This document shows positions 1-64,000 of a DNA stretch of 64,000 nucleotides, in pieces (position 1 is the first letter of the stretch; the number at the start of each line of letters is the position of its first letter). The DNA is taken from contig NZ_CP021416.1 of NCBI RefSeq assembly GCF_002162315.1, positions 1,438,207-1,502,206 of the forward strand, written 5' to 3'. Under the pieces are notes generated by a model. The model worked only from the letters and a program-made list of their open reading frames with translations, was not told the origin of the DNA and ran no database searches. A program made the position numbers and the translations under genes. The DNA is from Sulfurospirillum diekertiae (GTDB lineage Bacteria > Campylobacterota > Campylobacteria > Campylobacterales > Sulfurospirillaceae).

Positions 1-64
1 ACGGGAATCGGACCCGCTACTTTCAGCTTGGGAAGCTAACACTCTACCAATGAGTTACACCCGC
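1..64 (-). tRNA. tRNA-Gly (anticodon CCC), 3' end cut by window edge
   Basis: Read on the minus strand, the acceptor 5' strand GCGGGTG starts at base 64, followed by a D-arm, a 5-bp anticodon stem (TTAGC/GCTGA) closing the loop TTCCCAA, and a T-stem GCGGG/CCCGT. The central loop triplet CCC decodes GGG glycine codons. The last bases of the acceptor 3' strand and any CCA lie outside the window. The T-loop reads TCCGATT instead of the near-universal TTCGATT, so position 55 is C instead of U. That is either a real oddity or a base error. Confidence 0.85.
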
Positions 65-139
65 ATTTTAGAGGTGACATTATAGCATATCAAACTGATG
101 TATACTTTTACATGTAAAAATTTTAGTTTGAAAGTGGAG

Positions 140-145
140 TATAAT
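140..145 (+). promoter_or_regulatory. Putative -10 box for the VIT1-like gene
   Basis: TATAAT lies 31 bases before the ATG at 176. A palindrome copy (108-117) sits just upstream, over the -35 region. A good ribosome-binding site (AAAGGAG) precedes the start codon. No convincing -35 hexamer is visible, which is usual for sigma-70 promoters of Campylobacterota. Confidence 0.5.
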
Positions 146-175
146 GTTTGAGCATTAAATGGCAAAGGAGCTAAG

Positions 176-1048
176 ATGACACACGGTATAAACGTTAAAA
201 AGGCATTGAAGCAGCAACAAAATGAACTCGATGATTTTACAATTTACAGTATGCTCTCCAAGTCTGATAAAAATGGAGCCAATCAAACCATTTTTCACAA
301 AATTGCTGAAGAAGAGAAAAGACATTACCTCTATCTCAAAACCTATACGAATCAAGAACAACGACCTCGTCCTCACGTTGTTTTCTTTTATCTTTTACTT
401 TCCAAAATTGTGGGTATCTCTTTTACGCTAAAATTTTTAGAGAAACGTGAAGAGGGTGCTAAAGCATTTTATCAAGAGCTTATCGCCATCGATCCAAAAG
501 CAGAAGGTATTTTTGAACAGGAAATGCACCATGAAATAGAGCTCATTGACATGTTACATGACAAAAAGCTCCTCTATGCCGGTGCTATTGTTTTAGGAAT
601 GAACGATGCCTTGGTTGAGTTAACGGGAACACTCAGTGGTATTGCTTTGGCATTTGATCGAAGTATTGTGGTAGGTGTTACAGGGCTTATTATGGGTATT
701 GCAGCAGCACTGTCGATGGCAGGTTCTGCCTATTTGGAATCCAAAGAAAATATAGGGGATGAAGTCAAACCCTTAACGTATGCTCTTTATACAGGCATTT
801 CGTATATTTTGACAACAGCACTGCTTGTTGCGCCTTTTTTTATCATAAATCAGATATCCGTAGCGATTATTTGGATGTTTATTGGAGCAATTTTAACCAT
901 TTTTTTATACAATTTTTATATTTCGGTCGCAAAAGACTTGTCGTTTTGGCTACGTGTGCGTGAAATGTCTTATATTACCTTTGGTGTTGCGCTGATCTCA
1001 TTTGGTATTGGTTATGTGGTTAAACACTATTTTGGCATTGAAATATAA
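176..1048 (+). CDS. Ferritin-like/VIT1 family membrane iron (Fe/Mn) transporter, MbfA-like
   Basis: The 290-residue protein joins an N-terminal ferritin-like (rubrerythrin-type) helical domain, about residues 1-130, to a VIT1/CCC1 membrane domain, about 131-290. The first part carries EEEKRH (about 45-50) and EQEMHHE (about 114-120), the spaced Glu/His residues expected of a di-iron site. The second opens with GMNDALVELTG (141-151), the VIT1 signature, followed by four to five hydrophobic segments. Proteins of this layout (membrane-bound ferritin A of rhizobia) export iron from the cytoplasm and protect against iron-driven peroxide stress. The start has a strong ribosome-binding site (GCAAAGGAG). 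It stands as a single gene before fumC. Substrate choice between Fe and Mn cannot be read from sequence. Confidence 0.85.
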   Translation: MTHGINVKKALKQQQNELDDFTIYSMLSKSDKNGANQTIFHKIAEEEKRHYLYLKTYTNQEQRPRPHVVFFYLLLSKIVGISFTLKFLEKREEGAKAFYQELIAIDPKAEGIFEQEMHHEIELIDMLHDKKLLYAGAIVLGMNDALVELTGTLSGIALAFDRSIVVGVTGLIMGIAAALSMAGSAYLESKENIGDEVKPLTYALYTGISYILTTALLVAPFFIINQISVAIIWMFIGAILTIFLYNFYISVAKDLSFWLRVREMSYITFGVALISFGIGYVVKHYFGIEI

Positions 1049-1113
1049 GATGAATGATAGAATTTTGATGTAATTTTTAAAAAGAGAGATTTTTTTTAAA
1101 AACTTGCCTGTGC

Positions 1114-1119
1114 CATAAT
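1114..1119 (+). promoter_or_regulatory. Putative -10 box for fumC
   Basis: CATAAT, preceded by TTGCCT at 1104-1109 (weak -35, spacing shorter than ideal), lies 27 bases before the fumC ATG. A GATAAAGGAG ribosome-binding site follows. Confidence 0.4.
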
Positions 1120-1145
1120 GACTCATATGAGATAAAGGAGTTACT

Positions 1146-2537
1146 ATGGATTATAGAATTGAAAAAGATACTATGGGTGAGATCAAAGTTCCTAATGAGC
1201 GTTACTGGGGAGCTCAAACTGAGAGAAGTTTGGAAAATTTTAAAATAGGTACAGAAAAGATGCCAAAAGAGCTTATCCGAGCCTTTGCTCTTTTAAAACG
1301 CTCTTTAGCAACGGTTAATCAAAAACTGAAAAAACTGGATGGCACAAAAGCAGAGGCGATCGTTCAAGCGTGTGATGAAATTCTTGCTGGCAAATTTGAT
1401 GGTGAATTTCCTCTTGCCATCTGGCAAACAGGCAGTGGTACACAGACCAATATGAACCTAAACGAAGTTATCGCTAACCGTGCAACTGAGATTTTAGGAG
1501 GAGATTTCCGAAAAGAAAAACTCATCCATCCTAATGATCATGTCAATATGTCTCAAAGCTCAAACGATACGTTTCCAACAGCCATGCACATTGCCAGTGT
1601 TATTGAAATAGAAGAGCAACTGCTTCCTTCACTTGAAAAGCTCAAGGAAGCACTACAGGCGAAAGAAAATGAGTTTGCTGGCATCATTAAGATTGGTCGA
1701 ACACATTTACAAGATGCAACACCCCTGACGCTTGGACAAGAGTTTAGCGGGTATCGAAGTATGTTAGAACACTCTTCTTCGCACATTTTACAAGCACTGG
1801 AATCTTTACGTGAACTTGCGATTGGAGGCACAGCTGTAGGAACAGGTATTAATGCGCACCCCAAACTCAGCGAATTTGTCAGTGAAGAGCTGAGCAAACT
1901 GACAGGGAAACATTTTGTCTCAGCTCCCAATAAATTTCATGCCTTAACTTCCCATGATGCCCTTGTCTTTGCAAGTGGTGCCAATAAAGGCTTAGCAGCA
2001 AACTTGATGAAAATTGCCAATGACATTAGATGGTTGGCTTCAGGTCCAAGATGTGGCATCGGTGAACTCTCTATTCCTGAAAATGAGCCAGGAAGTTCCA
2101 TTATGCCAGGCAAAGTCAATCCGACTCAAGCTGAAGCGGTCACGATGGTCGCCTGTCAAGTATTTGGTGCTGACACTGCTATTGCCTTTGGTGCAAGTCA
2201 AGGAAACTTTGAGCTCAATGTCTTTAAACCAGTTATTATCCTCAATTTTTTGCAACAAGTCAGGCTTTTGAGCGATGTGATGGAGTCATTTAGAATACAT
2301 TGTGTGGAAGGTATTGAAGCCAATAGCGAAAAGATTGCGTTCAATCTTAACAATTCATTAATGCTCGTCACGGCACTTAATCCCTATATCGGCTACGAAA
2401 ATGCAGCAAAAGTCGCCAAATTAGCGCATAAAGAGCATTCAAGTCTTAAAGAGGCATGTGTGAAACTTTCACTTTTGACACCAGAAGAGTTTGATCGTTA
2501 TGTCATTCCTTCTGAAATGATCCATCCAAAAGCGTAA
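1146..2537 (+). CDS. fumC: Class II fumarate hydratase
   Basis: This 463-residue cytoplasmic enzyme interconverts fumarate and L-malate. It is an oxygen-stable, cofactor-free homotetramer of the fumarase/aspartase superfamily. The superfamily signature [11 protein letters not shown] lies at about 316-326 and holds the mobile catalytic Ser loop. SGTQTNMN (about 98-105) and the SSNDTFPT motif (about 138-145) supply the other substrate-binding regions. Length and both ends match the family. In a respiratory epsilonproteobacterium it would serve the (often reversed or branched) citric acid cycle and fumarate respiration. The gene is monocistronic, with its own promoter and a hairpin terminator directly behind it. 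Confidence 0.96.
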
Positions 2538-2546
2538 AAAATGTAG

Positions 2547-2579
2547 AGCGTAGTAACTTCTTTTTGCTACTACGCTTTA
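2547..2579 (+). terminator. Hairpin terminator after fumC
   Basis: A perfect 9-bp stem (AGCGTAGTA at 2547-2555 with TACTACGCT at 2568-2576) encloses a T-rich loop, 10 bases after the fumC stop. The short T-run after the stem merges into a palindrome copy at 2577-2586. Confidence 0.7.
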
Positions 2580-2646
2580 CATGTAATAGTTTTGTGACTA
2601 CGGTATGCCTTTTGCATAAACTCCTTTAAATTTTTAAGGAGTGATT

Positions 2647-3144
2647 ATGGAAACAATCATCAAAGGTGTCAGCAAACCATTATTGAAAAATGAGCGGAAA
2701 ATAGGCTCAGAGGCTCCTGCAATCATTTTAGAAATGCTCAATGGTGAGATGAAAGTCATCGGTATGATGGCAACCAAAGTGCAAGTGATGATCACCTTAC
2801 CTTTTCAAAATTCATTGAGTAAAGAGCTTTTAAACATCATTGAGAAATACCAAGAACAAGCATTTATTTATCTTATCTGTAGTACCAAATTAGAAGAAGA
2901 GGTCAATATAGAAAATTCATCTGTTGATTTTGTAGAATTTTCAAAGAAATTTGGGGTTTATATTGATGAAACACTCTGTGCAAAATCTCTTTTTATCATC
3001 AACAAAGATGGTCAATTTGTCTATAAAGAGATCACCAAGGATGTTGAAGATGCATTTGATCTTGAGATGTTTGAGACAAAGCTTGATGAAGCGATTCATT
3101 TCAAGAAAAAAGGGCACGTACATGAGACTTGGATGGGCGCATGA
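2647..3144 (+). CDS. Tpx-like (thiol peroxidase fold) protein without the peroxidatic Cys
   Basis: The 165-residue protein has the frame of atypical 2-Cys peroxiredoxins of the Tpx group: an early VGSxAP-like element (IGSEAPAII, about 19-27) and a late segment LCAKSLFIINKDGQFVYKEI (about 110-129) like the LLARAV..D.....Y motif of Tpx. Where Tpx has VPSLDTxVC, this protein reads TLPFQNSLSK, so the catalytic Cys is absent. Two other Cys (about 80 and 111) remain. A GTG at 2641 lies in frame but abuts the Shine-Dalgarno AAGGAG, so ATG 2647 is the better start. The stop overlaps the start of the ankyrin gene by 4 bases (ATGA), which suggests coupled translation. It may be a redox-inactive or chaperone-like partner. 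Function is not proven. Confidence 0.55.
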   Translation: METIIKGVSKPLLKNERKIGSEAPAIILEMLNGEMKVIGMMATKVQVMITLPFQNSLSKELLNIIEKYQEQAFIYLICSTKLEEEVNIENSSVDFVEFSKKFGVYIDETLCAKSLFIINKDGQFVYKEITKDVEDAFDLEMFETKLDEAIHFKKKGHVHETWMGA

Positions 3145-3581
3145 GTGAGCAAACTTTACTTTGGCTTTCAGCTAATGGCTATGATGCCAATGATTTAAAT
3201 TTCGTTGGTAAGTATGGTAACTCTGCACTGATGAAAGCAGTGCGGGAAGCCAATATTTCCGTTACCAAAGAGCTCATCGAAGCGGGAGTGGATCTGGAAC
3301 TTAAAAATATTGATGGCAATACCGCCATTTGGAATGCCTGTTTTGGTGGGGACTTCACCTGTGTGGAACTTTTGGTAAAAGCGGGTATCCAACTGGATAA
3401 TCAAAATGACAATGGTGTAACGGCATTGATGTACTGTGCCAGTTCAGGGAAAGAGGAAATGACAAAGCTTTTGTTGGCATCTCATGCTGATACAACCATC
3501 GCGAATTTAGATGGCTTTAAAGCAATTGATCTCGCGAGCACACCGACTATTTATAAGATGCTAAAAGCAAGTATTCACTAA
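3141..3581 (+). CDS. Ankyrin repeat protein
   Basis: The 146-residue protein holds three to four ankyrin repeats: GNSALMKAVREA..., GNTAIWNACFGG..., GVTALMYCASSG... and a last partial repeat DGFKAIDLAS. Each has the usual A-x-x-x-G/A then LL/LI-x-x-GA/D pattern. No signal peptide is visible, so it is probably cytoplasmic. The ATG at 3141 overlaps the stop of the Tpx-like gene. A TTG further upstream is possible but has no ribosome-binding site. A small ankyrin protein translated with a peroxide-defence gene recalls Cj1386 beside katA of C. jejuni and AnkB beside katB of Pseudomonas, so a helper role for a redox protein is a reasonable inference. Confidence 0.85.
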   Translation: MSEQTLLWLSANGYDANDLNFVGKYGNSALMKAVREANISVTKELIEAGVDLELKNIDGNTAIWNACFGGDFTCVELLVKAGIQLDNQNDNGVTALMYCASSGKEEMTKLLLASHADTTIANLDGFKAIDLASTPTIYKMLKASIH

Positions 3582-3611
3582 AAAATATCTTTACATGTAA
3601 AGATGGTTGGC

Positions 3612-4913
3612 TCACTGTTGAGTGAGGACTTTTTTTTCAAAAATGCCCCAACCACACTCAAGCCAGAGACGTGCACTTTGATTAAATAGTTCACTTTGTA
3701 GGGTTGCTACTTTAGCTTTTGTACTTGCCAAGTTGGCAATAGCACGGCTAAGTTCATCGGCACTGATGAGTTGGTTATCAAAACGTCCTTGTGTAAGGTT
3801 GGTATAGGATTCACTGGCTTTTTCTTCGAGTTTTGCGCTTTGAAGCTCGGCATTAAGTGTTTTAATCTCAAGCTCTGTATTTTCCACTTCAAGGGCGACT
3901 TGTTGCTTGTATTCTTCTAAATTGAAAAAAGCAGACATCTTAGAAGCGCGTGCTGCATCAATGGTATGTGTATCACTAAAGCCATTAAATAGATTCCATG
4001 AAGCACTCAATCCTACATAACTTTTATCAGCATTGGTATAGCCATCACCATTGAGCTCGAGTGAGTCACCTTGCCCCTTCAAAACACCCACCATCGCAAT
4101 GGTGGGATAATTTTTACTTTTGGCAAGCTCAACACTGCTTTGTGCGACGTCAATCGCTTTTGCCATGACATGTAAATCTTCACGTTCATTTAAGGCGATC
4201 TCTTTTGCTCCATCACCATTGGGTATTTCAAAGGTTTGAAGGGTATTTGCTTGAAGCGTTTCTATTTTGGTATTGACGATCAGTGAGAGTTGGTTGAGAA
4301 GCTGTTTTTTTTGATTTTGATGGTGAAGCAGTTGCGCTTCAATATCATATTTTTTAGCTTCGATCGCGTAGAGTTCGCTTTGAGCCAAAAGTCCATTGGT
4401 GTAAAATCCTTTGGCTTTTTGATATGCTTGATTAATGGCAAGCTCTGAGCTTTTTAAAGCGTCAATAACTCTCTCTTCAGCGATAATAGCGCTAAAAAGT
4501 TGCGTGACATGCATGGCAAGATTTCGCTTCAGATTGGTCAGTTTAAGCATTGCTTGCTCATTTTCTAAGCGGGCTTTATCAATGGTTGCTGAAATAGCAA
4601 AACCCGTAAAAAGTGGATAACTTAAAATGAGTGCACCCTCAAGATGTCTACGTGTCCCCACATCGGCTTTGGTAACAGGAAAAGAGGGAAGATGGAGCGT
4701 CATGTTAGGAATTTCATTAAACTCAATGGCGCTCAGTGTAGCATCCAAGGCTGGAAGGTTTTTCCCTAGTGCTGCTTGATAGAGTGATTCTGAAGCACTT
4801 TCAAGTTCTTTAGCACTTTTATAGCTATTACTTTTCTCCAACAAATTTAAAAGTTCCGTGTATGTTTGTGCACAAAGACACAAAGGAAATAAAAGTAGCA
4901 GTAAACGTCGCAT
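3612..4913 (-). CDS. TolC-family outer-membrane efflux protein
   Basis: The 433-residue protein starts with a clear signal peptide (MRRLLLLLFPLCLCAQ). It consists of two similar halves rich in long amphipathic helices with the Ala/Leu/Gln/Glu pattern of TolC hairpins, interrupted by two strand regions (about 75-120 and 270-315, the latter with VGLSASWNLFNGF, typical of outer-membrane factors). It would form a trimeric channel through the outer membrane. It is divergent from the HlyD-ABC operon starting at 5044 and is most likely the exit duct for that pump. Its 3' end converges with the ankyrin gene, and an 18-bp extended palindrome copy (centre about 3595) lies between the two. Confidence 0.9.
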   Translation of the reverse strand: MRRLLLLLFPLCLCAQTYTELLNLLEKSNSYKSAKELESASESLYQAALGKNLPALDATLSAIEFNEIPNMTLHLPSFPVTKADVGTRRHLEGALILSYPLFTGFAISATIDKARLENEQAMLKLTNLKRNLAMHVTQLFSAIIAEERVIDALKSSELAINQAYQKAKGFYTNGLLAQSELYAIEAKKYDIEAQLLHHQNQKKQLLNQLSLIVNTKIETLQANTLQTFEIPNGDGAKEIALNEREDLHVMAKAIDVAQSSVELAKSKNYPTIAMVGVLKGQGDSLELNGDGYTNADKSYVGLSASWNLFNGFSDTHTIDAARASKMSAFFNLEEYKQQVALEVENTELEIKTLNAELQSAKLEEKASESYTNLTQGRFDNQLISADELSRAIANLASTKAKVATLQSELFNQSARLWLECGWGIFEKKVLTQQ

Positions 4914-5010
4914 GAACCGTCCTTGCGAAACATCATGATTATAGTGTTAATAGTATTGCTAATAGCGTTAAATTGCTCTTAATTTAGGTAAAAATATACC
5001 AAAGAAGTTA

Positions 5011-5016
5011 TATAAT
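5011..5016 (+). promoter_or_regulatory. Putative -10 box for the ABC export operon
   Basis: TATAAT lies 28 bases before the ATG of the membrane fusion gene, followed by an AAGGAG ribosome-binding site. The 130-base gap to tolC must also hold the promoter for that divergent gene. I see no clear operator. Confidence 0.5.
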
Positions 5017-5043
5017 AGTTTACTCTTCAACCAAGGAGCGTGA

Positions 5044-6201
5044 ATGTTAGAAAAACTCAAACAGTATCGTTTAGGTGTGGCTATTTTAGCTTTGGTCTTA
5101 ATTGCTTCGGGACTTATTATCCATAAACTCATTGCTCCAACGCTTGCAGCCAATTTAGTTCAAGGTTCTGGACGTATGGATGGTGATTTGATAAATTTAA
5201 ATGCCAAGTATGCAGGGCGTATTTCTACTTTAAACATTCAAGAAGGGCAACACGTTGAGCTAGGTCAAAACATAGCCGTCCTTGCAAGCGAGGAATATGA
5301 AGCGCAAAAGGCACAAATAGAAGCCCAAATAAGTGCACGAACACAAGAGTTAAACGCCAAAGAGACAGAGCTTGAAATTGCTTCCAAAACCATTCCTGAA
5401 ACACTCTCAAAAGCCAAGGACAATCTCTCTATTAAACAACATCAACGCACAGAACTTGATAAAAATATCGCCTCACAAACCAGTATTTTAGCGCAAGACA
5501 AGCACGATCTTGAGCGTATGAAAAATTTGTTTGAACACAATCTCATCGAAAAGCGTCAGGTGGAAACCGCAGCGCTCAAATTCCAAACCAGTGGCGATTT
5601 ACTGGCAGGATTACAACAAAAAAGAGAGCAACTCAGTCTTGCAATCAATGTTGCCAACAGCGAGCTCATCGAAGCAACAGCGCATCAAAAAACATTACGT
5701 GCCTTGGAACAAGGTATCGAGGCACTCAAGTCATCCCTGAAAGCGTTAGAAGCGTCTAAAACTCAAATCGAAGCGATCTTACATGAGATGATATTGCGTT
5801 CTTCTGTGAATGGCGTTGTCGTGGAAAAAATTGCCAATCAAGGTGAAGTCATCGGGGCTGGAAGTGTGGTTGCTACCTTGCTTGATCCAAACTCCCTTTA
5901 TCTAAAAATATTTGTCGATACCAAACAAAATGGAAACCTTCAGGTTGGCAATGATGCCGTCATCTTTTTAGATGGAAAACCCAATGAACCCATCCAAGCT
6001 AAAGTCGTGCGCATTGAGCAAAAAGCGGAGTTTACTCCCAAAGAGGTCAGTGTTCCGAGTGATCGCATTCAAAGGGTTTTTGCTTTACATGTAAAACCCC
6101 TTTCACCACAACCAACGCTCAAACTGGGCATTCCTGCTGTTGGTGTTGTCTCCATGGATGGCAAAGGGTTACCAAAGAGTTTAAACAACGTTCCTGAATG
6201 A
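5044..6201 (+). CDS. HlyD-family membrane fusion protein (YbhG-like)
   Basis: The 385-residue periplasmic adaptor has one N-terminal membrane anchor (about 13-34), a split lipoyl/barrel-sandwich domain (about 45-85 with VELGQNIAVL, and again about 255-290 with SSVNGVVVEKIANQGEVI), and a long antiparallel coiled coil in between (about 90-250, rich in Glu/Lys/Gln/Ala). It links the inner-membrane ABC-2 exporter encoded next to a TolC channel. The next gene begins 7 bases after its stop. One palindrome copy (6085) encodes Leu-His-Val near the C-terminus. The substrate is unknown. YbhG/YhiI relatives handle drugs and cationic compounds. Confidence 0.9.
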   Translation: MLEKLKQYRLGVAILALVLIASGLIIHKLIAPTLAANLVQGSGRMDGDLINLNAKYAGRISTLNIQEGQHVELGQNIAVLASEEYEAQKAQIEAQISARTQELNAKETELEIASKTIPETLSKAKDNLSIKQHQRTELDKNIASQTSILAQDKHDLERMKNLFEHNLIEKRQVETAALKFQTSGDLLAGLQQKREQLSLAINVANSELIEATAHQKTLRALEQGIEALKSSLKALEASKTQIEAILHEMILRSSVNGVVVEKIANQGEVIGAGSVVATLLDPNSLYLKIFVDTKQNGNLQVGNDAVIFLDGKPNEPIQAKVVRIEQKAEFTPKEVSVPSDRIQRVFALHVKPLSPQPTLKLGIPAVGVVSMDGKGLPKSLNNVPE

Positions 6202-6208
6202 GTCTAGT

Positions 6209-7823
6209 ATGGAATTAAACGTTCATAACGTCAGTGTCCATCATAAAAAAACGTTTAGGCATTGCTGGGGCAAATTTATCTGCACAAGAGGGTGAGATCA
6301 TCGGCTTTATTGGTGCGGATGGTGCTGGTAAAAGTTCTCTTATTCATGCTATAGCAGGGGTTATTCCATTTGAAGGTGATGTCACATTTAACGGAGTGAC
6401 ATACCATTCACCTAAAGAGGCTGAACCGCTTAAAGCCTCCATCGGACTGATGCCTCAGGGTATTGGGTTGGTGCTGTATGAACTTTTAACCATTGATGAG
6501 CATCTTCGTTTTTTTGCCAATATTCACAATATCTATCAAGACAGTGTCTTTGAAGCCTACAAGCTACGTCTTTTAAAAATGGCTGGTCTGGATGCCTTTC
6601 AAGATCGTCAAGCAGGAAAACTGAGTGGTGGTATGATGCAAAAGCTCTCACTGATCTGTACACTCTTACACCGTCCCAAACTACTCCTTTTGGATGAGCC
6701 GACCACAGGTGTTGATCCATTGAGCCGTATTGAGCTCTGGGAAATTCTTGATGAGATACGCAAGTCTGAAGGAACAATCTCTATCATCAGCACTGCGTAC
6801 ATGCAAGAAGCTGCTAAGATGGATAGAATCTTACTCTTTGACGAGCAAGAGATCATTGCGCAAGGTACTTCAAGTGAATTGATAGATTCTGTTCGATCAA
6901 TGAGTTATGTTGAGGGTATCACAACAGAAGAACCTTGCATTCATACCTTACATGCGACTTATTGTCTGAGTGCTTTAGAGGAAAGACATATCGAACCGAG
7001 TCTTGAAGCGCTCTTTTTTGTTAATGCCCTTCAAAAAGGCAGAAAAATGCCCCTCATTGAGATTACCAATAAAGAAAAAACCATTGATTTACCCGATATT
7101 GTTATGGAAGCCAAAGGACTCACCAAAATTTTTGGTAGTTTTATTGCCAATGAAAATGTCGATATGACACTTCATAAAGGTGAAATTTTAGGACTTTTGG
7201 GTGCAAATGGTGCAGGAAAAACGACATTTATCAAAATGCTTTTAGGACTTTACCCGATTGATGGAGGAGAGTTAACGCTTCTTGGAAAATCCATTCAAAC
7301 GCAAGAAGATAGACAAGCACTGAAAGCGAGCATTGGTTATGTGAGTCAACATTTTGCACTTTACAATGATATGAGTGTTGAGGAAAATCTACTGTATGCT
7401 GCATCGATGCGGGGTATTACAAACGATGTTGCCAAAAGCCGTATTGCACGTTATGCGTTAGAACTTGGATTTGATGAATTTCTAAACTCGATGCCTCAAG
7501 AACTGCCTCTAGGTATCAATCAGCGCTTTTCGATCGCTTCCGCACTCTTGCATGAACCAGTTATTTTATTTTTAGATGAACCTACTTCTGGGGTTGATTC
7601 CATTGCAAGAGCAAAATTTTGGGAGCTATTAAAACTTCTTAAAGAGCGCTGGGAAATCGCTATTTTGATCACCACCCATTATATGAGTGAAGCCGAATTT
7701 TGTGATCGTGTCGTATTGTTGCGTCAAGGCAAAAAGATCGCCGATCATACGATTGCGGAGTTTTACGCCAAACACCCTAAAGCGCAAAGTTTTGAGGAGA
7801 TTTTCTTGGAGTATTACCGATGA
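6209..7823 (+). CDS. ybhF: Tandem ABC ATPase (YbhF/RbbA type), apparent frameshift near start
   Basis: Two ATP-binding cassettes lie in one chain. Cassette 1 has GADGAGKSS (Walker A), LSGGMMQK (signature) and LLLLDEPTTGVD (Walker B). Cassette 2 has GANGAGKTT, the degenerate signature LPLGINQR typical of the YbhF group, and LFLDEPTSGVD. It would energise the two ABC-2 permeases that follow. As written, the long open frame starts only at GTG 6234. The natural start is ATG 6209 (MELNVHNVSVHHKK), whose frame joins the rest if the A7 run at 6245-6251 loses one base. I infer a base-call error there. The stop overlaps the next start by four bases (ATGA). Confidence 0.88.
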
Positions 7824-8902
7824 AATTGGGTGTCATCAAGGCCTATGTGCTCAAAGAGCTTACGGAGATTGTACGATCTCGCCTAATTATTATGGTTTAT
7901 TTGTTACCTACGATGGTATTGGTACTTTTTGGGTATGGTATTCGAATGGAAGTAACGGGTGCACGTACACTTATTATTGACAACGATCAGAGTCATTATT
8001 CACAGCTACTTGTGAGTAAGTTTGAACACTCTAAATACTTTGATTCTACCATTGAAAAACGAGGTGAAGCTAAGGCGCTTGATGAAATTCATAAAGCTAA
8101 AAGTGACATTCTCATCATCATTCCTGAGAGCTTTGAGAAGCGGCTTTTACATGGGCAATCTACCCAAATCGGTGTCTTTGTGGATGCCGCTTTCCCGATG
8201 CGAGGCTCAACAATGGAGAGTTATGTCAAAGGTGTTGTCCTAGATGCTGCCAGTCAGATGTTTGAGCGCTTAGGAGGCAATGCTCCAACGATTAGCATCA
8301 ACCAGAGGACACTCTTTAACCAAGCAATGCGTGATGAAGATGCTATCGTTCCAGGACTTATTGGGCTTGTTTTACTCATTGCTCCAGCTATTTTGGCTGC
8401 CCTTTTGATCGTTAAAGAGAAAGAGCGAGGGACTATTTTTAATTTTTATGCATCACCACTTTCAAAAGGGGAGTTTATTGCGGCTAAGCTGATCCCCGTG
8501 TTTCTACTGCATTCGATCAATATTTTTATCCTTTTTCTTTGGGCAACATATCTGTTTGAAGTGCCGTTTCGAGGTAGTTTCTTGCTCTATTGGCTCACGT
8601 CTGAGCTCTATTTGATGATTAGTCTCTCCATTGGGATGCTGATTTCTATCGTAACCAGTACGCAAATTGTAGCGGTGGTTTTAACGGTCATTGTGACCAT
8701 CATTCCTGGATTTTTGTATTCAGGTATTTTGATGCCGATCTCTTCAATGATTGGTGTTTCACGCTATGAAGCGCACATTTTTCCGGTGATGTACTACAAC
8801 CATATTCTTTACGATGTCTTTTTAGTGGGAGAAGGGCTGGCTTCATCTAAAACTGTAATGTACATTGTTATTTTGGCCTTTTTATGCTTTTTTTTATGCT
8901 GA
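7820..8902 (+). CDS. ABC-2 type permease, first subunit (YbhS-like)
   Basis: The 360-residue membrane protein has an N-terminal helix (about 20-40), a large periplasmic domain (about 45-170), and five C-terminal membrane segments. EKERGT, the conserved ABC-2 loop, lies at about 197-202. It forms half of the export channel with the next gene. As written it ends at 8902. One base change in the T8 run at 8888-8895 would extend it to a stop at 8923-8925. A further change in the following T7 would give an end in LLKKELK overlapping the next ATG at 8938. Both are compatible with homopolymer error, so the true C-terminus is uncertain. Confidence 0.85.
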   Translation: MKLGVIKAYVLKELTEIVRSRLIIMVYLLPTMVLVLFGYGIRMEVTGARTLIIDNDQSHYSQLLVSKFEHSKYFDSTIEKRGEAKALDEIHKAKSDILIIIPESFEKRLLHGQSTQIGVFVDAAFPMRGSTMESYVKGVVLDAASQMFERLGGNAPTISINQRTLFNQAMRDEDAIVPGLIGLVLLIAPAILAALLIVKEKERGTIFNFYASPLSKGEFIAAKLIPVFLLHSINIFILFLWATYLFEVPFRGSFLLYWLTSELYLMISLSIGMLISIVTSTQIVAVVLTVIVTIIPGFLYSGILMPISSMIGVSRYEAHIFPVMYYNHILYDVFLVGEGLASSKTVMYIVILAFLCFFLC

Positions 8903-8937
8903 CTCTTGGAAGTTTTTTTACTTAAAAAGGAGCTCAA

Positions 8938-10018
8938 ATGAAAATATTTTGGGCTGTTGTGGGGAAAGAGTTACTGAGCTTTATACGTTCATGGCAGTTG
9001 GTTTTTGTTGTTCTTTACGCCTTTAGTTTTGAAGTTTACATTGCTGGCAGTGGCATTGAACTTAAACCTCGTAATATCGCCGTTGGCTATATTGATGCAA
9101 GCGGAGGAGGGCTGAGCCAGAAGTTTTTGAGTTACTTCCATGCGCCTGAATTTTTAGAACCCGTTTTATTTGAGTCACAAGAAAAACTCTCTCAAGCGGT
9201 ATTTGATAAAGAGATCATGGTAGGCTTAGTATTTGATGATACGTTTGAGCAAAATTTTCGTAAAAAACATGCGACTACTTTGAATGTTTTACTCGATGCC
9301 ACAGCAGCATCACAAGCCTTTACAGCTCTAAGTTATTTGCAAAATATCGCGATTAATTTCACAGCACATTCCTTTCCTGTGGAACTTGTGACCCACAAAC
9401 TCTTTAATGAAAACGCCGACAACCACACTTTTATGGCGCTGACAGAACTGCTCTCGATCACAACGCTTTTATCGGTCATTTTAACCGCCGTCGTGTTTGT
9501 GAAAGAGAAAGAGGAGGGGACATGGGATATTATGCTTTTGATGCCAGTGAATGCAAAAATTATCATTTTAGCAAAGTCTTTTTCACAGGTGATTATTGTG
9601 ATGGTGGGCATTGTTATCTCGGTGGGCTTTGTGATTTTTGGAGTGTTTAATACGCCAATTAATGGTTCGTTTTTTGCCTTTTTACTGCTCAGTTTTCTCT
9701 ATGCTTTTACAGGCGCTGGTATTGGACTTTTCATTGCAGCGATTGCTAAAGATGTCATGCAAGTCGCACAACTTGCCATCGTCATCATGCTTCCTCTCAT
9801 TTTTCTCAGCGGTGCGTGGACACCCATTTATGCGATGCATCCGTTGTTGCAGAAGTTCTCACTCATCTCGCCACTGCGGTATTACATCGAAGGAACGGAG
9901 AGTATTTTTTTTTCGCGGAACACCTATTTTGGAGCTTTACCCGTATTTCTTGGGGGTAACAGTAGTCGGGAGCGTGCTTTATTTTATTGGTTTTCGTAAG
10001 ATTGGGCGATTGTTTTGA
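8938..10018 (+). CDS. ABC-2 type permease, second subunit (YbhR-like), apparent frameshift
   Basis: It has the same architecture as the preceding permease: an N-terminal helix, a periplasmic domain (about 40-165), then five hydrophobic segments with KEKEEGT at about 189-195. The frame from 8938 stops at 9999 with an atypical tail. Changing the T9 run at 9905-9913 by one base restores the normal family ending FFRGTPILELYPYFLG and terminates at 10018. The start has AAAAAGGAG eight bases upstream. This is the last gene of the tolC-associated export operon. Confidence 0.85.
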
Positions 10019-10069
10019 TGTTACTGAAGCTTATCGACTTTTATTGGCAGAATTTTTTACATGTAAAGA

Positions 10070-10677
10070 TTAATGTAAGAAATTTTTGATACCTGTAAAA
10101 ATGAGCTGAGCTGAGAGTGCAGAAAGAACCAGCCCTGTTACTTTACTAAAGACAACAAGTCCCGTGCGTCCAATGAGCCTTTCGATATGCCCTGAGAGAT
10201 ACAATAATAACCCAATGCTAAAAATAGCCACTAAAAGTGCGCTTGAGCCTAAGATAAGATCTTCAAAACCATCCATATCGGCTCCCATAACCATTAAAGC
10301 ACCCACGGTTCCTGGTCCTACGGTAACTGGTATTGCCAAAGGCACAACGGCATGTTTTAAGATATCGGCTTTACATGTTGGTTCTGCATTAATGTCTTTT
10401 TGAACCAAATCAACAGCGGTTAAAAAAAGTAGAGCACCAGCTCCAATACGAAATGCATCAAGGGTAATGCCAAAGAGTTCAAAAATATATTTTCCGAAAA
10501 AAAGAATAATAAGACATGTAATAGAAATAGCCAATGTCACTTTAACTGCAAGACGCTTTTTATCACTCTCATCAATCCCTTTGGTCATCGACAAAAAGAT
10601 GGTCGTAACAAAAAAATGGTGTCATAATAAAAAAGAATTTGACATAAATTGCAAAAAAAAGTTGAGAGGTGAATCAT
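10070..10677 (-). CDS. MarC family (UPF0056) integral membrane protein, two apparent frameshifts
   Basis: The intact part (10070-10594) has the MarC family core SMTKGIDE, repeated hydrophobic helices and PLAIPVTVGPGTVGALMV, the family's conserved polar-proline segment. The N-terminus is scrambled unless one base is removed from each of two runs, A8 at 10653-10660 and A7 at 10610-10616. The protein then starts at 10677 as MIHLSTFF and runs through IMTPFFVTTIFLSMTKG, as family members do. About 200 residues and six membrane segments result. The MarC family has no settled function; the old link to antibiotic resistance was withdrawn. It converges with the ABC operon, and a palindrome copy (10057) lies between them. 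Confidence 0.82.
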
Positions 10678-10742
10678 GTATGCTCCTTAAAAAGAGTTGG
10701 CATTATAGCACTTTTTCAGTTCCTCTTTGGCAGAATAGGGGC

Positions 10743-11348
10743 ATGAAAAAAGAGATCCTTTACCTAACCGAATACTTAGCTAAAAGTGAAAGCGAGCAAG
10801 AGCGAACTTTTTATGCACTATTGATTCAAAACCTTGCCGACTTAGAGGTGTACTCACCGACTAAATTGACACAAGCGCAGATTGCCTCTTTGATGTCACG
10901 ACAAGGATTGAGCGTTCCTTCTAGTTTTAAAGAGGGAATTCAAGCACTCGATACTTTATTTGAATCATTCATTCCAAAGCCACTTCAAGAGGCAAAAAAA
11001 ACTCTTTTTATGACTCTTCTTCATGCAAACTTTCCTAAAAAGAAAGGTTTTTTGAGTGTCTCTTTAGAGCTTTTTCTCTCACAACTAGAACCTGTTGAAA
11101 TGAGCATCTATGAGAGCCTATTAGCCTATGTTGCTGGACTCAACCGTGCTCTTGCTCTTTTCTTTATCTTAGGTAAAGAAGATACTCAAAACTTTACACC
11201 TGAGCGTTTAGTTGCTTTTGGAGAATCTTTACATGGTAAACTTTTAGCATTTCTTTTTAATGAAGAAGAGACGGCACTTTTGAATCAAGGTCTTAAAGAA
11301 TTACTGGGTGTTTACCTCAGTTTATATGGCAAATATCTTTACATGTAA
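10743..11348 (+). CDS. Unknown, mostly helical protein
   Basis: I do not recognise this 201-residue protein. It begins MKKEILYLTEYLAKSES at ATG 10743. The open frame continues upstream, but that part overlaps the start of marC on the other strand and has no ribosome-binding site, so I reject it. The composition is Leu-rich and helical, with hydrophobic stretches at about 85-120 and 128-145 that are too interrupted for clear membrane spans. No Cys or obvious metal or catalytic motif is present. Its stop codon lies inside a palindrome copy (11340-11349, read Leu-Tyr-Met-stop). It looks cytoplasmic. Confidence 0.7.
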   Translation: MKKEILYLTEYLAKSESEQERTFYALLIQNLADLEVYSPTKLTQAQIASLMSRQGLSVPSSFKEGIQALDTLFESFIPKPLQEAKKTLFMTLLHANFPKKKGFLSVSLELFLSQLEPVEMSIYESLLAYVAGLNRALALFFILGKEDTQNFTPERLVAFGESLHGKLLAFLFNEEETALLNQGLKELLGVYLSLYGKYLYM

Positions 11349-11384
11349 ATCGAAAACAGTCAATTTTAGTCTTTTGCTTACGTT

Positions 11385-11390
11385 ATAATT
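11385..11390 (+). promoter_or_regulatory. Putative promoter of the DUF1847 gene
   Basis: TATAAT, preceded by TTGCTT (11375-11380), lies 33-38 bases before the start codon. The spacing between the two boxes is short for a classical promoter, so only the -10 box is trusted. Confidence 0.45.
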
Positions 11391-11422
11391 GTCATTATAA
11401 ATTCTAAAGGTTTAGAAAATGA

Positions 11423-12079
11423 ATGAAGAAGAAAAAAGAACTCAGTTGCGCTGAATGTGGAACACTGAATTGCCATAAACATGATAGTAGATATCCTAAA
11501 TTTTGTTTAACAACCAATGTTGATGAGCAGATGCTAGAAGAATCTCTTGCCTGTTATAAAGAAGAAGAGGGAATGGATCGCAAAATTGCACTGGCCGCTG
11601 CTGATATTGAAGGTAAATACTATGGACAATTAACACGTGTTGAAGAAATATTAGCCTTTGCAAGACGCATTGGTGCAAAGAAAATTGGTATTGCATCCTG
11701 TGTTGGCTTAGCTGCCGAGTCCAAAATTTTTGCTGAGATTCTTAAAGTCAATGGATTTGATGTTTTTATGGCAATTTGTAAAGTAGGTTCTCGTGATAAA
11801 TGCGATATTGGGCTTGAAGAAGAGCAAAAAATTCGCCCAAACACGTTTGAGCCGATGTGTAATCCTATTCTTCAAGCCAAATACCTCAATAAAGCAAAGA
11901 CAGATCTGAATGTGATTATGGGGTTGTGTGTTGGACATGACTCATTGTTTATCAAATATGCGAAAGCAACCACAACGTATCTTGTAGTCAAAGATCGTGT
12001 TTTGGGGCACAATCCTATTGCCGCATTGCATTTAACACAGACGTACTATAAAAAACTTTTAACACCTAAAGCGTATTAA
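11423..12079 (+). CDS. DUF1847 Cys-rich, probably metal-binding protein
   Basis: The 218-residue protein opens with a Cys/His cluster (CAECGTLNCHKHD, about 7-19) and has further conserved Cys in IASCVGLAAE (about 91-100), MAICKVGSRDKCDIG, EPMCNP and MGLCVGHDS. This is the pattern of the DUF1847 family, proposed to bind a metal or Fe-S cluster. Function is unknown. ATG 11423 gives the family N-terminus MKKKKELSCAEC. An overlapping ATG at 11419 in another frame would join the same protein if the A6 run near 11430 lost one base, so the first few residues are uncertain. It has its own promoter, and the diguanylate cyclase gene follows. Confidence 0.85.
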   Translation: MKKKKELSCAECGTLNCHKHDSRYPKFCLTTNVDEQMLEESLACYKEEEGMDRKIALAAADIEGKYYGQLTRVEEILAFARRIGAKKIGIASCVGLAAESKIFAEILKVNGFDVFMAICKVGSRDKCDIGLEEEQKIRPNTFEPMCNPILQAKYLNKAKTDLNVIMGLCVGHDSLFIKYAKATTTYLVVKDRVLGHNPIAALHLTQTYYKKLLTPKAY

Positions 12080-12127
12080 TTGGTTATACTCTATCAATAA
12101 AGAGAATTGAAAGGCGGAAAATACAAA

Positions 12128-13507
12128 ATGTATTTTTGGATAATGATGATATTTTTCGTACCATTTTCTCTTTTTGGTGTTGAACTATCGTTAGATGAAA
12201 ATACTTATCTTAAAAAACTAGGCACTGTTAACGTCTGTGTTGATCCCGATTGGGAACCTTTTGAGATGATAGATCAAAAAGGGAATTATACAGGTATTGG
12301 TGCTGATCTTTTGCATCTGGTTGCCCAACGCATTGGGCTTAAGATTACTGTTTTGCCGACAAAAGATTGGGACGAGAGTATTGCGTATTCCAAAGCAGGT
12401 AAATGTCAAATCATTAGCTTTCTCAATCAATCTCCTTACCGAGATACATGGCTTTTGTTTACAAAACCACATTTTAGTGATCCCAATGTTTTTATTACTC
12501 GAGAAGAGCACTCTTTCATTGGTGATCCTCATGATTTGGTCAATGAAAGCATTGTTTTTCCCACAGGAACAGCGATGGAAGAGCTTGTTCGCACAGAGTA
12601 TCCAAATCTCAACATTATAACCACGCACTCTGAAATGGATGCTTTCCAACTGGTCTCCAATAAAAAAGCAGACATCGCAATGCGCTCACTCATTGTGGCA
12701 GCGTATACACTGAAAAAAGAAGGAATGTTTAATCTCAAAATTGCAGGGCAATTACCCGATTATATCAATAAAATGCGCATGGGAGTCATACAAAGTGAAC
12801 CGATGCTTCGGGACATTTTAGACAAAGGTATTGCAACCATTAGTGCTGAAGATCGAGCGAATATTGTCAATAAATATGTGGCAATTAAAGCTCAAACCGT
12901 TTACGATTATAGCTTACTCTTGAAAATTGTTTTTGGGTTTATGATTTTGGGTCTATTGTTTCTATGGCGTTATTATGAGCTCAAAAAATATACTAAAGAG
13001 TTATTGTACCTTTCAGAAACAGACATTCTTACCAAAATGTACAATCGAATGAAGATCGAAAAAGAGTTGGTTATGCAAGTTGAGCGTGCTAAAGCCATGA
13101 AATATTCTTTTTCTATATTATTGATTGATTTTGATTTTTTTAAGATCATCAATGACACCTTTGGTCATCCTATTGGTGACAAAGTCTTGATTGAAATGGC
13201 AGACCTTATTAAGCGAAGTATTCGCTCTGATGATAGGATTGGACGTTGGGGTGGAGAAGAGTTTTTAGTGCTTTGTCCACAGAGTAATGAAGATGAAGCA
13301 CTAAATATTGCCAGACGTATTCAAATGGCAATTCATACAGGTGTTTTTTCGACCCATAAACATCATACGGTTAGTATTGGTATACGAACATTAACAGATG
13401 AAGACATACCTTATACGCTAATATCACATGCTGATGACGCACTGTATAAAGCAAAAAATACAGGTCGCGATACAATTTGTTGTTCTTCTTCTAGCACATC
13501 TATTTAA
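12128..13507 (+). CDS. Periplasmic-sensor diguanylate cyclase (SBP_bac_3 + GGDEF)
   Basis: The 459-residue receptor has a signal peptide (about 1-18), a periplasmic solute-binding domain of the amino-acid type (about 30-255, starting VNVCVDPDWEPFEMID), one membrane span (about 262-281), and a cytoplasmic GGDEF domain (about 300-455). The active-site loop reads GRWGGEEFLVLCP, so GG[E]EF is intact and cyclic-di-GMP synthesis is likely. ETDILTKMYNR is the usual GGDEF opening. It probably couples a small ligand outside to c-di-GMP-controlled attachment or motility. Start ATG 12128 is chosen for its AAGGCGGAA ribosome-binding site and for giving a proper signal peptide. The last bases overlap the convergent yggS gene by 8. 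Confidence 0.93.
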   Translation: MYFWIMMIFFVPFSLFGVELSLDENTYLKKLGTVNVCVDPDWEPFEMIDQKGNYTGIGADLLHLVAQRIGLKITVLPTKDWDESIAYSKAGKCQIISFLNQSPYRDTWLLFTKPHFSDPNVFITREEHSFIGDPHDLVNESIVFPTGTAMEELVRTEYPNLNIITTHSEMDAFQLVSNKKADIAMRSLIVAAYTLKKEGMFNLKIAGQLPDYINKMRMGVIQSEPMLRDILDKGIATISAEDRANIVNKYVAIKAQTVYDYSLLLKIVFGFMILGLLFLWRYYELKKYTKELLYLSETDILTKMYNRMKIEKELVMQVERAKAMKYSFSILLIDFDFFKIINDTFGHPIGDKVLIEMADLIKRSIRSDDRIGRWGGEEFLVLCPQSNEDEALNIARRIQMAIHTGVFSTHKHHTVSIGIRTLTDEDIPYTLISHADDALYKAKNTGRDTICCSSSSTSI

Positions 13508-14177
13508 ATAAAATACTTCCCAAACGAATCATGTTAGAACCACAGGCAATTGCTAATTCAAAATCTCCACTCATACCCATTGAACAATATTTCGCACCAT
13601 AATTTTGGAGTGATTCAAAGATTTTATGCGTGGTTTCAAAGCTCTTTTGAATAACAGCGCACTCTTCGGTATGTGCACCAATACTCATGACACCTTTAAG
13701 CTGAAGGTGTTTACATGTAAGCACGATTTGTTCATACACTTCGATTGCTTGCTCAGGCAGAACACCCGCTTTTTGTTCTTCATAGGCACTGTTGATTTGA
13801 AGCAGAACGTTCATGGTTTTATTCTTTACATGTAAACGTTTGTCGATCTCTTGGGCAAGCTCTAAAGAGCTTAGAGAGTGCATCAATGATGGCTCTAAAT
13901 CGATGAGTTGGTTGATTTTGTTGGTTTGTAATCGTCCTATAAAATGCCATTCAAGTGGGAGGCGTGAAAGTGCATGAACTTTGTCACTCATATCTTGAAT
14001 TTTATTTTCACCAAAACAACGTTGACCTGCATGGTACATCGCTTCAATCATAGAAGGATCAGCGCTTTTACTTGCTGCAACAATCTTAACAATCAAGTGT
14101 TGATCGACACTCAAACGCGCTTTTTCAACGCGTGTGAGAATATCATCCAAAGTATTTACAAAATTTTTAGTTTCCAT
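13500..14177 (-). CDS. YggS/PROSC-family PLP-binding homeostasis protein
   Basis: The 225-residue single-domain alanine-racemase-fold protein binds pyridoxal phosphate through K37 in VAASKSAD. FGENKIQD, EWHFIGRLQTNK and GMSGDFELAI are the other family motifs and bind the phosphate and ring. It has no known catalytic activity and keeps free PLP and amino-acid pools in balance. It is the last gene of the minus-strand run from murJ and overlaps rseP by 11 bases. Two palindrome copies lie in it (13711 and 13826), read as Thr-Cys-Lys and Leu-His-Val. Confidence 0.93.
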   Translation of the reverse strand: METKNFVNTLDDILTRVEKARLSVDQHLIVKIVAASKSADPSMIEAMYHAGQRCFGENKIQDMSDKVHALSRLPLEWHFIGRLQTNKINQLIDLEPSLMHSLSSLELAQEIDKRLHVKNKTMNVLLQINSAYEEQKAGVLPEQAIEVYEQIVLTCKHLQLKGVMSIGAHTEECAVIQKSFETTHKIFESLQNYGAKYCSMGMSGDFELAIACGSNMIRLGSILFK

Positions 14178-15225
14178 TGGTTAGCCTGTAAATATCATTA
14201 AAAATACTCAAAGCCATAAGGCTGAGTAAAAATATCCATCCCATTGACGTCATAGCCGTAAGTACACGCTCACTGGGTGCTTTTTTGGTCAACATTTCGT
14301 AGGCATTAAACATAATGTGTCCACCATCAAGGGCAGGAATTGGTAAAAGATTGAGAACGCCAAGGTTAACAGAAATAAGTGCCGTCAATGCAAAAAGCGC
14401 CACAAGACCAGCAGCGCTCGCCTCTGAAGTGACTTGAACAATCGAGATGATACCCCCTAACTCTTTAGGTGAAACAACCCCTTCAATGAGTTTTTGAAGA
14501 CTGGTTAAAATAAGTGTGGTTGCCTTTATGGTTTGTTCATAAGCAAATCCTGGAAGTTCACTGATGCTATAAACCATTTCAATCGTTTTACCGCTTGGGA
14601 GAACACCAATCATTTTTTTCTGTTTTGTCTCTCCAAACATATTTTTGTATTCACTAATTTTTGGTGACAAAACAATCGTTTGTACGCTTCCTGCTCGCTC
14701 AACTTTCATTTGCATTGAACCACTATTTTTTTGAATGAGTATACTCACTTCATCCCAAGTTTCAATGAGTTCGTTATTAATCATTACAATGCGGTCATTC
14801 TCTTGGAGACCTGCTTCTAAAGCAGGGGAGTTTGGACTAATTTTACCAATAATTGGAGCAAATTTTGTTACTCCCATCGTCCCTACAGCAAGAAAAAGCA
14901 AGAAAGCAAGTAAGAAGTTCGCAAAGGGACCTGCAAAAAGGATAATAATACGTTTCCATGGTGCTTTGGTTGTATAACTGTCAGCATCATAACTGACTTT
15001 TGTTGGATCACGATCGTCTTGTCCCTTCATCTGCACATAGCCACCTAACGGAATGAGACTTAGACAATACTCTGTATGACCAACGATTTTTGAAAAGATC
15101 TTTTTTCCAAATCCAATGCTGAAAACTTCAACGTGAACACCAAAAAATCGAGCGGCAAGAAAATGTCCTAATTCATGAAAAAAAATGAGAAACGAGAGAA
15201 CCAATATTGAGGTCAGTGTACCCAT
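14167..15225 (-). CDS. rseP: RseP-type site-2 intramembrane zinc metalloprotease
   Basis: The 352-residue membrane protein has HELGH (17-21) in its first membrane helix and NLLPIPALDGG in the third, the two zinc-binding motifs of M50 proteases. Between them lies one PDZ domain (about 110-190, SPALEAGLQENDRI). Family members cleave membrane-bound anti-sigma factors and signal-peptide remnants. With one PDZ domain it is shorter than the E. coli enzyme (450 residues, two PDZ) and matches the Gram-positive/epsilon type. The start abuts the stop of pgsA (shared base region at 15225), as expected for translational coupling. Confidence 0.93.
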   Translation of the reverse strand: MGTLTSILVLSFLIFFHELGHFLAARFFGVHVEVFSIGFGKKIFSKIVGHTEYCLSLIPLGGYVQMKGQDDRDPTKVSYDADSYTTKAPWKRIIILFAGPFANFLLAFLLFLAVGTMGVTKFAPIIGKISPNSPALEAGLQENDRIVMINNELIETWDEVSILIQKNSGSMQMKVERAGSVQTIVLSPKISEYKNMFGETKQKKMIGVLPSGKTIEMVYSISELPGFAYEQTIKATTLILTSLQKLIEGVVSPKELGGIISIVQVTSEASAAGLVALFALTALISVNLGVLNLLPIPALDGGHIMFNAYEMLTKKAPSERVLTAMTSMGWIFLLSLMALSIFNDIYRLTNGN

Positions 15226-15767
15226 CAGTTGCTCTCTTTTTTTGTGTAGCCAATGATATATTCATAACCAGAGTACAATGTAAGTCCAACAGCAACCCAT
15301 AAAAGTAACTCAGCATAAGGCCAGTTCATCATTAAAAAGCCAATGGCAATCATCTGAAAAACAGTTTTGACTTTACCCGCCATACTCGCAGCAATATTCT
15401 TACCTTCACCCATTGCCGCTACACGAAGTCCTGTAATAAAAAATTCACGTGTTAGGATAAGAAAAATGGCCCAAGGGTTAGCCCGATCAATCATCATCAG
15501 TCCCAAAAATGCCGCTAAGGTAAGCATTTTATCAGCAAGTGGATCAAGAATAGCACCCAGTTGTGTTTTCTGATTCCAATTACGTGCAATATAGCCATCA
15601 AAAAAATCTGTTGCGCTCGCAATAACAAAAATAAGTGCAGCAAAGTAATCTAACCAACTTACATGTAAGCCCTTAAACAAGGGTAAATCACGATTGACTA
15701 AAAGAATAAACATAAGGGGTGCTAAGCCAATACGCATAGAGGCTAGAAGGTTTGGAAGATTCATCAT
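15225..15767 (-). CDS. pgsA: CDP-diacylglycerol--glycerol-3-phosphate phosphatidyltransferase
   Basis: The 180-residue inner-membrane enzyme makes phosphatidylglycerophosphate, the first committed step to phosphatidylglycerol and cardiolipin. The CDP-alcohol phosphotransferase motif D-x2-D-G-x2-A-R-x8-G-x3-D-x3-D is complete (D54, D57, G71, D75, D79). Five to six hydrophobic segments are present. It overlaps fabL by 4 bases and is followed at once by rseP. A palindrome copy (15659) encodes Leu-His-Val near residue 35. Confidence 0.94.
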   Translation of the reverse strand: MMNLPNLLASMRIGLAPLMFILLVNRDLPLFKGLHVSWLDYFAALIFVIASATDFFDGYIARNWNQKTQLGAILDPLADKMLTLAAFLGLMMIDRANPWAIFLILTREFFITGLRVAAMGEGKNIAASMAGKVKTVFQMIAIGFLMMNWPYAELLLWVAVGLTLYSGYEYIIGYTKKESN

Positions 15768-16531
15768 TTAAACGTTGTACCACCATCAATCAGCATGGTG
15801 TGCCCTGTAATCCATGATGCCTTATCTGAACAAAGGAATAAACAAGCTCCAGCTAAGTCTTGTGGTTGCCCCATACGACCTAAAGGTGAAAGTTTAGCGG
15901 TGATATCACGAACCTCTTCATAGTTAGTAAAAGCTCTTAAAGCATCGGTTTCGATAGGCCCACCACTCACAGCATTGACACGAATACCTTTACAACCAAG
16001 TTCCGCTGCAGCATAACGAACCATTGTCTCAACAGCCGCTTTTGCGGTACCATGACCTGCATAATTTTCAATATAAACGAGATTTCCAGTAGATGAAAGA
16101 GAGATAATACTTCCCCCTCCAATTTTTTCCATACGTTTAGCCGCTTCTTGTGCACCCACGACAAAAGCATTGACCGTTGCTGTAAAGATGTTGTTAATAC
16201 CACGAGGTTTAAGTTTCATAAACTTGGTATATCCACCCACAACTGGTCGACCAGAAATGATCGCGTTAGAGATAAAAAAGTCTACACGATCAAAATCTTT
16301 GTCAATTTCCAAGAAAAGATCTTTATAGGTCTCTGGTTCTAAAATATTGAGAGGATATGCTTTGGCTTTAATGCCAAATTTTTCTTCTAAATCTTTCACT
16401 TGCTCTTGTGCTAACGCTTCATTTGAATTGTACGTAAATGCAATATTCACACCTGCTTGGGCAAATTCATGAACAATGGCTTGACCGATACCTCTGGTAC
16501 CGCCGCTAATGACAAGTGTTTTTCCCTTCAT
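15764..16531 (-). CDS. fabL: FabL-type enoyl-ACP reductase (SDR family)
   Basis: The 255-residue Rossmann-fold NAD(P)H-dependent protein opens GGTRGIG (cofactor binding). The catalytic pair is Y157 and K164, spaced Y-x6-K in YAGHGTAK. That spacing marks FabL/FabI enoyl-ACP reductases rather than ordinary SDRs (Y-x3-K). IENY, VNAVSGGPIETDAL and the ending GHTMLIDGG agree with Bacillus FabL. It would reduce trans-2-enoyl-ACP in the last step of the fatty-acid elongation cycle. It sits between dapA and pgsA, with fatty-acid and phospholipid functions side by side. Annotation as a generic oxidoreductase is common for this locus. Confidence 0.85.
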   Translation of the reverse strand: MKGKTLVISGGTRGIGQAIVHEFAQAGVNIAFTYNSNEALAQEQVKDLEEKFGIKAKAYPLNILEPETYKDLFLEIDKDFDRVDFFISNAIISGRPVVGGYTKFMKLKPRGINNIFTATVNAFVVGAQEAAKRMEKIGGGSIISLSSTGNLVYIENYAGHGTAKAAVETMVRYAAAELGCKGIRVNAVSGGPIETDALRAFTNYEEVRDITAKLSPLGRMGQPQDLAGACLFLCSDKASWITGHTMLIDGGTTFK

Positions 16532-17424
16532 TAAAATCCTTTAATCGTATATTTTTTAAGTGTATTTTCAATGCGTTTCATATTGTCGTTGCTTGGAGCA
16601 CACAGAGGCAAACGATATTCCAGTGTTTCAAGCAAACCAGCAATATACATTGCCGCTTTTATAGGAATAGGATTACTTTCGCAGAAAAGTGTTTTATTGA
16701 TCTCATACAGTGAATCATTAATGGCTTTTGCCCCATGAAAATCACCTTTAAGCGCTAAGTGTGTAAGCTCTGCAATTTGGTCAGGTAGAATATTTGATGT
16801 GACGGAAATTACACCTGAGCCTCCATTGGAAAGAATAGGGTAATTGATCGCATCTTCACCGCTAAAGACAGAGAGTTGCGGCTGATGTGCGAGTAAATCT
16901 ACACAACGATCAATCGAGCCTGTTGCCTCTTTGACACCAAAAATATTAGGACAAGCACCAAAAAGTCTAAAGATGGTATCGGGGAGTAAATCACATCCTG
17001 TACGTCCTGGGACATTGTACAACAACACAGGAATATCAACAGAACCTGCAATCGCTTTATAATGTTGAAAAAGACCTTCTTGTGTTGGTTTGTTATAGTA
17101 TGGTGTTACAGAAAGAATAGCATGCGCTCCATGTGCTTGTGCAAATTTAGCCAATCCAATGGCTTCATGGGTTGCATTACTTCCAGCGCCTGCAAGAACT
17201 TTGACAGCACTATGTGAGCAAACATCGACTGCTATTTCAATACAACGGCGGTGTTCATCATGATCTAGTGTTGCACTTTCACCTGTTGTTCCAACAGGGA
17301 CAACAACATCTATGCCATTTTTAATCTGTCTTTCTATGAGTTTTGCATATTGAACTTCATCGAGTTTTCCATTTTTAAAGGGTGTGATAAGAGCGGTCAT
17401 TGCTCCTTGTAACGCCTGTTGCAT
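16531..17424 (-). CDS. dapA: 4-hydroxy-tetrahydrodipicolinate synthase
   Basis: The 297-residue TIM-barrel enzyme condenses pyruvate with aspartate semialdehyde in the lysine/meso-diaminopimelate pathway. The Schiff-base lysine is K165 (GVKEATGS). GTTGES (46-51) and YNVPGRTG (136-143) provide the catalytic Thr and Tyr and the semialdehyde-binding Arg. Length and ends match the family. It shares its stop region with the fabL start (1-base overlap) and lies one base from the M16 protease gene, so it is co-transcribed. Confidence 0.96.
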
Positions 17425-17425
17425 T

Positions 17426-18727
17426 TTAATAATCCTTTCTTAATATAACGGTAGTAGATGATTGTGGAACTAAATATTTATTAACAACTTTAATTATATC
17501 TTCTTTTTTGAGCTTGTTAATACCTTCTTCGTAGTTCAAAAGGGGTGTAATATCCCCTTTTGCAAAGTAGGAACCAAAAAGTGTTGCAAGATCGCTAGAG
17601 CTTTCTAAATTATGAATAAAATCAGCCTTTGTATTGATCTTAATTTTTTCAATATCTTTATCACTGACATCACCTTTTTTAAGGCTCTCTATAATTTTAA
17701 GTATTTCAGTTTCAACGCTCTCAGCTTTGACGCCAGGATTACACACAGCTAAAAATAAAAAGACAGAAGGGTCTTTTGCTTCCATCGCATAGCCGTAGAT
17801 TTGATTGACAAGTTTTTTCTCATCCACTAAAATACGGTGCAGTTTACTACTCTTACCACTGCTTAAAAGCTCACTTAAAGCGGAAAGTGCTACTTGATCT
17901 TCATGTAAAAAATTTGGAATTTTATAGGCAATTGCTACCATTTCTACTTCACTCTCTTTTTTAATGAAAAGACGTTTTGCTCCATCTTGTTGTGGCTCTA
18001 CTTGATGATGTGCTTTTGGAAGAGGTGTAGAATTTTTAATTTCACCGAAATATTTTGTAACATTTTTGAAAACATCTTCAGGTTCAATATCACCAGCAAC
18101 CACAACAATAGCATTGGACGGTTGATAGTATTTAGCGTGAAAACTACGAATATCCTCAATACTCCAATTTTTGATATCGTCTATAAAACCAATGGGTGTC
18201 CAATGGTATGGATGGTAGGTAAAGGCATTATTGAAAAGTCTAAAATAGAGATAACCTATAGGTGAATTATCGGTTCTCCATAGCCTCTCTTCTAAAACAA
18301 CATTACGCTCTGGTTGAAACTCTTCATCCGTGAGTTTAAGATTTTGCATCAGTTCTGCAAAAAGCTCCAATGATTTTGGTAAATTTTTGGATGAACTTTT
18401 GATAAAGTAATGTGTATAATCAAAACCTGTTGAGGCGTTATTGACACCACCAAATCCTTTGACAATTTCATCAAATTCACCTGTTTTAAGGTTTTTGGTT
18501 GACTTAAAATTGAGGTGCTCAAGCATGTGAGCTATACCACTTTTACCCATAATTTCATTGCAGCTACCAACTTTGTAAAAAATATCTGTTGTAATGACAT
18601 CGCTTTTATTGTGCATGGGAATAACAACAATTTGAAGCCCATTCTCCAATGTTTTGCTAAAATGTTCAGGTAGAGAATTAGCCATTAACGCTCCTAAAAA
18701 TATTAAAAATAGTAGTATCTGTTTCAT
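17426..18727 (-). CDS. Secreted M16 family zinc peptidase
   Basis: The 433-residue protein has a signal peptide (about 1-17, [16 protein letters not shown]). The inverted zinc motif HxxEH is at 67-71 (HMLEH), and a downstream Glu in the [12 protein letters not shown] region (about 140-150) acts as the third ligand. The C-terminal half is the second, non-catalytic M16 domain. Family members (PqqL/YmxG types) degrade peptides in the periplasm. The counterpart in the same position in C. jejuni is Cj0805. It sits in the lipid/cell-wall gene run and no substrate can be inferred. Confidence 0.92.
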
Positions 18728-18733
18728 TGTTTA

Positions 18734-19798
18734 TCATCTCCTATCGCTTCCTATAATTTCGCTAATATGACTAAATCCATCTTTTTCCATGCGCTCTAAA
18801 ATACCAAGGTTGATTGCACGGTTAAGGGATGGTCCTTTAAAAATAAATGCTGAATAAATTTGGATCAAACTTGCCCCAGCTTTAAGTCTTCGATAGGCTT
18901 CATCCGCTGAATCAATACCTCCAACAGAAATCAGTGTCGTTTTACCAAAAAACTCTTTCGCAAGTGCTTCAAACATAACAAAACTTTTTTCAGTGAGTAC
19001 CTTACCACTGAGACCTCCAAAGTCTCTTGCATTGGGAATCAAAGAATAGTCGATGGTTGTGTTTGTTGCTACGATGCCCGCTGCCCCATTTTCTAATGCA
19101 ACAGAGCTTACATGTAAAGCATCGTTGATTTCAAGATCGGGTGCAATTTTAAGAAGTACCGGTTTTAAGGTTAACTCTTTTGCCATCACAAAAAGATCTT
19201 TGATAAATTGCTCATTCTGCAAATCCCGTAGACCTGGAGTATTGGGAGAAGAGATGTTAATAACCAAATAATCGCTTAAATCTTTGAAGCGTTTAATTAA
19301 TTTTTCATAGTCTTTGAGCGCATTTTCAGCCGTAGTCGTTTTATTTTTTCCAATATTGGCACCTAAAGGTGTTGCAAATGGGTAAAGTGACTCTAAACGC
19401 TTTCCGACTTTATACATACCTTCATTGTTAAATCCCATTGCATTTTGAATGGATTCTTGTTCTACGTAGCGAAATAACCTTGGTTTTGCATTGCCATTTT
19501 GTGGCTCAGGCGTAATCGTTCCATACTCAATATGACCAAATCCAAGAGCGGTAAGCATTTGAATCATCGTTGCATTTTTATCAAAACCTGCACCAAGACC
19601 CAGAGGATTTAAAAATGTTTTACCAAAAATAGTTTGTTCCAAACGTTTATCATGAATAAAAAAATGCTCAGCCAATGGTGAAAGAATAAAAGGAGCATAG
19701 GTGGCACCATTCTTAAAGAAAAATTCTGCAATATGGTGGGCATTCTCAGGAGAGAAGTTAAACATGAATTTTTTCATCAGGCCATAATAATCAAACAT
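18734..19798 (-). CDS. pyrD: Quinone-dependent dihydroorotate dehydrogenase (class 2)
   Basis: The 354-residue FMN enzyme oxidises dihydroorotate to orotate and passes electrons to membrane quinone (menaquinone here). An N-terminal extension (about 1-45) forms the membrane-docking helices of class 2. NPLGLGAGFDKN, FNNEGMYKVG, NISSPNTPGLRDLQ (catalytic Ser) and ISVGGIDSADEAYRRL are the family motifs. A palindrome copy (19108) encodes Leu-His-Val. It lies between msbA and the M16 protease, as in C. jejuni. Confidence 0.95.
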   Translation of the reverse strand: MFDYYGLMKKFMFNFSPENAHHIAEFFFKNGATYAPFILSPLAEHFFIHDKRLEQTIFGKTFLNPLGLGAGFDKNATMIQMLTALGFGHIEYGTITPEPQNGNAKPRLFRYVEQESIQNAMGFNNEGMYKVGKRLESLYPFATPLGANIGKNKTTTAENALKDYEKLIKRFKDLSDYLVINISSPNTPGLRDLQNEQFIKDLFVMAKELTLKPVLLKIAPDLEINDALHVSSVALENGAAGIVATNTTIDYSLIPNARDFGGLSGKVLTEKSFVMFEALAKEFFGKTTLISVGGIDSADEAYRRLKAGASLIQIYSAFIFKGPSLNRAINLGILERMEKDGFSHISEIIGSDRR

Positions 19799-19872
19799 CT
19801 TCTATTTCCTTCAATATAAAGTACGCGATTATACTCCACTAAAGATAAAAGATGGTTGATTTTAGCCCTTTT

Positions 19873-21588
19873 CTAGTGCTGTAAACCTTTGAGCTTAAGA
19901 TACTCTTGGGAGTTAGCCAATAGCTCCTCGTCACTTCCAATGGCACAAATTTTACCATGTTTAAGAAGCGCAATTTTATCTGCTTTTTTGATGGTACTCA
20001 GGCGATGGGCAATGACAAAAGTAATTTTATCTTTGATGAGATTTTCAATCGCCTCCGTAATTTTTTGCTCACTTTGAGAATCAAGTGCCGAGGTTGCTTC
20101 ATCTAAAATAAGCACTTGAGGATTGGTATAAATGGCACGGGCTATGGCAATACGTTGCCTCTGTCCTCCTGAAAGGTTCGTTCCAAATTCATCCAAATGC
20201 GTATGAATACCTTCAGGAAGGTTTTGAATAAATTCGTAAGCATTTGCTTTTTTCAGAGCATCAATCACGTTATTTTCATTGATTTCTTTACCATAAGCAA
20301 CATTGGCAGCAACACTATCATGAAAAATATAAACACGCTGTGTTACCATGGCAATATTGTGACGTAAATCGTGAAGATCAAAAGATTTAAGATCAATGCC
20401 ATTGATACAAACACTTCCTGATGTTGGATCATAAAAACGCATCAGCATATTCATTAAGGAGCTTTTCCCTCCACCACTATCACCAATGAGAGCTATCATT
20501 TCGCCCGATTTTGCTTCAAGACTCACATTCTGTAAAGCTTCTTTTTCGCCATAACAGAGAGAGACATTATGAAAAGAAATCGTATCGATTTTAGAAGGTA
20601 ACATTTTTGTTCCAACGGGGATAGATGAGCGTTGATCTAGTAAAAAGAAAATACGTTCACTGGCAACTAATGCATCTTGCATTTTGTTATAAAGTCCTGA
20701 TATTCTCTTAATAGGTGTGTAAAGCATAAAAAGAGCTGTTAAAAAAGAGAAAAATGCTCCAACACTCATACCTCCTTCAATAACCTCTTTACCACCTACG
20801 AGAATCACTACGGCAACACCAATAGAACCTAATGTTTCCATTACAGGACTGACAAGTTCATTGACTTTAACCGATTTCATCGTCAGTTTGAAGTAACGCT
20901 CATTGTCTTTTTTGAAAAGTTCGTGCTCGTATGTTTGTGCATTATTGGCTTGAATAATCTCAATATTGTTAAAAATTTCACTGAGTTTTGCTGTGATATC
21001 CGAAACTTTTCTTGCGATTGACGTGAGACTTTTTTTCATTTTTTTAGAAAGCACACTCAAAGGGTAGATTGCTAAAGGCATAATAATGAGTGCATAAAAA
21101 GCAAGTTCAGGACTTTGGTAGATGACAACACCAATCAAGCCAAAAATAGTCAGCGTTTGGCTTAGAAATTCAGGAATGAGATTGGAGACAACGGTTCTAA
21201 CACGCTCTACATCATTCGTATTACGACTGATCAGCTCGCCCGTTCGGTACTCATGAAAAAAGGAGAGGTCAAGTTTTAAAAGATTTTCCAAAATCATGTC
21301 ACGAAAGCGTTTGATAATATCCTGGCCAATATAGGCGGTATAGTACGCTTGTGTATAACGACCTGCTTCTTTGAGTGCATAAACAGCGATAATCGCATAG
21401 GGCAAAAGTTCAAGCATCTCTTTATCTTTGGCAATGAAAATTTCATCCAAAAGAGGCTTTACAAGATACGCTGAATAGGCAGTTCCTCCACTGGAGAGAA
21501 GCATTCCAAAAATCGCTAAGAGAAAATAGGGGATATAGTCCTTAAAAAAAGGAGAAAAACGGGCTAATACACCTTTAATACCGAGCAT
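19873..21588 (-). CDS. msbA: MsbA-type lipid A/phospholipid ABC exporter
   Basis: The 571-residue half-transporter has six membrane helices in the first 310 residues and a C-terminal ATPase domain. IGDSGGGKSS (Walker A, about 375), LSGGQRQRIAIARAI (signature) and VLILDEATSALD (Walker B) are all complete, as is the H-loop (VIAHRLST). It flips core lipid A, or related lipids, across the inner membrane. Its stop is separated from pyrD by about 75 bases with no gene. The start follows directly after the cysS stop. Confidence 0.9.
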   Translation of the reverse strand: MLGIKGVLARFSPFFKDYIPYFLLAIFGMLLSSGGTAYSAYLVKPLLDEIFIAKDKEMLELLPYAIIAVYALKEAGRYTQAYYTAYIGQDIIKRFRDMILENLLKLDLSFFHEYRTGELISRNTNDVERVRTVVSNLIPEFLSQTLTIFGLIGVVIYQSPELAFYALIIMPLAIYPLSVLSKKMKKSLTSIARKVSDITAKLSEIFNNIEIIQANNAQTYEHELFKKDNERYFKLTMKSVKVNELVSPVMETLGSIGVAVVILVGGKEVIEGGMSVGAFFSFLTALFMLYTPIKRISGLYNKMQDALVASERIFFLLDQRSSIPVGTKMLPSKIDTISFHNVSLCYGEKEALQNVSLEAKSGEMIALIGDSGGGKSSLMNMLMRFYDPTSGSVCINGIDLKSFDLHDLRHNIAMVTQRVYIFHDSVAANVAYGKEINENNVIDALKKANAYEFIQNLPEGIHTHLDEFGTNLSGGQRQRIAIARAIYTNPQVLILDEATSALDSQSEQKITEAIENLIKDKITFVIAHRLSTIKKADKIALLKHGKICAIGSDEELLANSQEYLKLKGLQH

Positions 21589-22988
21589 TTAGTTCACCTT
21601 TTCCCACTGTGTCCCCATCGCTGTATCCATGAGTTGTATCTGCTTGGACTCTAGTAGTGTGCGAATTTCATCTGCTTTTGCAAAATCTTTGGCTTTTTTG
21701 GCAACTATTCGGTTTTCAATCAATGCTTCAATCTCCGCTTTTTCAGCGTCACTAACACCGATTTGAAAGTACATGTAAGGATTGTAAAGTCCAATGCCTA
21801 GGAGCAATTCAATCCATTGTAAATTGGCATGTGTGGTTGCTTTGAGTGCTTTATCTTTAGGATTAAGATCGAGCATTTCATTCGCTGAAGTGATCATCTC
21901 ATCCAAACTTGCAAGGGCTTTGGAAATATTAAGATCATCACTGAGTGCTTCCAGCATTGCCTCTTTAAAAGGAGCCGAGACTTCACTTGGTATGTTTTCA
22001 AAAACTCTCTTTTTCAATCGATAGAGTTTATCAAGGCGTTTTTTGGTGTTTAATAGATCTTCTTCGGAAAAATTGAAATTCGCACGATAATGTGTTGCAA
22101 GCAAGTAAAAGCGAAGCACTTCGCCACTGTAAATGGCAAGTGCATCTTTTAAAAAGAAACTATTTCCTAGTGATTTACTCATTTTTTCGCCGCTAATGGT
22201 GACAAAGCCATTGTGCATCCAGTATTTGGCGAGTTCTTGATGACTTTTACATCTGGTTTGTGCCGCTTCATTTTCGTGGTGTGGGAAGAGAAGATCGGCA
22301 CCTCCTGCATGAATATCGATCTGAAAATTGCCACTGCTCGCAAGATGTTTTTCAATCATCGCAGAACACTCAATATGCCATCCCGGGCGTCCTACACCAA
22401 ATGGGGCAGAGTAGCTAGGTTCATTGGCTTTTGAGAATTTCCACAATGCAAAATCTTTTTGATCTTTTTTCTCTTCTTTTTGCTCGACGCGTGATTGACT
22501 CGCATCTTCTTCAATGTTGCGGTGACTGAGGCTAAGGTATTTGGCATCTTTTGAGGTATCAAAATAGATCCCATCACTGGTTGCATAAGCGACTTTTTTG
22601 CGAAGCATTTCATCCACAAACGAAATGATTTCCGACACCGTCTCCGTCGCCTTTGGTTCAATGTCCGCATCCTTTACATGTAAAGCATGCATTTCATTTT
22701 TGTAGCGCTCAATGTAAAAAGAGGTAATCTCCTCAAGTGACTTTCCACTCTCTTTCATTTTGTTAATAATTTTATCATCAATATCAGTGAAGTTCTTAAC
22801 AAACGTTACGTGATAACCAAGAGCAATAAATACACGACGTAAAAGATCAAAAGCAATAGCACTTCTTGCGTGTCCTAAATGAGCATCATCATATACAGTT
22901 GGACCGCAGACATAAATTTTTAACTTCATTCTCTTGAATAGGAATAAACGATACTTTTTTTCTTCTGTACTGAATCATAAATAAACAT
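21589..22988 (-). CDS. cysS: Cysteinyl-tRNA synthetase, apparent frameshifts near start
   Basis: This class I synthetase charges tRNA-Cys. The HIGH motif is AHLGH, the KMSKS motif is GEKMSKSLG, and the zinc-binding Cys in YVCGPTVYDD, with the later GWHIECS and HHENE ligands, is present. The uninterrupted frame begins at 22929 (MKLKIYVCGP), about 20 residues short of the family. Removing one base from the T7 run 22955-22961 and one from the T5 run 22917-22921 restores the usual lead MFIYDSVQKKKVSFIP, starting at 22988 and overlapping the murJ stop. I infer two base-call errors. A palindrome copy (22674) encodes Leu-His-Val. Confidence 0.93.
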
Positions 22989-24385
22989 GCATAAGTTCCT
23001 TTACATAGAGTAATACACCCCATTCTACAACAAGGAGTATGACTAAAATAGCTAATTTTTTAGTATATAGTATAGCAAAAAACTTTCCTAGCCCAAATGA
23101 TCGGAGCGTAAAAAAGAGTAGAACAAACGCTGAAAGCGATCCAGCAAGAGCAAGGCCTGCAGCGCCCATAGGCTTGATAAGGCTAAAGGAAAAGATTAGG
23201 TTGGCAATGAGTGAATACATTGCGATAATGGCCGCTTCTTTTTGTCTCATCCCTGCATAAAGCCAAAGGGAGAAGAGTTTTGCTAAACCAAAAGGGATCA
23301 GTCCTATCATATACATTGCTAAAACAAAACCTGTATTAGCTGTATCTTGAGTCGAAAAAGAACCATGTTGAAACAGTAATTTAACAATTTCTTCACTGAG
23401 GATAAAACCACCCAATGTTGATGTTGTGAGTAAAAACGCTAAAATCCAAAAGCCTTGAGAAAGTAAATTGGAAGCTTCTTCCTCTTTATTGGCTTTGAGG
23501 AGTCGGCTAATTTTTGGAAAAATTCCTGTGGTGAGTGCTATCGCAAAAAGAGCCAATGGAAGTTGAAAAATACGGTTCCCATAGTAGAGATAACTAATAC
23601 TACCTGTCACTAAAAAGCTTGCCAGTGTTGTATCGACAAAAGAGACGATTTGTGGTGTTGAATTTCCAATAACAGAGTGCCAAAAAGAGCGATTAAAGTT
23701 TTTGTTGCTCTCTTCTAATGCCGCATCTCTCTTATGACGATACTTAAAACCCAGCGCTAAAAATTTAAAAAAACGCTCTTTCTTAAGTGCAAAAAGATGG
23801 GCAATCACTTGCAATACGCCACCCACTAAAACACCATAGCTTAAAGCATAAACGATCGTTTTACGATCATACCCTTGAAAAAGAAGGAGGGCACCTATCA
23901 TACCGATGTTAAGGAGTGCTGTTGAAAATGCTGAAACGGCAAAATGGTGCTTGTATTGAAGCAATGACCCAAAAAGGGTGACACAGAAAATAAGAGGTAA
24001 ATAGTAAAAGTTAATAGCAACAAAAGGTGCTGAGAGTGCTACCGTTTCATCATCAAAGCCAAAGGCAATTATTTTGGCAAAAGATTCGCTAAAAAGTGTA
24101 ACAATCAATGAGAAAATAATAAGAAAAAGTAAAAAGCGTGAGAAAATAGTATAGGTAAAAAGTGCCTTACGTGATGTTTTAATAAAACTCGGGATAAAGC
24201 TCTGTGTAAAAGCGCCTTCTGCAAAAATACGGCGAAAAAGATTAGGAAATTTAAACGCCACGAAAAAAAATATCGCTATAGATATTTGCTCCTAAAATTG
24301 AAGCACTCAGTATATCGCGAATAAAGCCAAATATACGAGAAACAAGGGTTCCAATACTGTTTGTGAAAAATGATTTAATAAGCAT
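22975..24385 (-). CDS. murJ: Lipid II flippase MurJ (MviN), apparent frameshift near start
   Basis: This polytopic inner-membrane protein of the MOP superfamily flips lipid II for peptidoglycan synthesis. The frame as written starts at GTG 24261 (MAFKFPNLFRRIFAEGAF), lacking the first helix. Upstream, ATG 24385 begins MLIKSFFTNSIGTLVSR and runs into the same protein if the A8 run at 24263-24270 (plus-strand view) loses one base. This gives the family signature N-terminus with FGFIRDILSA. About 14 hydrophobic segments follow. It is the first gene of the minus-strand run down to yggS and is divergent from the fapA-like gene. Confidence 0.92.
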
Positions 24386-24516
24386 TGCGTATCTTATCAA
24401 AAAATGGTTTAAACAATATTTTTATCTATTTTTCGCTAAGATTTCCTAACATTATAAGCAACATTTGTCGATATTAGAGCAAAATTGAGAGTTTATTCAA
24501 AAAACAGAGGTGCACA

Positions 24517-26448
24517 TTGGGGCTATTTGATAAGATTAAAGGTCATAATACGGATACGGGTACACAAAATGATGGTGACGTGTCTGAATTTAAATCTATT
24601 GTTATAGACACTATTAACGTCATCAAAGAACTAAAAAATGTTGCTATTGCAAGTCATCTGAAGCCTTCTGAACTCTCTTTTAAGCTTCTACGTACAACAA
24701 CGTACTACAGTGATGAAAAGAGTGAAAATAATGAGATGAATGAAGAAGAGTTAAAGCTTTTATCGGATGATAACTTTTTACTCAATCCCAATCTCAAACT
24801 AACACAGCATTATCGTGTTGAAATTTACAAAATTGCCGATCAAGAAGAAGATCATACGATTCTTCCTGATATAACACTCAGTGGAAATAAAACTTTAACC
24901 AAGATTATTGCAATGGTTGCAAAAAACCATGATGTCAAATATACCTCAAAACTTGAAGAAAAAATAATCGAAGATATTCAGATCAAAAAGATTAAAGCAG
25001 GTATTTTAGTAGGTATTCGCGATCAGAATATGTACAAAGAAGTCAAAAAAATTGTAGCTAATATTCGGGTGAATGGAATCATCGATCAAAATCAGACCTT
25101 TGTTGTCTGTCAAGGCGTGGATGAGATACCTTCCATCAATGATGATCTTATTTATCATTATAAGAAGAAAATCAATGCTAAAAGTACCGATGGCAAAATT
25201 GACTATGCTAAACGAGGATACGTATTAGCTGTCGATAAAGATGAATGTATTATTGAATATATTAAACCGCAGCTTGGGACTCCTGGACGTAACTGTAGAG
25301 GAGCATTTTTGCCAGTGAAAGAGCCTCGCAAGTCAAATGATACACCCATTGCCATTACGGCTAATCTCGTTAAAAAAGAGAGCGAAACCAGTATCAAATA
25401 TATTGCAAATCGCGGTGGATATGTCAATTTTGACAAAGGCACTTATGATATACAAGATCAAATGGAGATCAACGAAATCAGCTTTAGATCCACGGGTTCT
25501 ATCGATGCAAGTTTGGGATCAAACATCAAAATTAATATCAAAGAAAGTGATATTCTTAAAGATGCCATAGGTGCTGGTATGAGTGTTGAAACTTCCGAAG
25601 TGCATGTTCAAGGCAACATTGGAAGTGGTGCTAAAATTAAAGCAAAGATTGCTGAAATTGGTGGACAAACACATCAGAGTGCCTATATTGAGGCGGATAA
25701 AATTATTATTTCAGTTCATCGTGGTGAAGCCAATGGTCAAGACATCGAAATTGATCGTTTGGAAGGTGGAAAAGTCATTGGTCATACGGTGCATGTTAAA
25801 CAGATGATTGGTGGCGAAATTATTGCCAATAGTGTGAAAATTGACAATCTTCTTTCCAATGCAAAAATAACAGCGTGTGATCTTATCGAAATAACAGAAC
25901 TCAAAGGCAATAACAATAAACTTATTATTGATCCAAGTGTTACAAAAGAGTTCAATGAAATGATTGATACGATTAATACTAAGATTGAAAAAATTGAAGA
26001 AGAGCTCAAAGCTTATCCAAGACAACTGAGTTCTAAAAAAGAGTTTATCGATAAAAACAAACCCATGGCAGAGATGGTTAAAGATAAGATTATGGAGCTT
26101 AAACGTAATGGCGTTGAACCGCCTATGACACTTTTTGCTAAGATCAAAGATTTTCAAGAAAAAGTGATTGACTATAATACGTTTTTGCAGACCTTTAAAG
26201 ATAAAAAAGAAGAGTTGCAAGAGTATCGTAAAGAGCTCAATCAAGTCCAAAATAAAGTGTTCTTTGCCAAAATTATTAACCATTCTGCTTGGAAAGAGTT
26301 TAATGAAGTACGATTTAGACTCATTTCTCCACCCAAAGATATTACCTACAACCCAAAAGAGCATGAAATTGTACGTGAAATTACGCTTAAAGATATGGGC
26401 AATGGCGAGCATAGAGTAATGCGTTCCGCGGAGTATAGTAGCAAATGA
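24517..26448 (+). CDS. FapA (DUF342) family protein
   Basis: The 643-residue cytoplasmic protein has an N-terminal alpha/beta part (about 1-250), a right-handed beta-helix of the DUF342/FapA type (about 290-480, with repeats such as GNIGSGAKIKAKIAEIGG), and a C-terminal coiled coil (about 485-600). FapA-like proteins act in cell polarity and as flagellar or chemotaxis accessory proteins in several bacteria. No enzyme activity is known. The start is TTG 24517 with AGAGGTG upstream; the alternative starts would cut conserved sequence. It precedes ruvA with a 4-base overlap, an arrangement shared with C. jejuni (Cj0800c). Confidence 0.85.
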   Translation: MGLFDKIKGHNTDTGTQNDGDVSEFKSIVIDTINVIKELKNVAIASHLKPSELSFKLLRTTTYYSDEKSENNEMNEEELKLLSDDNFLLNPNLKLTQHYRVEIYKIADQEEDHTILPDITLSGNKTLTKIIAMVAKNHDVKYTSKLEEKIIEDIQIKKIKAGILVGIRDQNMYKEVKKIVANIRVNGIIDQNQTFVVCQGVDEIPSINDDLIYHYKKKINAKSTDGKIDYAKRGYVLAVDKDECIIEYIKPQLGTPGRNCRGAFLPVKEPRKSNDTPIAITANLVKKESETSIKYIANRGGYVNFDKGTYDIQDQMEINEISFRSTGSIDASLGSNIKINIKESDILKDAIGAGMSVETSEVHVQGNIGSGAKIKAKIAEIGGQTHQSAYIEADKIIISVHRGEANGQDIEIDRLEGGKVIGHTVHVKQMIGGEIIANSVKIDNLLSNAKITACDLIEITELKGNNNKLIIDPSVTKEFNEMIDTINTKIEKIEEELKAYPRQLSSKKEFIDKNKPMAEMVKDKIMELKRNGVEPPMTLFAKIKDFQEKVIDYNTFLQTFKDKKEELQEYRKELNQVQNKVFFAKIINHSAWKEFNEVRFRLISPPKDITYNPKEHEIVREITLKDMGNGEHRVMRSAEYSSK

Positions 26449-27002
26449 TTGTGGGTATTGAAGGAAAAGTTGTTAAAAAAGAGGTGACGTTTGTCCATGT
26501 GAAAACAGCTGCTGGTCTAACGTATAAAGTGTTTGTTTCATTGTCATGTCTTGGAAAAATCAGTAGTGAACTAATCTCTTTACATGTAAGCCAAATTATC
26601 AGAGAAGATCAGCACAGTTTGTATGGTTTTATCGACGAAAATGAGAAAAAAGTATTTGACACACTGATTAAACTAAATGGCATTGGACCATCAACGGCTT
26701 TAGCGGTTTGTTCGACGCTCAGTCCCGATGATTTTGCACAAGCCTTGGTGAGTCAAAATGTTCAAGCTTTTCAAAAAGTTCCTGGCATTGGACCCAAGAG
26801 TGCCAAACGTATTTTAGTAGAACTGAGTGATTTTTCGTTGCAACTTAGTTCTGATGATCATAACTCGAGTAGTATGATTGAAGCCTCTTTAGCCCTTGAA
26901 AGTCTTGGATTTAAAAAAGAGATGATTAAGAAAGCATTGAGTACTTGTCAAGGGGTAGATACTCAAACACTTATCAAAGAAGCTCTTAGAAAGCTTAGTT
27001 AA
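26445..27002 (+). CDS. ruvA: Holliday junction branch-migration protein RuvA
   Basis: The 185-residue DNA-binding protein tetramerises around Holliday junctions and directs the RuvB motor. It has the OB-fold N-terminal domain (MIVGIEGKVV..., about 1-62), two helix-hairpin-helix motifs (LNGIGPSTAL at about 77-86 and VPGIGPKSAKRI at about 112-123) and a small C-terminal RuvB-binding domain (about 145-185). The start overlaps the fapA-like stop (ATGA). A palindrome copy at 26580 encodes Leu-His-Val in the OB-fold. ddl follows after a few bases. Confidence 0.96.
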   Translation: MIVGIEGKVVKKEVTFVHVKTAAGLTYKVFVSLSCLGKISSELISLHVSQIIREDQHSLYGFIDENEKKVFDTLIKLNGIGPSTALAVCSTLSPDDFAQALVSQNVQAFQKVPGIGPKSAKRILVELSDFSLQLSSDDHNSSSMIEASLALESLGFKKEMIKKALSTCQGVDTQTLIKEALRKLS

Positions 27003-27015
27003 ATAAAGGATGAAA

Positions 27016-28050
27016 ATGACTGTAGCCGTTTTGTTTGGCGCCCAAAGTTTTGAGCATGAGATTAGCGTGGTAAGTGCCATTGCTCTCAAAAAAGTGCTAA
27101 AAAGTGACATTGTTTATATATTTTGTGATTATTACCGTAATTTTTATTTGATTCCAACCGATAAAATTACTTCAAAACGTTTTAGCAGTGGTGAATATAA
27201 AAAAGATAAACTGCTCTATCTTAAGCAAGGTGGTTTTTACGCTAAAAAAATGTTGGGTGAAGAGAAAATAATGTTCGATGTCATGATTAACCTCGTGCAT
27301 GGCATGGACGGAGAAGATGGAAAACTTAGTTCTATGCTTGATTTCTTTGGTGTACCCTATATTGGGCCTCGGATGGAAGGTAGTTGTATCAGTTATAACA
27401 AACTTTTTACAAAGCTGTATGCCAAGGAAGTGGGGGTTAATGTATTAGACTACCAAGTGCTTCGTAAAGGAAGTGGTGCATCAATTAAAATTGCTTATCC
27501 ATTTATCGTCAAGCCTCTACGACTAGGAAGTTCTATTGGAATAGGGATTGTTAAAGAAGAAAAAGAGCTTGCATACGCACTTGATGTTGCTTTTGAATTT
27601 GATGATAGTGTCCTAATAGAACCGTTTATAAGTGGTGTAAAAGAGTACAATCTTGCAGGTTGTAAAACCGATATGTTCCACTTTTCTATTATAGAAGAAC
27701 CTCAAAAAGATGAATTTTTAGATTTCGATAAAAAATATTTAGATTTTTCTCGTACAAAAAGAGTGAATGAGGCTGCACTAGATATCAAAGCAGAAGAAGG
27801 AATTCGTGACGCATTTATGAAGCTTTATGATCCACTTTTTTTAGGGGCACTTATTCGTTGTGATTTTTTTGTGATTGATGGAATGACGTATCTTAATGAA
27901 ATCAACCCAATTCCTGGTAGTATGGCCAATTATCTTTTTGATGATTTTGATAGAATAATTAAAAATCTTTCAAAATGGTTGCCAAAAAGTATCACGATTC
28001 CAAAAGAATACCGCTATATCAACTCCATTCAAGCAGCTAAAGGTAAGTAA
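27016..28050 (+). CDS. ddl: D-alanine--D-alanine ligase
   Basis: This ATP-grasp enzyme makes the D-Ala-D-Ala dipeptide of peptidoglycan. FGAQSFEHEISVVSA is the N-terminal motif (catalytic Glu), VKPLRLGSSIGIG forms the ATP-binding grasp, and NEINPIPGSM is the Mg-binding and substrate end. ATG codons lie at 27010 and 27016. The Shine-Dalgarno AAAGGA at 27005-27010 overlaps the first, so I choose the second. It is part of the plus-strand run ruvA-ddl-Phd-hydrolase-acylphosphatase-murF, in which ddl and murF make and attach the same dipeptide. Confidence 0.95.
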   Translation: MTVAVLFGAQSFEHEISVVSAIALKKVLKSDIVYIFCDYYRNFYLIPTDKITSKRFSSGEYKKDKLLYLKQGGFYAKKMLGEEKIMFDVMINLVHGMDGEDGKLSSMLDFFGVPYIGPRMEGSCISYNKLFTKLYAKEVGVNVLDYQVLRKGSGASIKIAYPFIVKPLRLGSSIGIGIVKEEKELAYALDVAFEFDDSVLIEPFISGVKEYNLAGCKTDMFHFSIIEEPQKDEFLDFDKKYLDFSRTKRVNEAALDIKAEEGIRDAFMKLYDPLFLGALIRCDFFVIDGMTYLNEINPIPGSMANYLFDDFDRIIKNLSKWLPKSITIPKEYRYINSIQAAKGK

Positions 28051-28103
28051 AAGTCTTGTTTATGTAGGATATTACATAAAATTTTGCACAAAGGCTCGAA
28101 TCG

Positions 28104-28328
28104 ATGACCTATGCTAAAAACGAGATAATGACTGCAACAGACATGGTGCGCAACTTTAGTTCTGTGTTGGGTAGTATTACCAAAGGGAAAAGTAAACGTG
28201 TGGTCATCGTGAAAAATAACCGTTTTGAAGCGGTTATGATCACGGTGGATGAATACGAAAAAATGAGTGAAGCCGTTAATATTTTGGAAAAAATCTATGC
28301 CAACACGAAAAAGAAGAGTGATGGCTAA
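28104..28328 (+). CDS. Phd/YefM-like small protein without partner toxin
   Basis: The 74-residue protein resembles Phd/YefM antitoxins: MTATDMVRNFSSVLGSI (start of the DNA-binding domain), then VVIVKNNRFEAVMITVDEYEKM, the strand-turn-strand and helix of the family. No RelE/Doc-like toxin gene follows. Instead a hydrolase gene overlaps its stop (ATGGCTAA). The position between ddl and the hydrolase corresponds to a similar small gene in C. jejuni, so it is a stable chromosomal gene rather than an addiction module. It may be an autoregulator of the cell-wall run. Confidence 0.75.
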   Translation: MTYAKNEIMTATDMVRNFSSVLGSITKGKSKRVVIVKNNRFEAVMITVDEYEKMSEAVNILEKIYANTKKKSDG

Positions 28329-29039
28329 GAAAGAGATCGTATTTCAAAATACTTCTTACGAATTATCGTATGAGTTGTTAAACCAAAACCAACCGCAAAC
28401 CATTCTTTTTTACATGGTTGGGGCAGTAATAAAGAGATTATGAAGCAAGCATTTGGGAAGACGTTTTCTCAGTACCAGCATCTCTATCTTGATCTTCCTG
28501 GTTTTGGGCACTCTTCAATTCATGATGTCATCACTACAGGAACTTACTCAGACATTGTATCTGTCTTCTTAAAAGCGTTACATGTAAAACCTCTTATCAT
28601 TGTGGGACACTCGTATGGTGGTAAAGTGGCAACATTGCTGCAACCAGAGGTCTTGGTTTTGCTCTCAAGTGCTGGTATTGTTCCACCAAAATCTTTGAAA
28701 GTCAAACTAAAAATAGCGCTTTTTAAACTGCTAAAACCCTTTGCTCCACGCTCTTTTTACCGCTTTTTCGCGACCAAAGATGTGGAAGGGATGAGCCAAA
28801 CCATGTACGAAATTATCAAGCGGGTCGTCAATGAAGACTTTAGTGAGCAATTTCTTACATGTAAAGCAAAAACGTTTCTGTTTTGGGGCAAAGAGGATAG
28901 TGCAATGCCACTTTTCTGTGGAGAAAAGATGCACTCTCTCATTAAGGGAAGTCACTTTTACCCGATGGAGGGTGATCATTTCTTTTTTATGAATCAAGCA
29001 AAACAGATCGAAAAGACACTTGGGGAGTTTGGATTTTGA
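28322..29039 (+). CDS. Alpha/beta-hydrolase, apparent frameshift near start
   Basis: The frame from ATG 28322 (MAKKEIVFQNTSYELS) breaks after ILF. Adding one T to the T6 run at 28406-28411 gives ILFLHGWGSNKEIMKQ and joins the open frame at 28440. HGWG is the oxyanion-hole motif, GHSYGGK (about 91-97) the nucleophile elbow with the catalytic Ser, and GDHFF near the C-terminus the catalytic His. About 239 residues result. The substrate is unknown. It corresponds in position to Cj0796c. It overlaps its neighbours on both sides, so it is co-translated in the run. Two palindrome copies (28578, 28855) lie inside. Confidence 0.85.
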
Positions 29040-29305
29040 GTACTTATAGATTGATTGTAACAGGACGCGTACAAGGTGTTAATTTTCGCCGATTTGTTGT
29101 TGATATAGCGCATGCATTGAATTATGTGGGGTATGTCAAAAATAGTGCCGATGGCAGTGTTGAAGTTGTGATTAACTCTGCTTATGAGGAAGATTTGGAA
29201 TTTTTTATTAGTAAACTCTATGATGGTTCAATGTTTTCAGATGTTCAAGACGTTACATGTCAGAAGATTGAAAGTATGATCTTTGATGATTTTGAGAAGA
29301 GATAA
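29036..29305 (+). CDS. Acylphosphatase
   Basis: The 89-residue enzyme hydrolyses acyl phosphates such as carbamoyl or acetyl phosphate. GRVQGVNFRRFV (about 11-22) is the phosphate-binding cradle with the catalytic Arg, and VGYVKNSADGSVEVV (about 32-46) holds the catalytic Asn. The length is normal. TTG 29036 is the start, overlapping the hydrolase stop by 4 bases. In this bacterium acetyl phosphate would come from the pta-ackA pathway encoded just downstream, though a direct link is not shown. Confidence 0.9.
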   Translation: MSTYRLIVTGRVQGVNFRRFVVDIAHALNYVGYVKNSADGSVEVVINSAYEEDLEFFISKLYDGSMFSDVQDVTCQKIESMIFDDFEKR

Positions 29306-29310
29306 AGAGC

Positions 29311-30750
29311 ATGGAAATAATGGTTACAAGCATCACTCACCTCTGTTTTATTTTAGGGCTTAGCTACTACTTTATAATAGCAATGCAATGGTACAGTTAT
29401 AGGCTAGAGCGTATTGTATTTCATTACAATCGTTATGATTGGCACGTGTTCTACTTTTTAGTTCCTTTAGTAGGTTACTACCTTCTAAACGGTGTTGTAC
29501 TTTCTCTTTTTGTTGCACTTTTTTTTGATCTCCCTTTTCATATGGCAGAAAAAAATGGACAAAAAACTTGTTTGGACAGCACGAGTAAAGCGATTTTTCT
29601 CTTTTTAGTTTTAGCGACTCTTTTTCAAGATCTTTTGTGTACGGTATTGGTTGCATCATGCTTGAAGTTAGGTGTCATTATTCCTTTAATGGTGGCGCAA
29701 ATAGCAAGTATGTTCTATGAAAAGATGCTTTTTCTTAGCTTTAAAAAAGAGGCTCAGAAAAAATTGATGGCAAACAGTGCGTTAAAAGTAGTTGCCATTA
29801 CAGCGAGTTATGGTAAAACCAGTATTAAAAACTTTTTAGCACAAATTCTTTCCACAAAGTTTAATGTCTATAAAACACCACGTAGTGTCAATACAATAGG
29901 TGGCATTATTAAGGATATTAACAACGATTTGCCTGAACAATGTGATGTTTATATTGTTGAAGCGGGTGCTCGAGCTCGTGGAGATATTGATGAAATTGCG
30001 AGACTTGTCAATCCACATATTGCCGTTGTTGGGTGTATTGGCGAGCAACATATTGAGTATTTTAAAACATTGGAAAATATCCGAAATACAAAGATGGAAC
30101 TCCTTCACTCCTCTAGGCTTGAAAAAGCATTTGTGCATGAAAGTACCAATGTCAAAGGATCAGAATCTATTCTTTCTTTTGGCGCTGAGCTTAGTGATGT
30201 TGAGGCTTCTTTGCAAGGGCTAAGTTTTTCAATGCTCCTAAATGGCGTAAAAGAGAGTTTTACATGTAAACTTTTGGGTGCTTTTAATGCGATTAATATA
30301 GCAGCAGCCATTCACGTTGCACGCACACTGGGTCTTTCTATTGAAGAGATTAGGTCTGCCGTATCGCATTTAGAAGGGGTTGAGCATCGTCTTCAAAAAA
30401 TTGAAGCAGGTGGAAAGCTCATTATTGATGATAGTTTTAATGGTAATTTAGAAGGCATGTTAAGTTCCTATAATCTGGTTGCACAGCATCAAGGGCGTAA
30501 AGTTATTATTACGCCAGGTATTGTTGAAAGTACAGAAGAAGCGAATAGGATACTTGCCAAAAAAATTGATGATGTTTTTGATCTTGTCATGATTACAGGT
30601 AAAATAAACGTTACTATTTTACACGATAACATTCATAAAGCTCAAAAAATTATCATTTCCGATAAATCAAAGCTCCAAGAGACCTTATCAGAACAGACAT
30701 ATGCAGGAGATGTGATACTTTTCTCCAATGATGCACCAACTTTTCTCTAA
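29311..30750 (+). CDS. murF: MurF-type Mur ligase with membrane-spanning N-terminus
   Basis: The 479-residue protein has a hydrophobic N-terminal third (about 1-145) with three to four membrane spans, followed by a Mur ligase central domain: VVAITASYGKTSIKNFLA (ATP loop), TPRSVNTIGGI, VEAGARARGDIDEIA, and the C-terminal ligase domain beginning near LEGVEHRLQKIEAGGKLIIDDSFNGN. It would add D-Ala-D-Ala to UDP-MurNAc-tripeptide. The soluble N-terminal UDP-binding domain of E. coli MurF is replaced by membrane helices, a form I associate with Campylobacterota (Cj0795c). A palindrome copy (30260) reads Thr-Cys-Lys. It is the last gene of the run. Confidence 0.88.
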   Translation: MEIMVTSITHLCFILGLSYYFIIAMQWYSYRLERIVFHYNRYDWHVFYFLVPLVGYYLLNGVVLSLFVALFFDLPFHMAEKNGQKTCLDSTSKAIFLFLVLATLFQDLLCTVLVASCLKLGVIIPLMVAQIASMFYEKMLFLSFKKEAQKKLMANSALKVVAITASYGKTSIKNFLAQILSTKFNVYKTPRSVNTIGGIIKDINNDLPEQCDVYIVEAGARARGDIDEIARLVNPHIAVVGCIGEQHIEYFKTLENIRNTKMELLHSSRLEKAFVHESTNVKGSESILSFGAELSDVEASLQGLSFSMLLNGVKESFTCKLLGAFNAINIAAAIHVARTLGLSIEEIRSAVSHLEGVEHRLQKIEAGGKLIIDDSFNGNLEGMLSSYNLVAQHQGRKVIITPGIVESTEEANRILAKKIDDVFDLVMITGKINVTILHDNIHKAQKIIISDKSKLQETLSEQTYAGDVILFSNDAPTFL

Positions 30751-30821
30751 TAATCGTATCCTTTTTATATTCCTATTATCTGTTGTAAAGTATGATGGGC
30801 AATCAATTTAAAAGGAGTGAG

Positions 30822-32930
30822 ATGAAAAGTAAGAGTTTGTATATCTCATCGCTTGCACCTGCCGCAGGCAGTTTGATTGTAGCGATGGGCATTATGGAAC
30901 TATTAAAAGGGCGTCTTGGTAAGGTTGCTTTTTTTAGACCGGTTATTTTAGATGCGAATGAAGTTGATAAAGACATTGATTTCATGCTGGAATATTATGC
31001 CCTTAAAATGGACTATAACGCTACTTATGGTTACACTGTTCATGAAGTTGAAAGTTTAATTGCTGAAAATAAATACAATGAAGTTTTGGAAAATCTTATT
31101 GATAAATTCAAAATTTTAGAGAGCCAGTATGACTTTGTACTCATTGAAGGACTTAACCAAGCGAATTTTTCACAAACTCTTGATTTTGATATTAATCTTT
31201 CAATCGCTAAAAACTTGAGTAGCCCTTTTATCAGTGTTTTAAAAGGCAAGCAAAAAAGTGTTAAAGAGGTGTTGGATGAAATATCTATTGAGGCAGATGC
31301 CATTAAGGGTGCTGGATGCCAACATTTTGCGACATTTGTCAATCGTTTAGGTGACCAAGAGGTTCAAGAGCTTAAAGAGCTCAATCGCGCTAAACCAATT
31401 CAAAATGTTCCTGTCTATTTTTTACCTGAGGTGCCAGAGCTTGACACTCCGACTGTTGCTGAGATAAAAAATAAGCTAGGTTGTTCCCATATCTATGGTG
31501 AAGAAAAAGATTTACGTAGAGTTGTCAAGCAGAGTAAAATCGCTGCAATGAAACTTGATAATTTCTTAGAATATATTGAAGATGGTGACTTGGTCATAAC
31601 TTCAGGGGATAGATCGGATATTATCGTAGGATGTCTTAGTACCGTATTTTCTAATAATTATCCAAATATCTCCGGCATTTTGTTGACTGCAGGGATGATG
31701 CCTCATAAATCCATTAACAAACTTATTGCTGGGTTTAAAGACCTTTCCATTCCTATTTTAAGTGTCGACAATGGTACTTTTGATACTGCTGTCAATGTCT
31801 CCAATGTTCCAGCGACAATTACACCACAAAGTGTACGCAAAATTGCATTGGCTATGGGACTTTTTTCAGCGAATGTCAATATTGAAGAAATCGAAAAAAG
31901 TATTGATACTGAATCCACCACGAGTTCTATTACTCCAATTATGTTTGAGTATGCTCTTTTTGAACGCGCAAGGAGAAATCGTAAAAAAATTCTTCTTCCT
32001 GAGAGTAATGATGAGCGTATTCTTCGAGCAACGGAGATTTTATTACGTCGTGATGTAGCTGATATTATCCTTCTCGGTGTTGAAGAAGAAGTACGTCGCA
32101 AGAGTGCAACACTTGGACTTGATATAAGCAAAGCGACTATCATTGATCCTTTAACATCACCTCTAATGGAAGAGTTTGTCACTTCTTTTTACGAAATGCG
32201 TAAAGCCAAAGGTTTGAGCTTAGATGTTGCTCGTGATAGTATGATGATGAAAAATTATTTTGGAACAATGATGGTTTACCTAGGTTATGCTGATGGTATG
32301 GTCTCTGGTGCAATTCATACAACTCAAGAGACGATTCGTCCAGCACTTCAGATTATCAAAACCAAACCAGGTATCTCTATTGTTTCAAGTCTTTTCTTTA
32401 TGTGTTTAGATACAAGAGTCTTGGTTTACGGTGATTGTGCGGTTAATCAAGATCCAAATGCAGAAGAGTTGGCTCAAATTGCTATTTCTTCTGCAGACAC
32501 GGCTAAGATATTTGGTATATCACCAAAAATTGCAATGCTTTCATATTCTACAGGTGATTCAGGGAAGGGTGAAGAGGTTGAAAAAGTGCGTTTAGCCACT
32601 AAAATTGTTAAAGAAATACGACCTGATCTTTTGGTAGAAGGACCTATTCAATACGACGCTGCCATTGATCCTATTGTTGCTAAAACAAAATTACCAAATA
32701 GTAAAGTCGCTGGTGAAGCCACCATCTTCATCTTTCCAGATCTTAACACGGGTAACAACACTTATAAAGCGGTTCAAAGAAGTTCAGGTGCTGTTGCCAT
32801 TGGTCCTGTACTCCAGGGACTTCGAAAGCCCGTTAATGATCTTAGCCGAGGTTGTTTAGTTCCAGATATTGTCAATACCGTCGCCATTACAGCTATTCAA
32901 GCACAAACCAATGATGGAGCTAATAAGTGA
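30822..32930 (+). CDS. pta: Phosphate acetyltransferase, long form
   Basis: The 703-residue enzyme converts acetyl-CoA and phosphate to acetyl phosphate. It has three parts: a BioD-like N-terminal domain (about 1-210), a DRTGG domain (about 215-330), and the catalytic PTA_PTB domain (about 375-700; SGAIHTTQETIRPALQII, SSADTAKIFGI, ANTGNNTYKAVQR-like ending). The start ATG 30822 has AAAAGGAGTGAG directly upstream; an ATG 30 bases earlier has none. Its stop overlaps the GTG start of ackA by 4 bases, so the pair is translationally coupled. Confidence 0.95.
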   Translation: MKSKSLYISSLAPAAGSLIVAMGIMELLKGRLGKVAFFRPVILDANEVDKDIDFMLEYYALKMDYNATYGYTVHEVESLIAENKYNEVLENLIDKFKILESQYDFVLIEGLNQANFSQTLDFDINLSIAKNLSSPFISVLKGKQKSVKEVLDEISIEADAIKGAGCQHFATFVNRLGDQEVQELKELNRAKPIQNVPVYFLPEVPELDTPTVAEIKNKLGCSHIYGEEKDLRRVVKQSKIAAMKLDNFLEYIEDGDLVITSGDRSDIIVGCLSTVFSNNYPNISGILLTAGMMPHKSINKLIAGFKDLSIPILSVDNGTFDTAVNVSNVPATITPQSVRKIALAMGLFSANVNIEEIEKSIDTESTTSSITPIMFEYALFERARRNRKKILLPESNDERILRATEILLRRDVADIILLGVEEEVRRKSATLGLDISKATIIDPLTSPLMEEFVTSFYEMRKAKGLSLDVARDSMMMKNYFGTMMVYLGYADGMVSGAIHTTQETIRPALQIIKTKPGISIVSSLFFMCLDTRVLVYGDCAVNQDPNAEELAQIAISSADTAKIFGISPKIAMLSYSTGDSGKGEEVEKVRLATKIVKEIRPDLLVEGPIQYDAAIDPIVAKTKLPNSKVAGEATIFIFPDLNTGNNTYKAVQRSSGAVAIGPVLQGLRKPVNDLSRGCLVPDIVNTVAITAIQAQTNDGANK

Positions 32931-34138
32931 AAATTTTAGTCTTAAATGCGGGTAGTTCTTCTGTCAAATATCAACTTTTCAATATGGCCAATAATGAGGT
33001 TTTGGCCAGTGGAGTGATTGAGCAAATTGGCGAAAAAGAGTCAATGGCTAAAATAAAATATAAAAAGCCAGCGGGTGATGAGCAAAAAAGAGAAGAAAAA
33101 TGCTCTATCCACGATCATGATGCAGCCTTAACATGGATGAGTGAGGCATTGATTCAATCAGGTGTTATTCACAACCTTAATGATCTTGATGCGATTGGTC
33201 ATCGTGTTGTACAAGGGGGCTCTTCGTTTCAGGAACCAGCAATGGTTGATGACTATGTTATGTCAGAGATTGAGCGTTTAATTCCTCTTGGACCATTGCA
33301 CAATCCAGGTCATCTTGCTGGTATGAAAGTTTCGGTACATCAAAGCCCTAATGTTCCCCAAGTGGCTGTTTTTGATACCGCATTTCATTCGACATTACCT
33401 AACTATGCTTACATGTATGCTATTCCTTACAAATACTATGAGGAATTACGCATCAGACGTTATGGCTTCCATGGAACTTCGCACTATTATGTTACTAAAG
33501 TAGCAGCAAAATATTTAAAGCAAGACATCAATACACTTAATGCCATTACGCTTCATTTAGGCAATGGAGCAAGTGTTACAGCGATTGAAAATGGTCAAAG
33601 TATTGATACATCGATGGGCTTAACACCACTGGAAGGGCTCATTATGGGAACACGAAGTGGTGACCTTGATCCAGCTATTCTCTTCTATTTAGCACGTAAG
33701 CGTGGACTTACTCTTGATGAACTGGATAAAATGCTCAATAAAGAGAGTGGATTAAAAGGAATATGCGGAAGTAATGATATGCGTGAAATTACACGTATGG
33801 CAGAGGAGGGTGATGAAAGAGCACAGCTTGCTTACGACATGTTCAATTATCGCCTTAAAAAATATATTGGTTCCTATTCTGCTGTTCTTGGTCGGGTAGA
33901 TTGTATTGTTTTTACAGGAGGTATTGGCGAAAATGCAAATGATGTTCGCCTCAAGTCTTGTGAAAAATTGGAGAATTTTGGCATCAAAATAGACCCAATC
34001 CTCAATAGCGTTCGATCAAGTGAAATTAGAACGATTAGTGCAGACGATAGCAAAGTAAAAGTTTTGGTTATTCCAACCAATGAAGAGCTTGAAATTGCAA
34101 TAGAAACTTTGGAAATGATCCAAAAGCATCACTCGTAA
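32927..34138 (+). CDS. ackA: Acetate kinase
   Basis: The 403-residue cytoplasmic enzyme transfers phosphate between acetyl phosphate and ADP, giving ATP and acetate, or runs in reverse to activate acetate. NAGSSSVKYQLF (7-18), YGFHGTSH (about 182-189), IMGTRSGDLDP (about 240-250) and VFTGGIGENA (about 328-337) are the ASKHA-fold motifs. The start is GTG 32927 inside the pta stop. No promoter is visible between pta and ackA, so they form one operon, ended by the paired palindromes at 34147-34177. Confidence 0.96.
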   Translation: MKILVLNAGSSSVKYQLFNMANNEVLASGVIEQIGEKESMAKIKYKKPAGDEQKREEKCSIHDHDAALTWMSEALIQSGVIHNLNDLDAIGHRVVQGGSSFQEPAMVDDYVMSEIERLIPLGPLHNPGHLAGMKVSVHQSPNVPQVAVFDTAFHSTLPNYAYMYAIPYKYYEELRIRRYGFHGTSHYYVTKVAAKYLKQDINTLNAITLHLGNGASVTAIENGQSIDTSMGLTPLEGLIMGTRSGDLDPAILFYLARKRGLTLDELDKMLNKESGLKGICGSNDMREITRMAEEGDERAQLAYDMFNYRLKKYIGSYSAVLGRVDCIVFTGGIGENANDVRLKSCEKLENFGIKIDPILNSVRSSEIRTISADDSKVKVLVIPTNEELEIAIETLEMIQKHHS

Positions 34139-34146
34139 AATATGTG

Positions 34147-34177
34147 TTTACATGTAAAGAAAATCTTTACATGTAAA
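34147..34177. terminator. Two palindrome copies forming a hairpin between convergent genes
   Basis: Copies at 34148-34157 and 34167-34176 lie 9 bases apart, so that GTTTACATGTAAAG pairs perfectly over 14 bp with CTTTACATGTAAAC around a 5-base loop. It sits between the ends of ackA and the minus-strand yqeY gene. It could end transcription from both sides, although the T-tract after it is poor. Confidence 0.55.
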
Positions 34178-34186
34178 CCTTCTTGT

Positions 34187-34633
34187 TTAGCTCAAAAGTT
34201 CTTTCGCAATCGTATTAATACGTTTACCATCAGCTACACCTTCACATTCAGCAAGAACTCCAGCCATGATCTTACCAATTTCTTTTAAACTCGTTGCTCC
34301 AGTTGCAAGAATGTGTTTTTGAATGATGACTTTAAGGCTTTCATCGCTAAGTTGCTGCGGTAAATAACTTTTTAAAATGGTTGCTTCTGCCAACTCTTTT
34401 TCATAAAGATCTTCTCTTCCTGCATCTTTAAAAGCAGATAAGGCGTCTTCGCGTTGCTTGAGTGATTTTTGGATAATTTTTACAATATCAGAATCACTAA
34501 GTTCTTTACGTTCATCGACTTCAATTTGTTTAAGTGCACTCATTAAAAAACGGATAACATCACGTTTAAAAGTATCTTTGGTTTTCATCGCATCTTTTAG
34601 ATCATCTTGAAGTTTTGACTTTAGTTCTGACAT
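34187..34633 (-). CDS. GatB/YqeY domain protein
   Basis: The 148-residue helical protein matches the YqeY family, which is homologous to the C-terminal tRNA-interacting part of GatB. It starts MSELKSKLQDDLKDAMKTKD and contains RFLMSALKQIEVDERKEL, SYLPQQLSDE and the ending GKIMAGVLAECEGVADGKRINTIAKELL. Its function is not settled; a role with amidotransferases or tRNA is suspected. It is a single gene on the minus strand, divergent from flgH. Confidence 0.92.
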   Translation of the reverse strand: MSELKSKLQDDLKDAMKTKDTFKRDVIRFLMSALKQIEVDERKELSDSDIVKIIQKSLKQREDALSAFKDAGREDLYEKELAEATILKSYLPQQLSDESLKVIIQKHILATGATSLKEIGKIMAGVLAECEGVADGKRINTIAKELLS

Positions 34634-34680
34634 CTTTTTTCCTTAGAACATAATTTACTTTAGAGGTGAGTATTTTATAG

Positions 34681-34686
34681 TATAAT
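34681..34686 (+). promoter_or_regulatory. Putative -10 box for flgH
   Basis: TATAAT lies 29 bases before the flgH ATG. No sigma-54 (GG-N10-GC) element is visible in the 80-base gap, although L-ring genes of Campylobacterota are often sigma-54 dependent and rpoN lies in this window. Confidence 0.45.
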
Positions 34687-34714
34687 AGTAAAAAATAGAA
34701 TAAAACGGAGTCGT

Positions 34715-35422
34715 ATGAAAGTTTTTACATGTAGCTTTATAGCCGCTCTTTTTTTGGCAGGCTGCTCAGTACATCCAGCCGATCCAAAAATTAGCATGAA
34801 AGCACCTGTATACGTTGATGAGACGCCTTCCAAAGTGAATGAATCAATGCCTTCTAATGCAGGTAGCCTTTTTGGACAAGGTGATAACCCTTTATTTGCC
34901 GATCTTAAAGCAATGCATGTTAATGACGTTGTAACTGTTACCATTACTGAAAAAACAGCACAAACATCTACGGGTAAAAAAGCTTTAACAAAACAAAGTA
35001 GTGATTCTCTTGGTGCTGGTATTACCACTGCTGCAGGTGGTGGTGTTTTAGGTACAGTATCAAAAAATTTAAATGATGTTGGTAATATTGGTTTTACGAC
35101 GGGATCCAATAATTCTTTTACAGGCAACGGAAGCAATACTCGTAATGAAACCTTTAGTACGACTATTTCAGCTCGTGTCATCAAGATTTTAAATAATGGA
35201 CATTACTTTATTGAGGGTAGTCGTGAATTATTGATTAATGGTGAAAAGCAAATTATTCAAGTGAGTGGCGTTATTCGACCTTATGACATTGATAAAAATA
35301 ACAACATTGATTCAAAATACATTGCGGATGCAAAAATTCTTTACAAAACAGAAGGTGATATAGATCAAACTACGACTAAGCCATGGGGTGCCAAATTCAT
35401 GGAAACCATTTGGCCATTTTAA
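34715..35422 (+). CDS. flgH: Flagellar L-ring lipoprotein
   Basis: The 235-residue protein forms the ring that lets the flagellar rod pass the outer membrane. A lipoprotein signal peptide ends at the lipobox LAGC with C17. The family motifs follow: GSLFGQGDNPLFADLKAMHVNDVVTV, a Gly/Ser/Asn-rich central part, then ISARVIKILNNGHYFIEGSRELLINGEKQIIQVSGVIRPYDI, the best-conserved part of FlgH. A near-palindrome (34725) lies in the signal-peptide codons. It is followed by a small gene with its own ribosome-binding site; no flagellar P-ring gene is next to it. Confidence 0.95.
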   Translation: MKVFTCSFIAALFLAGCSVHPADPKISMKAPVYVDETPSKVNESMPSNAGSLFGQGDNPLFADLKAMHVNDVVTVTITEKTAQTSTGKKALTKQSSDSLGAGITTAAGGGVLGTVSKNLNDVGNIGFTTGSNNSFTGNGSNTRNETFSTTISARVIKILNNGHYFIEGSRELLINGEKQIIQVSGVIRPYDIDKNNNIDSKYIADAKILYKTEGDIDQTTTKPWGAKFMETIWPF

Positions 35423-35446
35423 TGTAACTATACTAAAGGATATTTT

Positions 35447-35890
35447 TTGGAAAACAGTAACCCACCTAAGTTTATTGAAAGAGACAAAATTTTTAAGGCA
35501 AAAGATATTATTGTTGCACTTAAATATTTTGGTGTCAGTTTTGATAAACTTAAAACAAATACACCCAATCGTGCTCGTGCTATTGTTTTAGGCTATAAAG
35601 CATGGCGATTAGGATTGAATGAAACACAATTACGCTCTGTCATTGAACGCAAAATTGATGATAAAGAAATTATTGAGATTCTTGAATATAAAGAGAAAAA
35701 AAGTATTCGAAGTTGGAGTATTTTTACAAAAATTAAAGAAGATGACTATAAAATTAAAGTTGAACGTTTATGGTGTAAAAAGCTAGGGGCACTTTGCTTA
35801 ATTGCAAAAATAGGGCAAAAAGAACTTATTACGCTCGCATGTGAAACATTCAAAGATCAATTAGATTGCACAATTCCTAAAGAGTTTTAG
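35447..35890 (+). CDS. Unknown protein downstream of flgH
   Basis: I do not recognise this 147-residue, Lys/Ile-rich soluble protein. It begins at TTG 35447 (MENSNPPKFIERDKIFKAKD), preceded at proper distance by AAAGGA. Predicted features are a helix-turn-helix-like middle (RARAIVLGYKAWRLGLNETQLRSVIERK) and a positive C-terminal half with a Cys pair (about 107, 114). It is probably transcribed with flgH (24-base gap), so a flagellum-related role is possible but unproven. Confidence 0.65.
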   Translation: MENSNPPKFIERDKIFKAKDIIVALKYFGVSFDKLKTNTPNRARAIVLGYKAWRLGLNETQLRSVIERKIDDKEIIEILEYKEKKSIRSWSIFTKIKEDDYKIKVERLWCKKLGALCLIAKIGQKELITLACETFKDQLDCTIPKEF

Positions 35891-35896
35891 ACCCAA

Positions 35897-35930
35897 TTTG
35901 CCTTACATGTAAAACCATATAAGGCAAAAT
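35897..35930. terminator. Bidirectional terminator with palindrome in its loop
   Basis: TTTGCCTTA at 35897-35905 pairs with TAAGGCAAA at 35920-35928, followed by a T-rich stretch. It lies between two converging genes. The left stem arm runs into a palindrome copy (35903-35912). Confidence 0.65.
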
Positions 35931-35938
35931 TCTCTCTT

Positions 35939-37180
35939 TTATGATTTAACAGCTTTTGCCATGTCCCACATAGGCATGAAAATACCTAAGGCCATCAAAA
36001 GTACCATAGCTGCAATAAAGCCCAAAAGAATAGGCTCAATATAACTTGCGATATTGTCGATAATTTGGCTAAAACGTGATTTGAAATAAAGGGTGACTTT
36101 TTCCAGCATTTTATCCAGAGTACCACTTTGTTCACCTGCTTGAATCATTTGAATAAGCATACCTTCAAAAAGTCCTGTATCACGAAATGATTCTGTTAAG
36201 GAAATACCTCTTTGTACTGAGATCTTAACACTGGAAAGTTTCTTTTTAAGATGGGTGTTTTCTAACGTTAATAAAGCTGTATCGAGCGCATCCGCAATAG
36301 GAATACCTGCACGAATAAGTTCCGTAAAAACAAGGCAAAAACGGCTCAGTGTTGCATAAAAAATAATATTTCCAATTAAATAGACCTTAAGAATATAGAT
36401 ATCAAATTTTTTCTTAAAGTCTTCATTATTTTTGAGTAAATACTGAAATAGTAGAATAGTGCCAATAATGCCAGATAGAAGGTAGAGACCATAATGATTA
36501 ATAAGGTTTTCCATAAAAAGAAGGATTTTGGTTGGTAGGGGCAATTCCGCTTTAAGTTGAGCAAAAATTTCTTTAAATTTTGGGACAACATAGATCATAA
36601 GTATTGAAAAAGCAACAGCAATTGCAATAACAACCGTAATAGGGTATCGCATCGCTTTTTTAAATTTTTGTCTATTTTCTTCAATTTCTTCAAGAATTTC
36701 TGAGAGTTTTTCTAAAGATTCTGCCATATTTCCTGTACTCTCACCTAACTCAACCATAGCAAGGGTCACGTCACCTACTTCATTGCGATATGTCATCAAT
36801 GATTGCGTAAGGCTAAGTCCAGAGTTTAGATCATCATTAACGCTGTTAAATATTTCTTTCAGTGTCTTGTCTACGGTAGCATTTGCAACTTCTTTAACAC
36901 TATCATGAATAGAGATACCAGCATTGGTCATAACACTGAGCTGTCTCATTGCAGCAATAAGGTTTGGCATTTTTATTTTTTTGCGAAAGAGAGCATTCAT
37001 GATTTGGTCTTTTAATTCGCCTAACTGATCTTCAAGGGGGGCTGAAGTTTCTTTAATATTTAAAATTACGCCTGGTATTTTCAATTTTGCTATTGATATT
37101 GCATCATTACGTGTGGGCGATTTGACAACAGTTTTAGTCTTTTGCCCTTTGAATAGGTAGTTTACTTCAAAATATTTCAT
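35939..37180 (-). CDS. GspF/PilC/MshG-type inner-membrane platform protein (CtsF-like)
   Basis: The 413-residue protein has two homologous T2SSF domains (about 70-195 and 275-400) and three membrane helices (about 170-190, 220-240, 380-402). It recruits the assembly ATPase and moves pseudopilins in type II secretion, type IV pilus or transformation systems. The first 60 residues carry the extra N-terminal region seen in MshG/PilC proteins. It overlaps the ATPase gene by 4 bases. Position after an E-type ATPase matches V. cholerae mshG and C. jejuni ctsF (Cj1470c). No frameshift is seen. Confidence 0.9.
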   Translation of the reverse strand: MKYFEVNYLFKGQKTKTVVKSPTRNDAISIAKLKIPGVILNIKETSAPLEDQLGELKDQIMNALFRKKIKMPNLIAAMRQLSVMTNAGISIHDSVKEVANATVDKTLKEIFNSVNDDLNSGLSLTQSLMTYRNEVGDVTLAMVELGESTGNMAESLEKLSEILEEIEENRQKFKKAMRYPITVVIAIAVAFSILMIYVVPKFKEIFAQLKAELPLPTKILLFMENLINHYGLYLLSGIIGTILLFQYLLKNNEDFKKKFDIYILKVYLIGNIIFYATLSRFCLVFTELIRAGIPIADALDTALLTLENTHLKKKLSSVKISVQRGISLTESFRDTGLFEGMLIQMIQAGEQSGTLDKMLEKVTLYFKSRFSQIIDNIASYIEPILLGFIAAMVLLMALGIFMPMWDMAKAVKS

Positions 37181-38928
37181 TCTTTTGCCACCCTTATGAT
37201 TTCATCTAGCGTTGTAATGCCATGTGCGGCTCGGGTAATACCATCTTGGAACATATCGACAAAGCCTTCTTTGATTGCCTGCTCTTTAATATCACTTTTA
37301 CTGCCACCTTGTGCAATCATACTTGAAATTTTTTCACTTATAGGAAGAATTTCAGAGATCATTTCACGCCCTAAATAGCCTGTTTGTGAACATTTTTCAC
37401 AACCATTATTTTTATAAAATTGAAAATTTTCAGGAAGCATATCTTTAATTTCATCATGAGCAGTTTTTGGTAGTGTATATTTAGTTTTGCAATAAGGGCA
37501 CAATTTACGTACTAGCCTTTGTGCTTCAATTGCAATTAATGATCCACTAATTAAATACGGTTCAATTCCCATATCTACAACTCTTGTAACGGCACTGATT
37601 GAATCATTTGTATGAAGTGTTGAAAAAACCAAGTGACCTGTAAGTGCTGCTTGCACTGCAATACGAAGGGTTTCAGTGTCACGAATCTCACCAATCATAA
37701 TAATATCTGGATCTTGTCTTAAGATAGAACGTAATGCCGTTGCAAACGTTAAATTAGCCTTTTCATTAACTTGCACTTGTTGCGTTAAATTGAGTTGGTA
37801 CTCCACTGGGTCTTCGACGGTAATAATTTTACTTTGCACACTTTTAATAGCATTTAAAGCCGCATAAAGCGTTGTGGTTTTACCACTTCCTGTTGGCCCT
37901 GTAACTAAGATAATACCATAGGGAGACTTCATAGCTTGTGCAAACTTAATGTAGTTATTAGGATGCATACCAAGATCTTCAATTTTAATCATCACTTTAG
38001 ATTTATCTAAAATACGAATTACAATGGATTCTCCATTAATTGTAGGCAGCGCAGAGATCCTGAAATCATACTCACGGCCTAGAATCGTAGCTGAAAAACG
38101 ACCATCTTGAGGCTTTCTTTTTTCAGCAATATCCATATTGGAAAGCAACTTCATCCGTGAGCCCAGAGGAGGGTATATATCTTTATCAAAAATGAATGTT
38201 TCTGTGAGCATTCCATCAATACGGCTACGAACAATGCAATTGTTCTCTGTTGGTTCAATGTGAATATCACTAGCACGTGCCAAAATAGATGTTTTAAGGA
38301 TAATTTCTATGAGTTTTAAAATCCCAGAAGATTCTTGTGGATTTTCAGCAGCACTGGAAGTAATCTCTTTGCGAATTTCGCCAATGAGTCCTTTGATACT
38401 TTCACCTAACTCCATTTTAATCAGGTATTTATCAATTTGTGTAGGCTCTGCAATGATAACTTTGAGTAGTTTTCGTGGAAAAATTCTTTGAACGCCTTCT
38501 TGAGCATTGATGTCCAATGGATCTTTTAATGCAACAAAAATATTAATTTCATCTTCTCTAATAGGGAGTGCTTTAAATTTCTTGAGTTGAGCAAAAGGAA
38601 GTTTTGAGGCAAGACGATAATCAATGTCTATTGAATCAAGATCAAGGTACTCATAATTAAGATTTTTAGCCAAAGATTGTAAAAACTTTTCACTGTCAAT
38701 TGCAAAATTAGCGTTAACATCTTCTAAATTTAGATACCCTTTTTTAAAAAATTCAATGACTAAAATAAGAAGATCTTCTTTTGTAAAAAAATTATTTTCT
38801 AAAAGAATTTCACCTAATACTTTATGATTATTCTGTTGTGTTTCTTCTCTTATTTTAGCAGCACTATGTTCATCAATTATACGGTTGTGAATAAGATATG
38901 TTAAAAGTGTTGTTGTAATATCATTCAT
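37177..38928 (-). CDS. GspE/PilB/MshE-type assembly ATPase (CtsE-like)
   Basis: The 583-residue hexameric ATPase drives pseudopilus assembly. An N-terminal MshEN/T2SSE_N domain (about 1-165) is followed by the ATPase core: GPTGSGKTTTLYA (Walker A, about 345), DPVEYQ (Asp box), LRSILRQDPDIIMIGEIRD (Walker B), STLHTND (His box). A zinc-binding loop with CPYC and CEKC (about 475-520) is of GspE/PilB type rather than retraction-ATPase PilT. No PilT-like second ATPase lies in the cluster. It corresponds to mshE of Vibrio and ctsE of C. jejuni. Confidence 0.92.
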   Translation of the reverse strand: MNDITTTLLTYLIHNRIIDEHSAAKIREETQQNNHKVLGEILLENNFFTKEDLLILVIEFFKKGYLNLEDVNANFAIDSEKFLQSLAKNLNYEYLDLDSIDIDYRLASKLPFAQLKKFKALPIREDEINIFVALKDPLDINAQEGVQRIFPRKLLKVIIAEPTQIDKYLIKMELGESIKGLIGEIRKEITSSAAENPQESSGILKLIEIILKTSILARASDIHIEPTENNCIVRSRIDGMLTETFIFDKDIYPPLGSRMKLLSNMDIAEKRKPQDGRFSATILGREYDFRISALPTINGESIVIRILDKSKVMIKIEDLGMHPNNYIKFAQAMKSPYGIILVTGPTGSGKTTTLYAALNAIKSVQSKIITVEDPVEYQLNLTQQVQVNEKANLTFATALRSILRQDPDIIMIGEIRDTETLRIAVQAALTGHLVFSTLHTNDSISAVTRVVDMGIEPYLISGSLIAIEAQRLVRKLCPYCKTKYTLPKTAHDEIKDMLPENFQFYKNNGCEKCSQTGYLGREMISEILPISEKISSMIAQGGSKSDIKEQAIKEGFVDMFQDGITRAAHGITTLDEIIRVAKE

Positions 38929-38992
38929 TTTTTACCACTATTTATAAATTTTTTCTATTGTACCATTTATTAAAAAAAGAAAACAAATTCAT

Positions 38993-39879
38993 TTAGTCAA
39001 TAACTTCACCTACACTAATTTGATTCAGTAGACTTTGAGCTGCTTTTGATTTATTACTTTTTAGGTAGGCTTGAAGCGCAAGGACAGCATCTTCTTTATG
39101 ACCAAGTTTAACTTTAGATTTAGCAAACCAAATCCAACTTTTTTCACTATCAGGATCTGCATTGTTGGCCATAAGAGCCCATTTATTACATTCCGTATAA
39201 TTTTTCATTGCATAATATTCTTCTGCAAGCATTAATGCAAAGGTAATGTTATGTGTTTTTTCAAATTTATCTTTCAGGTATTGTATGGAATTCACCTCAT
39301 GTGTCTCAATTTTAATAAGACCCTTGGGTTTTTGTTCATCCATAAGAGGTGGGGGCAAAAGAGCTGTGTCAACTTTATCTTCTTTATTGCGATAAAAATT
39401 TTCTTCATCAATAGTTGGCATTTTTCGCATTAAAACTTTATTGTCAATATCTTCTTCTTGGATGCCAAGACTTGACTTCTTTTCAGCAATCTCAGGTACA
39501 TAAGAGGACTTCTTTTCTACTTTATTTTTGTTAATAATTGGAAGTTGGAGAAAAAGTATTTGATTCTCTTGCTCCTCTACAACAAGAGGAGGAGTATATT
39601 TCTTTACACTCATATTTACATCAGAAGCATTTAAGGACTGTTGTTGAATACCCGTAATGTTAGTATCAAGAGGTTTGATTGATTCTGCTATTGTTTGAAC
39701 ATTATTAGATAATGATGCATTGGTATCTGTCAAGGGAACCATCGTAGGATAGAGGAAAATGGCAGTAGCACCTATTAGTAAAATAATTATACTTACGATG
39801 ATGTAATGTACTCTTTGTTTAATTCTATATTTGAAGACTTTTTTTTTTCGAGTTCCATAATTTCTATAGCACTAAGCAT
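38993..39879 (-). CDS. MshN-like protein with TPR part, apparent frameshift
   Basis: The readable part (38993-39742) has a low-complexity linker (about 1-150) and a C-terminal TPR-like region (about 155-245: AEEYYAMKNYTECNKWALMANNADPDSEKSWIWFAKSK). Upstream in another frame lies a basic cytoplasmic tip and a membrane helix IIVSIIILLIGATAIFLY that leads in phase into it. The two join, starting at ATG 39879 (MLSAIEIMELEKKK), if the T10 run at 39839-39848 changes by one base. That gives about 296 residues and overlaps the AAA gene stop. This topology fits MshN of Vibrio and the gene between ctsE and ctsP in C. jejuni. Confidence 0.7.
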
Positions 39880-40681
39880 GGATCATTCCTAAACTTATAC
39901 CTGCCATTTCAATATATTTTACATGTAAAGCATTCGTTTTGATAAGGGAGGGTTGATGCATATCATAATATTCCAAAATTTCAAAAAGTTTGTACATCAG
40001 TTTATTAATTGTTCTCAAATTTCCATCCGTAACTTTTAAAATAAGTTTATAATGTTTGTCTTTAAAAAGGTTAAGATATTCAAAGCGATTATGGAACAAG
40101 AGTTTTTTTTCAATATATGTTTTAATTTCATTCTTTGAAGCATTGTCAATTTCAATTGTTTCCCAAATACGTGTCTGAAAATAGTCTTTAGCTAGAACAT
40201 CTTCTCTCTCTGTTTTGTGAACCGTAAATAAAAATTTAAATAAACGTGAATCTGCCATAAGACGGATTTTTTCAATCAAATCTGTTGGATAGAGCTGCGC
40301 TTCATCAATTAATACTGTAATAGATTGATCTGTAGATGTGATATGCTTACTTAAAAGTGCTAAAAATTCATTGTAATTTGAAAATCCAGGAGATTTCTTT
40401 GCAAAAATATGCTCAAACAAGGCATCAATAAAAACTTTTTCTTCAAAAAAAGGTCTTGGAAAAAAAATAATCCGTTTTTTTGTTCTTAAATCATTAAAAA
40501 TTTTTTGGAGTAAAAAAGTTTTTCCAGTTCCGGGCTTGCCATAAAAAAGGATTAACTTTAGGGGTTTATCTAAAGTCTGCACCAACTTATCATACGTTGT
40601 TGCAGACTTATCAAGATTGATATAATCAAAAACTTCACCATCAACAAAGATGGTTTTAAGGTCACTATAATGGCTATTCAT
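39872..40681 (-). CDS. ExeA/MshM-type AAA ATPase (CtsP-like)
   Basis: The 269-residue P-loop protein has FYGKPGTGKTFLL (Walker A, about 44-56), ITVLIDEAQLYP (Walker B, about 120-131), and a sensor region FLFTVHKTEREDV. ExeA, MshM and CtsP belong to this family and help secretin or transformation complexes at the inner membrane. CtsP is required for natural transformation in C. jejuni. A palindrome copy (39919), the only one in the cluster, encodes Leu-His-Val near the C-terminus. It overlaps both neighbours. Confidence 0.85.
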   Translation of the reverse strand: MNSHYSDLKTIFVDGEVFDYINLDKSATTYDKLVQTLDKPLKLILFYGKPGTGKTFLLQKIFNDLRTKKRIIFFPRPFFEEKVFIDALFEHIFAKKSPGFSNYNEFLALLSKHITSTDQSITVLIDEAQLYPTDLIEKIRLMADSRLFKFLFTVHKTEREDVLAKDYFQTRIWETIEIDNASKNEIKTYIEKKLLFHNRFEYLNLFKDKHYKLILKVTDGNLRTINKLMYKLFEILEYYDMHQPSLIKTNALHVKYIEMAGISLGMIHA

Positions 40682-42228
40682 TTATCTTTTGACTGTATCC
40701 AAGATCTTTAAGTGTTGCTTTATCCGTGCCTTTTGCTCCAATAATACGTGGGGTAATGACAAAAACAAGTTCATTAGTGGACAATGTATCAGCCGAATGT
40801 TTAAAGGCTTCTCCAATAAGAGGAATACTACTGAGTAATGGCACACTAGAGTCTTGTTTTCCTTTAGTATTTGTTATAAGTCCTCCTAAAATAATCGTTG
40901 AGCCATCTTTAACTTTTACAACTGTTGAGAGTTTTTTTTCAGAAGTATCTGGCGCAATAACCCTAGGGTCAGTTGTTTTAACATCATCGGCAGAGTATTT
41001 AAACGTACTAACAGACGGATTGATTCTAAGAATAATCTCATTATCTTCCGAAATTTCAGGAGTTATATTTAATAGGACACCAATAAAAATAGAATAATTG
41101 GTATAGGTTGTTGCTAAAGTAGCAGTTCTTGTTGTGCTTGCGGCATTGGTCGTCTCAGGAACACGGTAATTAACATTATCACCAATAGTAATGAGCGCTT
41201 GTTGATTGTTCATTGTTAAGACTTTTGGACTTGATACAACTTTTGTTTCGCCGCTTGAACCTAAAAAATCAATCAGTCCTGCAATAGAAAACGATACATC
41301 ATTGACAACTGTTAAATTATTGAGGTTACTCGAAGCATTTGCTGTGCCAGTACTAGCAGAATTATATAAAGTATTTGGATTGCTAGCAGACAATGTTCCT
41401 TGATTACTATTGTTAAAAATAGAGTTACTTCCGATATTCAAAGAAAACTTACTCCAATCAACACCTGATGTATTGCTATTATTTAATAATACTGAGACAA
41501 TTGAAACATCAATTAACACTTGCCTATGAAGCCTCTCTTTGAGTACATCTATATATTCACTGACACGATCTAATTGTCTTTTGGTAGCTGTAACTGTAAT
41601 CATGCCCGCATTTACATTGATGATAGGTGATTGTGCTTTATACGTTTCTCCTCCGGTATTTAGAACTGAGGTGAGTTCTGTTGCAATAGTTTTCCAAAAA
41701 TCAAAAGATTCATTTGAAGAAATTGTATTTTGCCCTTGTGAAACTGTATTCTTTGTACCACTTGTACTTGTTTCAGTCGGTGTGGCATCAACTGAAGCAT
41801 TGATAACTGCTTTACCTTCACGGATTGATGAAATGTAATCTACTTTAAAAGATTTTGTGGATAAAGCTGAAATCTTTAAATAATTTTTATCATAGGTATA
41901 AAAAAGGTCATTATCTTGAATAATTATTTGAAAAACTTCATCTAAAGAGAGATTCTTGATATTAACCCCATTAAGATTTTTAGCAAGCACCTTTTCTGCT
42001 TCAGTATCTTTGACAACAATACTAAAATCACAAACTTCTGCAAGCTCCCCTAAAAGCTCTAAGCCTGTTGCTTTGTTGTTTGTTTTGATATTAAATGTAC
42101 GATACTCACATGATGATGCGCGATTATTTTTTTTCTGCTGCATGTATATGTATAGGCAAAAGAGCAATCGTGCAAACTGTAACCAATGCAATAATTTTAC
42201 TTGGAAAATATTTTAATATTGCTATCAT
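40674..42228 (-). CDS. mshL: Secretin of MshL/PilQ/GspD family (CtsD-like), apparent frameshift at signal peptide
   Basis: The outer-membrane secretin pore has N-terminal STN and N1-type domains (about 40-250), a Ser/Asn/Thr-rich loop, and a C-terminal secretin domain (about 300-515: VVSSPKVLTMNNQQALITIGDN, DGSTIILGGLI, VPLLSSIPLIGEAFK, ELVFVITPRII). The proper signal peptide (ATG 42228, MIAILKYFPSKIIALVTVCT..HAAEK) is in another frame. It joins the body if the T8 run at 42127-42134 loses one base. The gene position equals mshL of Vibrio and ctsD of C. jejuni. It is the export or import gate for pseudopilus or DNA. Confidence 0.9.
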
Positions 42229-42641
42229 CTTTTGTCCTTATTACAAGTTCTTTTTTTTTCAATTTCATTTTGGAGAATAACACTGTTGTATGTAATTTTT
42301 ATCAGCATATAAGATCCTACAAGATCATTTTTTTTGTACCAATTACCATTTATTTTTGCTTTTTGATTAAAAATTGCTTCTAAAACATAAGCAGGCGCTT
42401 GTGCGGTTGCATTGCTTTCACTTGCATTCTGTTCTGAAGAAAGAATAATAAAAGGATTTTCGAGCTTATCAATCATAATCGAATCAGCACCGGATCTTCT
42501 CTCCGCAATTTTTTCAAAAATTTTATCATACTCTTTAACTTCACTGCTTGAAGGTAATTTGTCTTGTGCCTCTATAATGGTAAGTATGACTAATAATCCT
42601 AAAATAGGCTTCACTAAAGTTTTCAATATTTCATCCCCCAA
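42225..42641 (-). CDS. MshK/CtsR-like small periplasmic protein
   Basis: The 138-residue protein has an N-terminal hydrophobic segment (about 8-24), a Lys/Glu-rich stalk and a compact C-terminal part (about 75-125: PAYVLEAIFNQKAKINGNWYKKND), reminiscent of GspC/MshK HR domains that bind secretins. Its last residues differ depending on the T9 run at 42251-42259. With one base less the end reads EKKELVIRTKDDSN and overlaps mshL further, which looks more natural. It lies directly before the secretin gene, as MshK and CtsR do. Confidence is moderate because family similarity is weak. Confidence 0.55.
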   Translation of the reverse strand: MGDEILKTLVKPILGLLVILTIIEAQDKLPSSSEVKEYDKIFEKIAERRSGADSIMIDKLENPFIILSSEQNASESNATAQAPAYVLEAIFNQKAKINGNWYKKNDLVGSYMLIKITYNSVILQNEIEKKRTCNKDKR

Positions 42642-43272
42642 ACAGCGATATTGAATTGACCTTCAATGTCTTTTTGACCTGTACAGTTGAGCTCATAAAT
42701 ATCAACAACCAATTCACTCTCTTCAATAGCATTCATGTACTTCATTGTATTTGCAAAAGAACCATTAAAAGAAACTTTTAGAGTTAAAATTTGCTCTATT
42801 TTTTGAATGCTCGGTTCATTGATTTTATTTTCAATAACTTTAATACGAACAGAATATTTTTGTGCTAATTGACTAATTGTATTAAGAAATTTTGCCCAAT
42901 TTTCATCATTGAATAACAGATACGAGAGCTCTTTGAGTTTATTATCAACGTAGTCATTCATATAAATTGTTTTTTCTAAAAGGAGTTTTGAATTTTCAAT
43001 GTCTGACTTTAATTTTTTTAATTAAAAAAGTTGCATCACCATCTCTTGATACAGAAGATAAATAAGCTTGTTCATCATGCAACTTCTTTTCAATATCTTT
43101 TGCACTTCTCATTGACTGATTCAATATTTTTTCTGTTACGGGATAAAGATAGCTATAGAAAATAAATCCAATGACGACAAAGGCCATTGCAAAAATTAAG
43201 TAAATTTCATTATTTTTTTTTATCTTTAAAAAAAAGATCAATTTTATCTAAAAGTGAATCAATACTATTCAT
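42623..43272 (-). CDS. PilO/MshJ-like inner-membrane protein, two apparent frameshifts
   Basis: Two frames fit together as one protein of about 216 residues: a cytoplasmic N-terminus (MNSIDSLLDKIDLFFKDKK), one membrane helix (FAMAFVVIGFIFYSYLY), a periplasmic coiled coil (about 45-95) and a ferredoxin-like fold (about 110-215). The breaks are at the T9 run 43213-43221 and the T7 run 43013-43019. Removing one base at each gives ATFLIKKLKSDIENSKLLLEK between the parts. The layout is that of PilO/GspM/MshJ, which forms the inner-membrane scaffold with the PilN-like part of the next gene. Confidence 0.65.
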
Positions 43273-44793
43273 TGTTCAATCCTATAGAGATTTTACTGGT
43301 ATAAAGTTTAATCTTGTCATCCTGTATAATCTTTTCTGTATTGACTTTATATTTTTTTAGAGCGGTTAAATCTTTAATGAATTCTGTAATCTTTTTTTCA
43401 TTTTTATTTCGAACAAAAAAATCAAGTTGTTGTTTTTTAAACTCAATTGCCTCAACTTTACAACCATTTTGATTTGAAAGCTGAAATATTTCCAATAGCA
43501 TTAACGCTTTCATAGGATATGATATTTTTTTATTATAAATTTCGCCCAAAAGCTTTTTTCTAAATTCAAACTTCGTTGTTTCATTCTTAACCAAACCATC
43601 AACTTTTTCTTTTTCAGTTTTTAAAAGAGAAAGTTGTTGTCTAATATCAGATGTCTGTTTGTATAATTCATTATACTCACTTGTCTGTTTAACAATGACC
43701 AAACTTAAAAAAGTATGGTATGCAAATTGATAAGCAGGGTATGCAAGGCTAATAATAACACTTGCAGCCATAATACCTAGAAATTTTCCTGAAGCTCTGT
43801 ATTTAAGGGAGGAGGTCTTTTATAAATGGAAAAATTAAGATTATCATCTGGATTTTCAATGTAAAGTTGTGCACTGAGCATCATCAAGATGTGAATTTGA
43901 TCAATATACCACTCTTTAGAATTAATCGCTATACTAAAATTAAACTCATATGATTCTAATCCCAAATAACTTTTTCCATATTCTTCAATACCTGAAAAAG
44001 TACCAATTTCTGATCCTAAATAGATTTTATCAATAAAATCTATATTGTAAGAACGTTTTGTAAAGACTAAGACATCATTAATATAGAGAAATATTTCACC
44101 AAAAAGTTGCATTAAGCTTTGTTGATATTGGCTATTAGTAGCCCTTAATCCCTCGTTAGTAAGAAGTTTATAAAAATCTTCTTCATCAACACGCTCTCCA
44201 ATCAGCTCACAAAATTTTTCATTGATCTCTTTGAGTGAATAATGAAGTGATTTTGAATAAACATACTCACCATTTTTATAAATTACTAAAAAGGCATCTG
44301 TCTTTTGAAAATAAACAAAACAGTGTGTACCATCTGCTTCAATAAAATTTTTACGGTAAAGAGATTTTATGAGAAAAGGCGCCGAGGTTACATAATCAAT
44401 ATATCGTGTTTTTTCTTTAATGGGTGTCAATTTTGTATAAATAAGTGTTGCATCAATAATAAAAACATTAAAAGAGCGATTTTTAGAATCTTTTGATTCA
44501 GTTTCGATATAACTTATAGAATATTCAATAGCAGAATCTAGGGCTAATTCATCATACACTTTTATTTCAATAGCATCTTTAAGATCGCTGTCAGGAATAT
44601 TACGACTTACATCAATAGTAGCACTTATAACATCACGCGTTTGCAGATACGAGGTATAAAACGCATTTTTTATCACTTTTTTTCTAGCTTGTTAAGTTTG
44701 ATTTCATTTTTTTGAATAGGTATAGGAGACGAGCGATAAAGGGTCTATTGATACAATTTCTGAGCTCAAACGTCTATCCTCAGTTACGGCCAT
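43265..44793 (-). CDS. MshI-like PilM+PilN fusion, three apparent frameshifts
   Basis: The longest open piece (43777-44676) looks like the actin-fold PilM domain; a second piece (43265-43771) has one membrane helix and a PilN-like coiled coil and periplasmic fold. They join as KRPPPLKYRASGKFLGIMAAS if one base is gained near 43801-43809, a junction typical of MshI, in which PilM and PilN parts form one chain. At the other end, one base in the T7 run 44677-44683 and one near 44738-44740 restore a start at ATG 44793 (MAVTEDRRLSSEIVSIDP) with a ribosome-binding site AAGGGG. About 509 residues result. It is the first gene of the cluster. Confidence 0.6.
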
Positions 44794-44851
44794 TTTAAAA
44801 ACCCCTTTTAAATAATTATATCTCTATGATAACGATGATATTACAGTAACT

Positions 44852-45742
44852 TTATTCTACTATATAACCAATTTTCTTCAACATTTCTTTATCTTGACTC
44901 CAACCCTGCTTCACCACAACAACAAGTTTCAGAAAGACACGTTTTTGTGACAAGGATTCAATGAGCAAACGAGCGCTAGAACCGATTCTTTTGATCGTTT
45001 GACCTTCTTTACCAATTACAATACCTTTCTGACTTTTTTTATCAACAATAATAGTAGCATAAATATTATCGATTGTCTCTTTTTCATCTACTTTATCAAT
45101 GATTACATCCGCAAAATAGGGGATTTCATCACTCGTATTTTCGAAAATTGCTTCTCGAATCAGCTCTTTATAAATGTCACGTGAGCGCTCTGTTGTAAGA
45201 ATTTCAGGGTCATAAAGATAAGGATGCTCTGGCATATATTTTGAGATCGCTTCTAAAAGATAGGATTGTGAGATTCCTTTTTTTACTGAAACAGGGATGA
45301 GTGCCACAAATTTATCTTGATAGGCTTGATATTCTGTAATCTTGTCAAAAAGTGCTGTTTGAGAAACACTGTCTGTTTTTGTAAGGAGAACCATATGGGG
45401 AATATTGTTTTTATTAAGGGATAAAAAATCTACATAGTGCTGAAGGGCATCGCTTGCGGGAGCTAAAAAGAGAATGAGATCACAATCACCCATAGCTTTC
45501 ATTGCTTCTTCAAGCATAAATTGGTTTAACAAACGTTCTTGTTCATGAATACCAGGAGTGTCAATAAAAATAATTTGTGTATTTTCGTGCATTGCGATGA
45601 TATTTAAACGTTTTCGTGTTGCATTCGCTTTATGTGAAACCATTGCAAGTTTTTCACCTACAAGCCAGTTGAGTAGGGAACTTTTACCCGCATTGGGTCT
45701 GCCAATAACGGCTACGTACCCTGTTTTTGTTTTTTCAGTCAT
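44852..45742 (-). CDS. era: GTPase Era
   Basis: The 296-residue protein helps 16S rRNA maturation and 30S assembly. G1 is GRPNAGKSS (about 14-22), G3 DTPG (about 61-64), and G4 TKTD (about 122-125). The C-terminal KH domain has VIGKEGQTIKRIG (about 244-256), the RNA-binding GxxG loop. Length and domains are normal. It follows hslU with a gap of 13 bases and belongs to the minus-strand run argG...hslV-hslU-era. It lies just before the Cts-type cluster but has no functional link to it. Confidence 0.96.
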   Translation of the reverse strand: MTEKTKTGYVAVIGRPNAGKSSLLNWLVGEKLAMVSHKANATRKRLNIIAMHENTQIIFIDTPGIHEQERLLNQFMLEEAMKAMGDCDLILFLAPASDALQHYVDFLSLNKNNIPHMVLLTKTDSVSQTALFDKITEYQAYQDKFVALIPVSVKKGISQSYLLEAISKYMPEHPYLYDPEILTTERSRDIYKELIREAIFENTSDEIPYFADVIIDKVDEKETIDNIYATIIVDKKSQKGIVIGKEGQTIKRIGSSARLLIESLSQKRVFLKLVVVVKQGWSQDKEMLKKIGYIVE

Positions 45743-45755
45743 TTGTCTTCTTTAC

Positions 45756-47081
45756 TTATAAAATATAGCGACTACTATCTTCGCTTTCTACGATGGCATC
45801 TAGTTTAGCATGAACTAGTTCTTTAGTGACATGTAATATCTCTCCAGAATGCTCATCGGCTGTATAACTGATATCTTCTAATACTTTTTCAATAATGGTA
45901 TGCAATCTTCTTGCTCCAATATCTTCTGTTTTTTCATTGGTAATTTGCGCAATTTTTGCAATCGAAGCAATAGCATCATCATCAAAAACAAGTTCAACAC
46001 CTTCAGTTTTTAAAAGTGCTTGGTATTGGCGTAAAAGTGAGTTTTTAGGTTGTGTTAAAATTTGGTAGAGAACCTCTTCTGTCAATGAACTGAGCTCTAC
46101 GCGGAGAGGAAAACGCCCTTGTAATTCAGGGATAAGATCACTTGGTTTACTCAGATGAAATGCACCTGCTGAAATAAAGAGAATATGGTCGGTTTTAATG
46201 CTTCCATATTTGGTATTGACATCACTACCTTCAACGATAGGGAGAAGATCGCGTTGAACACCTTCTTTACTTGGATCACTTCGGTGAGATTGTGAAGAGC
46301 TTACGGCAATTTTATCGATCTCATCAATAAAAATAATACCACCATTTTGAGCTCTCTCTCTGGCTTCACTTTTAACAGCTTCCATATCCAAAAGTTTTTC
46401 GCTTGCTTCAATTCTAAGTGCCTCTTTGGCATCTTTCACTTTCATCTCTTTTTTAATGTTACCTTGACCTGTACCTAGTATTTTAATAAAAGACTCTTGT
46501 ACTTTAATCATTTCAGGTGGCAATGAAGAATCCCCTAAATCATTACTGTTTTGCGAAATCTCTACTTCAATTTTAAGATCATCGAGTTCACCATCACGAA
46601 GTCTTTGACGCATTTTCTCATAACTTTTTTCATAGTCTGCTTTTTTCTCTTCGCTAACCCCTTTAGGAAGTGGCGGAAGCAGCTTTTCGATGATAGCTTT
46701 TTCTACATGTAGAGCAATATCGTCTTGATTTTTCTCTTTGTGTTCCGCTTTGACAAGGTTAATGGAAGCCATCATTAGATCTCTCACCATGGATTCAACA
46801 TCTCGTCCTACAAAGCCAACTTCGGTGTATTTACTCGCTTCCACTTTAACAAAAGGAAGAGAGAGCATTTTTGCCATACGACGTGCTATTTCTGTTTTCC
46901 CTACACCTGTTGAGCCAATCATTAAAATGTTTTTTGGCATCACTTCTTCTGCCATTTCACCTTCAAGCTTCAATCTTCGGTATCGATTTCGAAGGGCAAT
47001 AGCAATAGATTTTTTTGCATTAAATTGCCCAATGATATACTCATCTAAGTAGGCAACAGTTTGTTTGGGTGTTAAATTCAT
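45756..47081 (-). CDS. hslU: HslU, ATPase of the HslUV protease
   Basis: The 441-residue AAA+ unfoldase has [15 protein letters not shown] (Walker A, about 52-66), [11 protein letters not shown] (Walker B, about 248-258), a helical I-domain between them (about 110-235), and a C-terminal sensor-2 Arg ([10 protein letters not shown]) with the short tail that docks into HslV (ending SRYIL). The start overlaps the hslV stop by 4 bases. A near-palindrome CTACATGTAG lies inside (46703). Confidence 0.96.
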
Positions 47082-47623
47082 GCTTCTTTACTCTCTAAAA
47101 CATATGTTTTAATGTTATCGTTAGTGTAAATACAAAGTTCACTAGCAATTTTTAAACTCTCTTTTACGATCGTTTCTTCATCAAGATTTGTGTGGCGATC
47201 CAGTGCACGTGCAGCCGATATGGCGTAGTTTCCACCGCTTCCAATTGCTGCGATTTTACCGTCCTCTGGTTCCACCACATCTCCATTACCACTCAAAATG
47301 AAAATGTGATCGCAATCTAAAACAATCATCATCGCTTCTAAACGACGCAACATTTTATCTTTACGCCACTCTTTTGAAAATTCAATCACTGATTTGTACA
47401 AATCACCTTTTTTTTGCTCCAAAATACCTTCGAACATATCAAAAAGGTTAAATGCATCAGCAGTGCTTCCTGCAAATCCTGCAAGGATTTTGCCATTATA
47501 GAGTTTACGAATTTTAGTGGCATTGTTTTTAAGCACGGTATTACCAAAGGTGACTTGTCCGTCTCCGCCAATAACTGCTTTCTTATCACCGCGACATGCA
47601 AGGATGGTGGTTGCTTCAAACAT
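47078..47623 (-). CDS. hslV: HslV, peptidase of the HslUV protease
   Basis: The 181-residue proteasome-type Thr protease aligns with E. coli HslV from [26 protein letters not shown] onward. The catalytic Thr would be T5, preceded by MFEA. E. coli has only Met before it, so the mature form here needs removal of four residues, as I recall for Helicobacter and Campylobacter HslV. The conserved Lys (TKIRKL) and the GSGGNYA motif are present. It is translationally coupled to hslU. Confidence 0.95.
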
Positions 47624-47628
47624 AAAAG

Positions 47629-48075
47629 TTATTCTCCAAGAATAATAAGTGTTAAGGTAGCGTGAATACCGTGCCCTAACTTAATACTCACATTAAAATT
47701 ACCGGTTGTTTTGATCGCTTGCTCAAGTTCAACAGTTTTTTTATCAATATCTATTGAGTATTGTTCTTTGAGTTCATGCGCAATCTCGTCTTTGGTAACG
47801 GCACCAAAAAGACTTCCATTTGCACCAAGTTTACGTTTAACGGTGAGTTTAAGTTCACCAAGTTTCTTTTCAATGGATTTAAGATTTGCAATTTCCTCAG
47901 CTTCCGCAGCTGCTTTTTTACGTTGATCTGATTCATATTTTCGCATGACTTCGTTGGTCGCTAAAAGCGCAAAGCCTTTACCAATGAGGAAGTTTTGACC
48001 ATAACCGTCTTTTACCTCTTTGATTTCGCCTTTTTTACCTAAATCTTTAACATCTTTAATCAATAATACTTTCAT
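47629..48075 (-). CDS. rplI: 50S ribosomal protein L9
   Basis: The 148-residue protein starts at [18 protein letters not shown], chosen because AAAAGGA precedes this ATG and it is the universal L9 start; 15 extra codons upstream are not part of it. The signature G.....[16 protein letters not shown] (about 13-32) is intact. A long connecting helix (about 40-75) and a C-terminal domain follow. Its position before hslV is common in Campylobacterota. Confidence 0.96.
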
Positions 48076-48088
48076 TTTTTTCCTTTTA

Positions 48089-48511
48089 TCATGATCGAAT
48101 ATTTTTGGGAAATGGAGCATTTTTCAGTTTTTCACCATGAAAGGCATCAATGCCACCACTGAGTTGGGCAATGTTTGAAAAGCCCATTCTTCGTAAAATA
48201 AATATCATTTGTGTTGTGCGTCCACCAATATGGCAGTAAAAAATCAAAAGCTTATTGGCGAGTTTTTTAAGTTCGTCCATGTGTTGATGAATGGTTGAAG
48301 TTGGCATAAGGATGTCTGTTCCTCTGATGCTTGACTCAGAATACTCATACATCTCTCTGATATCAATAAGTACAAAATCGAGCCTTTTTTGCGCTCTGAG
48401 ATTTAGCATTACATGTAACTCTTCTCCACTGACTTCGCAGCTTTTTGTTACGGTTTTGACTAAATTCATCATCGCTTCTTCACTCCATTCATCGTTAATT
48501 GGCTTATCCAC
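48089..48511 (-). CDS. Rhodanese-domain protein
   Basis: The 140-residue single rhodanese domain has [18 protein letters not shown] (about 48-65) and the active-site loop [12 protein letters not shown], in which C92 (approximate) is the persulfide-forming Cys. The C-terminal [11 protein letters not shown] is typical. No signal peptide is present, so it is cytoplasmic. It likely transfers sulfur or senses polysulfide, plausible in a sulfur-respiring relative. A palindrome copy (48409) encodes Leu-His-Val. It lies between rplI and argG. Confidence 0.88.
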
Positions 48512-48517
48512 TGGGGT

Positions 48518-49747
48518 TTAAGCTTTGCCTTGATTTCTTTTATTCTTCCCGCTAATGATAAAACGTAGGGCATTAAGTTTAATAAAGCCCGCTGCATCTT
48601 TTTGGTTATACACTTCATCTTCTTCAAAGGTGCAGAATGCTTCACTGAAGAGATTGTTGGTCTTAGAATCTCTTCCGATGACCGAAACATTGCCTTTATA
48701 CAGTTTAAGTTTTACGGTGCCGTTTACGGTTTCTTGCGATTTATCAATGGCTGCTTGCATCATCTCACGCTCTGGAGAGAACCAAAATCCGTTATAAATG
48801 GTTTTCGCATACGTTGGCATGATCTCATCTTTAAAGTGTGCCGCTTCGCGGTCTAGTGTAATGCTCTCAATGGCACGGTGCGCTCGAAGCATAATCGTAC
48901 CACCCGGTGTTTCGTAACAGCCTCTACTTTTCATTCCCACAAAACGGTTTTCAACGATGTCGATACGACCGATACCATGTTTACAGCCAAGCTCATTGAG
49001 TTTGGTAAGCATTGTGGCAGGACTTAATTTAATGCCGTTTAGTGCGACTGGATCACCTTTTTCATAGGTAATTTCAATCACTTCGGATTGATCAGGAGCT
49101 TTTTCAGGGCTGACCGTCCATCGCCACATGTCTTCTTCTGGCTCTGCTGCTGGATTTTCAAGAACAAGTCCCTCATACGAGATATGAAGCAAGTTTGCAT
49201 CCATAGAGTAGGGTGATTTACCCGGTTTTTTCTCAATTTTGATACCATTTTTTTCTGCATACGCGAGCAGTTTTTCACGAGAATTTAAATCCCATTCTCT
49301 CCACGGTGCAATGATGACAAGATCTGAATTCATGCTCAAATATCCCATCTCAAAACGAACTTGATCATTGCCTTTACCCGTAGCACCATGACTGACGCCA
49401 TCAGCACCCACTTGTGCTGCGATTTCTGCTTGACGTTTTGCGATCAAAGGTCTTGCGATTGATGTTCCAAGAAGATACTCACCCTCGTAAATGGCATTGG
49501 CTCTAAACATAGGGAATACGTAATCTTTAACAAATTCTTCTTTTAAATCTTCAATAAAAATATTTTCTGGCTTTATGCCCAAAGAGATGGCTTTTTTGCG
49601 CGCTGGCTCTAACTCTTCACCTTGACCGATATCGGCTGTAAAGGTAACAACCTCACATTTATACTCATCTTGGAGCCATTTTAAAATAATACTGGTATCA
49701 AGTCCACCTGAATAGGCTAAAACTACTTTTTTAACATCTTTTTTCAT
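48518..49747 (-). CDS. argG: Argininosuccinate synthase
   Basis: The 409-residue enzyme condenses citrulline and aspartate with ATP in arginine synthesis. [17 protein letters not shown] (about 8-24, the PP-loop), [13 protein letters not shown] and the later [13 protein letters not shown] are family motifs. The open frame extends 33 codons upstream, but MKKDVKKVV at ATG 49747 has GAGGA before it and matches the family start. It is separated from other arg genes. Its promoter must lie in the 156-base gap to the divergent S4 gene. Confidence 0.96.
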
Positions 49748-49872
49748 AATACGAATCCTCACAGAATTTATAGAATTGCGTGATGGTAGCGCAAGTTTGT
49801 AAAAACTTTGCTTATGCTTTAGAGAGGCTTTTACATGTAAAGTCAAAAAAGCAAGTTTAAATATTCTTTTGA

Positions 49873-49878
49873 TAGAAT
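49873..49878 (+). promoter_or_regulatory. Putative -10 box for the S4-trpD-tsaE-lptB-rpoN run
   Basis: TAGAAT lies 26 bases before the ATG of the S4 gene, in the gap shared with divergent argG. A palindrome copy (49832) lies about 40 bases upstream. Confidence 0.4.
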
Positions 49879-49903
49879 GAGCATTAAATCCTAAGGATGG
49901 GGT

Positions 49904-50149
49904 ATGAGAGTCGATAAATTTTTAAACAGCGTGAATATCACCAAACGTCGCGCCATATCGGAAGATATGTGTAAAAATGGCGTTGTTTGCATCAACAATG
50001 CCATTGCAAAGCCTGCAAAAGATGTCAAAGTGGGTGATATTATTACGATTAATTATCTTGAAAAAGCAATGAAATACGAAGTTTTACAAATTCCTGAAGC
50101 CAAAACCATTCCAAAAACGAAACAAAACGAATACGTAAGGGAAGCGTAA
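49904..50149 (+). CDS. S4-domain RNA-binding protein
   Basis: The 81-residue protein is a single S4 fold: [23 protein letters not shown], then [25 protein letters not shown]. Such short proteins (YlxM/HP15-like, RqcP) bind structured rRNA or tRNA, in some bacteria the stalled 50S-peptidyl-tRNA complex. The exact role here is unknown. Its stop overlaps the trpD start. Confidence 0.9.
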
Positions 50150-51132
50150 TGAATTACCAAGAGGCCTATGAACAGTTTAATGCGCTCTTTGAAAATGAAC
50201 TAAGTTCCGAAGCAGCAGCACAATTTTTAGTCGAACTCTACGATCGAGGTGAGAGTTTTGAAGAGATCGCAGCCGCGGCAAATGTGATGCGCGAACACAG
50301 CATTAAGCTCGATATTCCAGCACACTTGAAAGCTGAATTGATTGACATCGTAGGTACGGGCGGTGATAAAAGTGGAACGTTTAACATCTCCACAACAACA
50401 TCCATCGTTTTAGCCGCACTTGGGTGCAAAGTTGCCAAACACGGCAGCGGTTCTGCCACTTCACTCTCTGGCAGTGCCGATGTACTTAAAGCCTTAGGAC
50501 TCAACCTGAGTTTAACACCTGAAAAACAGATCAAAATGCTTGAAGAGTGCGGCTTTGTTTTCATGTTTGCAATGAATCACCATCCGTGCATGAAGCATAT
50601 TATGCCCATTCGAAGAAGTCTCTCACACCGTACGATTTTCAATATGTTAGGACCTCTTGCCAATCCTGCGGGTACTCAAAAACAGATGATTGGTGTTTTT
50701 CATGTCGATTACATTGATCGTTTTAGCAAAGCGTTACGTGAGCTTGGCACAATGAAAAGCATGGTGGTAAGTTCTCTCGATGGTTTGGATGAAGTGAGCA
50801 TTACGGCTCCAACGCGTTACACGATGATTGAAAATAAAATCATCACAGAAGGCGAAATCAATCCAGAAGCATTTGGCTTTACCTTTGCTCCACTTGAGGC
50901 AATTAAAGGTGGTGATAGCATCCAAAATGCTGAGATTACGCGCTCAATTTTAAGAGGTGATGAGAAGGGTGCAAAACGTGATGTTGTACTCTTAAATGGT
51001 GCCTGTGCTTTAGTGCTAGATGGAAAAGCGAGAGATATACAAGAAGGAATTGCGCTCATGAAAGATGCCATTGAAAGCAAAAAAGCATGGGATAAACTGG
51101 GCGAAATTATTAAGCTCTCTTATCTTATATGA
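50149..51132 (+). CDS. trpD: Anthranilate phosphoribosyltransferase
   Basis: The 327-residue enzyme couples anthranilate to PRPP in tryptophan synthesis. VGTGGDKSGTFNIST (about 68-82, PRPP/Mg site), KHGSGSATSLSGSADVLKALG (about 98-118), NMLGPLANPA (about 164-173) and LDGLDEVS are the family motifs. It stands outside a trp operon, between an S4 gene and tsaE, so transcription is shared with housekeeping genes. Its stop overlaps tsaE by 4 bases. Confidence 0.94.
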   Translation: MNYQEAYEQFNALFENELSSEAAAQFLVELYDRGESFEEIAAAANVMREHSIKLDIPAHLKAELIDIVGTGGDKSGTFNISTTTSIVLAALGCKVAKHGSGSATSLSGSADVLKALGLNLSLTPEKQIKMLEECGFVFMFAMNHHPCMKHIMPIRRSLSHRTIFNMLGPLANPAGTQKQMIGVFHVDYIDRFSKALRELGTMKSMVVSSLDGLDEVSITAPTRYTMIENKIITEGEINPEAFGFTFAPLEAIKGGDSIQNAEITRSILRGDEKGAKRDVVLLNGACALVLDGKARDIQEGIALMKDAIESKKAWDKLGEIIKLSYLI

Positions 51133-51560
51133 ATCAATGTTATGAAAAAGTGTGTGATTTAGCGCACTTAATTGCTTTTGCTGAAGAGATAAAAAGTAAA
51201 CTTGGGAATTCAGGTGTGCTTTTATTACGAGGGAATCTCGCAAGTGGAAAAACCGCTTTCGTTAAAGCGTTCGCTAAAACACTAGGACTTGAAGAAGCAA
51301 TCTCGTCGCCAACCTTTTCGATTTTGCATGAGTATGATGAAAAACTGTTTCATTATGACATTTACCAATGTGGAAGTAATGGTTTTTTGCAAAGTGGATT
51401 GATCGAAAAATTAGATGTTGAAGGTTACCATCTCATTGAATGGGGTGATGCTGAGTTTGAAAAATTACTGCACCATTTTGGTGTTGAGTATAGTACAATC
51501 GATATCGAAACAATGGATTTAAAACGCAATTATAAGGTTCATATTAATGCATACGCTTAA
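51129..51560 (+). CDS. tsaE: TsaE, t6A37 tRNA-modification ATPase
   Basis: The 143-residue P-loop protein partners TsaB/TsaD in making N6-threonylcarbamoyladenosine at A37 of ANN-decoding tRNAs. LRGNLASGKTAFVKAFAK (about 35-52) is the Walker A, SSPTFSILHEY the conserved Thr loop, and LIEWGDA the Trp motif. The start is translationally coupled to trpD and the stop overlaps lptB by 14 bases. Confidence 0.94.
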   Translation: MNQCYEKVCDLAHLIAFAEEIKSKLGNSGVLLLRGNLASGKTAFVKAFAKTLGLEEAISSPTFSILHEYDEKLFHYDIYQCGSNGFLQSGLIEKLDVEGYHLIEWGDAEFEKLLHHFGVEYSTIDIETMDLKRNYKVHINAYA

Positions 51561-52269
51561 AGTTCAAGAATTACAAAAAGTGATTAAAAAAACAGAAATT
51601 ATTAAAGGGGTGTCCCTTGATGTTCAAAGTGGCGAAGTTGTAGGACTTTTAGGTCCCAATGGTGCGGGTAAAACAACCATGTTTTATATGATTTGTGGAC
51701 TTATCCCTCCAAGCTCTGGCGTTGTTTTTCTAGATAATCAGGATGTCACTCAAATACCTTTACATGTAAGAGCAAAATTAGGTATTGGTTACCTTCCTCA
51801 AGAATCAAGTATTTTTAAAGACCTGAGTGTGGAAGAGAACATTATGCTTGCCGCTGAAATTGTGTATCCCGATAAAGAGGAAGCAATGAAGCGCGTGGAA
51901 GAGCTTTTAAACTTGCTCAATATTGAACCTATTCGTAAACGCAATGGTGTGAGCCTTAGTGGTGGTGAGCGACGTCGTTGTGAAATTGCGCGTTCATTGG
52001 TTTTAAAACCCAAATTTCTCCTTCTTGATGAACCTTTTGCTGGGGTTGATCCTATTGCTGTTGCTGATATTCAAGGCATTGTACAAGAGCTCGCAAAACT
52101 GGATATTGGTGTTTTGATTACGGACCATAATGTACGCGAGACTCTCGCTATTTGTGATAGGGCGTATGTACTCAAAGATGGCGCACTGTTAGCCAGTGGC
52201 AGCAGTGAAGAAGTTGCTCAAAACAAACTGGTGAAGACGTATTATCTTGGTGAAGATTTCAGGTTTTAA
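51547..52269 (+). CDS. lptB: LptB, ATPase of the LPS export complex
   Basis: The 240-residue cytoplasmic ATPase drives extraction of lipopolysaccharide or lipooligosaccharide with LptFG. GPNGAGKTT (Walker A, about 36-44), LSGGERRRCEIARSL (signature), FLLLDEPFAGVDPIAV (Walker B) and DHNVRETL (H-loop) are complete and match LptB closely. A palindrome copy (51760) encodes Leu-His-Val. It sits directly before rpoN, the common bacterial arrangement lptB-rpoN. Confidence 0.95.
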   Translation: MHTLKVQELQKVIKKTEIIKGVSLDVQSGEVVGLLGPNGAGKTTMFYMICGLIPPSSGVVFLDNQDVTQIPLHVRAKLGIGYLPQESSIFKDLSVEENIMLAAEIVYPDKEEAMKRVEELLNLLNIEPIRKRNGVSLSGGERRRCEIARSLVLKPKFLLLDEPFAGVDPIAVADIQGIVQELAKLDIGVLITDHNVRETLAICDRAYVLKDGALLASGSSEEVAQNKLVKTYYLGEDFRF

Positions 52270-52287
52270 TAGATAAGGAGATTGGTT

Positions 52288-53559
52288 TTGAAACTTAGGG
52301 TTTCTAGCACACAAACAACCAAACAAAAGTTCTCCTCAACGCTAAGAGGTTGGCTTCCTATACTTCAAGCCAATTTGGATAGTTTGGTGGAAACATTAGA
52401 ACCCTTTGTGCAAGAAAATCCTTTTATCAGTGTCAAATCAGGTTCAGAAACACCTGAAAAACATTTTGAAAAGAAAAGTTTTTTCTCCGAAGTGGCTAAA
52501 ACATCGGTTTCAGATACCATTGAGGCACTGACTTTAGATAAAAAATCACTTTATCAAGTTCTCAATGAACAGGTCAATCCACCACTTTTTCCTACTGAAA
52601 AATCGCAACAAGTCGCGTATGAAATCATTGAAAATATTAATTCTGAAGGATATTTTGAAATAGCAGCATTAAGCGAAATTGCAAAAAAGTTAGGCATGAA
52701 AATTGAAGAAGTTGAAAAGATACGACAGCGCTTTGCTTACCTTGAGCCTTTGGGTATTGGAGCTCTTGATTTAAAAGAGACCTTCTTATTCCAACTTCAA
52801 GACCTTTCATTAGACAATGAACTCTATGACATGGTAGAAATGCTGATTATCAACTTTGAGACTATCGAATCCTTTAGTAAAGAACCACTGTTTCATGATG
52901 CCCTCGCTATTATTAAACGATTCCACAACCCTCCTGCAATTGATTTTATGGAAGATGAAAAAGAGGTTATTCCTGATATTTTTATCTATGATCTTGAAGG
53001 TGCAATTGAAGTCAGACTCAATGATGCGTATTATCCTGAAGTGATTCTCGACACTGAAGGACTTGATGAAAATCATAGTTTTGTCTCTCAAAAAATTAAA
53101 GATGCTAAAGACCTTATTGACGCTCTTGAGATGCGCAAAGCAACGCTCTATAAGATTGGATTGATGATTGTGGAGTATCAGTACGATTTTTTCTTTGGCA
53201 AAGCGATAAAGCCGATGAAACTTAAAGACTTAGCTGATGATCTAGGACGTAATCCCTCAACCATTTCACGTGCCATTGCGGGAAAATACCTTTCCTGTAG
53301 CCGCGGTGTTATTCCTTTAAAACAGTTTTTTGCTACGGCGCTTGAAGAAGATATTTCGAACAGTGCTATTAAAGAATATATGATTGAACTTGTTAAAAAT
53401 GAGAGTAGAATAAAACCTCTGAGCGATATTAAACTTCTAGAACTGATAGAAGGAAAATTTAACATCAAAATGGTACGAAGAACCATTACAAAATACCGAC
53501 AACAGTTTAATATCGCAAGCTCATCTGAGCGTAAAAAACTCTACACTCTTAAATTTTAA
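52288..53559 (+). CDS. rpoN: RNA polymerase sigma-54 factor
   Basis: The 423-residue protein has the Gln/Leu-rich activator-interacting region I (about 1-45), a core-binding domain (about 95-270), the helix-turn-helix (about 315-340: LADDLGRNPSTISRAI) and the RpoN box near 407-416 (VRRTITKYRQ). TTG 52288 is the start since AAGGAG at 52275-52280 lies 7 bases before it. An in-frame TTG at 52282 abuts it. Sigma-54 drives the middle flagellar genes in Campylobacterota, and flgH is in this window. Confidence 0.95.
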   Translation: MKLRVSSTQTTKQKFSSTLRGWLPILQANLDSLVETLEPFVQENPFISVKSGSETPEKHFEKKSFFSEVAKTSVSDTIEALTLDKKSLYQVLNEQVNPPLFPTEKSQQVAYEIIENINSEGYFEIAALSEIAKKLGMKIEEVEKIRQRFAYLEPLGIGALDLKETFLFQLQDLSLDNELYDMVEMLIINFETIESFSKEPLFHDALAIIKRFHNPPAIDFMEDEKEVIPDIFIYDLEGAIEVRLNDAYYPEVILDTEGLDENHSFVSQKIKDAKDLIDALEMRKATLYKIGLMIVEYQYDFFFGKAIKPMKLKDLADDLGRNPSTISRAIAGKYLSCSRGVIPLKQFFATALEEDISNSAIKEYMIELVKNESRIKPLSDIKLLELIEGKFNIKMVRRTITKYRQQFNIASSSERKKLYTLKF

Positions 53560-54386
53560 GCACTCTTTGCATCGGCATGCCTGAAGTGCATTTTGAGCAT
53601 TTCATAGGCATTTTGAACCTCTTGAAACTTTGCCACATACTTTACATGTAAATCACCATCATAAAGGCCACAACTATCTGGATGATATTTTTTTACCAGT
53701 GTAAGATAGTTACTGCGAATCATATCAAAAGAGTCTTCCATTTTACATCCAAGCACACCAAAATACTCTTCAAGTAAAGAGAAGAGGGCGTTATGTCGGC
53801 TTCTCTTAGCACGTTTTGATACAAAACTCTTTTTGTAGGCTAAAAAATCGTCCATAAAATAAGAAAACTCTACAAAACAACCAAACAACTCTTTTTGTGC
53901 CAAGAGTTTTTCTAAAAGACGCACAGTAATATCTGAGTTCGGATAGAGCGTAATCGTGCCATTTTTTGGGCGAATTCTGACCAAATGGTCTTTAAAATAG
54001 CTTTTCAGATAGGAAGCAAAAAGCGTATTGTGTGACCCCATGTAAAAGACAACAGCATAATTGTCTTCAATGGAGAGATTAATGCTCATTTTTTGAAGGA
54101 CTTGATTGGATTTGAGAAGCGAAATCTTGATGCTTTTATCTATTGTATTTTCGATGATACGTGCTTGTTCGACATTACCTGTTTTTCGCAAATAAATTTT
54201 ACTGATCAATTTTAAAAAGTAACGGCGTTGCACTAACTCATCTTGCTCTTTAAAAATAATCATTTTATCTTTGCGTCCAATCTTTTTTTGAAAGTTTTTA
54301 TCGGCAATATTTTGCAAAAAATAAAAGGTTTTTGAATCTTCTTGTATTGTAAGTGCAAGCATATCATGAGAGAGAGAAAGGTGCAT
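53556..54386 (-). CDS. J-domain protein with unknown N-terminal part
   Basis: Residues 1-190 of this 276-residue protein match nothing I recognise. The C-terminal 65 residues form a J-domain with the HPD signature (KKYHPD) that stimulates DnaK ATPase. No Gly/Phe region or zinc centre is present, so it is not DnaJ itself but a specialised co-chaperone, similar in layout to the DnaJ-like Cj0954c type of C. jejuni. It converges with rpoN with a 4-base overlap. A palindrome copy (53642) encodes Leu-His-Val in the J-domain. Confidence 0.85.
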   Translation of the reverse strand: MHLSLSHDMLALTIQEDSKTFYFLQNIADKNFQKKIGRKDKMIIFKEQDELVQRRYFLKLISKIYLRKTGNVEQARIIENTIDKSIKISLLKSNQVLQKMSINLSIEDNYAVVFYMGSHNTLFASYLKSYFKDHLVRIRPKNGTITLYPNSDITVRLLEKLLAQKELFGCFVEFSYFMDDFLAYKKSFVSKRAKRSRHNALFSLLEEYFGVLGCKMEDSFDMIRSNYLTLVKKYHPDSCGLYDGDLHVKYVAKFQEVQNAYEMLKMHFRHADAKSA

Positions 54387-54450
54387 CTATCCATCCTTTT
54401 TGTATCAAGTTATTTACCTTGAAGCAAAAAGAATTCCAAGTTTTAAAAAA

Positions 54451-55176
54451 TTATATCCAAATGGCATCTTCATCTAAATTTGGATTGCCTTGAAGTGTCT
54501 GATAAGGGGTATAAGACGCTTTATATTTAAGGCTTTGACACTCTTTGACATAATAGCCAAGGTAGATCCATTCAAGATCATACTCTTTTGCCAAAATGAT
54601 CTGCTCGTAGATGGAAAGTCTTCCTAAAGAGAGTTTTTCAAAATCAGGATCGTAGTAAAAATAGATCGAGGAGATGCCATCGTCTAAAAAGTCAATAAGA
54701 TCAACACCGATAAGCTTTTCACCCTGAAAATAAAGTACCTCTTTTCCAAAATTATGTGCGCCACTTACATAGAGTTCGTGGTAACTTTGTGGCTTCAGGT
54801 TGTAGTATTGCCAGCCTCGTTTTTGTTCCATATGACGATGATATTTATCATAAAGCTCAAGATGTTCCGTGCTAATGGTTGGTGCTTGAATGACATAACG
54901 AATACCTTCTGCTTTTTTGAAAACACGCTTAGCAGAACGTGAAAAATTGTAATTTATAACATCAATACGTAGGCTTAAACACAATTTACAGTTTTGACAT
55001 TGTGGTCTTGAGTAGTAGTTTCCAAATCGTCTCCACCCACGTTCAATGAGTTCTTGATTGAGCTCCATTGTCGCATTTTCAATGTACTTATATTCCATGC
55101 GTGTTTTACAGTCATCAAGGTATGAACATTTCGTTTCTAATGTTGAAAATTCAATAATGCGTGAAAATGATCTCAT
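54451..55176 (-). CDS. bpt: Aspartate/glutamate leucyltransferase (Bpt, ATE family)
   Basis: The 241-residue N-end-rule enzyme adds Leu from Leu-tRNA to N-terminal Asp/Glu, marking proteins for ClpS/ClpAP. The N-terminal Cys pairs (SYLDDCKTRMEYKYIENA, CQNCKLC) and the C-terminal GNAT-like domain (GVDLIDFLDDGISSIYFYYDP, LGRLSIYEQI, YLGYYVKECQSLKYK) are the ATE_N and ATE_C motifs. It lies between the J-domain gene and a small coiled protein. Confidence 0.92.
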   Translation of the reverse strand: MRSFSRIIEFSTLETKCSYLDDCKTRMEYKYIENATMELNQELIERGWRRFGNYYSRPQCQNCKLCLSLRIDVINYNFSRSAKRVFKKAEGIRYVIQAPTISTEHLELYDKYHRHMEQKRGWQYYNLKPQSYHELYVSGAHNFGKEVLYFQGEKLIGVDLIDFLDDGISSIYFYYDPDFEKLSLGRLSIYEQIILAKEYDLEWIYLGYYVKECQSLKYKASYTPYQTLQGNPNLDEDAIWI

Positions 55177-55179
55177 GGA

Positions 55180-55351
55180 TTAGTCTAGTTTTCTAACTCC
55201 AGAGTTTTGCATAAACTTTTCAAATTGGTCATGAAGTTTTTTTTCTTTTTTCTTGCTTTTGTTCTGTAATAAGTTTTTCTTGAACATTTTTTTCTTCTTG
55301 ACTTATTTTCTCTTTGAGTGATTTAAGATCATCAAATAAAATTCCTTGCAT
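55180..55351 (-). CDS. Small coiled protein, apparent frameshift
   Basis: ATG 55351 begins MQGILFDDLKSLKEKISQEEKN, a highly charged helix. The frame as written ends at 55229. Removing one base from the T8 run at 55237-55244 (plus view) extends it to KRKKLHDQFEKFMQNSGVRKLD, ending at 55180 just after bpt. About 57 residues result. The charged coiled-coil layout and the conserved-looking C-terminus suggest a real gene. Function is unknown. A palindrome copy (55363) lies 12 bases before the start codon. Confidence 0.6.
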
Positions 55352-55482
55352 TGCGTATGCCTTTACATGTAAAAATAAACAAGGTTTGATTATAGCAAAA
55401 TTTCGTATGAAGAAGTTGCAATACATTCTGACAATGTTTAATGGATTGCCAAGCGAAGTACAGAAGTCATTAGTTTTTTAAA

Positions 55483-55549
55483 TCAGAATACTCCCAATCA
55501 AGCTCTCTAAACTATGTATATCCTAAATCATAGTTTAGAAATATTCTGA
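55483..55549. repeat. Nested inverted repeats
   Basis: TCAGAATA (55483-55490) and TATTCTGA (55542-55549) enclose CTAAACTATG (55507-55516) and CATAGTTTAG (55529-55538). Both arm pairs are perfect (8 and 10 bp). The shape resembles a structured RNA or a miniature element. Confidence 0.75.
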
Positions 55550-55854
55550 AAAATCAGTACGTTTTGAACTTTTCAATCACCTTTTTTAAATGATCCATAC
55601 GCATTGTGACATCGGATATGTACTTTTCTTATTGAGAGCAGGATAGGAAAAGAAAGTTAGGAGTGTCGCGGAATAAAAGCCTACTTGCAAAAGAATAAGC
55701 TATACCGAGAGGGTGGTGACGAAGAGAGAAGGAAGAAGCAGTGATTTAATAAGTATTAACTTATCATTGAGGTATGGTTTAAGCTAAGAGTCTATACTTT
55801 CACTTGTAACACACATACCTCCTTTCTGTAAATAACCTACCAATTTTTAAGATG

Positions 55855-55890
55855 AATGCTCGAATTGCCCGGTTCGAGCGTTTCTTTTTC
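55855..55890 (+). terminator. Rho-independent terminator in the long gap
   Basis: AATGCTCGAA (55855-55864) pairs with TTCGAGCGTT (55873-55882) over 10 bp with one G-T, around the loop TTGCCCGG, and TTTCTTTTTC follows. The T-rich tail is on the plus strand, so it ends plus-strand transcription. No gene lies directly upstream on that strand. Confidence 0.75.
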
Positions 55891-55954
55891 TTCCAAATAT
55901 CTTAAATACTTCCTTTTTCATCACAAATTTCTTCTAACCGATAATATTATTGGC

Positions 55955-55960
55955 TATAAT
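55955..55960 (+). promoter_or_regulatory. Putative -10 box for sbcDC
   Basis: TATAAT lies 28 bases before GTG 55988, which is preceded by AAAGAAG as ribosome-binding site. Confidence 0.5.
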
Positions 55961-55987
55961 CGAATGAATTAATCATAAAGAAGTATC

Positions 55988-57106
55988 GTGAAACTGATTC
56001 ATTTTTCGGACACGCATTTAGGCTTTAACGATTTAGATGTCATCAATGAGCTCGGTATCAATCAACGTGAGGCTGATTTTTACGATGCTTTTTCGCAAGT
56101 TATTGAGCAGATTAAAGCGATAAAACCCGACTACATCATCCACACAGGCGATCTCTTTCACCGTCCATCTCCCAGTAACCGAGCTATCACTTTAGCTCTT
56201 GAGCAATTCAAAATCATCGAAGCGCTTAACATCCCATTTATCATGATAGCAGGCAATCACTCCACCCCACGTACCAATTTAAGCTCTCCCATCCTTAAGA
56301 TATTTGAAAACTTTAAAAATGTTTATGTTTCGTACAATCAAGAGTACAAAAAAATTGAGTTTGAAGATGTCGTCTTTCACACTTTGCCGCATATGCACGA
56401 TGAGACAAAAGCCCTTTCTCAAATCGAACTGTGCGAAGCAAATATTGATACAACCAAACGCAACATCATGATGCTTCATTGCTCTGTCGGTGCGCACTAT
56501 CTCATGGCAGAGTTTGGCGAGTGGGTGTATCCGCACGATAAAGAGAGCCTTTTTCCCAAAGTGGATTATGTAGCCCTTGGTCATTGGCATGGCTTTGGAA
56601 AAGTAGGCAAACACGAAAACGTTTACTATGCAGGTTCCACTGAACGTACCAGTTTAAACGACAAACGAAACTCCAAAGGTTTTGCTCTTGTCACGCTCGA
56701 AGAATCTTTACATGTAAACTACCACGAGATACAAATTCGCCCCATTAAAACCTATGAGATTGATTGTGAAGACTACGAGCGCTCCGTTGAGTCTTTACAT
56801 GTAAACGATACAAAAGACGCTCTTGTCGAAGTCAAACTGACCAACCTCACCCCATTGCAGTCCATCGACATCCAAACACGTGACATCAAAAATCTCTTTG
56901 GCGAAGCCTTACATGTAAGTATCAAAAGAGAGTTCAAACAAACCAGCGGTGAAGCTACACTAAATGACATCGAAGCCCTCTCGTTGGAAACGTACTTTTT
57001 AGAACACATCAAAGAAGAGAGTCAGCCTGAAGAGTTTGAGCGACTCAAAGGAAAAATCCAAGGCTTGTTTAGTGCCTACGAAGAGGTGAGCGATGATACT
57101 CTCTAA
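55988..57106 (+). CDS. sbcD: SbcD/Mre11-type nuclease subunit
   Basis: The 372-residue Mn-dependent nuclease subunit acts in DNA double-strand break and hairpin processing. SDTHLG (about 8-13), HTGDLFHRPSPSN (about 53-65), AGNHS (about 88-92) and ALGHWHG (about 196-202) are the calcineurin-like phosphoesterase motifs with all metal ligands. The C-terminal part (about 265-372) is the SbcC-binding region. The start is GTG 55988. It overlaps sbcC by 14 bases. Three palindrome copies (56708, 56795, 56909) all read Leu-His-Val. Confidence 0.94.
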   Translation: MKLIHFSDTHLGFNDLDVINELGINQREADFYDAFSQVIEQIKAIKPDYIIHTGDLFHRPSPSNRAITLALEQFKIIEALNIPFIMIAGNHSTPRTNLSSPILKIFENFKNVYVSYNQEYKKIEFEDVVFHTLPHMHDETKALSQIELCEANIDTTKRNIMMLHCSVGAHYLMAEFGEWVYPHDKESLFPKVDYVALGHWHGFGKVGKHENVYYAGSTERTSLNDKRNSKGFALVTLEESLHVNYHEIQIRPIKTYEIDCEDYERSVESLHVNDTKDALVEVKLTNLTPLQSIDIQTRDIKNLFGEALHVSIKREFKQTSGEATLNDIEALSLETYFLEHIKEESQPEEFERLKGKIQGLFSAYEEVSDDTL

Positions 57107-59462
57107 ACTCCACCTTGAAAACTTCAAACGCTACACTTCCTTTGACATTGAGTTTGGCGAGGGGCTTATCGGCATCATCGGTAAAAATGGCAGTGGTAAA
57201 TCAACCCTCTTTGAAGCCATTCTTTTTGCGCTATATGGCGAGCTTCGAAATAAAAAATTTAAAGAAGTCATCCGAAACGCCAGTGCGAGTGATAAAGATG
57301 CTGTTTTAGTGGAGCTTGATTTTGAATTTGAGAGCATAGCGTACAAAGTCATGCGTGAGTTTCGTGGAAAAGCCCTCAGTGCGAACGCCAAGCTGTATAA
57401 AAATGGCGAGCTTACCACCAGTGGCGCGAGAGAAGTTACCGTGGCTATCACGAAACTAACGAAGATGAGCAAAGAGGCATTTTTGCATACGCTTTTTGCC
57501 TCTCAAAAAGAACTTACTAGTCTCAGTACGCTTAAAAATGAAGATCGAAAAAAGATGATACGCAAACTTCTTGGGCTTGAAAAGATAGACTTTGTGGAGA
57601 ATGAACTTATCGAAAAAAGCAGAGAACTCAAACGCGACATCGCCGCAAGTGCAGAGTTTCTCTTAGGCGAGGAAGAACTCAAAAGTAAAACAGCGTTGAT
57701 AAAAGAAACTACCGCTACAAAACAAGCGTTTGAAAAAGAAGTAAAAACCAAATCCACAGAACTAGAAACCACTAAAAAACAAGAGTTACATGTAAAGAGT
57801 GAATTAGAGCTTTTTGTCAAAACAAAAGAGCAGAAACAAAAGCTCATCAGCGAACTTTCCCTCATCAAAAACTCTATAACTTCAAATCTAGCTACGCAAA
57901 CCAAACTCATCGAAGAGCTCAAAACCTTAGAAACAAAAGCCAAAGAACTTAAAAGTTTAAGTACCATTAAAAAAGAGTACGAATCTTTACATGTAAAGCT
58001 CAAAGAACACGAAACTCTCAAAAATATACAGATAAAAAAAAGAGGGCTTAGAAAAGAGCAAACCCAGTTGCGTGCCCAGTACACCAAAGCCAAAGCAGAC
58101 ATCGCAAATTTGGAAGAACAAACCAAACCGTATGAGACACTTTTAGGGCAAAAAAAAGAAAATGAAGCTTTACATGTAAAGCTAAAAACCGAACTTTTGG
58201 GTAAGCAAACAGAGCAAAAACAACTCCAAAATGAACTCTCAGCCGAACAGCGAGTTGTATCTGACACACAACAAAAGATAGCCAAGCTACAAAGCTTAGG
58301 TAGAGAATCAAACTGTCCTACCTGTACACGACAACTACTCGATGAATACGACAATGTCATCGCATCCCTCAACGACATCGTGCAAAAGACGCAAAGTCAA
58401 AAGATAGACAAAACCAAAGCAAAACTTGAACTCCTCACCAAACAGATAGCGGAGCTTGAACTTCAAAAAGAGCAAACGCAAAAAGCCTTACATGTAAACG
58501 AGACGGCACTAAGTTTGATACTCAGTAAGCAAAAAGATTTGGCAAACGCCAAAGAGCATTTTACGAAAGTCAGTGAACAAGGCAAACGCAATAAAGAAGA
58601 GCTAGACAAACTCGCACAACACGCTTACGATGAAGCTTTACATGTAAGCCTACAAAAAAGCTTTTTGGAGCTAAAACCAAAGTATGAAGCCGTTCTAAGT
58701 CTTGAAACAGAACTCAAACGAGAGCAGGGCGTGAGGGAGGATTTGGCGCTTACATGTAAGAGTGCAGAAGCTTTACATGTAAAGGCAAAAGAGAAAGAAT
58801 TGGAAGTGCAAAAAACACTGTACGATGAGCCAAAACACACCGCAAAACAAAGCGAATACGACGAACTTCAAAAGCAAAAAGAGAAACAATACAGCGTTAT
58901 TTCAGAGCTAAAAGAAAAGATAGCCAAAAATGAGGGCGAGATAAAAACCTTGCAAAACGCTCTGGAAAATAACGACATACAACTTAAAAAAGTACAGAGT
59001 AAAAAAGACGATTTGCAAGACTATGAAAAGATAAAAGTCAGCCTCAGCGAGTTTAAAACAAAACTCAACTCAAAAATAGCCCCACGCATCTCACAAATCG
59101 CCTCCCAAATGTACGCCACCATCACCAAAGGCAAATACCAATACATCGAAGTGAACAACGACTTTGACTTTTTCATCTACGATGAGGGCAAATGCTACCC
59201 CATAGAACGCTTCAGCGGCGGCGAGATAGATCTTGCCAACCTAGTGCTTCGCATTGCCATTTCCAAAACACTGAGTGAACTCAGCGGTGCAAGTAGTGTC
59301 GGATTTTTAGTTTTTGATGAAGTGTTTGGAAGCCAAGACGAAAACCGAAGAATGGAAATCTTAGAAGCGTTTCATACCATAAAAGAACAGTACAGACAGA
59401 TATTTTTAATAAGCCATGAGATGGAGATAAAAGAGATGTTTGAGAGAGTTGTGGAGTTGTAA
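57093..59462 (+). CDS. sbcC: SbcC/Rad50-type SMC-like ATPase
   Basis: The 789-residue protein is shorter than E. coli SbcC (about 1050) and closer in size to archaeal Rad50. Walker A is GKNGSGKST (about 31-39), the zinc hook CPTC lies at about 408-411 between two long coiled coils, and the C-terminal lobe has FSGGEIDLANLVLRIAIS (signature) and FLVFDEVFGSQD (Walker B). With SbcD it opens hairpin or palindrome ends and protein-blocked ends. Eight palindrome copies lie in its coiled-coil part (57785-58782), giving repeated Leu-His-Val. The last known copy in the window is here. Confidence 0.95.
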   Translation: MILSKLHLENFKRYTSFDIEFGEGLIGIIGKNGSGKSTLFEAILFALYGELRNKKFKEVIRNASASDKDAVLVELDFEFESIAYKVMREFRGKALSANAKLYKNGELTTSGAREVTVAITKLTKMSKEAFLHTLFASQKELTSLSTLKNEDRKKMIRKLLGLEKIDFVENELIEKSRELKRDIAASAEFLLGEEELKSKTALIKETTATKQAFEKEVKTKSTELETTKKQELHVKSELELFVKTKEQKQKLISELSLIKNSITSNLATQTKLIEELKTLETKAKELKSLSTIKKEYESLHVKLKEHETLKNIQIKKRGLRKEQTQLRAQYTKAKADIANLEEQTKPYETLLGQKKENEALHVKLKTELLGKQTEQKQLQNELSAEQRVVSDTQQKIAKLQSLGRESNCPTCTRQLLDEYDNVIASLNDIVQKTQSQKIDKTKAKLELLTKQIAELELQKEQTQKALHVNETALSLILSKQKDLANAKEHFTKVSEQGKRNKEELDKLAQHAYDEALHVSLQKSFLELKPKYEAVLSLETELKREQGVREDLALTCKSAEALHVKAKEKELEVQKTLYDEPKHTAKQSEYDELQKQKEKQYSVISELKEKIAKNEGEIKTLQNALENNDIQLKKVQSKKDDLQDYEKIKVSLSEFKTKLNSKIAPRISQIASQMYATITKGKYQYIEVNNDFDFFIYDEGKCYPIERFSGGEIDLANLVLRIAISKTLSELSGASSVGFLVFDEVFGSQDENRRMEILEAFHTIKEQYRQIFLISHEMEIKEMFERVVEL

Positions 59463-59488
59463 AAAATTAATAAAAAAGGAATAGGTAG

Positions 59489-61449
59489 ATGAATATATCA
59501 AAAATAAAAATAAAAAACTTTAGGTTATTAAGAGATTCAGTATTAGAAGTGAAAAAAGATTTATCTTTATTGATAGGTAGAAATAACAGTGGTAAAACTT
59601 CGCTTTTGGTTTTATTTGAGAAATTTTATAGCAATGAAGATTTTACATACGATGATTTTAGTTTATGTTTGCGAGAACAGATTCATGACATAAATGATAC
59701 TACCAATATTCAAGATTTATCAATACAAATGATTTTAGAAATAAATTATGATGGGACTGATAATTTAGAAAAACTATCAGAATTTATTTTAGATTTAGAC
59801 CCAGAACAAAATGTGGTAAAGATACTGTTTGAGGTAAGCATCAAAAAAGAAAAAATACTGCCTATTTTAGAATTACTTAATGAACCTGATAAAAAAACTA
59901 GATATATCAAAAAGAACTTTCAAAATTTTTTGACAACAACCATATATTCATTTGAAAATGATGAAGATTTACTAGAGGAAAATAGGTATAAATTAATTAA
60001 GAAAGATTTAAAACAAGTTAAAAATCTAATAAATTTTCAAATTATTCATGCTAAAAGAAATGTTTCTAGTTCAGATGACAACAAAGGCAAAAGAATACTT
60101 TCAAGTATGACTACGAAATATTTTAATCAAAAAAGTATTGTAGACCCAAATTTTTCAGACATTAATCAAATGATGATAACCATGGATGGTACTCTTAATA
60201 CAGAGTATGATACAAAAATTCAAAAGATTTTTTTAAAAATTGGGAAAAAGACTTTTTTAAAATATTTGATACTTTTAAAAAGTTATATCTGACTTGGAAT
60301 CAAATGAAGTAATAAGCAATTCTTCAAAGGTTGTTTATGGTGATGCTTCTAATCATTTGCCAGAACATTTAAATGGGTTGGGATATATGAATATTTTATA
60401 TCTTCTTTTAGATATAGAAATGAAAAAAAAGAGTTTCAAAGAAGAAGGAAAAGATATTAACTTACTTTTCATAGAAGAACCAGAAGCTCATACTCATCCG
60501 CAAATGCAATACAAATTTATAGATAAGATAAGAAAAGTTCTTTTTGAAATATCGAATTTGCAAACGGTCATTACAACACATTCTGCCCAAATCGTGGCAA
60601 GATGTAATTTCCAAGATATAAGATATTTACTCAATATCAATAATGAAAACATAAAAATTAAAAACTTTCATTCTGAATTAAAAGCACAATATGGTACAGA
60701 GGAAGAAGAATTTAAATTTGTAGAACAGTATTTGACTTTGCAAGCATCAGAGTTATTCTTTGCCAATAAAATTATATTTATCGAAGGAACTACAGAAAAA
60801 ATGTTACTTCCTTATTACATTAATAAATTTGATGAAGAGAGGAAGAGTATTCCTAATTACATACCAATTTCTTCTCAAAATATTTCAATTGTAGAAGTTG
60901 GGGCTAATGCAGAAGCTTTTGATAAATTGGTAAGATTTTTAGATATTCAAACTCTAATAATTACAGATATAGATACTACATTAAAAACAACTAATACATC
61001 AAGTACTGCTTATCCCGCACATGAAGTTGAAGGAGCAACTCATACTAGTAATGAAACAATAAAAAAAATATTTTCATGCACCTGATGTAAACTCTGCAGA
61101 TTTTCCGCAGTGGTTTGAAAATTTAAAAAATAATACTTTGTCAATTACTGATGCAAGCAAAATTAAAATTTTTTATCAAATAAGTGAAGATAGTTATCAT
61201 GCTAGAAGTTTTGAAGATGCTTTTATAAAAGTTAATTTGACTAAGTTAATTGATCAAAAAGATAACTTGAGAGGTTTACAAAATAAAAGTGAATTAACTA
61301 ACACTACAGGAATTTATGATTTGACAGAGAAAATATTAAAGAAAAAATCTGACTTTGCATTCTCTTTATTGTATTTGGCTTTATCAAAAAATATAGACTG
61401 GCAAATGCCTTTATATATTAAAAAATGCTTTAGAATGGATCCAAAATGA
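59489..61449 (+). CDS. gajA: GajA-like OLD-family nuclease (ATPase + TOPRIM), three apparent frameshifts
   Basis: Three open pieces fit one protein of about 653 residues. The ATPase part has LIGRNNSGKTSLL (Walker A, about 30-42), LLFIEEPEAHTHPQ (Walker B) and TTHSAQIVARC (His switch). The TOPRIM part has IIFIEGTTEKMLL and LIITDIDTT, which carry the metal-binding Glu and DxD. That is the class 2 OLD layout, and class 2 genes sit next to UvrD-like helicases, as here (Gabija). Breaks lie at T7 60228-60234, A5 60277-60281 and A8 61061-61068. One-base edits restore the chain through NWEKDFFKIFDTFKKVISDL and KKYFHAPDVNSADFP. In Gabija, GajA nicks DNA when nucleotide levels fall during phage infection. 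Confidence 0.8.
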
Positions 61450-63429
61450 CGCCTCTTGATAGTATTAAACAATGTATTGAAGATAAAAAATGTTTTGTTC
61501 TTCAAGGTGGTGCAGGTAGTGGTAAAACAGAAACATTGAAAAATGTCTTAGAAAATATATCTGAAAACTATCCCAATAAAAAAGTTGCTTGTATAACACA
61601 CACTAACTTAGCCGTTGATGAGATAAAATCAAGAGTTGGTGATAAATATACAATTAGCACCATACACTCTTTTTTAAATTCAATAATTAAAGATTATAAA
61701 AAAACATTTTTCAATGTATTTTTGAGCTTTTTAAAGTTGAGAAAATAGAACGAAACGAGGTGGATTTTTACGGCGGTGACGAAAGAGAACAAAAGAAGCA
61801 AGAGCATGAAAAATATAAAAAGGTATATGAAAAATATGCCAAAAAAGCTTTTTACTGTAACGCATGAAAGAATAGATAAGCCAGAAGGAAAAAGAATCTA
61901 TGATGTTAATCCAGTAGCATATAATACAAGTTTAAATACTAGAATTGAGGCATTAAATGAAATCATTAAAAGTCAAATAGAAGCAAAAGACTACAATAAG
62001 ATTCAATATAACGAAACCCGTTTTGATAGTTATAATGATTTAACTTTTGGACATGATGGGTTATTAGAAATCGCATATCAACTTTTTAGCTCTTTCCCTA
62101 AAATTGGTAAAATTCTTCAAGATAAATTTGATTATATTTTTATCGATGAATATCAAGATACCAATGAAAAAATTATACAAATTTTTTTAAGGCATCTTCC
62201 ACAGAACGATAAAACAGTAGTAGGTTTATTTGGGGATGCAATGCAATCAATCTATAAAGATGGAATTGGGGATGTTCAAAACTATATAGCTGATAGTACT
62301 TTAGAGGAAATAATCAAAGAAGATAATTATAGATGTTCTGTTCAAGTAGTAGAATTTATCAATAATATTAGAACAGATGGACTAAATCAAGAAGTTCAAT
62401 TAAAGCATGATGAATCTACTTTGGATGAAAGACAAGGTATTGTCAGTTTTTTTTATTCTATTGTTGATAGTAAGCCTACGGCATTTTCAACCAAAGAAAT
62501 CAAAAAGTCAATATATCGAAAAAATAAACAGTTTAATCGAACATGCAAAGAACAATCAGCCTAATTCAAAATTTTTAATGTTAACAAATAAATCTATTTC
62601 AATAGAGGTAGATTTTCAAAATCTTTATGAAACTTTTGCGCAAAGGTATCAAGAGCCAAAAGAATATATTGATGAAGTATTGATAAAGTTACAACTTATA
62701 GATTTAGTAGAACTTTGTCAATCCTATGAAAATGGGAATTATAATTTTATATTGACTGAATTGAAAAAAGTTGGATACCCTATAAAAACCATAGCGGATA
62801 AACAAAAATTAAAAGAAGATATTGAATATTTATTAAATTTTGAAGGTGGTGCGATAGAGGCACTACATTATGCTTTTAATAATAGGTTAATTAAAAAATC
62901 AGAATCCTTTAATGCCTACATATCAAGAAAAGAAGCTTTTTCGTTGAGTTTAGACAATGATGAATATAGAACATTTAAAGAAAATTATATTTCTGGTCAG
63001 AATACATATACAAGAATGACAAGTGCTGGAATTGAAATTGAAGAAGAACAATTTAATGAATTAGAAAAAGAGTTAAAAAAAGAAAAATTATTTGAAGGCT
63101 TGTTTTCACCAATAGTTACTTTTAAAGAAGTGGTCAATTATTGTAATTATATGAGTGAAAAAGTCGAATATATAACAATGCACAAAACAAAAGGCTCTGG
63201 AATTGAAAATGTCATTGTTGTTTTAGATGAGTATTTTTGGAATGAATATGACTTTTGCAAAATTTTCGATACAACTATTAGTGATACTAAAAAAATTGCA
63301 AGCCAAAAACTTTTTTATGTTGCTTGTTCAAGAACAGAAAAGAATTTGACTTGTATAAAGTTAATTACACAAGATGAGGAAAGTTTGATACAGTCTTTTT
63401 TTCAAAGTGCAATAAGAATAGATTTATAA
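61446..63429 (+). CDS. gajB: GajB-like UvrD-family helicase, three apparent frameshifts
   Basis: The open pieces fit a superfamily 1 helicase of about 661 residues, longer than the roughly 500 of known GajB. Motif I is GGAGSGKTETL (about 20-30), Ia THTNLAVDEI, II FDYIFIDEYQDTNE, III GLFGDAMQSIY, IV EDNYRCSVQVVEF, V EYITMHKTKGSGIENVIVV, and VI LFYVACSRTEKN. All seven are present, so loss of function would come only from the breaks at A7 61698-61704, T5 61849-61853 and A5 62502-62506. The start overlaps the gajA stop by 4 bases, a mark of co-translation. In Gabija this subunit senses DNA ends or intermediates and activates GajA. Confidence 0.78.
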
Positions 63430-63450
63430 TTTCTAACAGGAGTAACTTAT

Positions 63451-64000
63451 ATGACTTTATATGAAAATGTAATTATAGGCAATTTTTTTATATGGGTTAG
63501 GACTTGATATAGGGATATCATTGGGCTTAAATAATGAAGATGTAGATTTACCAAGTATTGTAAATTTATTACAACAAACCCCAGCTGATAAAGAATTGGG
63601 AGATATGTTGTTAGAATTTCCTGGGGTTGTAAAAGTACTAGAATTTAAAAATGCAAAAAATCCATCAAAAAAAGAAAAAAAAAGAGTAGAAAAATTAGAA
63701 AAAGCTTTGAAAGATAATGAAAGAATGAAATATGTATCAAGAGAGATTCATTGGTATATAGAAACTGAGCCTTTTAATAAAATTTGTGCAAATAAGATTG
63801 TCCCTTATTTGGATGCATATAATGGAACTATAGGAATGGACACCTTGGAAAATTTTATTAAGAGTATTTCAATTGAAGTAAATAATCCTACATCTGGTAT
63901 TACACATGAAGAGCAAAAACATTATTTGTCTTTGGTATCAACATGTCAAGGTTCTGGAAAAGTTGGCACGGGTGGATTAATTGTATCTGTTTCAAAAAAA
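63451..64000 (+). CDS. Unknown third gene of the Gabija island, cut by window edge
   Basis: ATG 63451 follows AGGAG at normal distance, 22 bases after gajB. The frame breaks at the T7 run 63483-63489; with one T less it reads MTLYENVIIGNFLYGLGLDIGI and stays open to the window end (over 180 residues). I do not recognise the family. Visible features are a hydrophobic N-terminus (about 7-24), a Lys/Glu-rich helical middle (about 70-100), and LEFKN (about 62-66), which might be the E-x-K half of a nuclease motif but this is weak. Base composition is as AT-rich as gajAB, suggesting it arrived with them. Confidence 0.55.

What the first reader, a model, noticed from the sequence alone, without database searches (positions are those of the whole stretch)
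55988..58782. Palindrome cluster inside sbcDC, the genes of a palindrome/hairpin nuclease
Eleven of the 34 copies lie in the 2.8 kb from 56708 to 58782, several times the average density, mostly in the coiled-coil part of SbcC where Leu-His-Val is easily tolerated. SbcCD opens DNA hairpins, so either the coiled coil simply tolerates insertion, or the genes are a focus of the process that spreads the motif.
Basis: seen in the sequence. Interest (0 to 1): 0.6.

Follow-up and report, generated by a model that had tools for sequence, protein, structure and literature searches.

The report
Palindrome-marked arms of swapped defence genes
A short DNA word repeated over a thousand times in Sulfurospirillum genomes is packed most densely into a pair of DNA-repair genes that, together with a third gene, flank interchangeable anti-phage genes passed between species, which suggests the word marks DNA for exchange.

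Summary
The cluster is real. Ten copies (not eleven) of TTACATGTAA lie at 56708-58782, 3 in sbcD and 7 in sbcC. This is the densest 2-kb stretch in the 65% of the genome sampled (sbcDC 10 against 1.0 expected, p about 1e-7; 17 of 2000 simulated genomes reach 10 in any 2,075-bp window). The motif is a genome-wide iterated palindrome: 1245 copies here, 49-1496 across Sulfurospirillum, near zero in most of the order.

Coiled-coil tolerance does not explain it: other coiled coils carry fewer copies than average. Copies are not insertions. Repair genes as a class are not enriched.

New: sbcDC is one arm of a module, sbcD-sbcC-[cargo]-DUF2779. The arms are 89-93% identical between species and genera; outer flanks differ and cargo is unrelated (Gabija here; Hachiman, OLD-type and others elsewhere). 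Arms carry 2.6 and 1.7 motifs per kb; cargo carries 0 in 21.8 kb.

The motif behaves like a DNA uptake sequence: kept 39/41 at 83% identity, decayed by point mutation in two sister species that lost it, scarce in foreign genes, paired in terminator-like hairpins. Copy number tracks an orphan adenine methyltransferase (tree-corrected p 0.004). Uptake itself is untested.

The parts
55988..57106 (+). sbcD (Mre11-type nuclease); with sbcC forms the left arm of the module; 3 motif copies
   Evidence: ORF; NCBIfam sbcd/Mre11; homology with other species starts at or up to ~250 bp before its start
57093..59462 (+). sbcC (Rad50-type ATPase, 789 aa, coiled coil); 7 motif copies
   Evidence: ORF; NCBIfam Rad50/sbcC; homology with other species ends within about 13 bp of its stop
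56708..56717 (.). motif TTACATGTAA (Leu-His-Val)
   Evidence: kept in most sbcDC relatives
56795..56804 (.). motif TTACATGTAA (Leu-His-Val)
56909..56918 (.). motif TTACATGTAA (Leu-His-Val); also at the same place in S. arcachonense and some Sulfurimonas
57786..57795 (.). motif TTACATGTAA in sbcC (Leu-His-Val)
57987..57996 (.). motif TTACATGTAA in sbcC; shared with S. arcachonense (62% identical SbcC)
58170..58179 (.). motif TTACATGTAA in sbcC; replaced as a block by TTGTCAACGA in G016 and G021
58488..58497 (.). motif TTACATGTAA in sbcC
58638..58647 (.). motif TTACATGTAA in sbcC; shared with S. arcachonense
58750..58759 (.). motif TTACATGTAA in sbcC (Leu-Thr-Cys-Lys frame)
58773..58782 (.). motif TTACATGTAA in sbcC, 23 bp from the previous copy
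59489..61085 (+). cargo: gajA-like ATPase/TOPRIM gene read in two frames (59489-60292 and 60294-61085); no motif copies
   Evidence: Pfam AAA_15, OLD-like TOPRIM; PADLOC GajA 1.2e-100 and 1.9e-51
61776..63429 (+). cargo: gajB-like UvrD helicase read in two frames (61776-62564 and 62407-63429); no motif copies. The right arm, DUF2779, follows outside the window at G000:C1:1502962-1504443
   Evidence: PADLOC GajB 8.9e-97 and 1.2e-105; DUF2779 position

Best explanation
TTACATGTAA (extended CTTTACATGTAAAG with A/T-rich flanks) is a self-recognition word of the Sulfurospirillaceae that works like a DNA uptake sequence, possibly in a methylated form written by an orphan D12 adenine methyltransferase, as CtsM does for C. 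jejuni. sbcDC is the densest place because it is the left arm of a module, sbcD-sbcC-[variable anti-phage cargo]-DUF2779, that is exchanged between species and genera. DNA carrying many copies is taken up or recombined more often, so often-exchanged arms keep and gain copies while the foreign cargo between them has none. Shown: motif abundance, conservation and decay, module anatomy, cargo variation, arm/cargo contrast in motif density. Inferred: uptake, methylation of this word, and that motif density causes the exchange.
For: 1245 copies against 5 for the reversed word. Kept at 39/41 sites at 83% identity when 19% of 10-mers are identical. In sister species G010 and G017, nested in the motif-rich clade, aligned sites are mostly point-mutated at the background rate. 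Scarce in genes without a G001 relative nearby (0.06/kb) and in the most conserved genes (0.09/kb), commoner in moderately variable shared genes (0.45-0.47/kb). Intergenic 1.49/kb; convergent gaps 3.04/kb; close pairs form hairpins. Several missing sites in sbcC differ by blocks of 5-7 bases without indels, as reported for DUS gained by recombination (PMC2397512). Module: six loci from five species share the two arms, sbcDC and DUF2779, and no cargo. Motif 2.59/kb in sbcDC, 1.68/kb in DUF2779, 0 in 21.8 kb of cargo. SbcC 95% identical in G034 where GyrB is 88%; 93% in G004 where GyrB is 99%. All 15 genus members with the orphan methyltransferase (62% identity or more) have at least 362 copies/Mb; Mann-Whitney p 0.0007, tree-corrected p 0.0036. 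ComEC present in 41 of 44 family genomes.
Against: The word is palindromic, unlike DUS and USS. Repair genes other than sbcDC are not enriched (7 in 17.2 kb; replication genes 0 in 13.3 kb), whereas DUS/USS favour genome-maintenance genes. ComEC does not differ between motif-rich and motif-poor genomes. G013 and G018 keep 389-467 copies/Mb without a detected methyltransferase, and G034, G035 and the f17 genome G161 carry the motif without it. No competence experiment or methylome for Sulfurospirillum was found in the searched library. A module entering non-homologous sites needs more than homologous recombination. The 43%-type sbcDC of G001 has no motif.
Confidence: 0.42

Rival explanations
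1. HIP1-like: the palindrome is made and kept by an orphan methyltransferase plus methyl-directed repair (Elhai's model), with no role in DNA uptake; sbcDC is dense because it is a fast-changing gene that has spent long inside motif-bearing genomes.
For: Palindromic, about one per 2.3 kb, clade-wide, copy number correlates with an orphan D12 methyltransferase, sites decay where it is missing. Model in PMC4390886.
Against: The model predicts many one-off words and single-base gains; one-off words are rare (62 at positions 2-5 against 435 perfect) and missing sites in sbcC are often multi-base blocks. It does not explain 1.7-2.6/kb in both arms and 0 in cargo.
Confidence: 0.22
2. Binding site of an abundant dimeric DNA-binding protein (nucleoid or terminator factor) under direct selection at each site; the sbcDC cluster is local regulation or chance.
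For: Sharp 10-14 bp palindrome with A/T-rich flanks on both sides, strong conservation, concentration just after genes and between convergent genes.
Against: 1245 sites is far more than for known site-specific chromosome proteins (background knowledge); about 490 of 786 sampled copies lie inside genes and change the protein (Leu-His-Val 440 against 82 expected), hard to explain by binding alone; does not predict the arm/cargo contrast.
Confidence: 0.16
3. Tolerance only: the SbcC coil accepts Leu-His-Val, so copies gather there by chance.
For: Six of seven sbcC copies fall in the predicted coil; overall density falls with protein conservation.
Against: Other coils carry 0.16/kb, below other coding sequence; DUF2779 is also dense; SbcC coil density (about 4/kb) exceeds even intergenic density (1.49/kb).
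Confidence: 0.1
4. The sbcDC cluster is selected for sbcDC itself, for example because SbcCD acts at or is regulated by the word.
For: Orthologues at 62-71% identity and one 43% relative are also dense (4 copies against 0.5-0.8 expected).
Against: Palindromes this short do not form hairpins that SbcCD is known to cut (background knowledge); motif-rich genomes such as G001 and G002 lack this sbcDC or hold only a remnant.
Confidence: 0.06

Closest known systems
DNA uptake sequences (Neisseria DUS) and uptake signal sequences (Pasteurellaceae USS)
   Same: Over a thousand copies per genome, conserved sites in permissive parts of shared genes, scarce in recently acquired genes, intergenic and paired in terminator-like hairpins, A/T-rich flanks (as USS), gains that look like recombination (PMC2397512).
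   Different: Perfect palindrome; no enrichment in genome-maintenance genes beyond sbcDC; uptake untested; different phylum.
HIP1 (GCGATCGC) of cyanobacteria
   Same: Highly iterated palindrome, clade-wide with sporadic loss, copy number linked to an orphan methyltransferase (PMC4390886).
   Different: A/T-rich 10-14 bp word, few one-off variants, strong intergenic bias, in Campylobacterota.
CtsM-methylated RAATTY signal of Campylobacter jejuni
   Same: Same phylum; short palindromic self-DNA mark; orphan adenine methyltransferase (PMC8468864).
   Different: RAATTY is common by chance and not an iterated 10-mer; orthology of the Sulfurospirillum enzyme to CtsM was not tested.
Defence islands and exchange hotspots
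   Same: Variable anti-phage systems between conserved flanking genes.
   Different: Arms are sbcDC and DUF2779, move as a module to different chromosomal sites, and are loaded with the clade's iterated palindrome while cargo has none.

Membership tests
DNA uptake sequence (DUS/USS) | Hundreds to thousands of exact copies, far above chance | tested here: met
   1245 copies, reversed-word control 5
DNA uptake sequence (DUS/USS) | Copies conserved above surrounding sequence | tested here: met
   39/41 against 19% of random 10-mers
DNA uptake sequence (DUS/USS) | Scarce in recently acquired genes, placed in permissive shared regions | tested here: met
   0.064/kb in genes without G001 relative, 0.45-0.47/kb in variable shared genes, 0 in 21.8 kb cargo
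DNA uptake sequence (DUS/USS) | Inverted pairs in terminators, convergent intergenic bias | tested here: met
   3.04/kb in convergent gaps; hairpin pairs at 13-23 bp spacing
DNA uptake sequence (DUS/USS) | Enriched in genome-maintenance genes | tested here: not met
   Repair 0.41/kb, replication 0, control 0.49/kb, sbcDC excluded
DNA uptake sequence (DUS/USS) | Promotes uptake or transformation | not testable with these tools
   needs a competence assay; ComEC present
HIP (highly iterated palindrome) | Palindrome at about 1 per 1-2 kb across a clade | tested here: met
   about 1 per 2.3 kb
HIP (highly iterated palindrome) | Matching orphan methyltransferase | tested here: inconclusive
   correlation p 0.0036 tree-corrected, with exceptions; specificity unknown
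HIP (highly iterated palindrome) | One-off variants abundant at outer positions | tested here: not met
   68 at position 1, 62 at positions 2-5, against 435 perfect
CtsM-type methylated uptake signal | Word is methylated and methylation is needed for uptake | not testable with these tools
   no methylome or uptake data found
Gabija (cargo in this window) | gajA ATPase/TOPRIM next to gajB UvrD helicase | tested here: met
   PADLOC hits to GajA and GajB; both genes are split across frames, so function is doubtful

The most novel reading that the evidence does not exclude
A methylated, palindromic uptake word in Campylobacterota guides exchange of phage-defence genes: the arms of a defence module (sbcDC and DUF2779) have become loaded with the word, so that any defence cargo between them is carried along and swapped between species and genera.
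Probability: 0.28. Interest if true: 0.85.

Novelty: new variant of a known kind. Interest (0 to 1): 0.72.

Why it matters
It would be an uptake-type genome word outside Neisseriaceae and Pasteurellaceae, in a group of organohalide-respiring bacteria, joining the two so far separate themes of iterated palindromes with orphan methyltransferases and uptake sequences. It also gives a testable route by which phage-defence genes are swapped between species: motif-loaded arms around motif-free cargo. The natural loss in G010 and G017 gives a built-in control for what keeps such words in a genome.

Tried and rejected
Coiled-coil tolerance: rejected by density in other coils. Insertion of the motif: rejected, no length change. 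Enrichment in DNA repair genes as a class: first suggested by mutY, xseA, photolyase and recG, rejected by an unbiased list built from E. coli orthologues. Competence genes as the discriminating factor: ComEC is present in nearly all family genomes. Simple one-to-one link of motif and D12 methyltransferase: not exact. TTGTCAAC as a second iterated word at the missing sites: rejected, not over-represented. Literature for TTACATGTAA as a bacterial genome repeat: none found; no paper on a Sulfurospirillum uptake word or methylome found in this library.

Full report
WHAT IS THERE. The window belongs to a Sulfurospirillum genome (2,876,536 bp, one contig; genus inferred from named relatives, such as S. 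diekertiae JPD-1). TTACATGTAA, a perfect 10-bp palindrome, occurs 34 times in the window and 1245 times in the genome, against 5 for the word read backwards. Ten copies, not eleven, lie at 56708-58782: three in sbcD, seven in sbcC. No one-mismatch copy lies there.

IS THE CLUSTER MORE THAN CHANCE. In stretches covering 65% of the genome there are 786 copies, 0.295/kb in ORFs and 1.49/kb between them; SbcC is the densest of 1771 ORFs and no other 2-kb place exceeds 6 copies. sbcDC expects 1.02 and has 10 (p 1.4e-7), and 17 of 2000 simulations reach 10 in any 2,075-bp window.

THE WORD. The wider consensus is CTTTACATGTAAAG with A/T-rich flanks on both sides; single-mismatch versions are rare. 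In genes the Leu-His-Val frame dominates, and Leu-His-Val is found 440 times against 82 expected, so the word changes proteins. It is strongest between convergent genes (3.04/kb), lies a median 29 bp after stop codons in co-directional gaps, and close pairs form hairpins such as GTTTACATGTAAAGCAAAAAAGCTTTACATGTAAAG.

SPREAD AND MAINTENANCE. All 24 genus members searched have it, 49 to 1496 copies; other genera of the family 6 to 733; the rest of the order almost none except two genomes of another family (f17, which appears to hold Sulfurimonas) with 340 and 367. Between G000 and G001 (83% identity) 39 of 41 sites are identical while 19% of random 10-mers are. In G010 (49 copies) and G017 (238), sister species nested among motif-rich ones, the same sites are mostly present as point-mutated relics with no more conservation than background. 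So the word is actively kept and decays when something is lost.

A CANDIDATE FACTOR. An orphan D12-class adenine methyltransferase (L190; G000:C1:2607450-2608424; Pfam PF02086) sits in a conserved neighbourhood with no restriction gene visible next to it. A form at least 62% identical is found in 15 genus members, all with 362 or more copies/Mb; the nine with none or with a 56% form have 19-467 (Mann-Whitney p 0.0007; tree-corrected p 0.0036 on 21 species). Exceptions: G013 and G018 in the genus; G034, G035 and G161 outside it. Its target is unknown.

WHY NOT THE COILED COIL. Predicted coils elsewhere carry 0.16/kb, non-coil coding 0.30/kb (a simple heptad scan, not a curated predictor). Nor repair genes: an unbiased set of repair orthologues has 0.41/kb, replication genes 0, controls 0.49/kb.

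WHAT sbcDC IS HERE. Homology to most other sbcDC loci stops at the gene pair; only G007's second copy shares the left flank (12 kb at 95%), and there the match stops 12 bp after sbcC. SbcC does not follow the species tree: 95% in G034 (another genus, GyrB 88%) and 93% in G004 (GyrB 99%). Next to sbcC each genome has different genes: Gabija here (split across frames), Hachiman in G004, PDC-S06 in G034 and G014, OLD/AriA types in G003 and G016, a PifA/Qat-like ATPase in G007, an HNH effector type in G006, Gabija in G035. A DUF2779 gene then follows in G003, G004, G006, both G007 copies, G034 and, just past the window end, in G000 at 1502962-1504443. Pairwise comparison of six loci gives two shared blocks, sbcD-sbcC and DUF2779, each ending within about 20 bp of the gene in most pairs (some pairs extend 40-250 bp upstream of sbcD, and G006/G007a also share neighbouring genes); cargo is never shared. 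Motif density is 2.59/kb in sbcDC, 1.68/kb in DUF2779 and zero in 21.8 kb of cargo; G+C is 0.40-0.45 in the arms and 0.23-0.30 in cargo. These counts come from related copies, so they are not independent trials; but S. arcachonense (62% identical SbcC), G038 (71%) and a 43% relative in G021 are also dense (4 against 0.5-0.8 expected), with partly different sites.

MECHANISM. Most of what was measured matches the reported behaviour of DNA uptake sequences: conserved, in permissive parts of shared genes, missing from newly acquired genes, gained in steps too large for point mutation (PMC2397512). In sbcC several missing sites read TTGTCAACA-like words with 5-7 differences and no indel. In C. jejuni, of the same phylum, a CtsM-methylated short palindrome decides uptake (PMC8468864). 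I therefore take the word as a self-recognition mark acting in DNA uptake, with sbcDC and DUF2779 as often-exchanged, mark-loaded arms. Uptake, methylation and causality are inference. The palindrome and the lack of maintenance-gene enrichment are the main points against membership among DUS/USS, so I do not file it there; I say it works like one.

Noticed in passing
59489-63429: Gabija-like gajA and gajB are each broken across two reading frames; either pseudogenes or indel errors of the assembly.
   Followed up: partly
L139:23-1839 (G000:C1:1150023-1151839): recG is also split into two overlapping ORFs in different frames, which hints at assembly indels in this genome or a broken gene.
   Followed up: no
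34148-34176: Two motif copies 19 bp apart form a hairpin between genes, an example of the genome-wide paired form (excess at 13-23 bp spacing, 22 bp commonest).
   Followed up: partly
G000 sample (L091-L100, L111-L150, L246-L285): A second palindrome, AACATGTT, is 4.5 times over a maximal-order Markov expectation (86 against 19).
   Followed up: no
genomes G139 and G161: Two genomes of a second family (f17) carry 367 and 340 copies while their relatives carry 0-10, so the system may be transferable.
   Followed up: partly
L165, L166, L175: A second, 43%-identical sbcDC type also occurs in the genus, near a DUF2779 gene in G021; it has 0-4 motif copies.
   Followed up: partly
NZ_CP059996.1:1692-2597: A 55%-identical relative of the orphan methyltransferase lies on a S. 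diekertiae plasmid.
   Followed up: no
window ORFs and G000 sample: The iterated word drives a fivefold excess of the tripeptide Leu-His-Val in the predicted proteins.
   Followed up: yes
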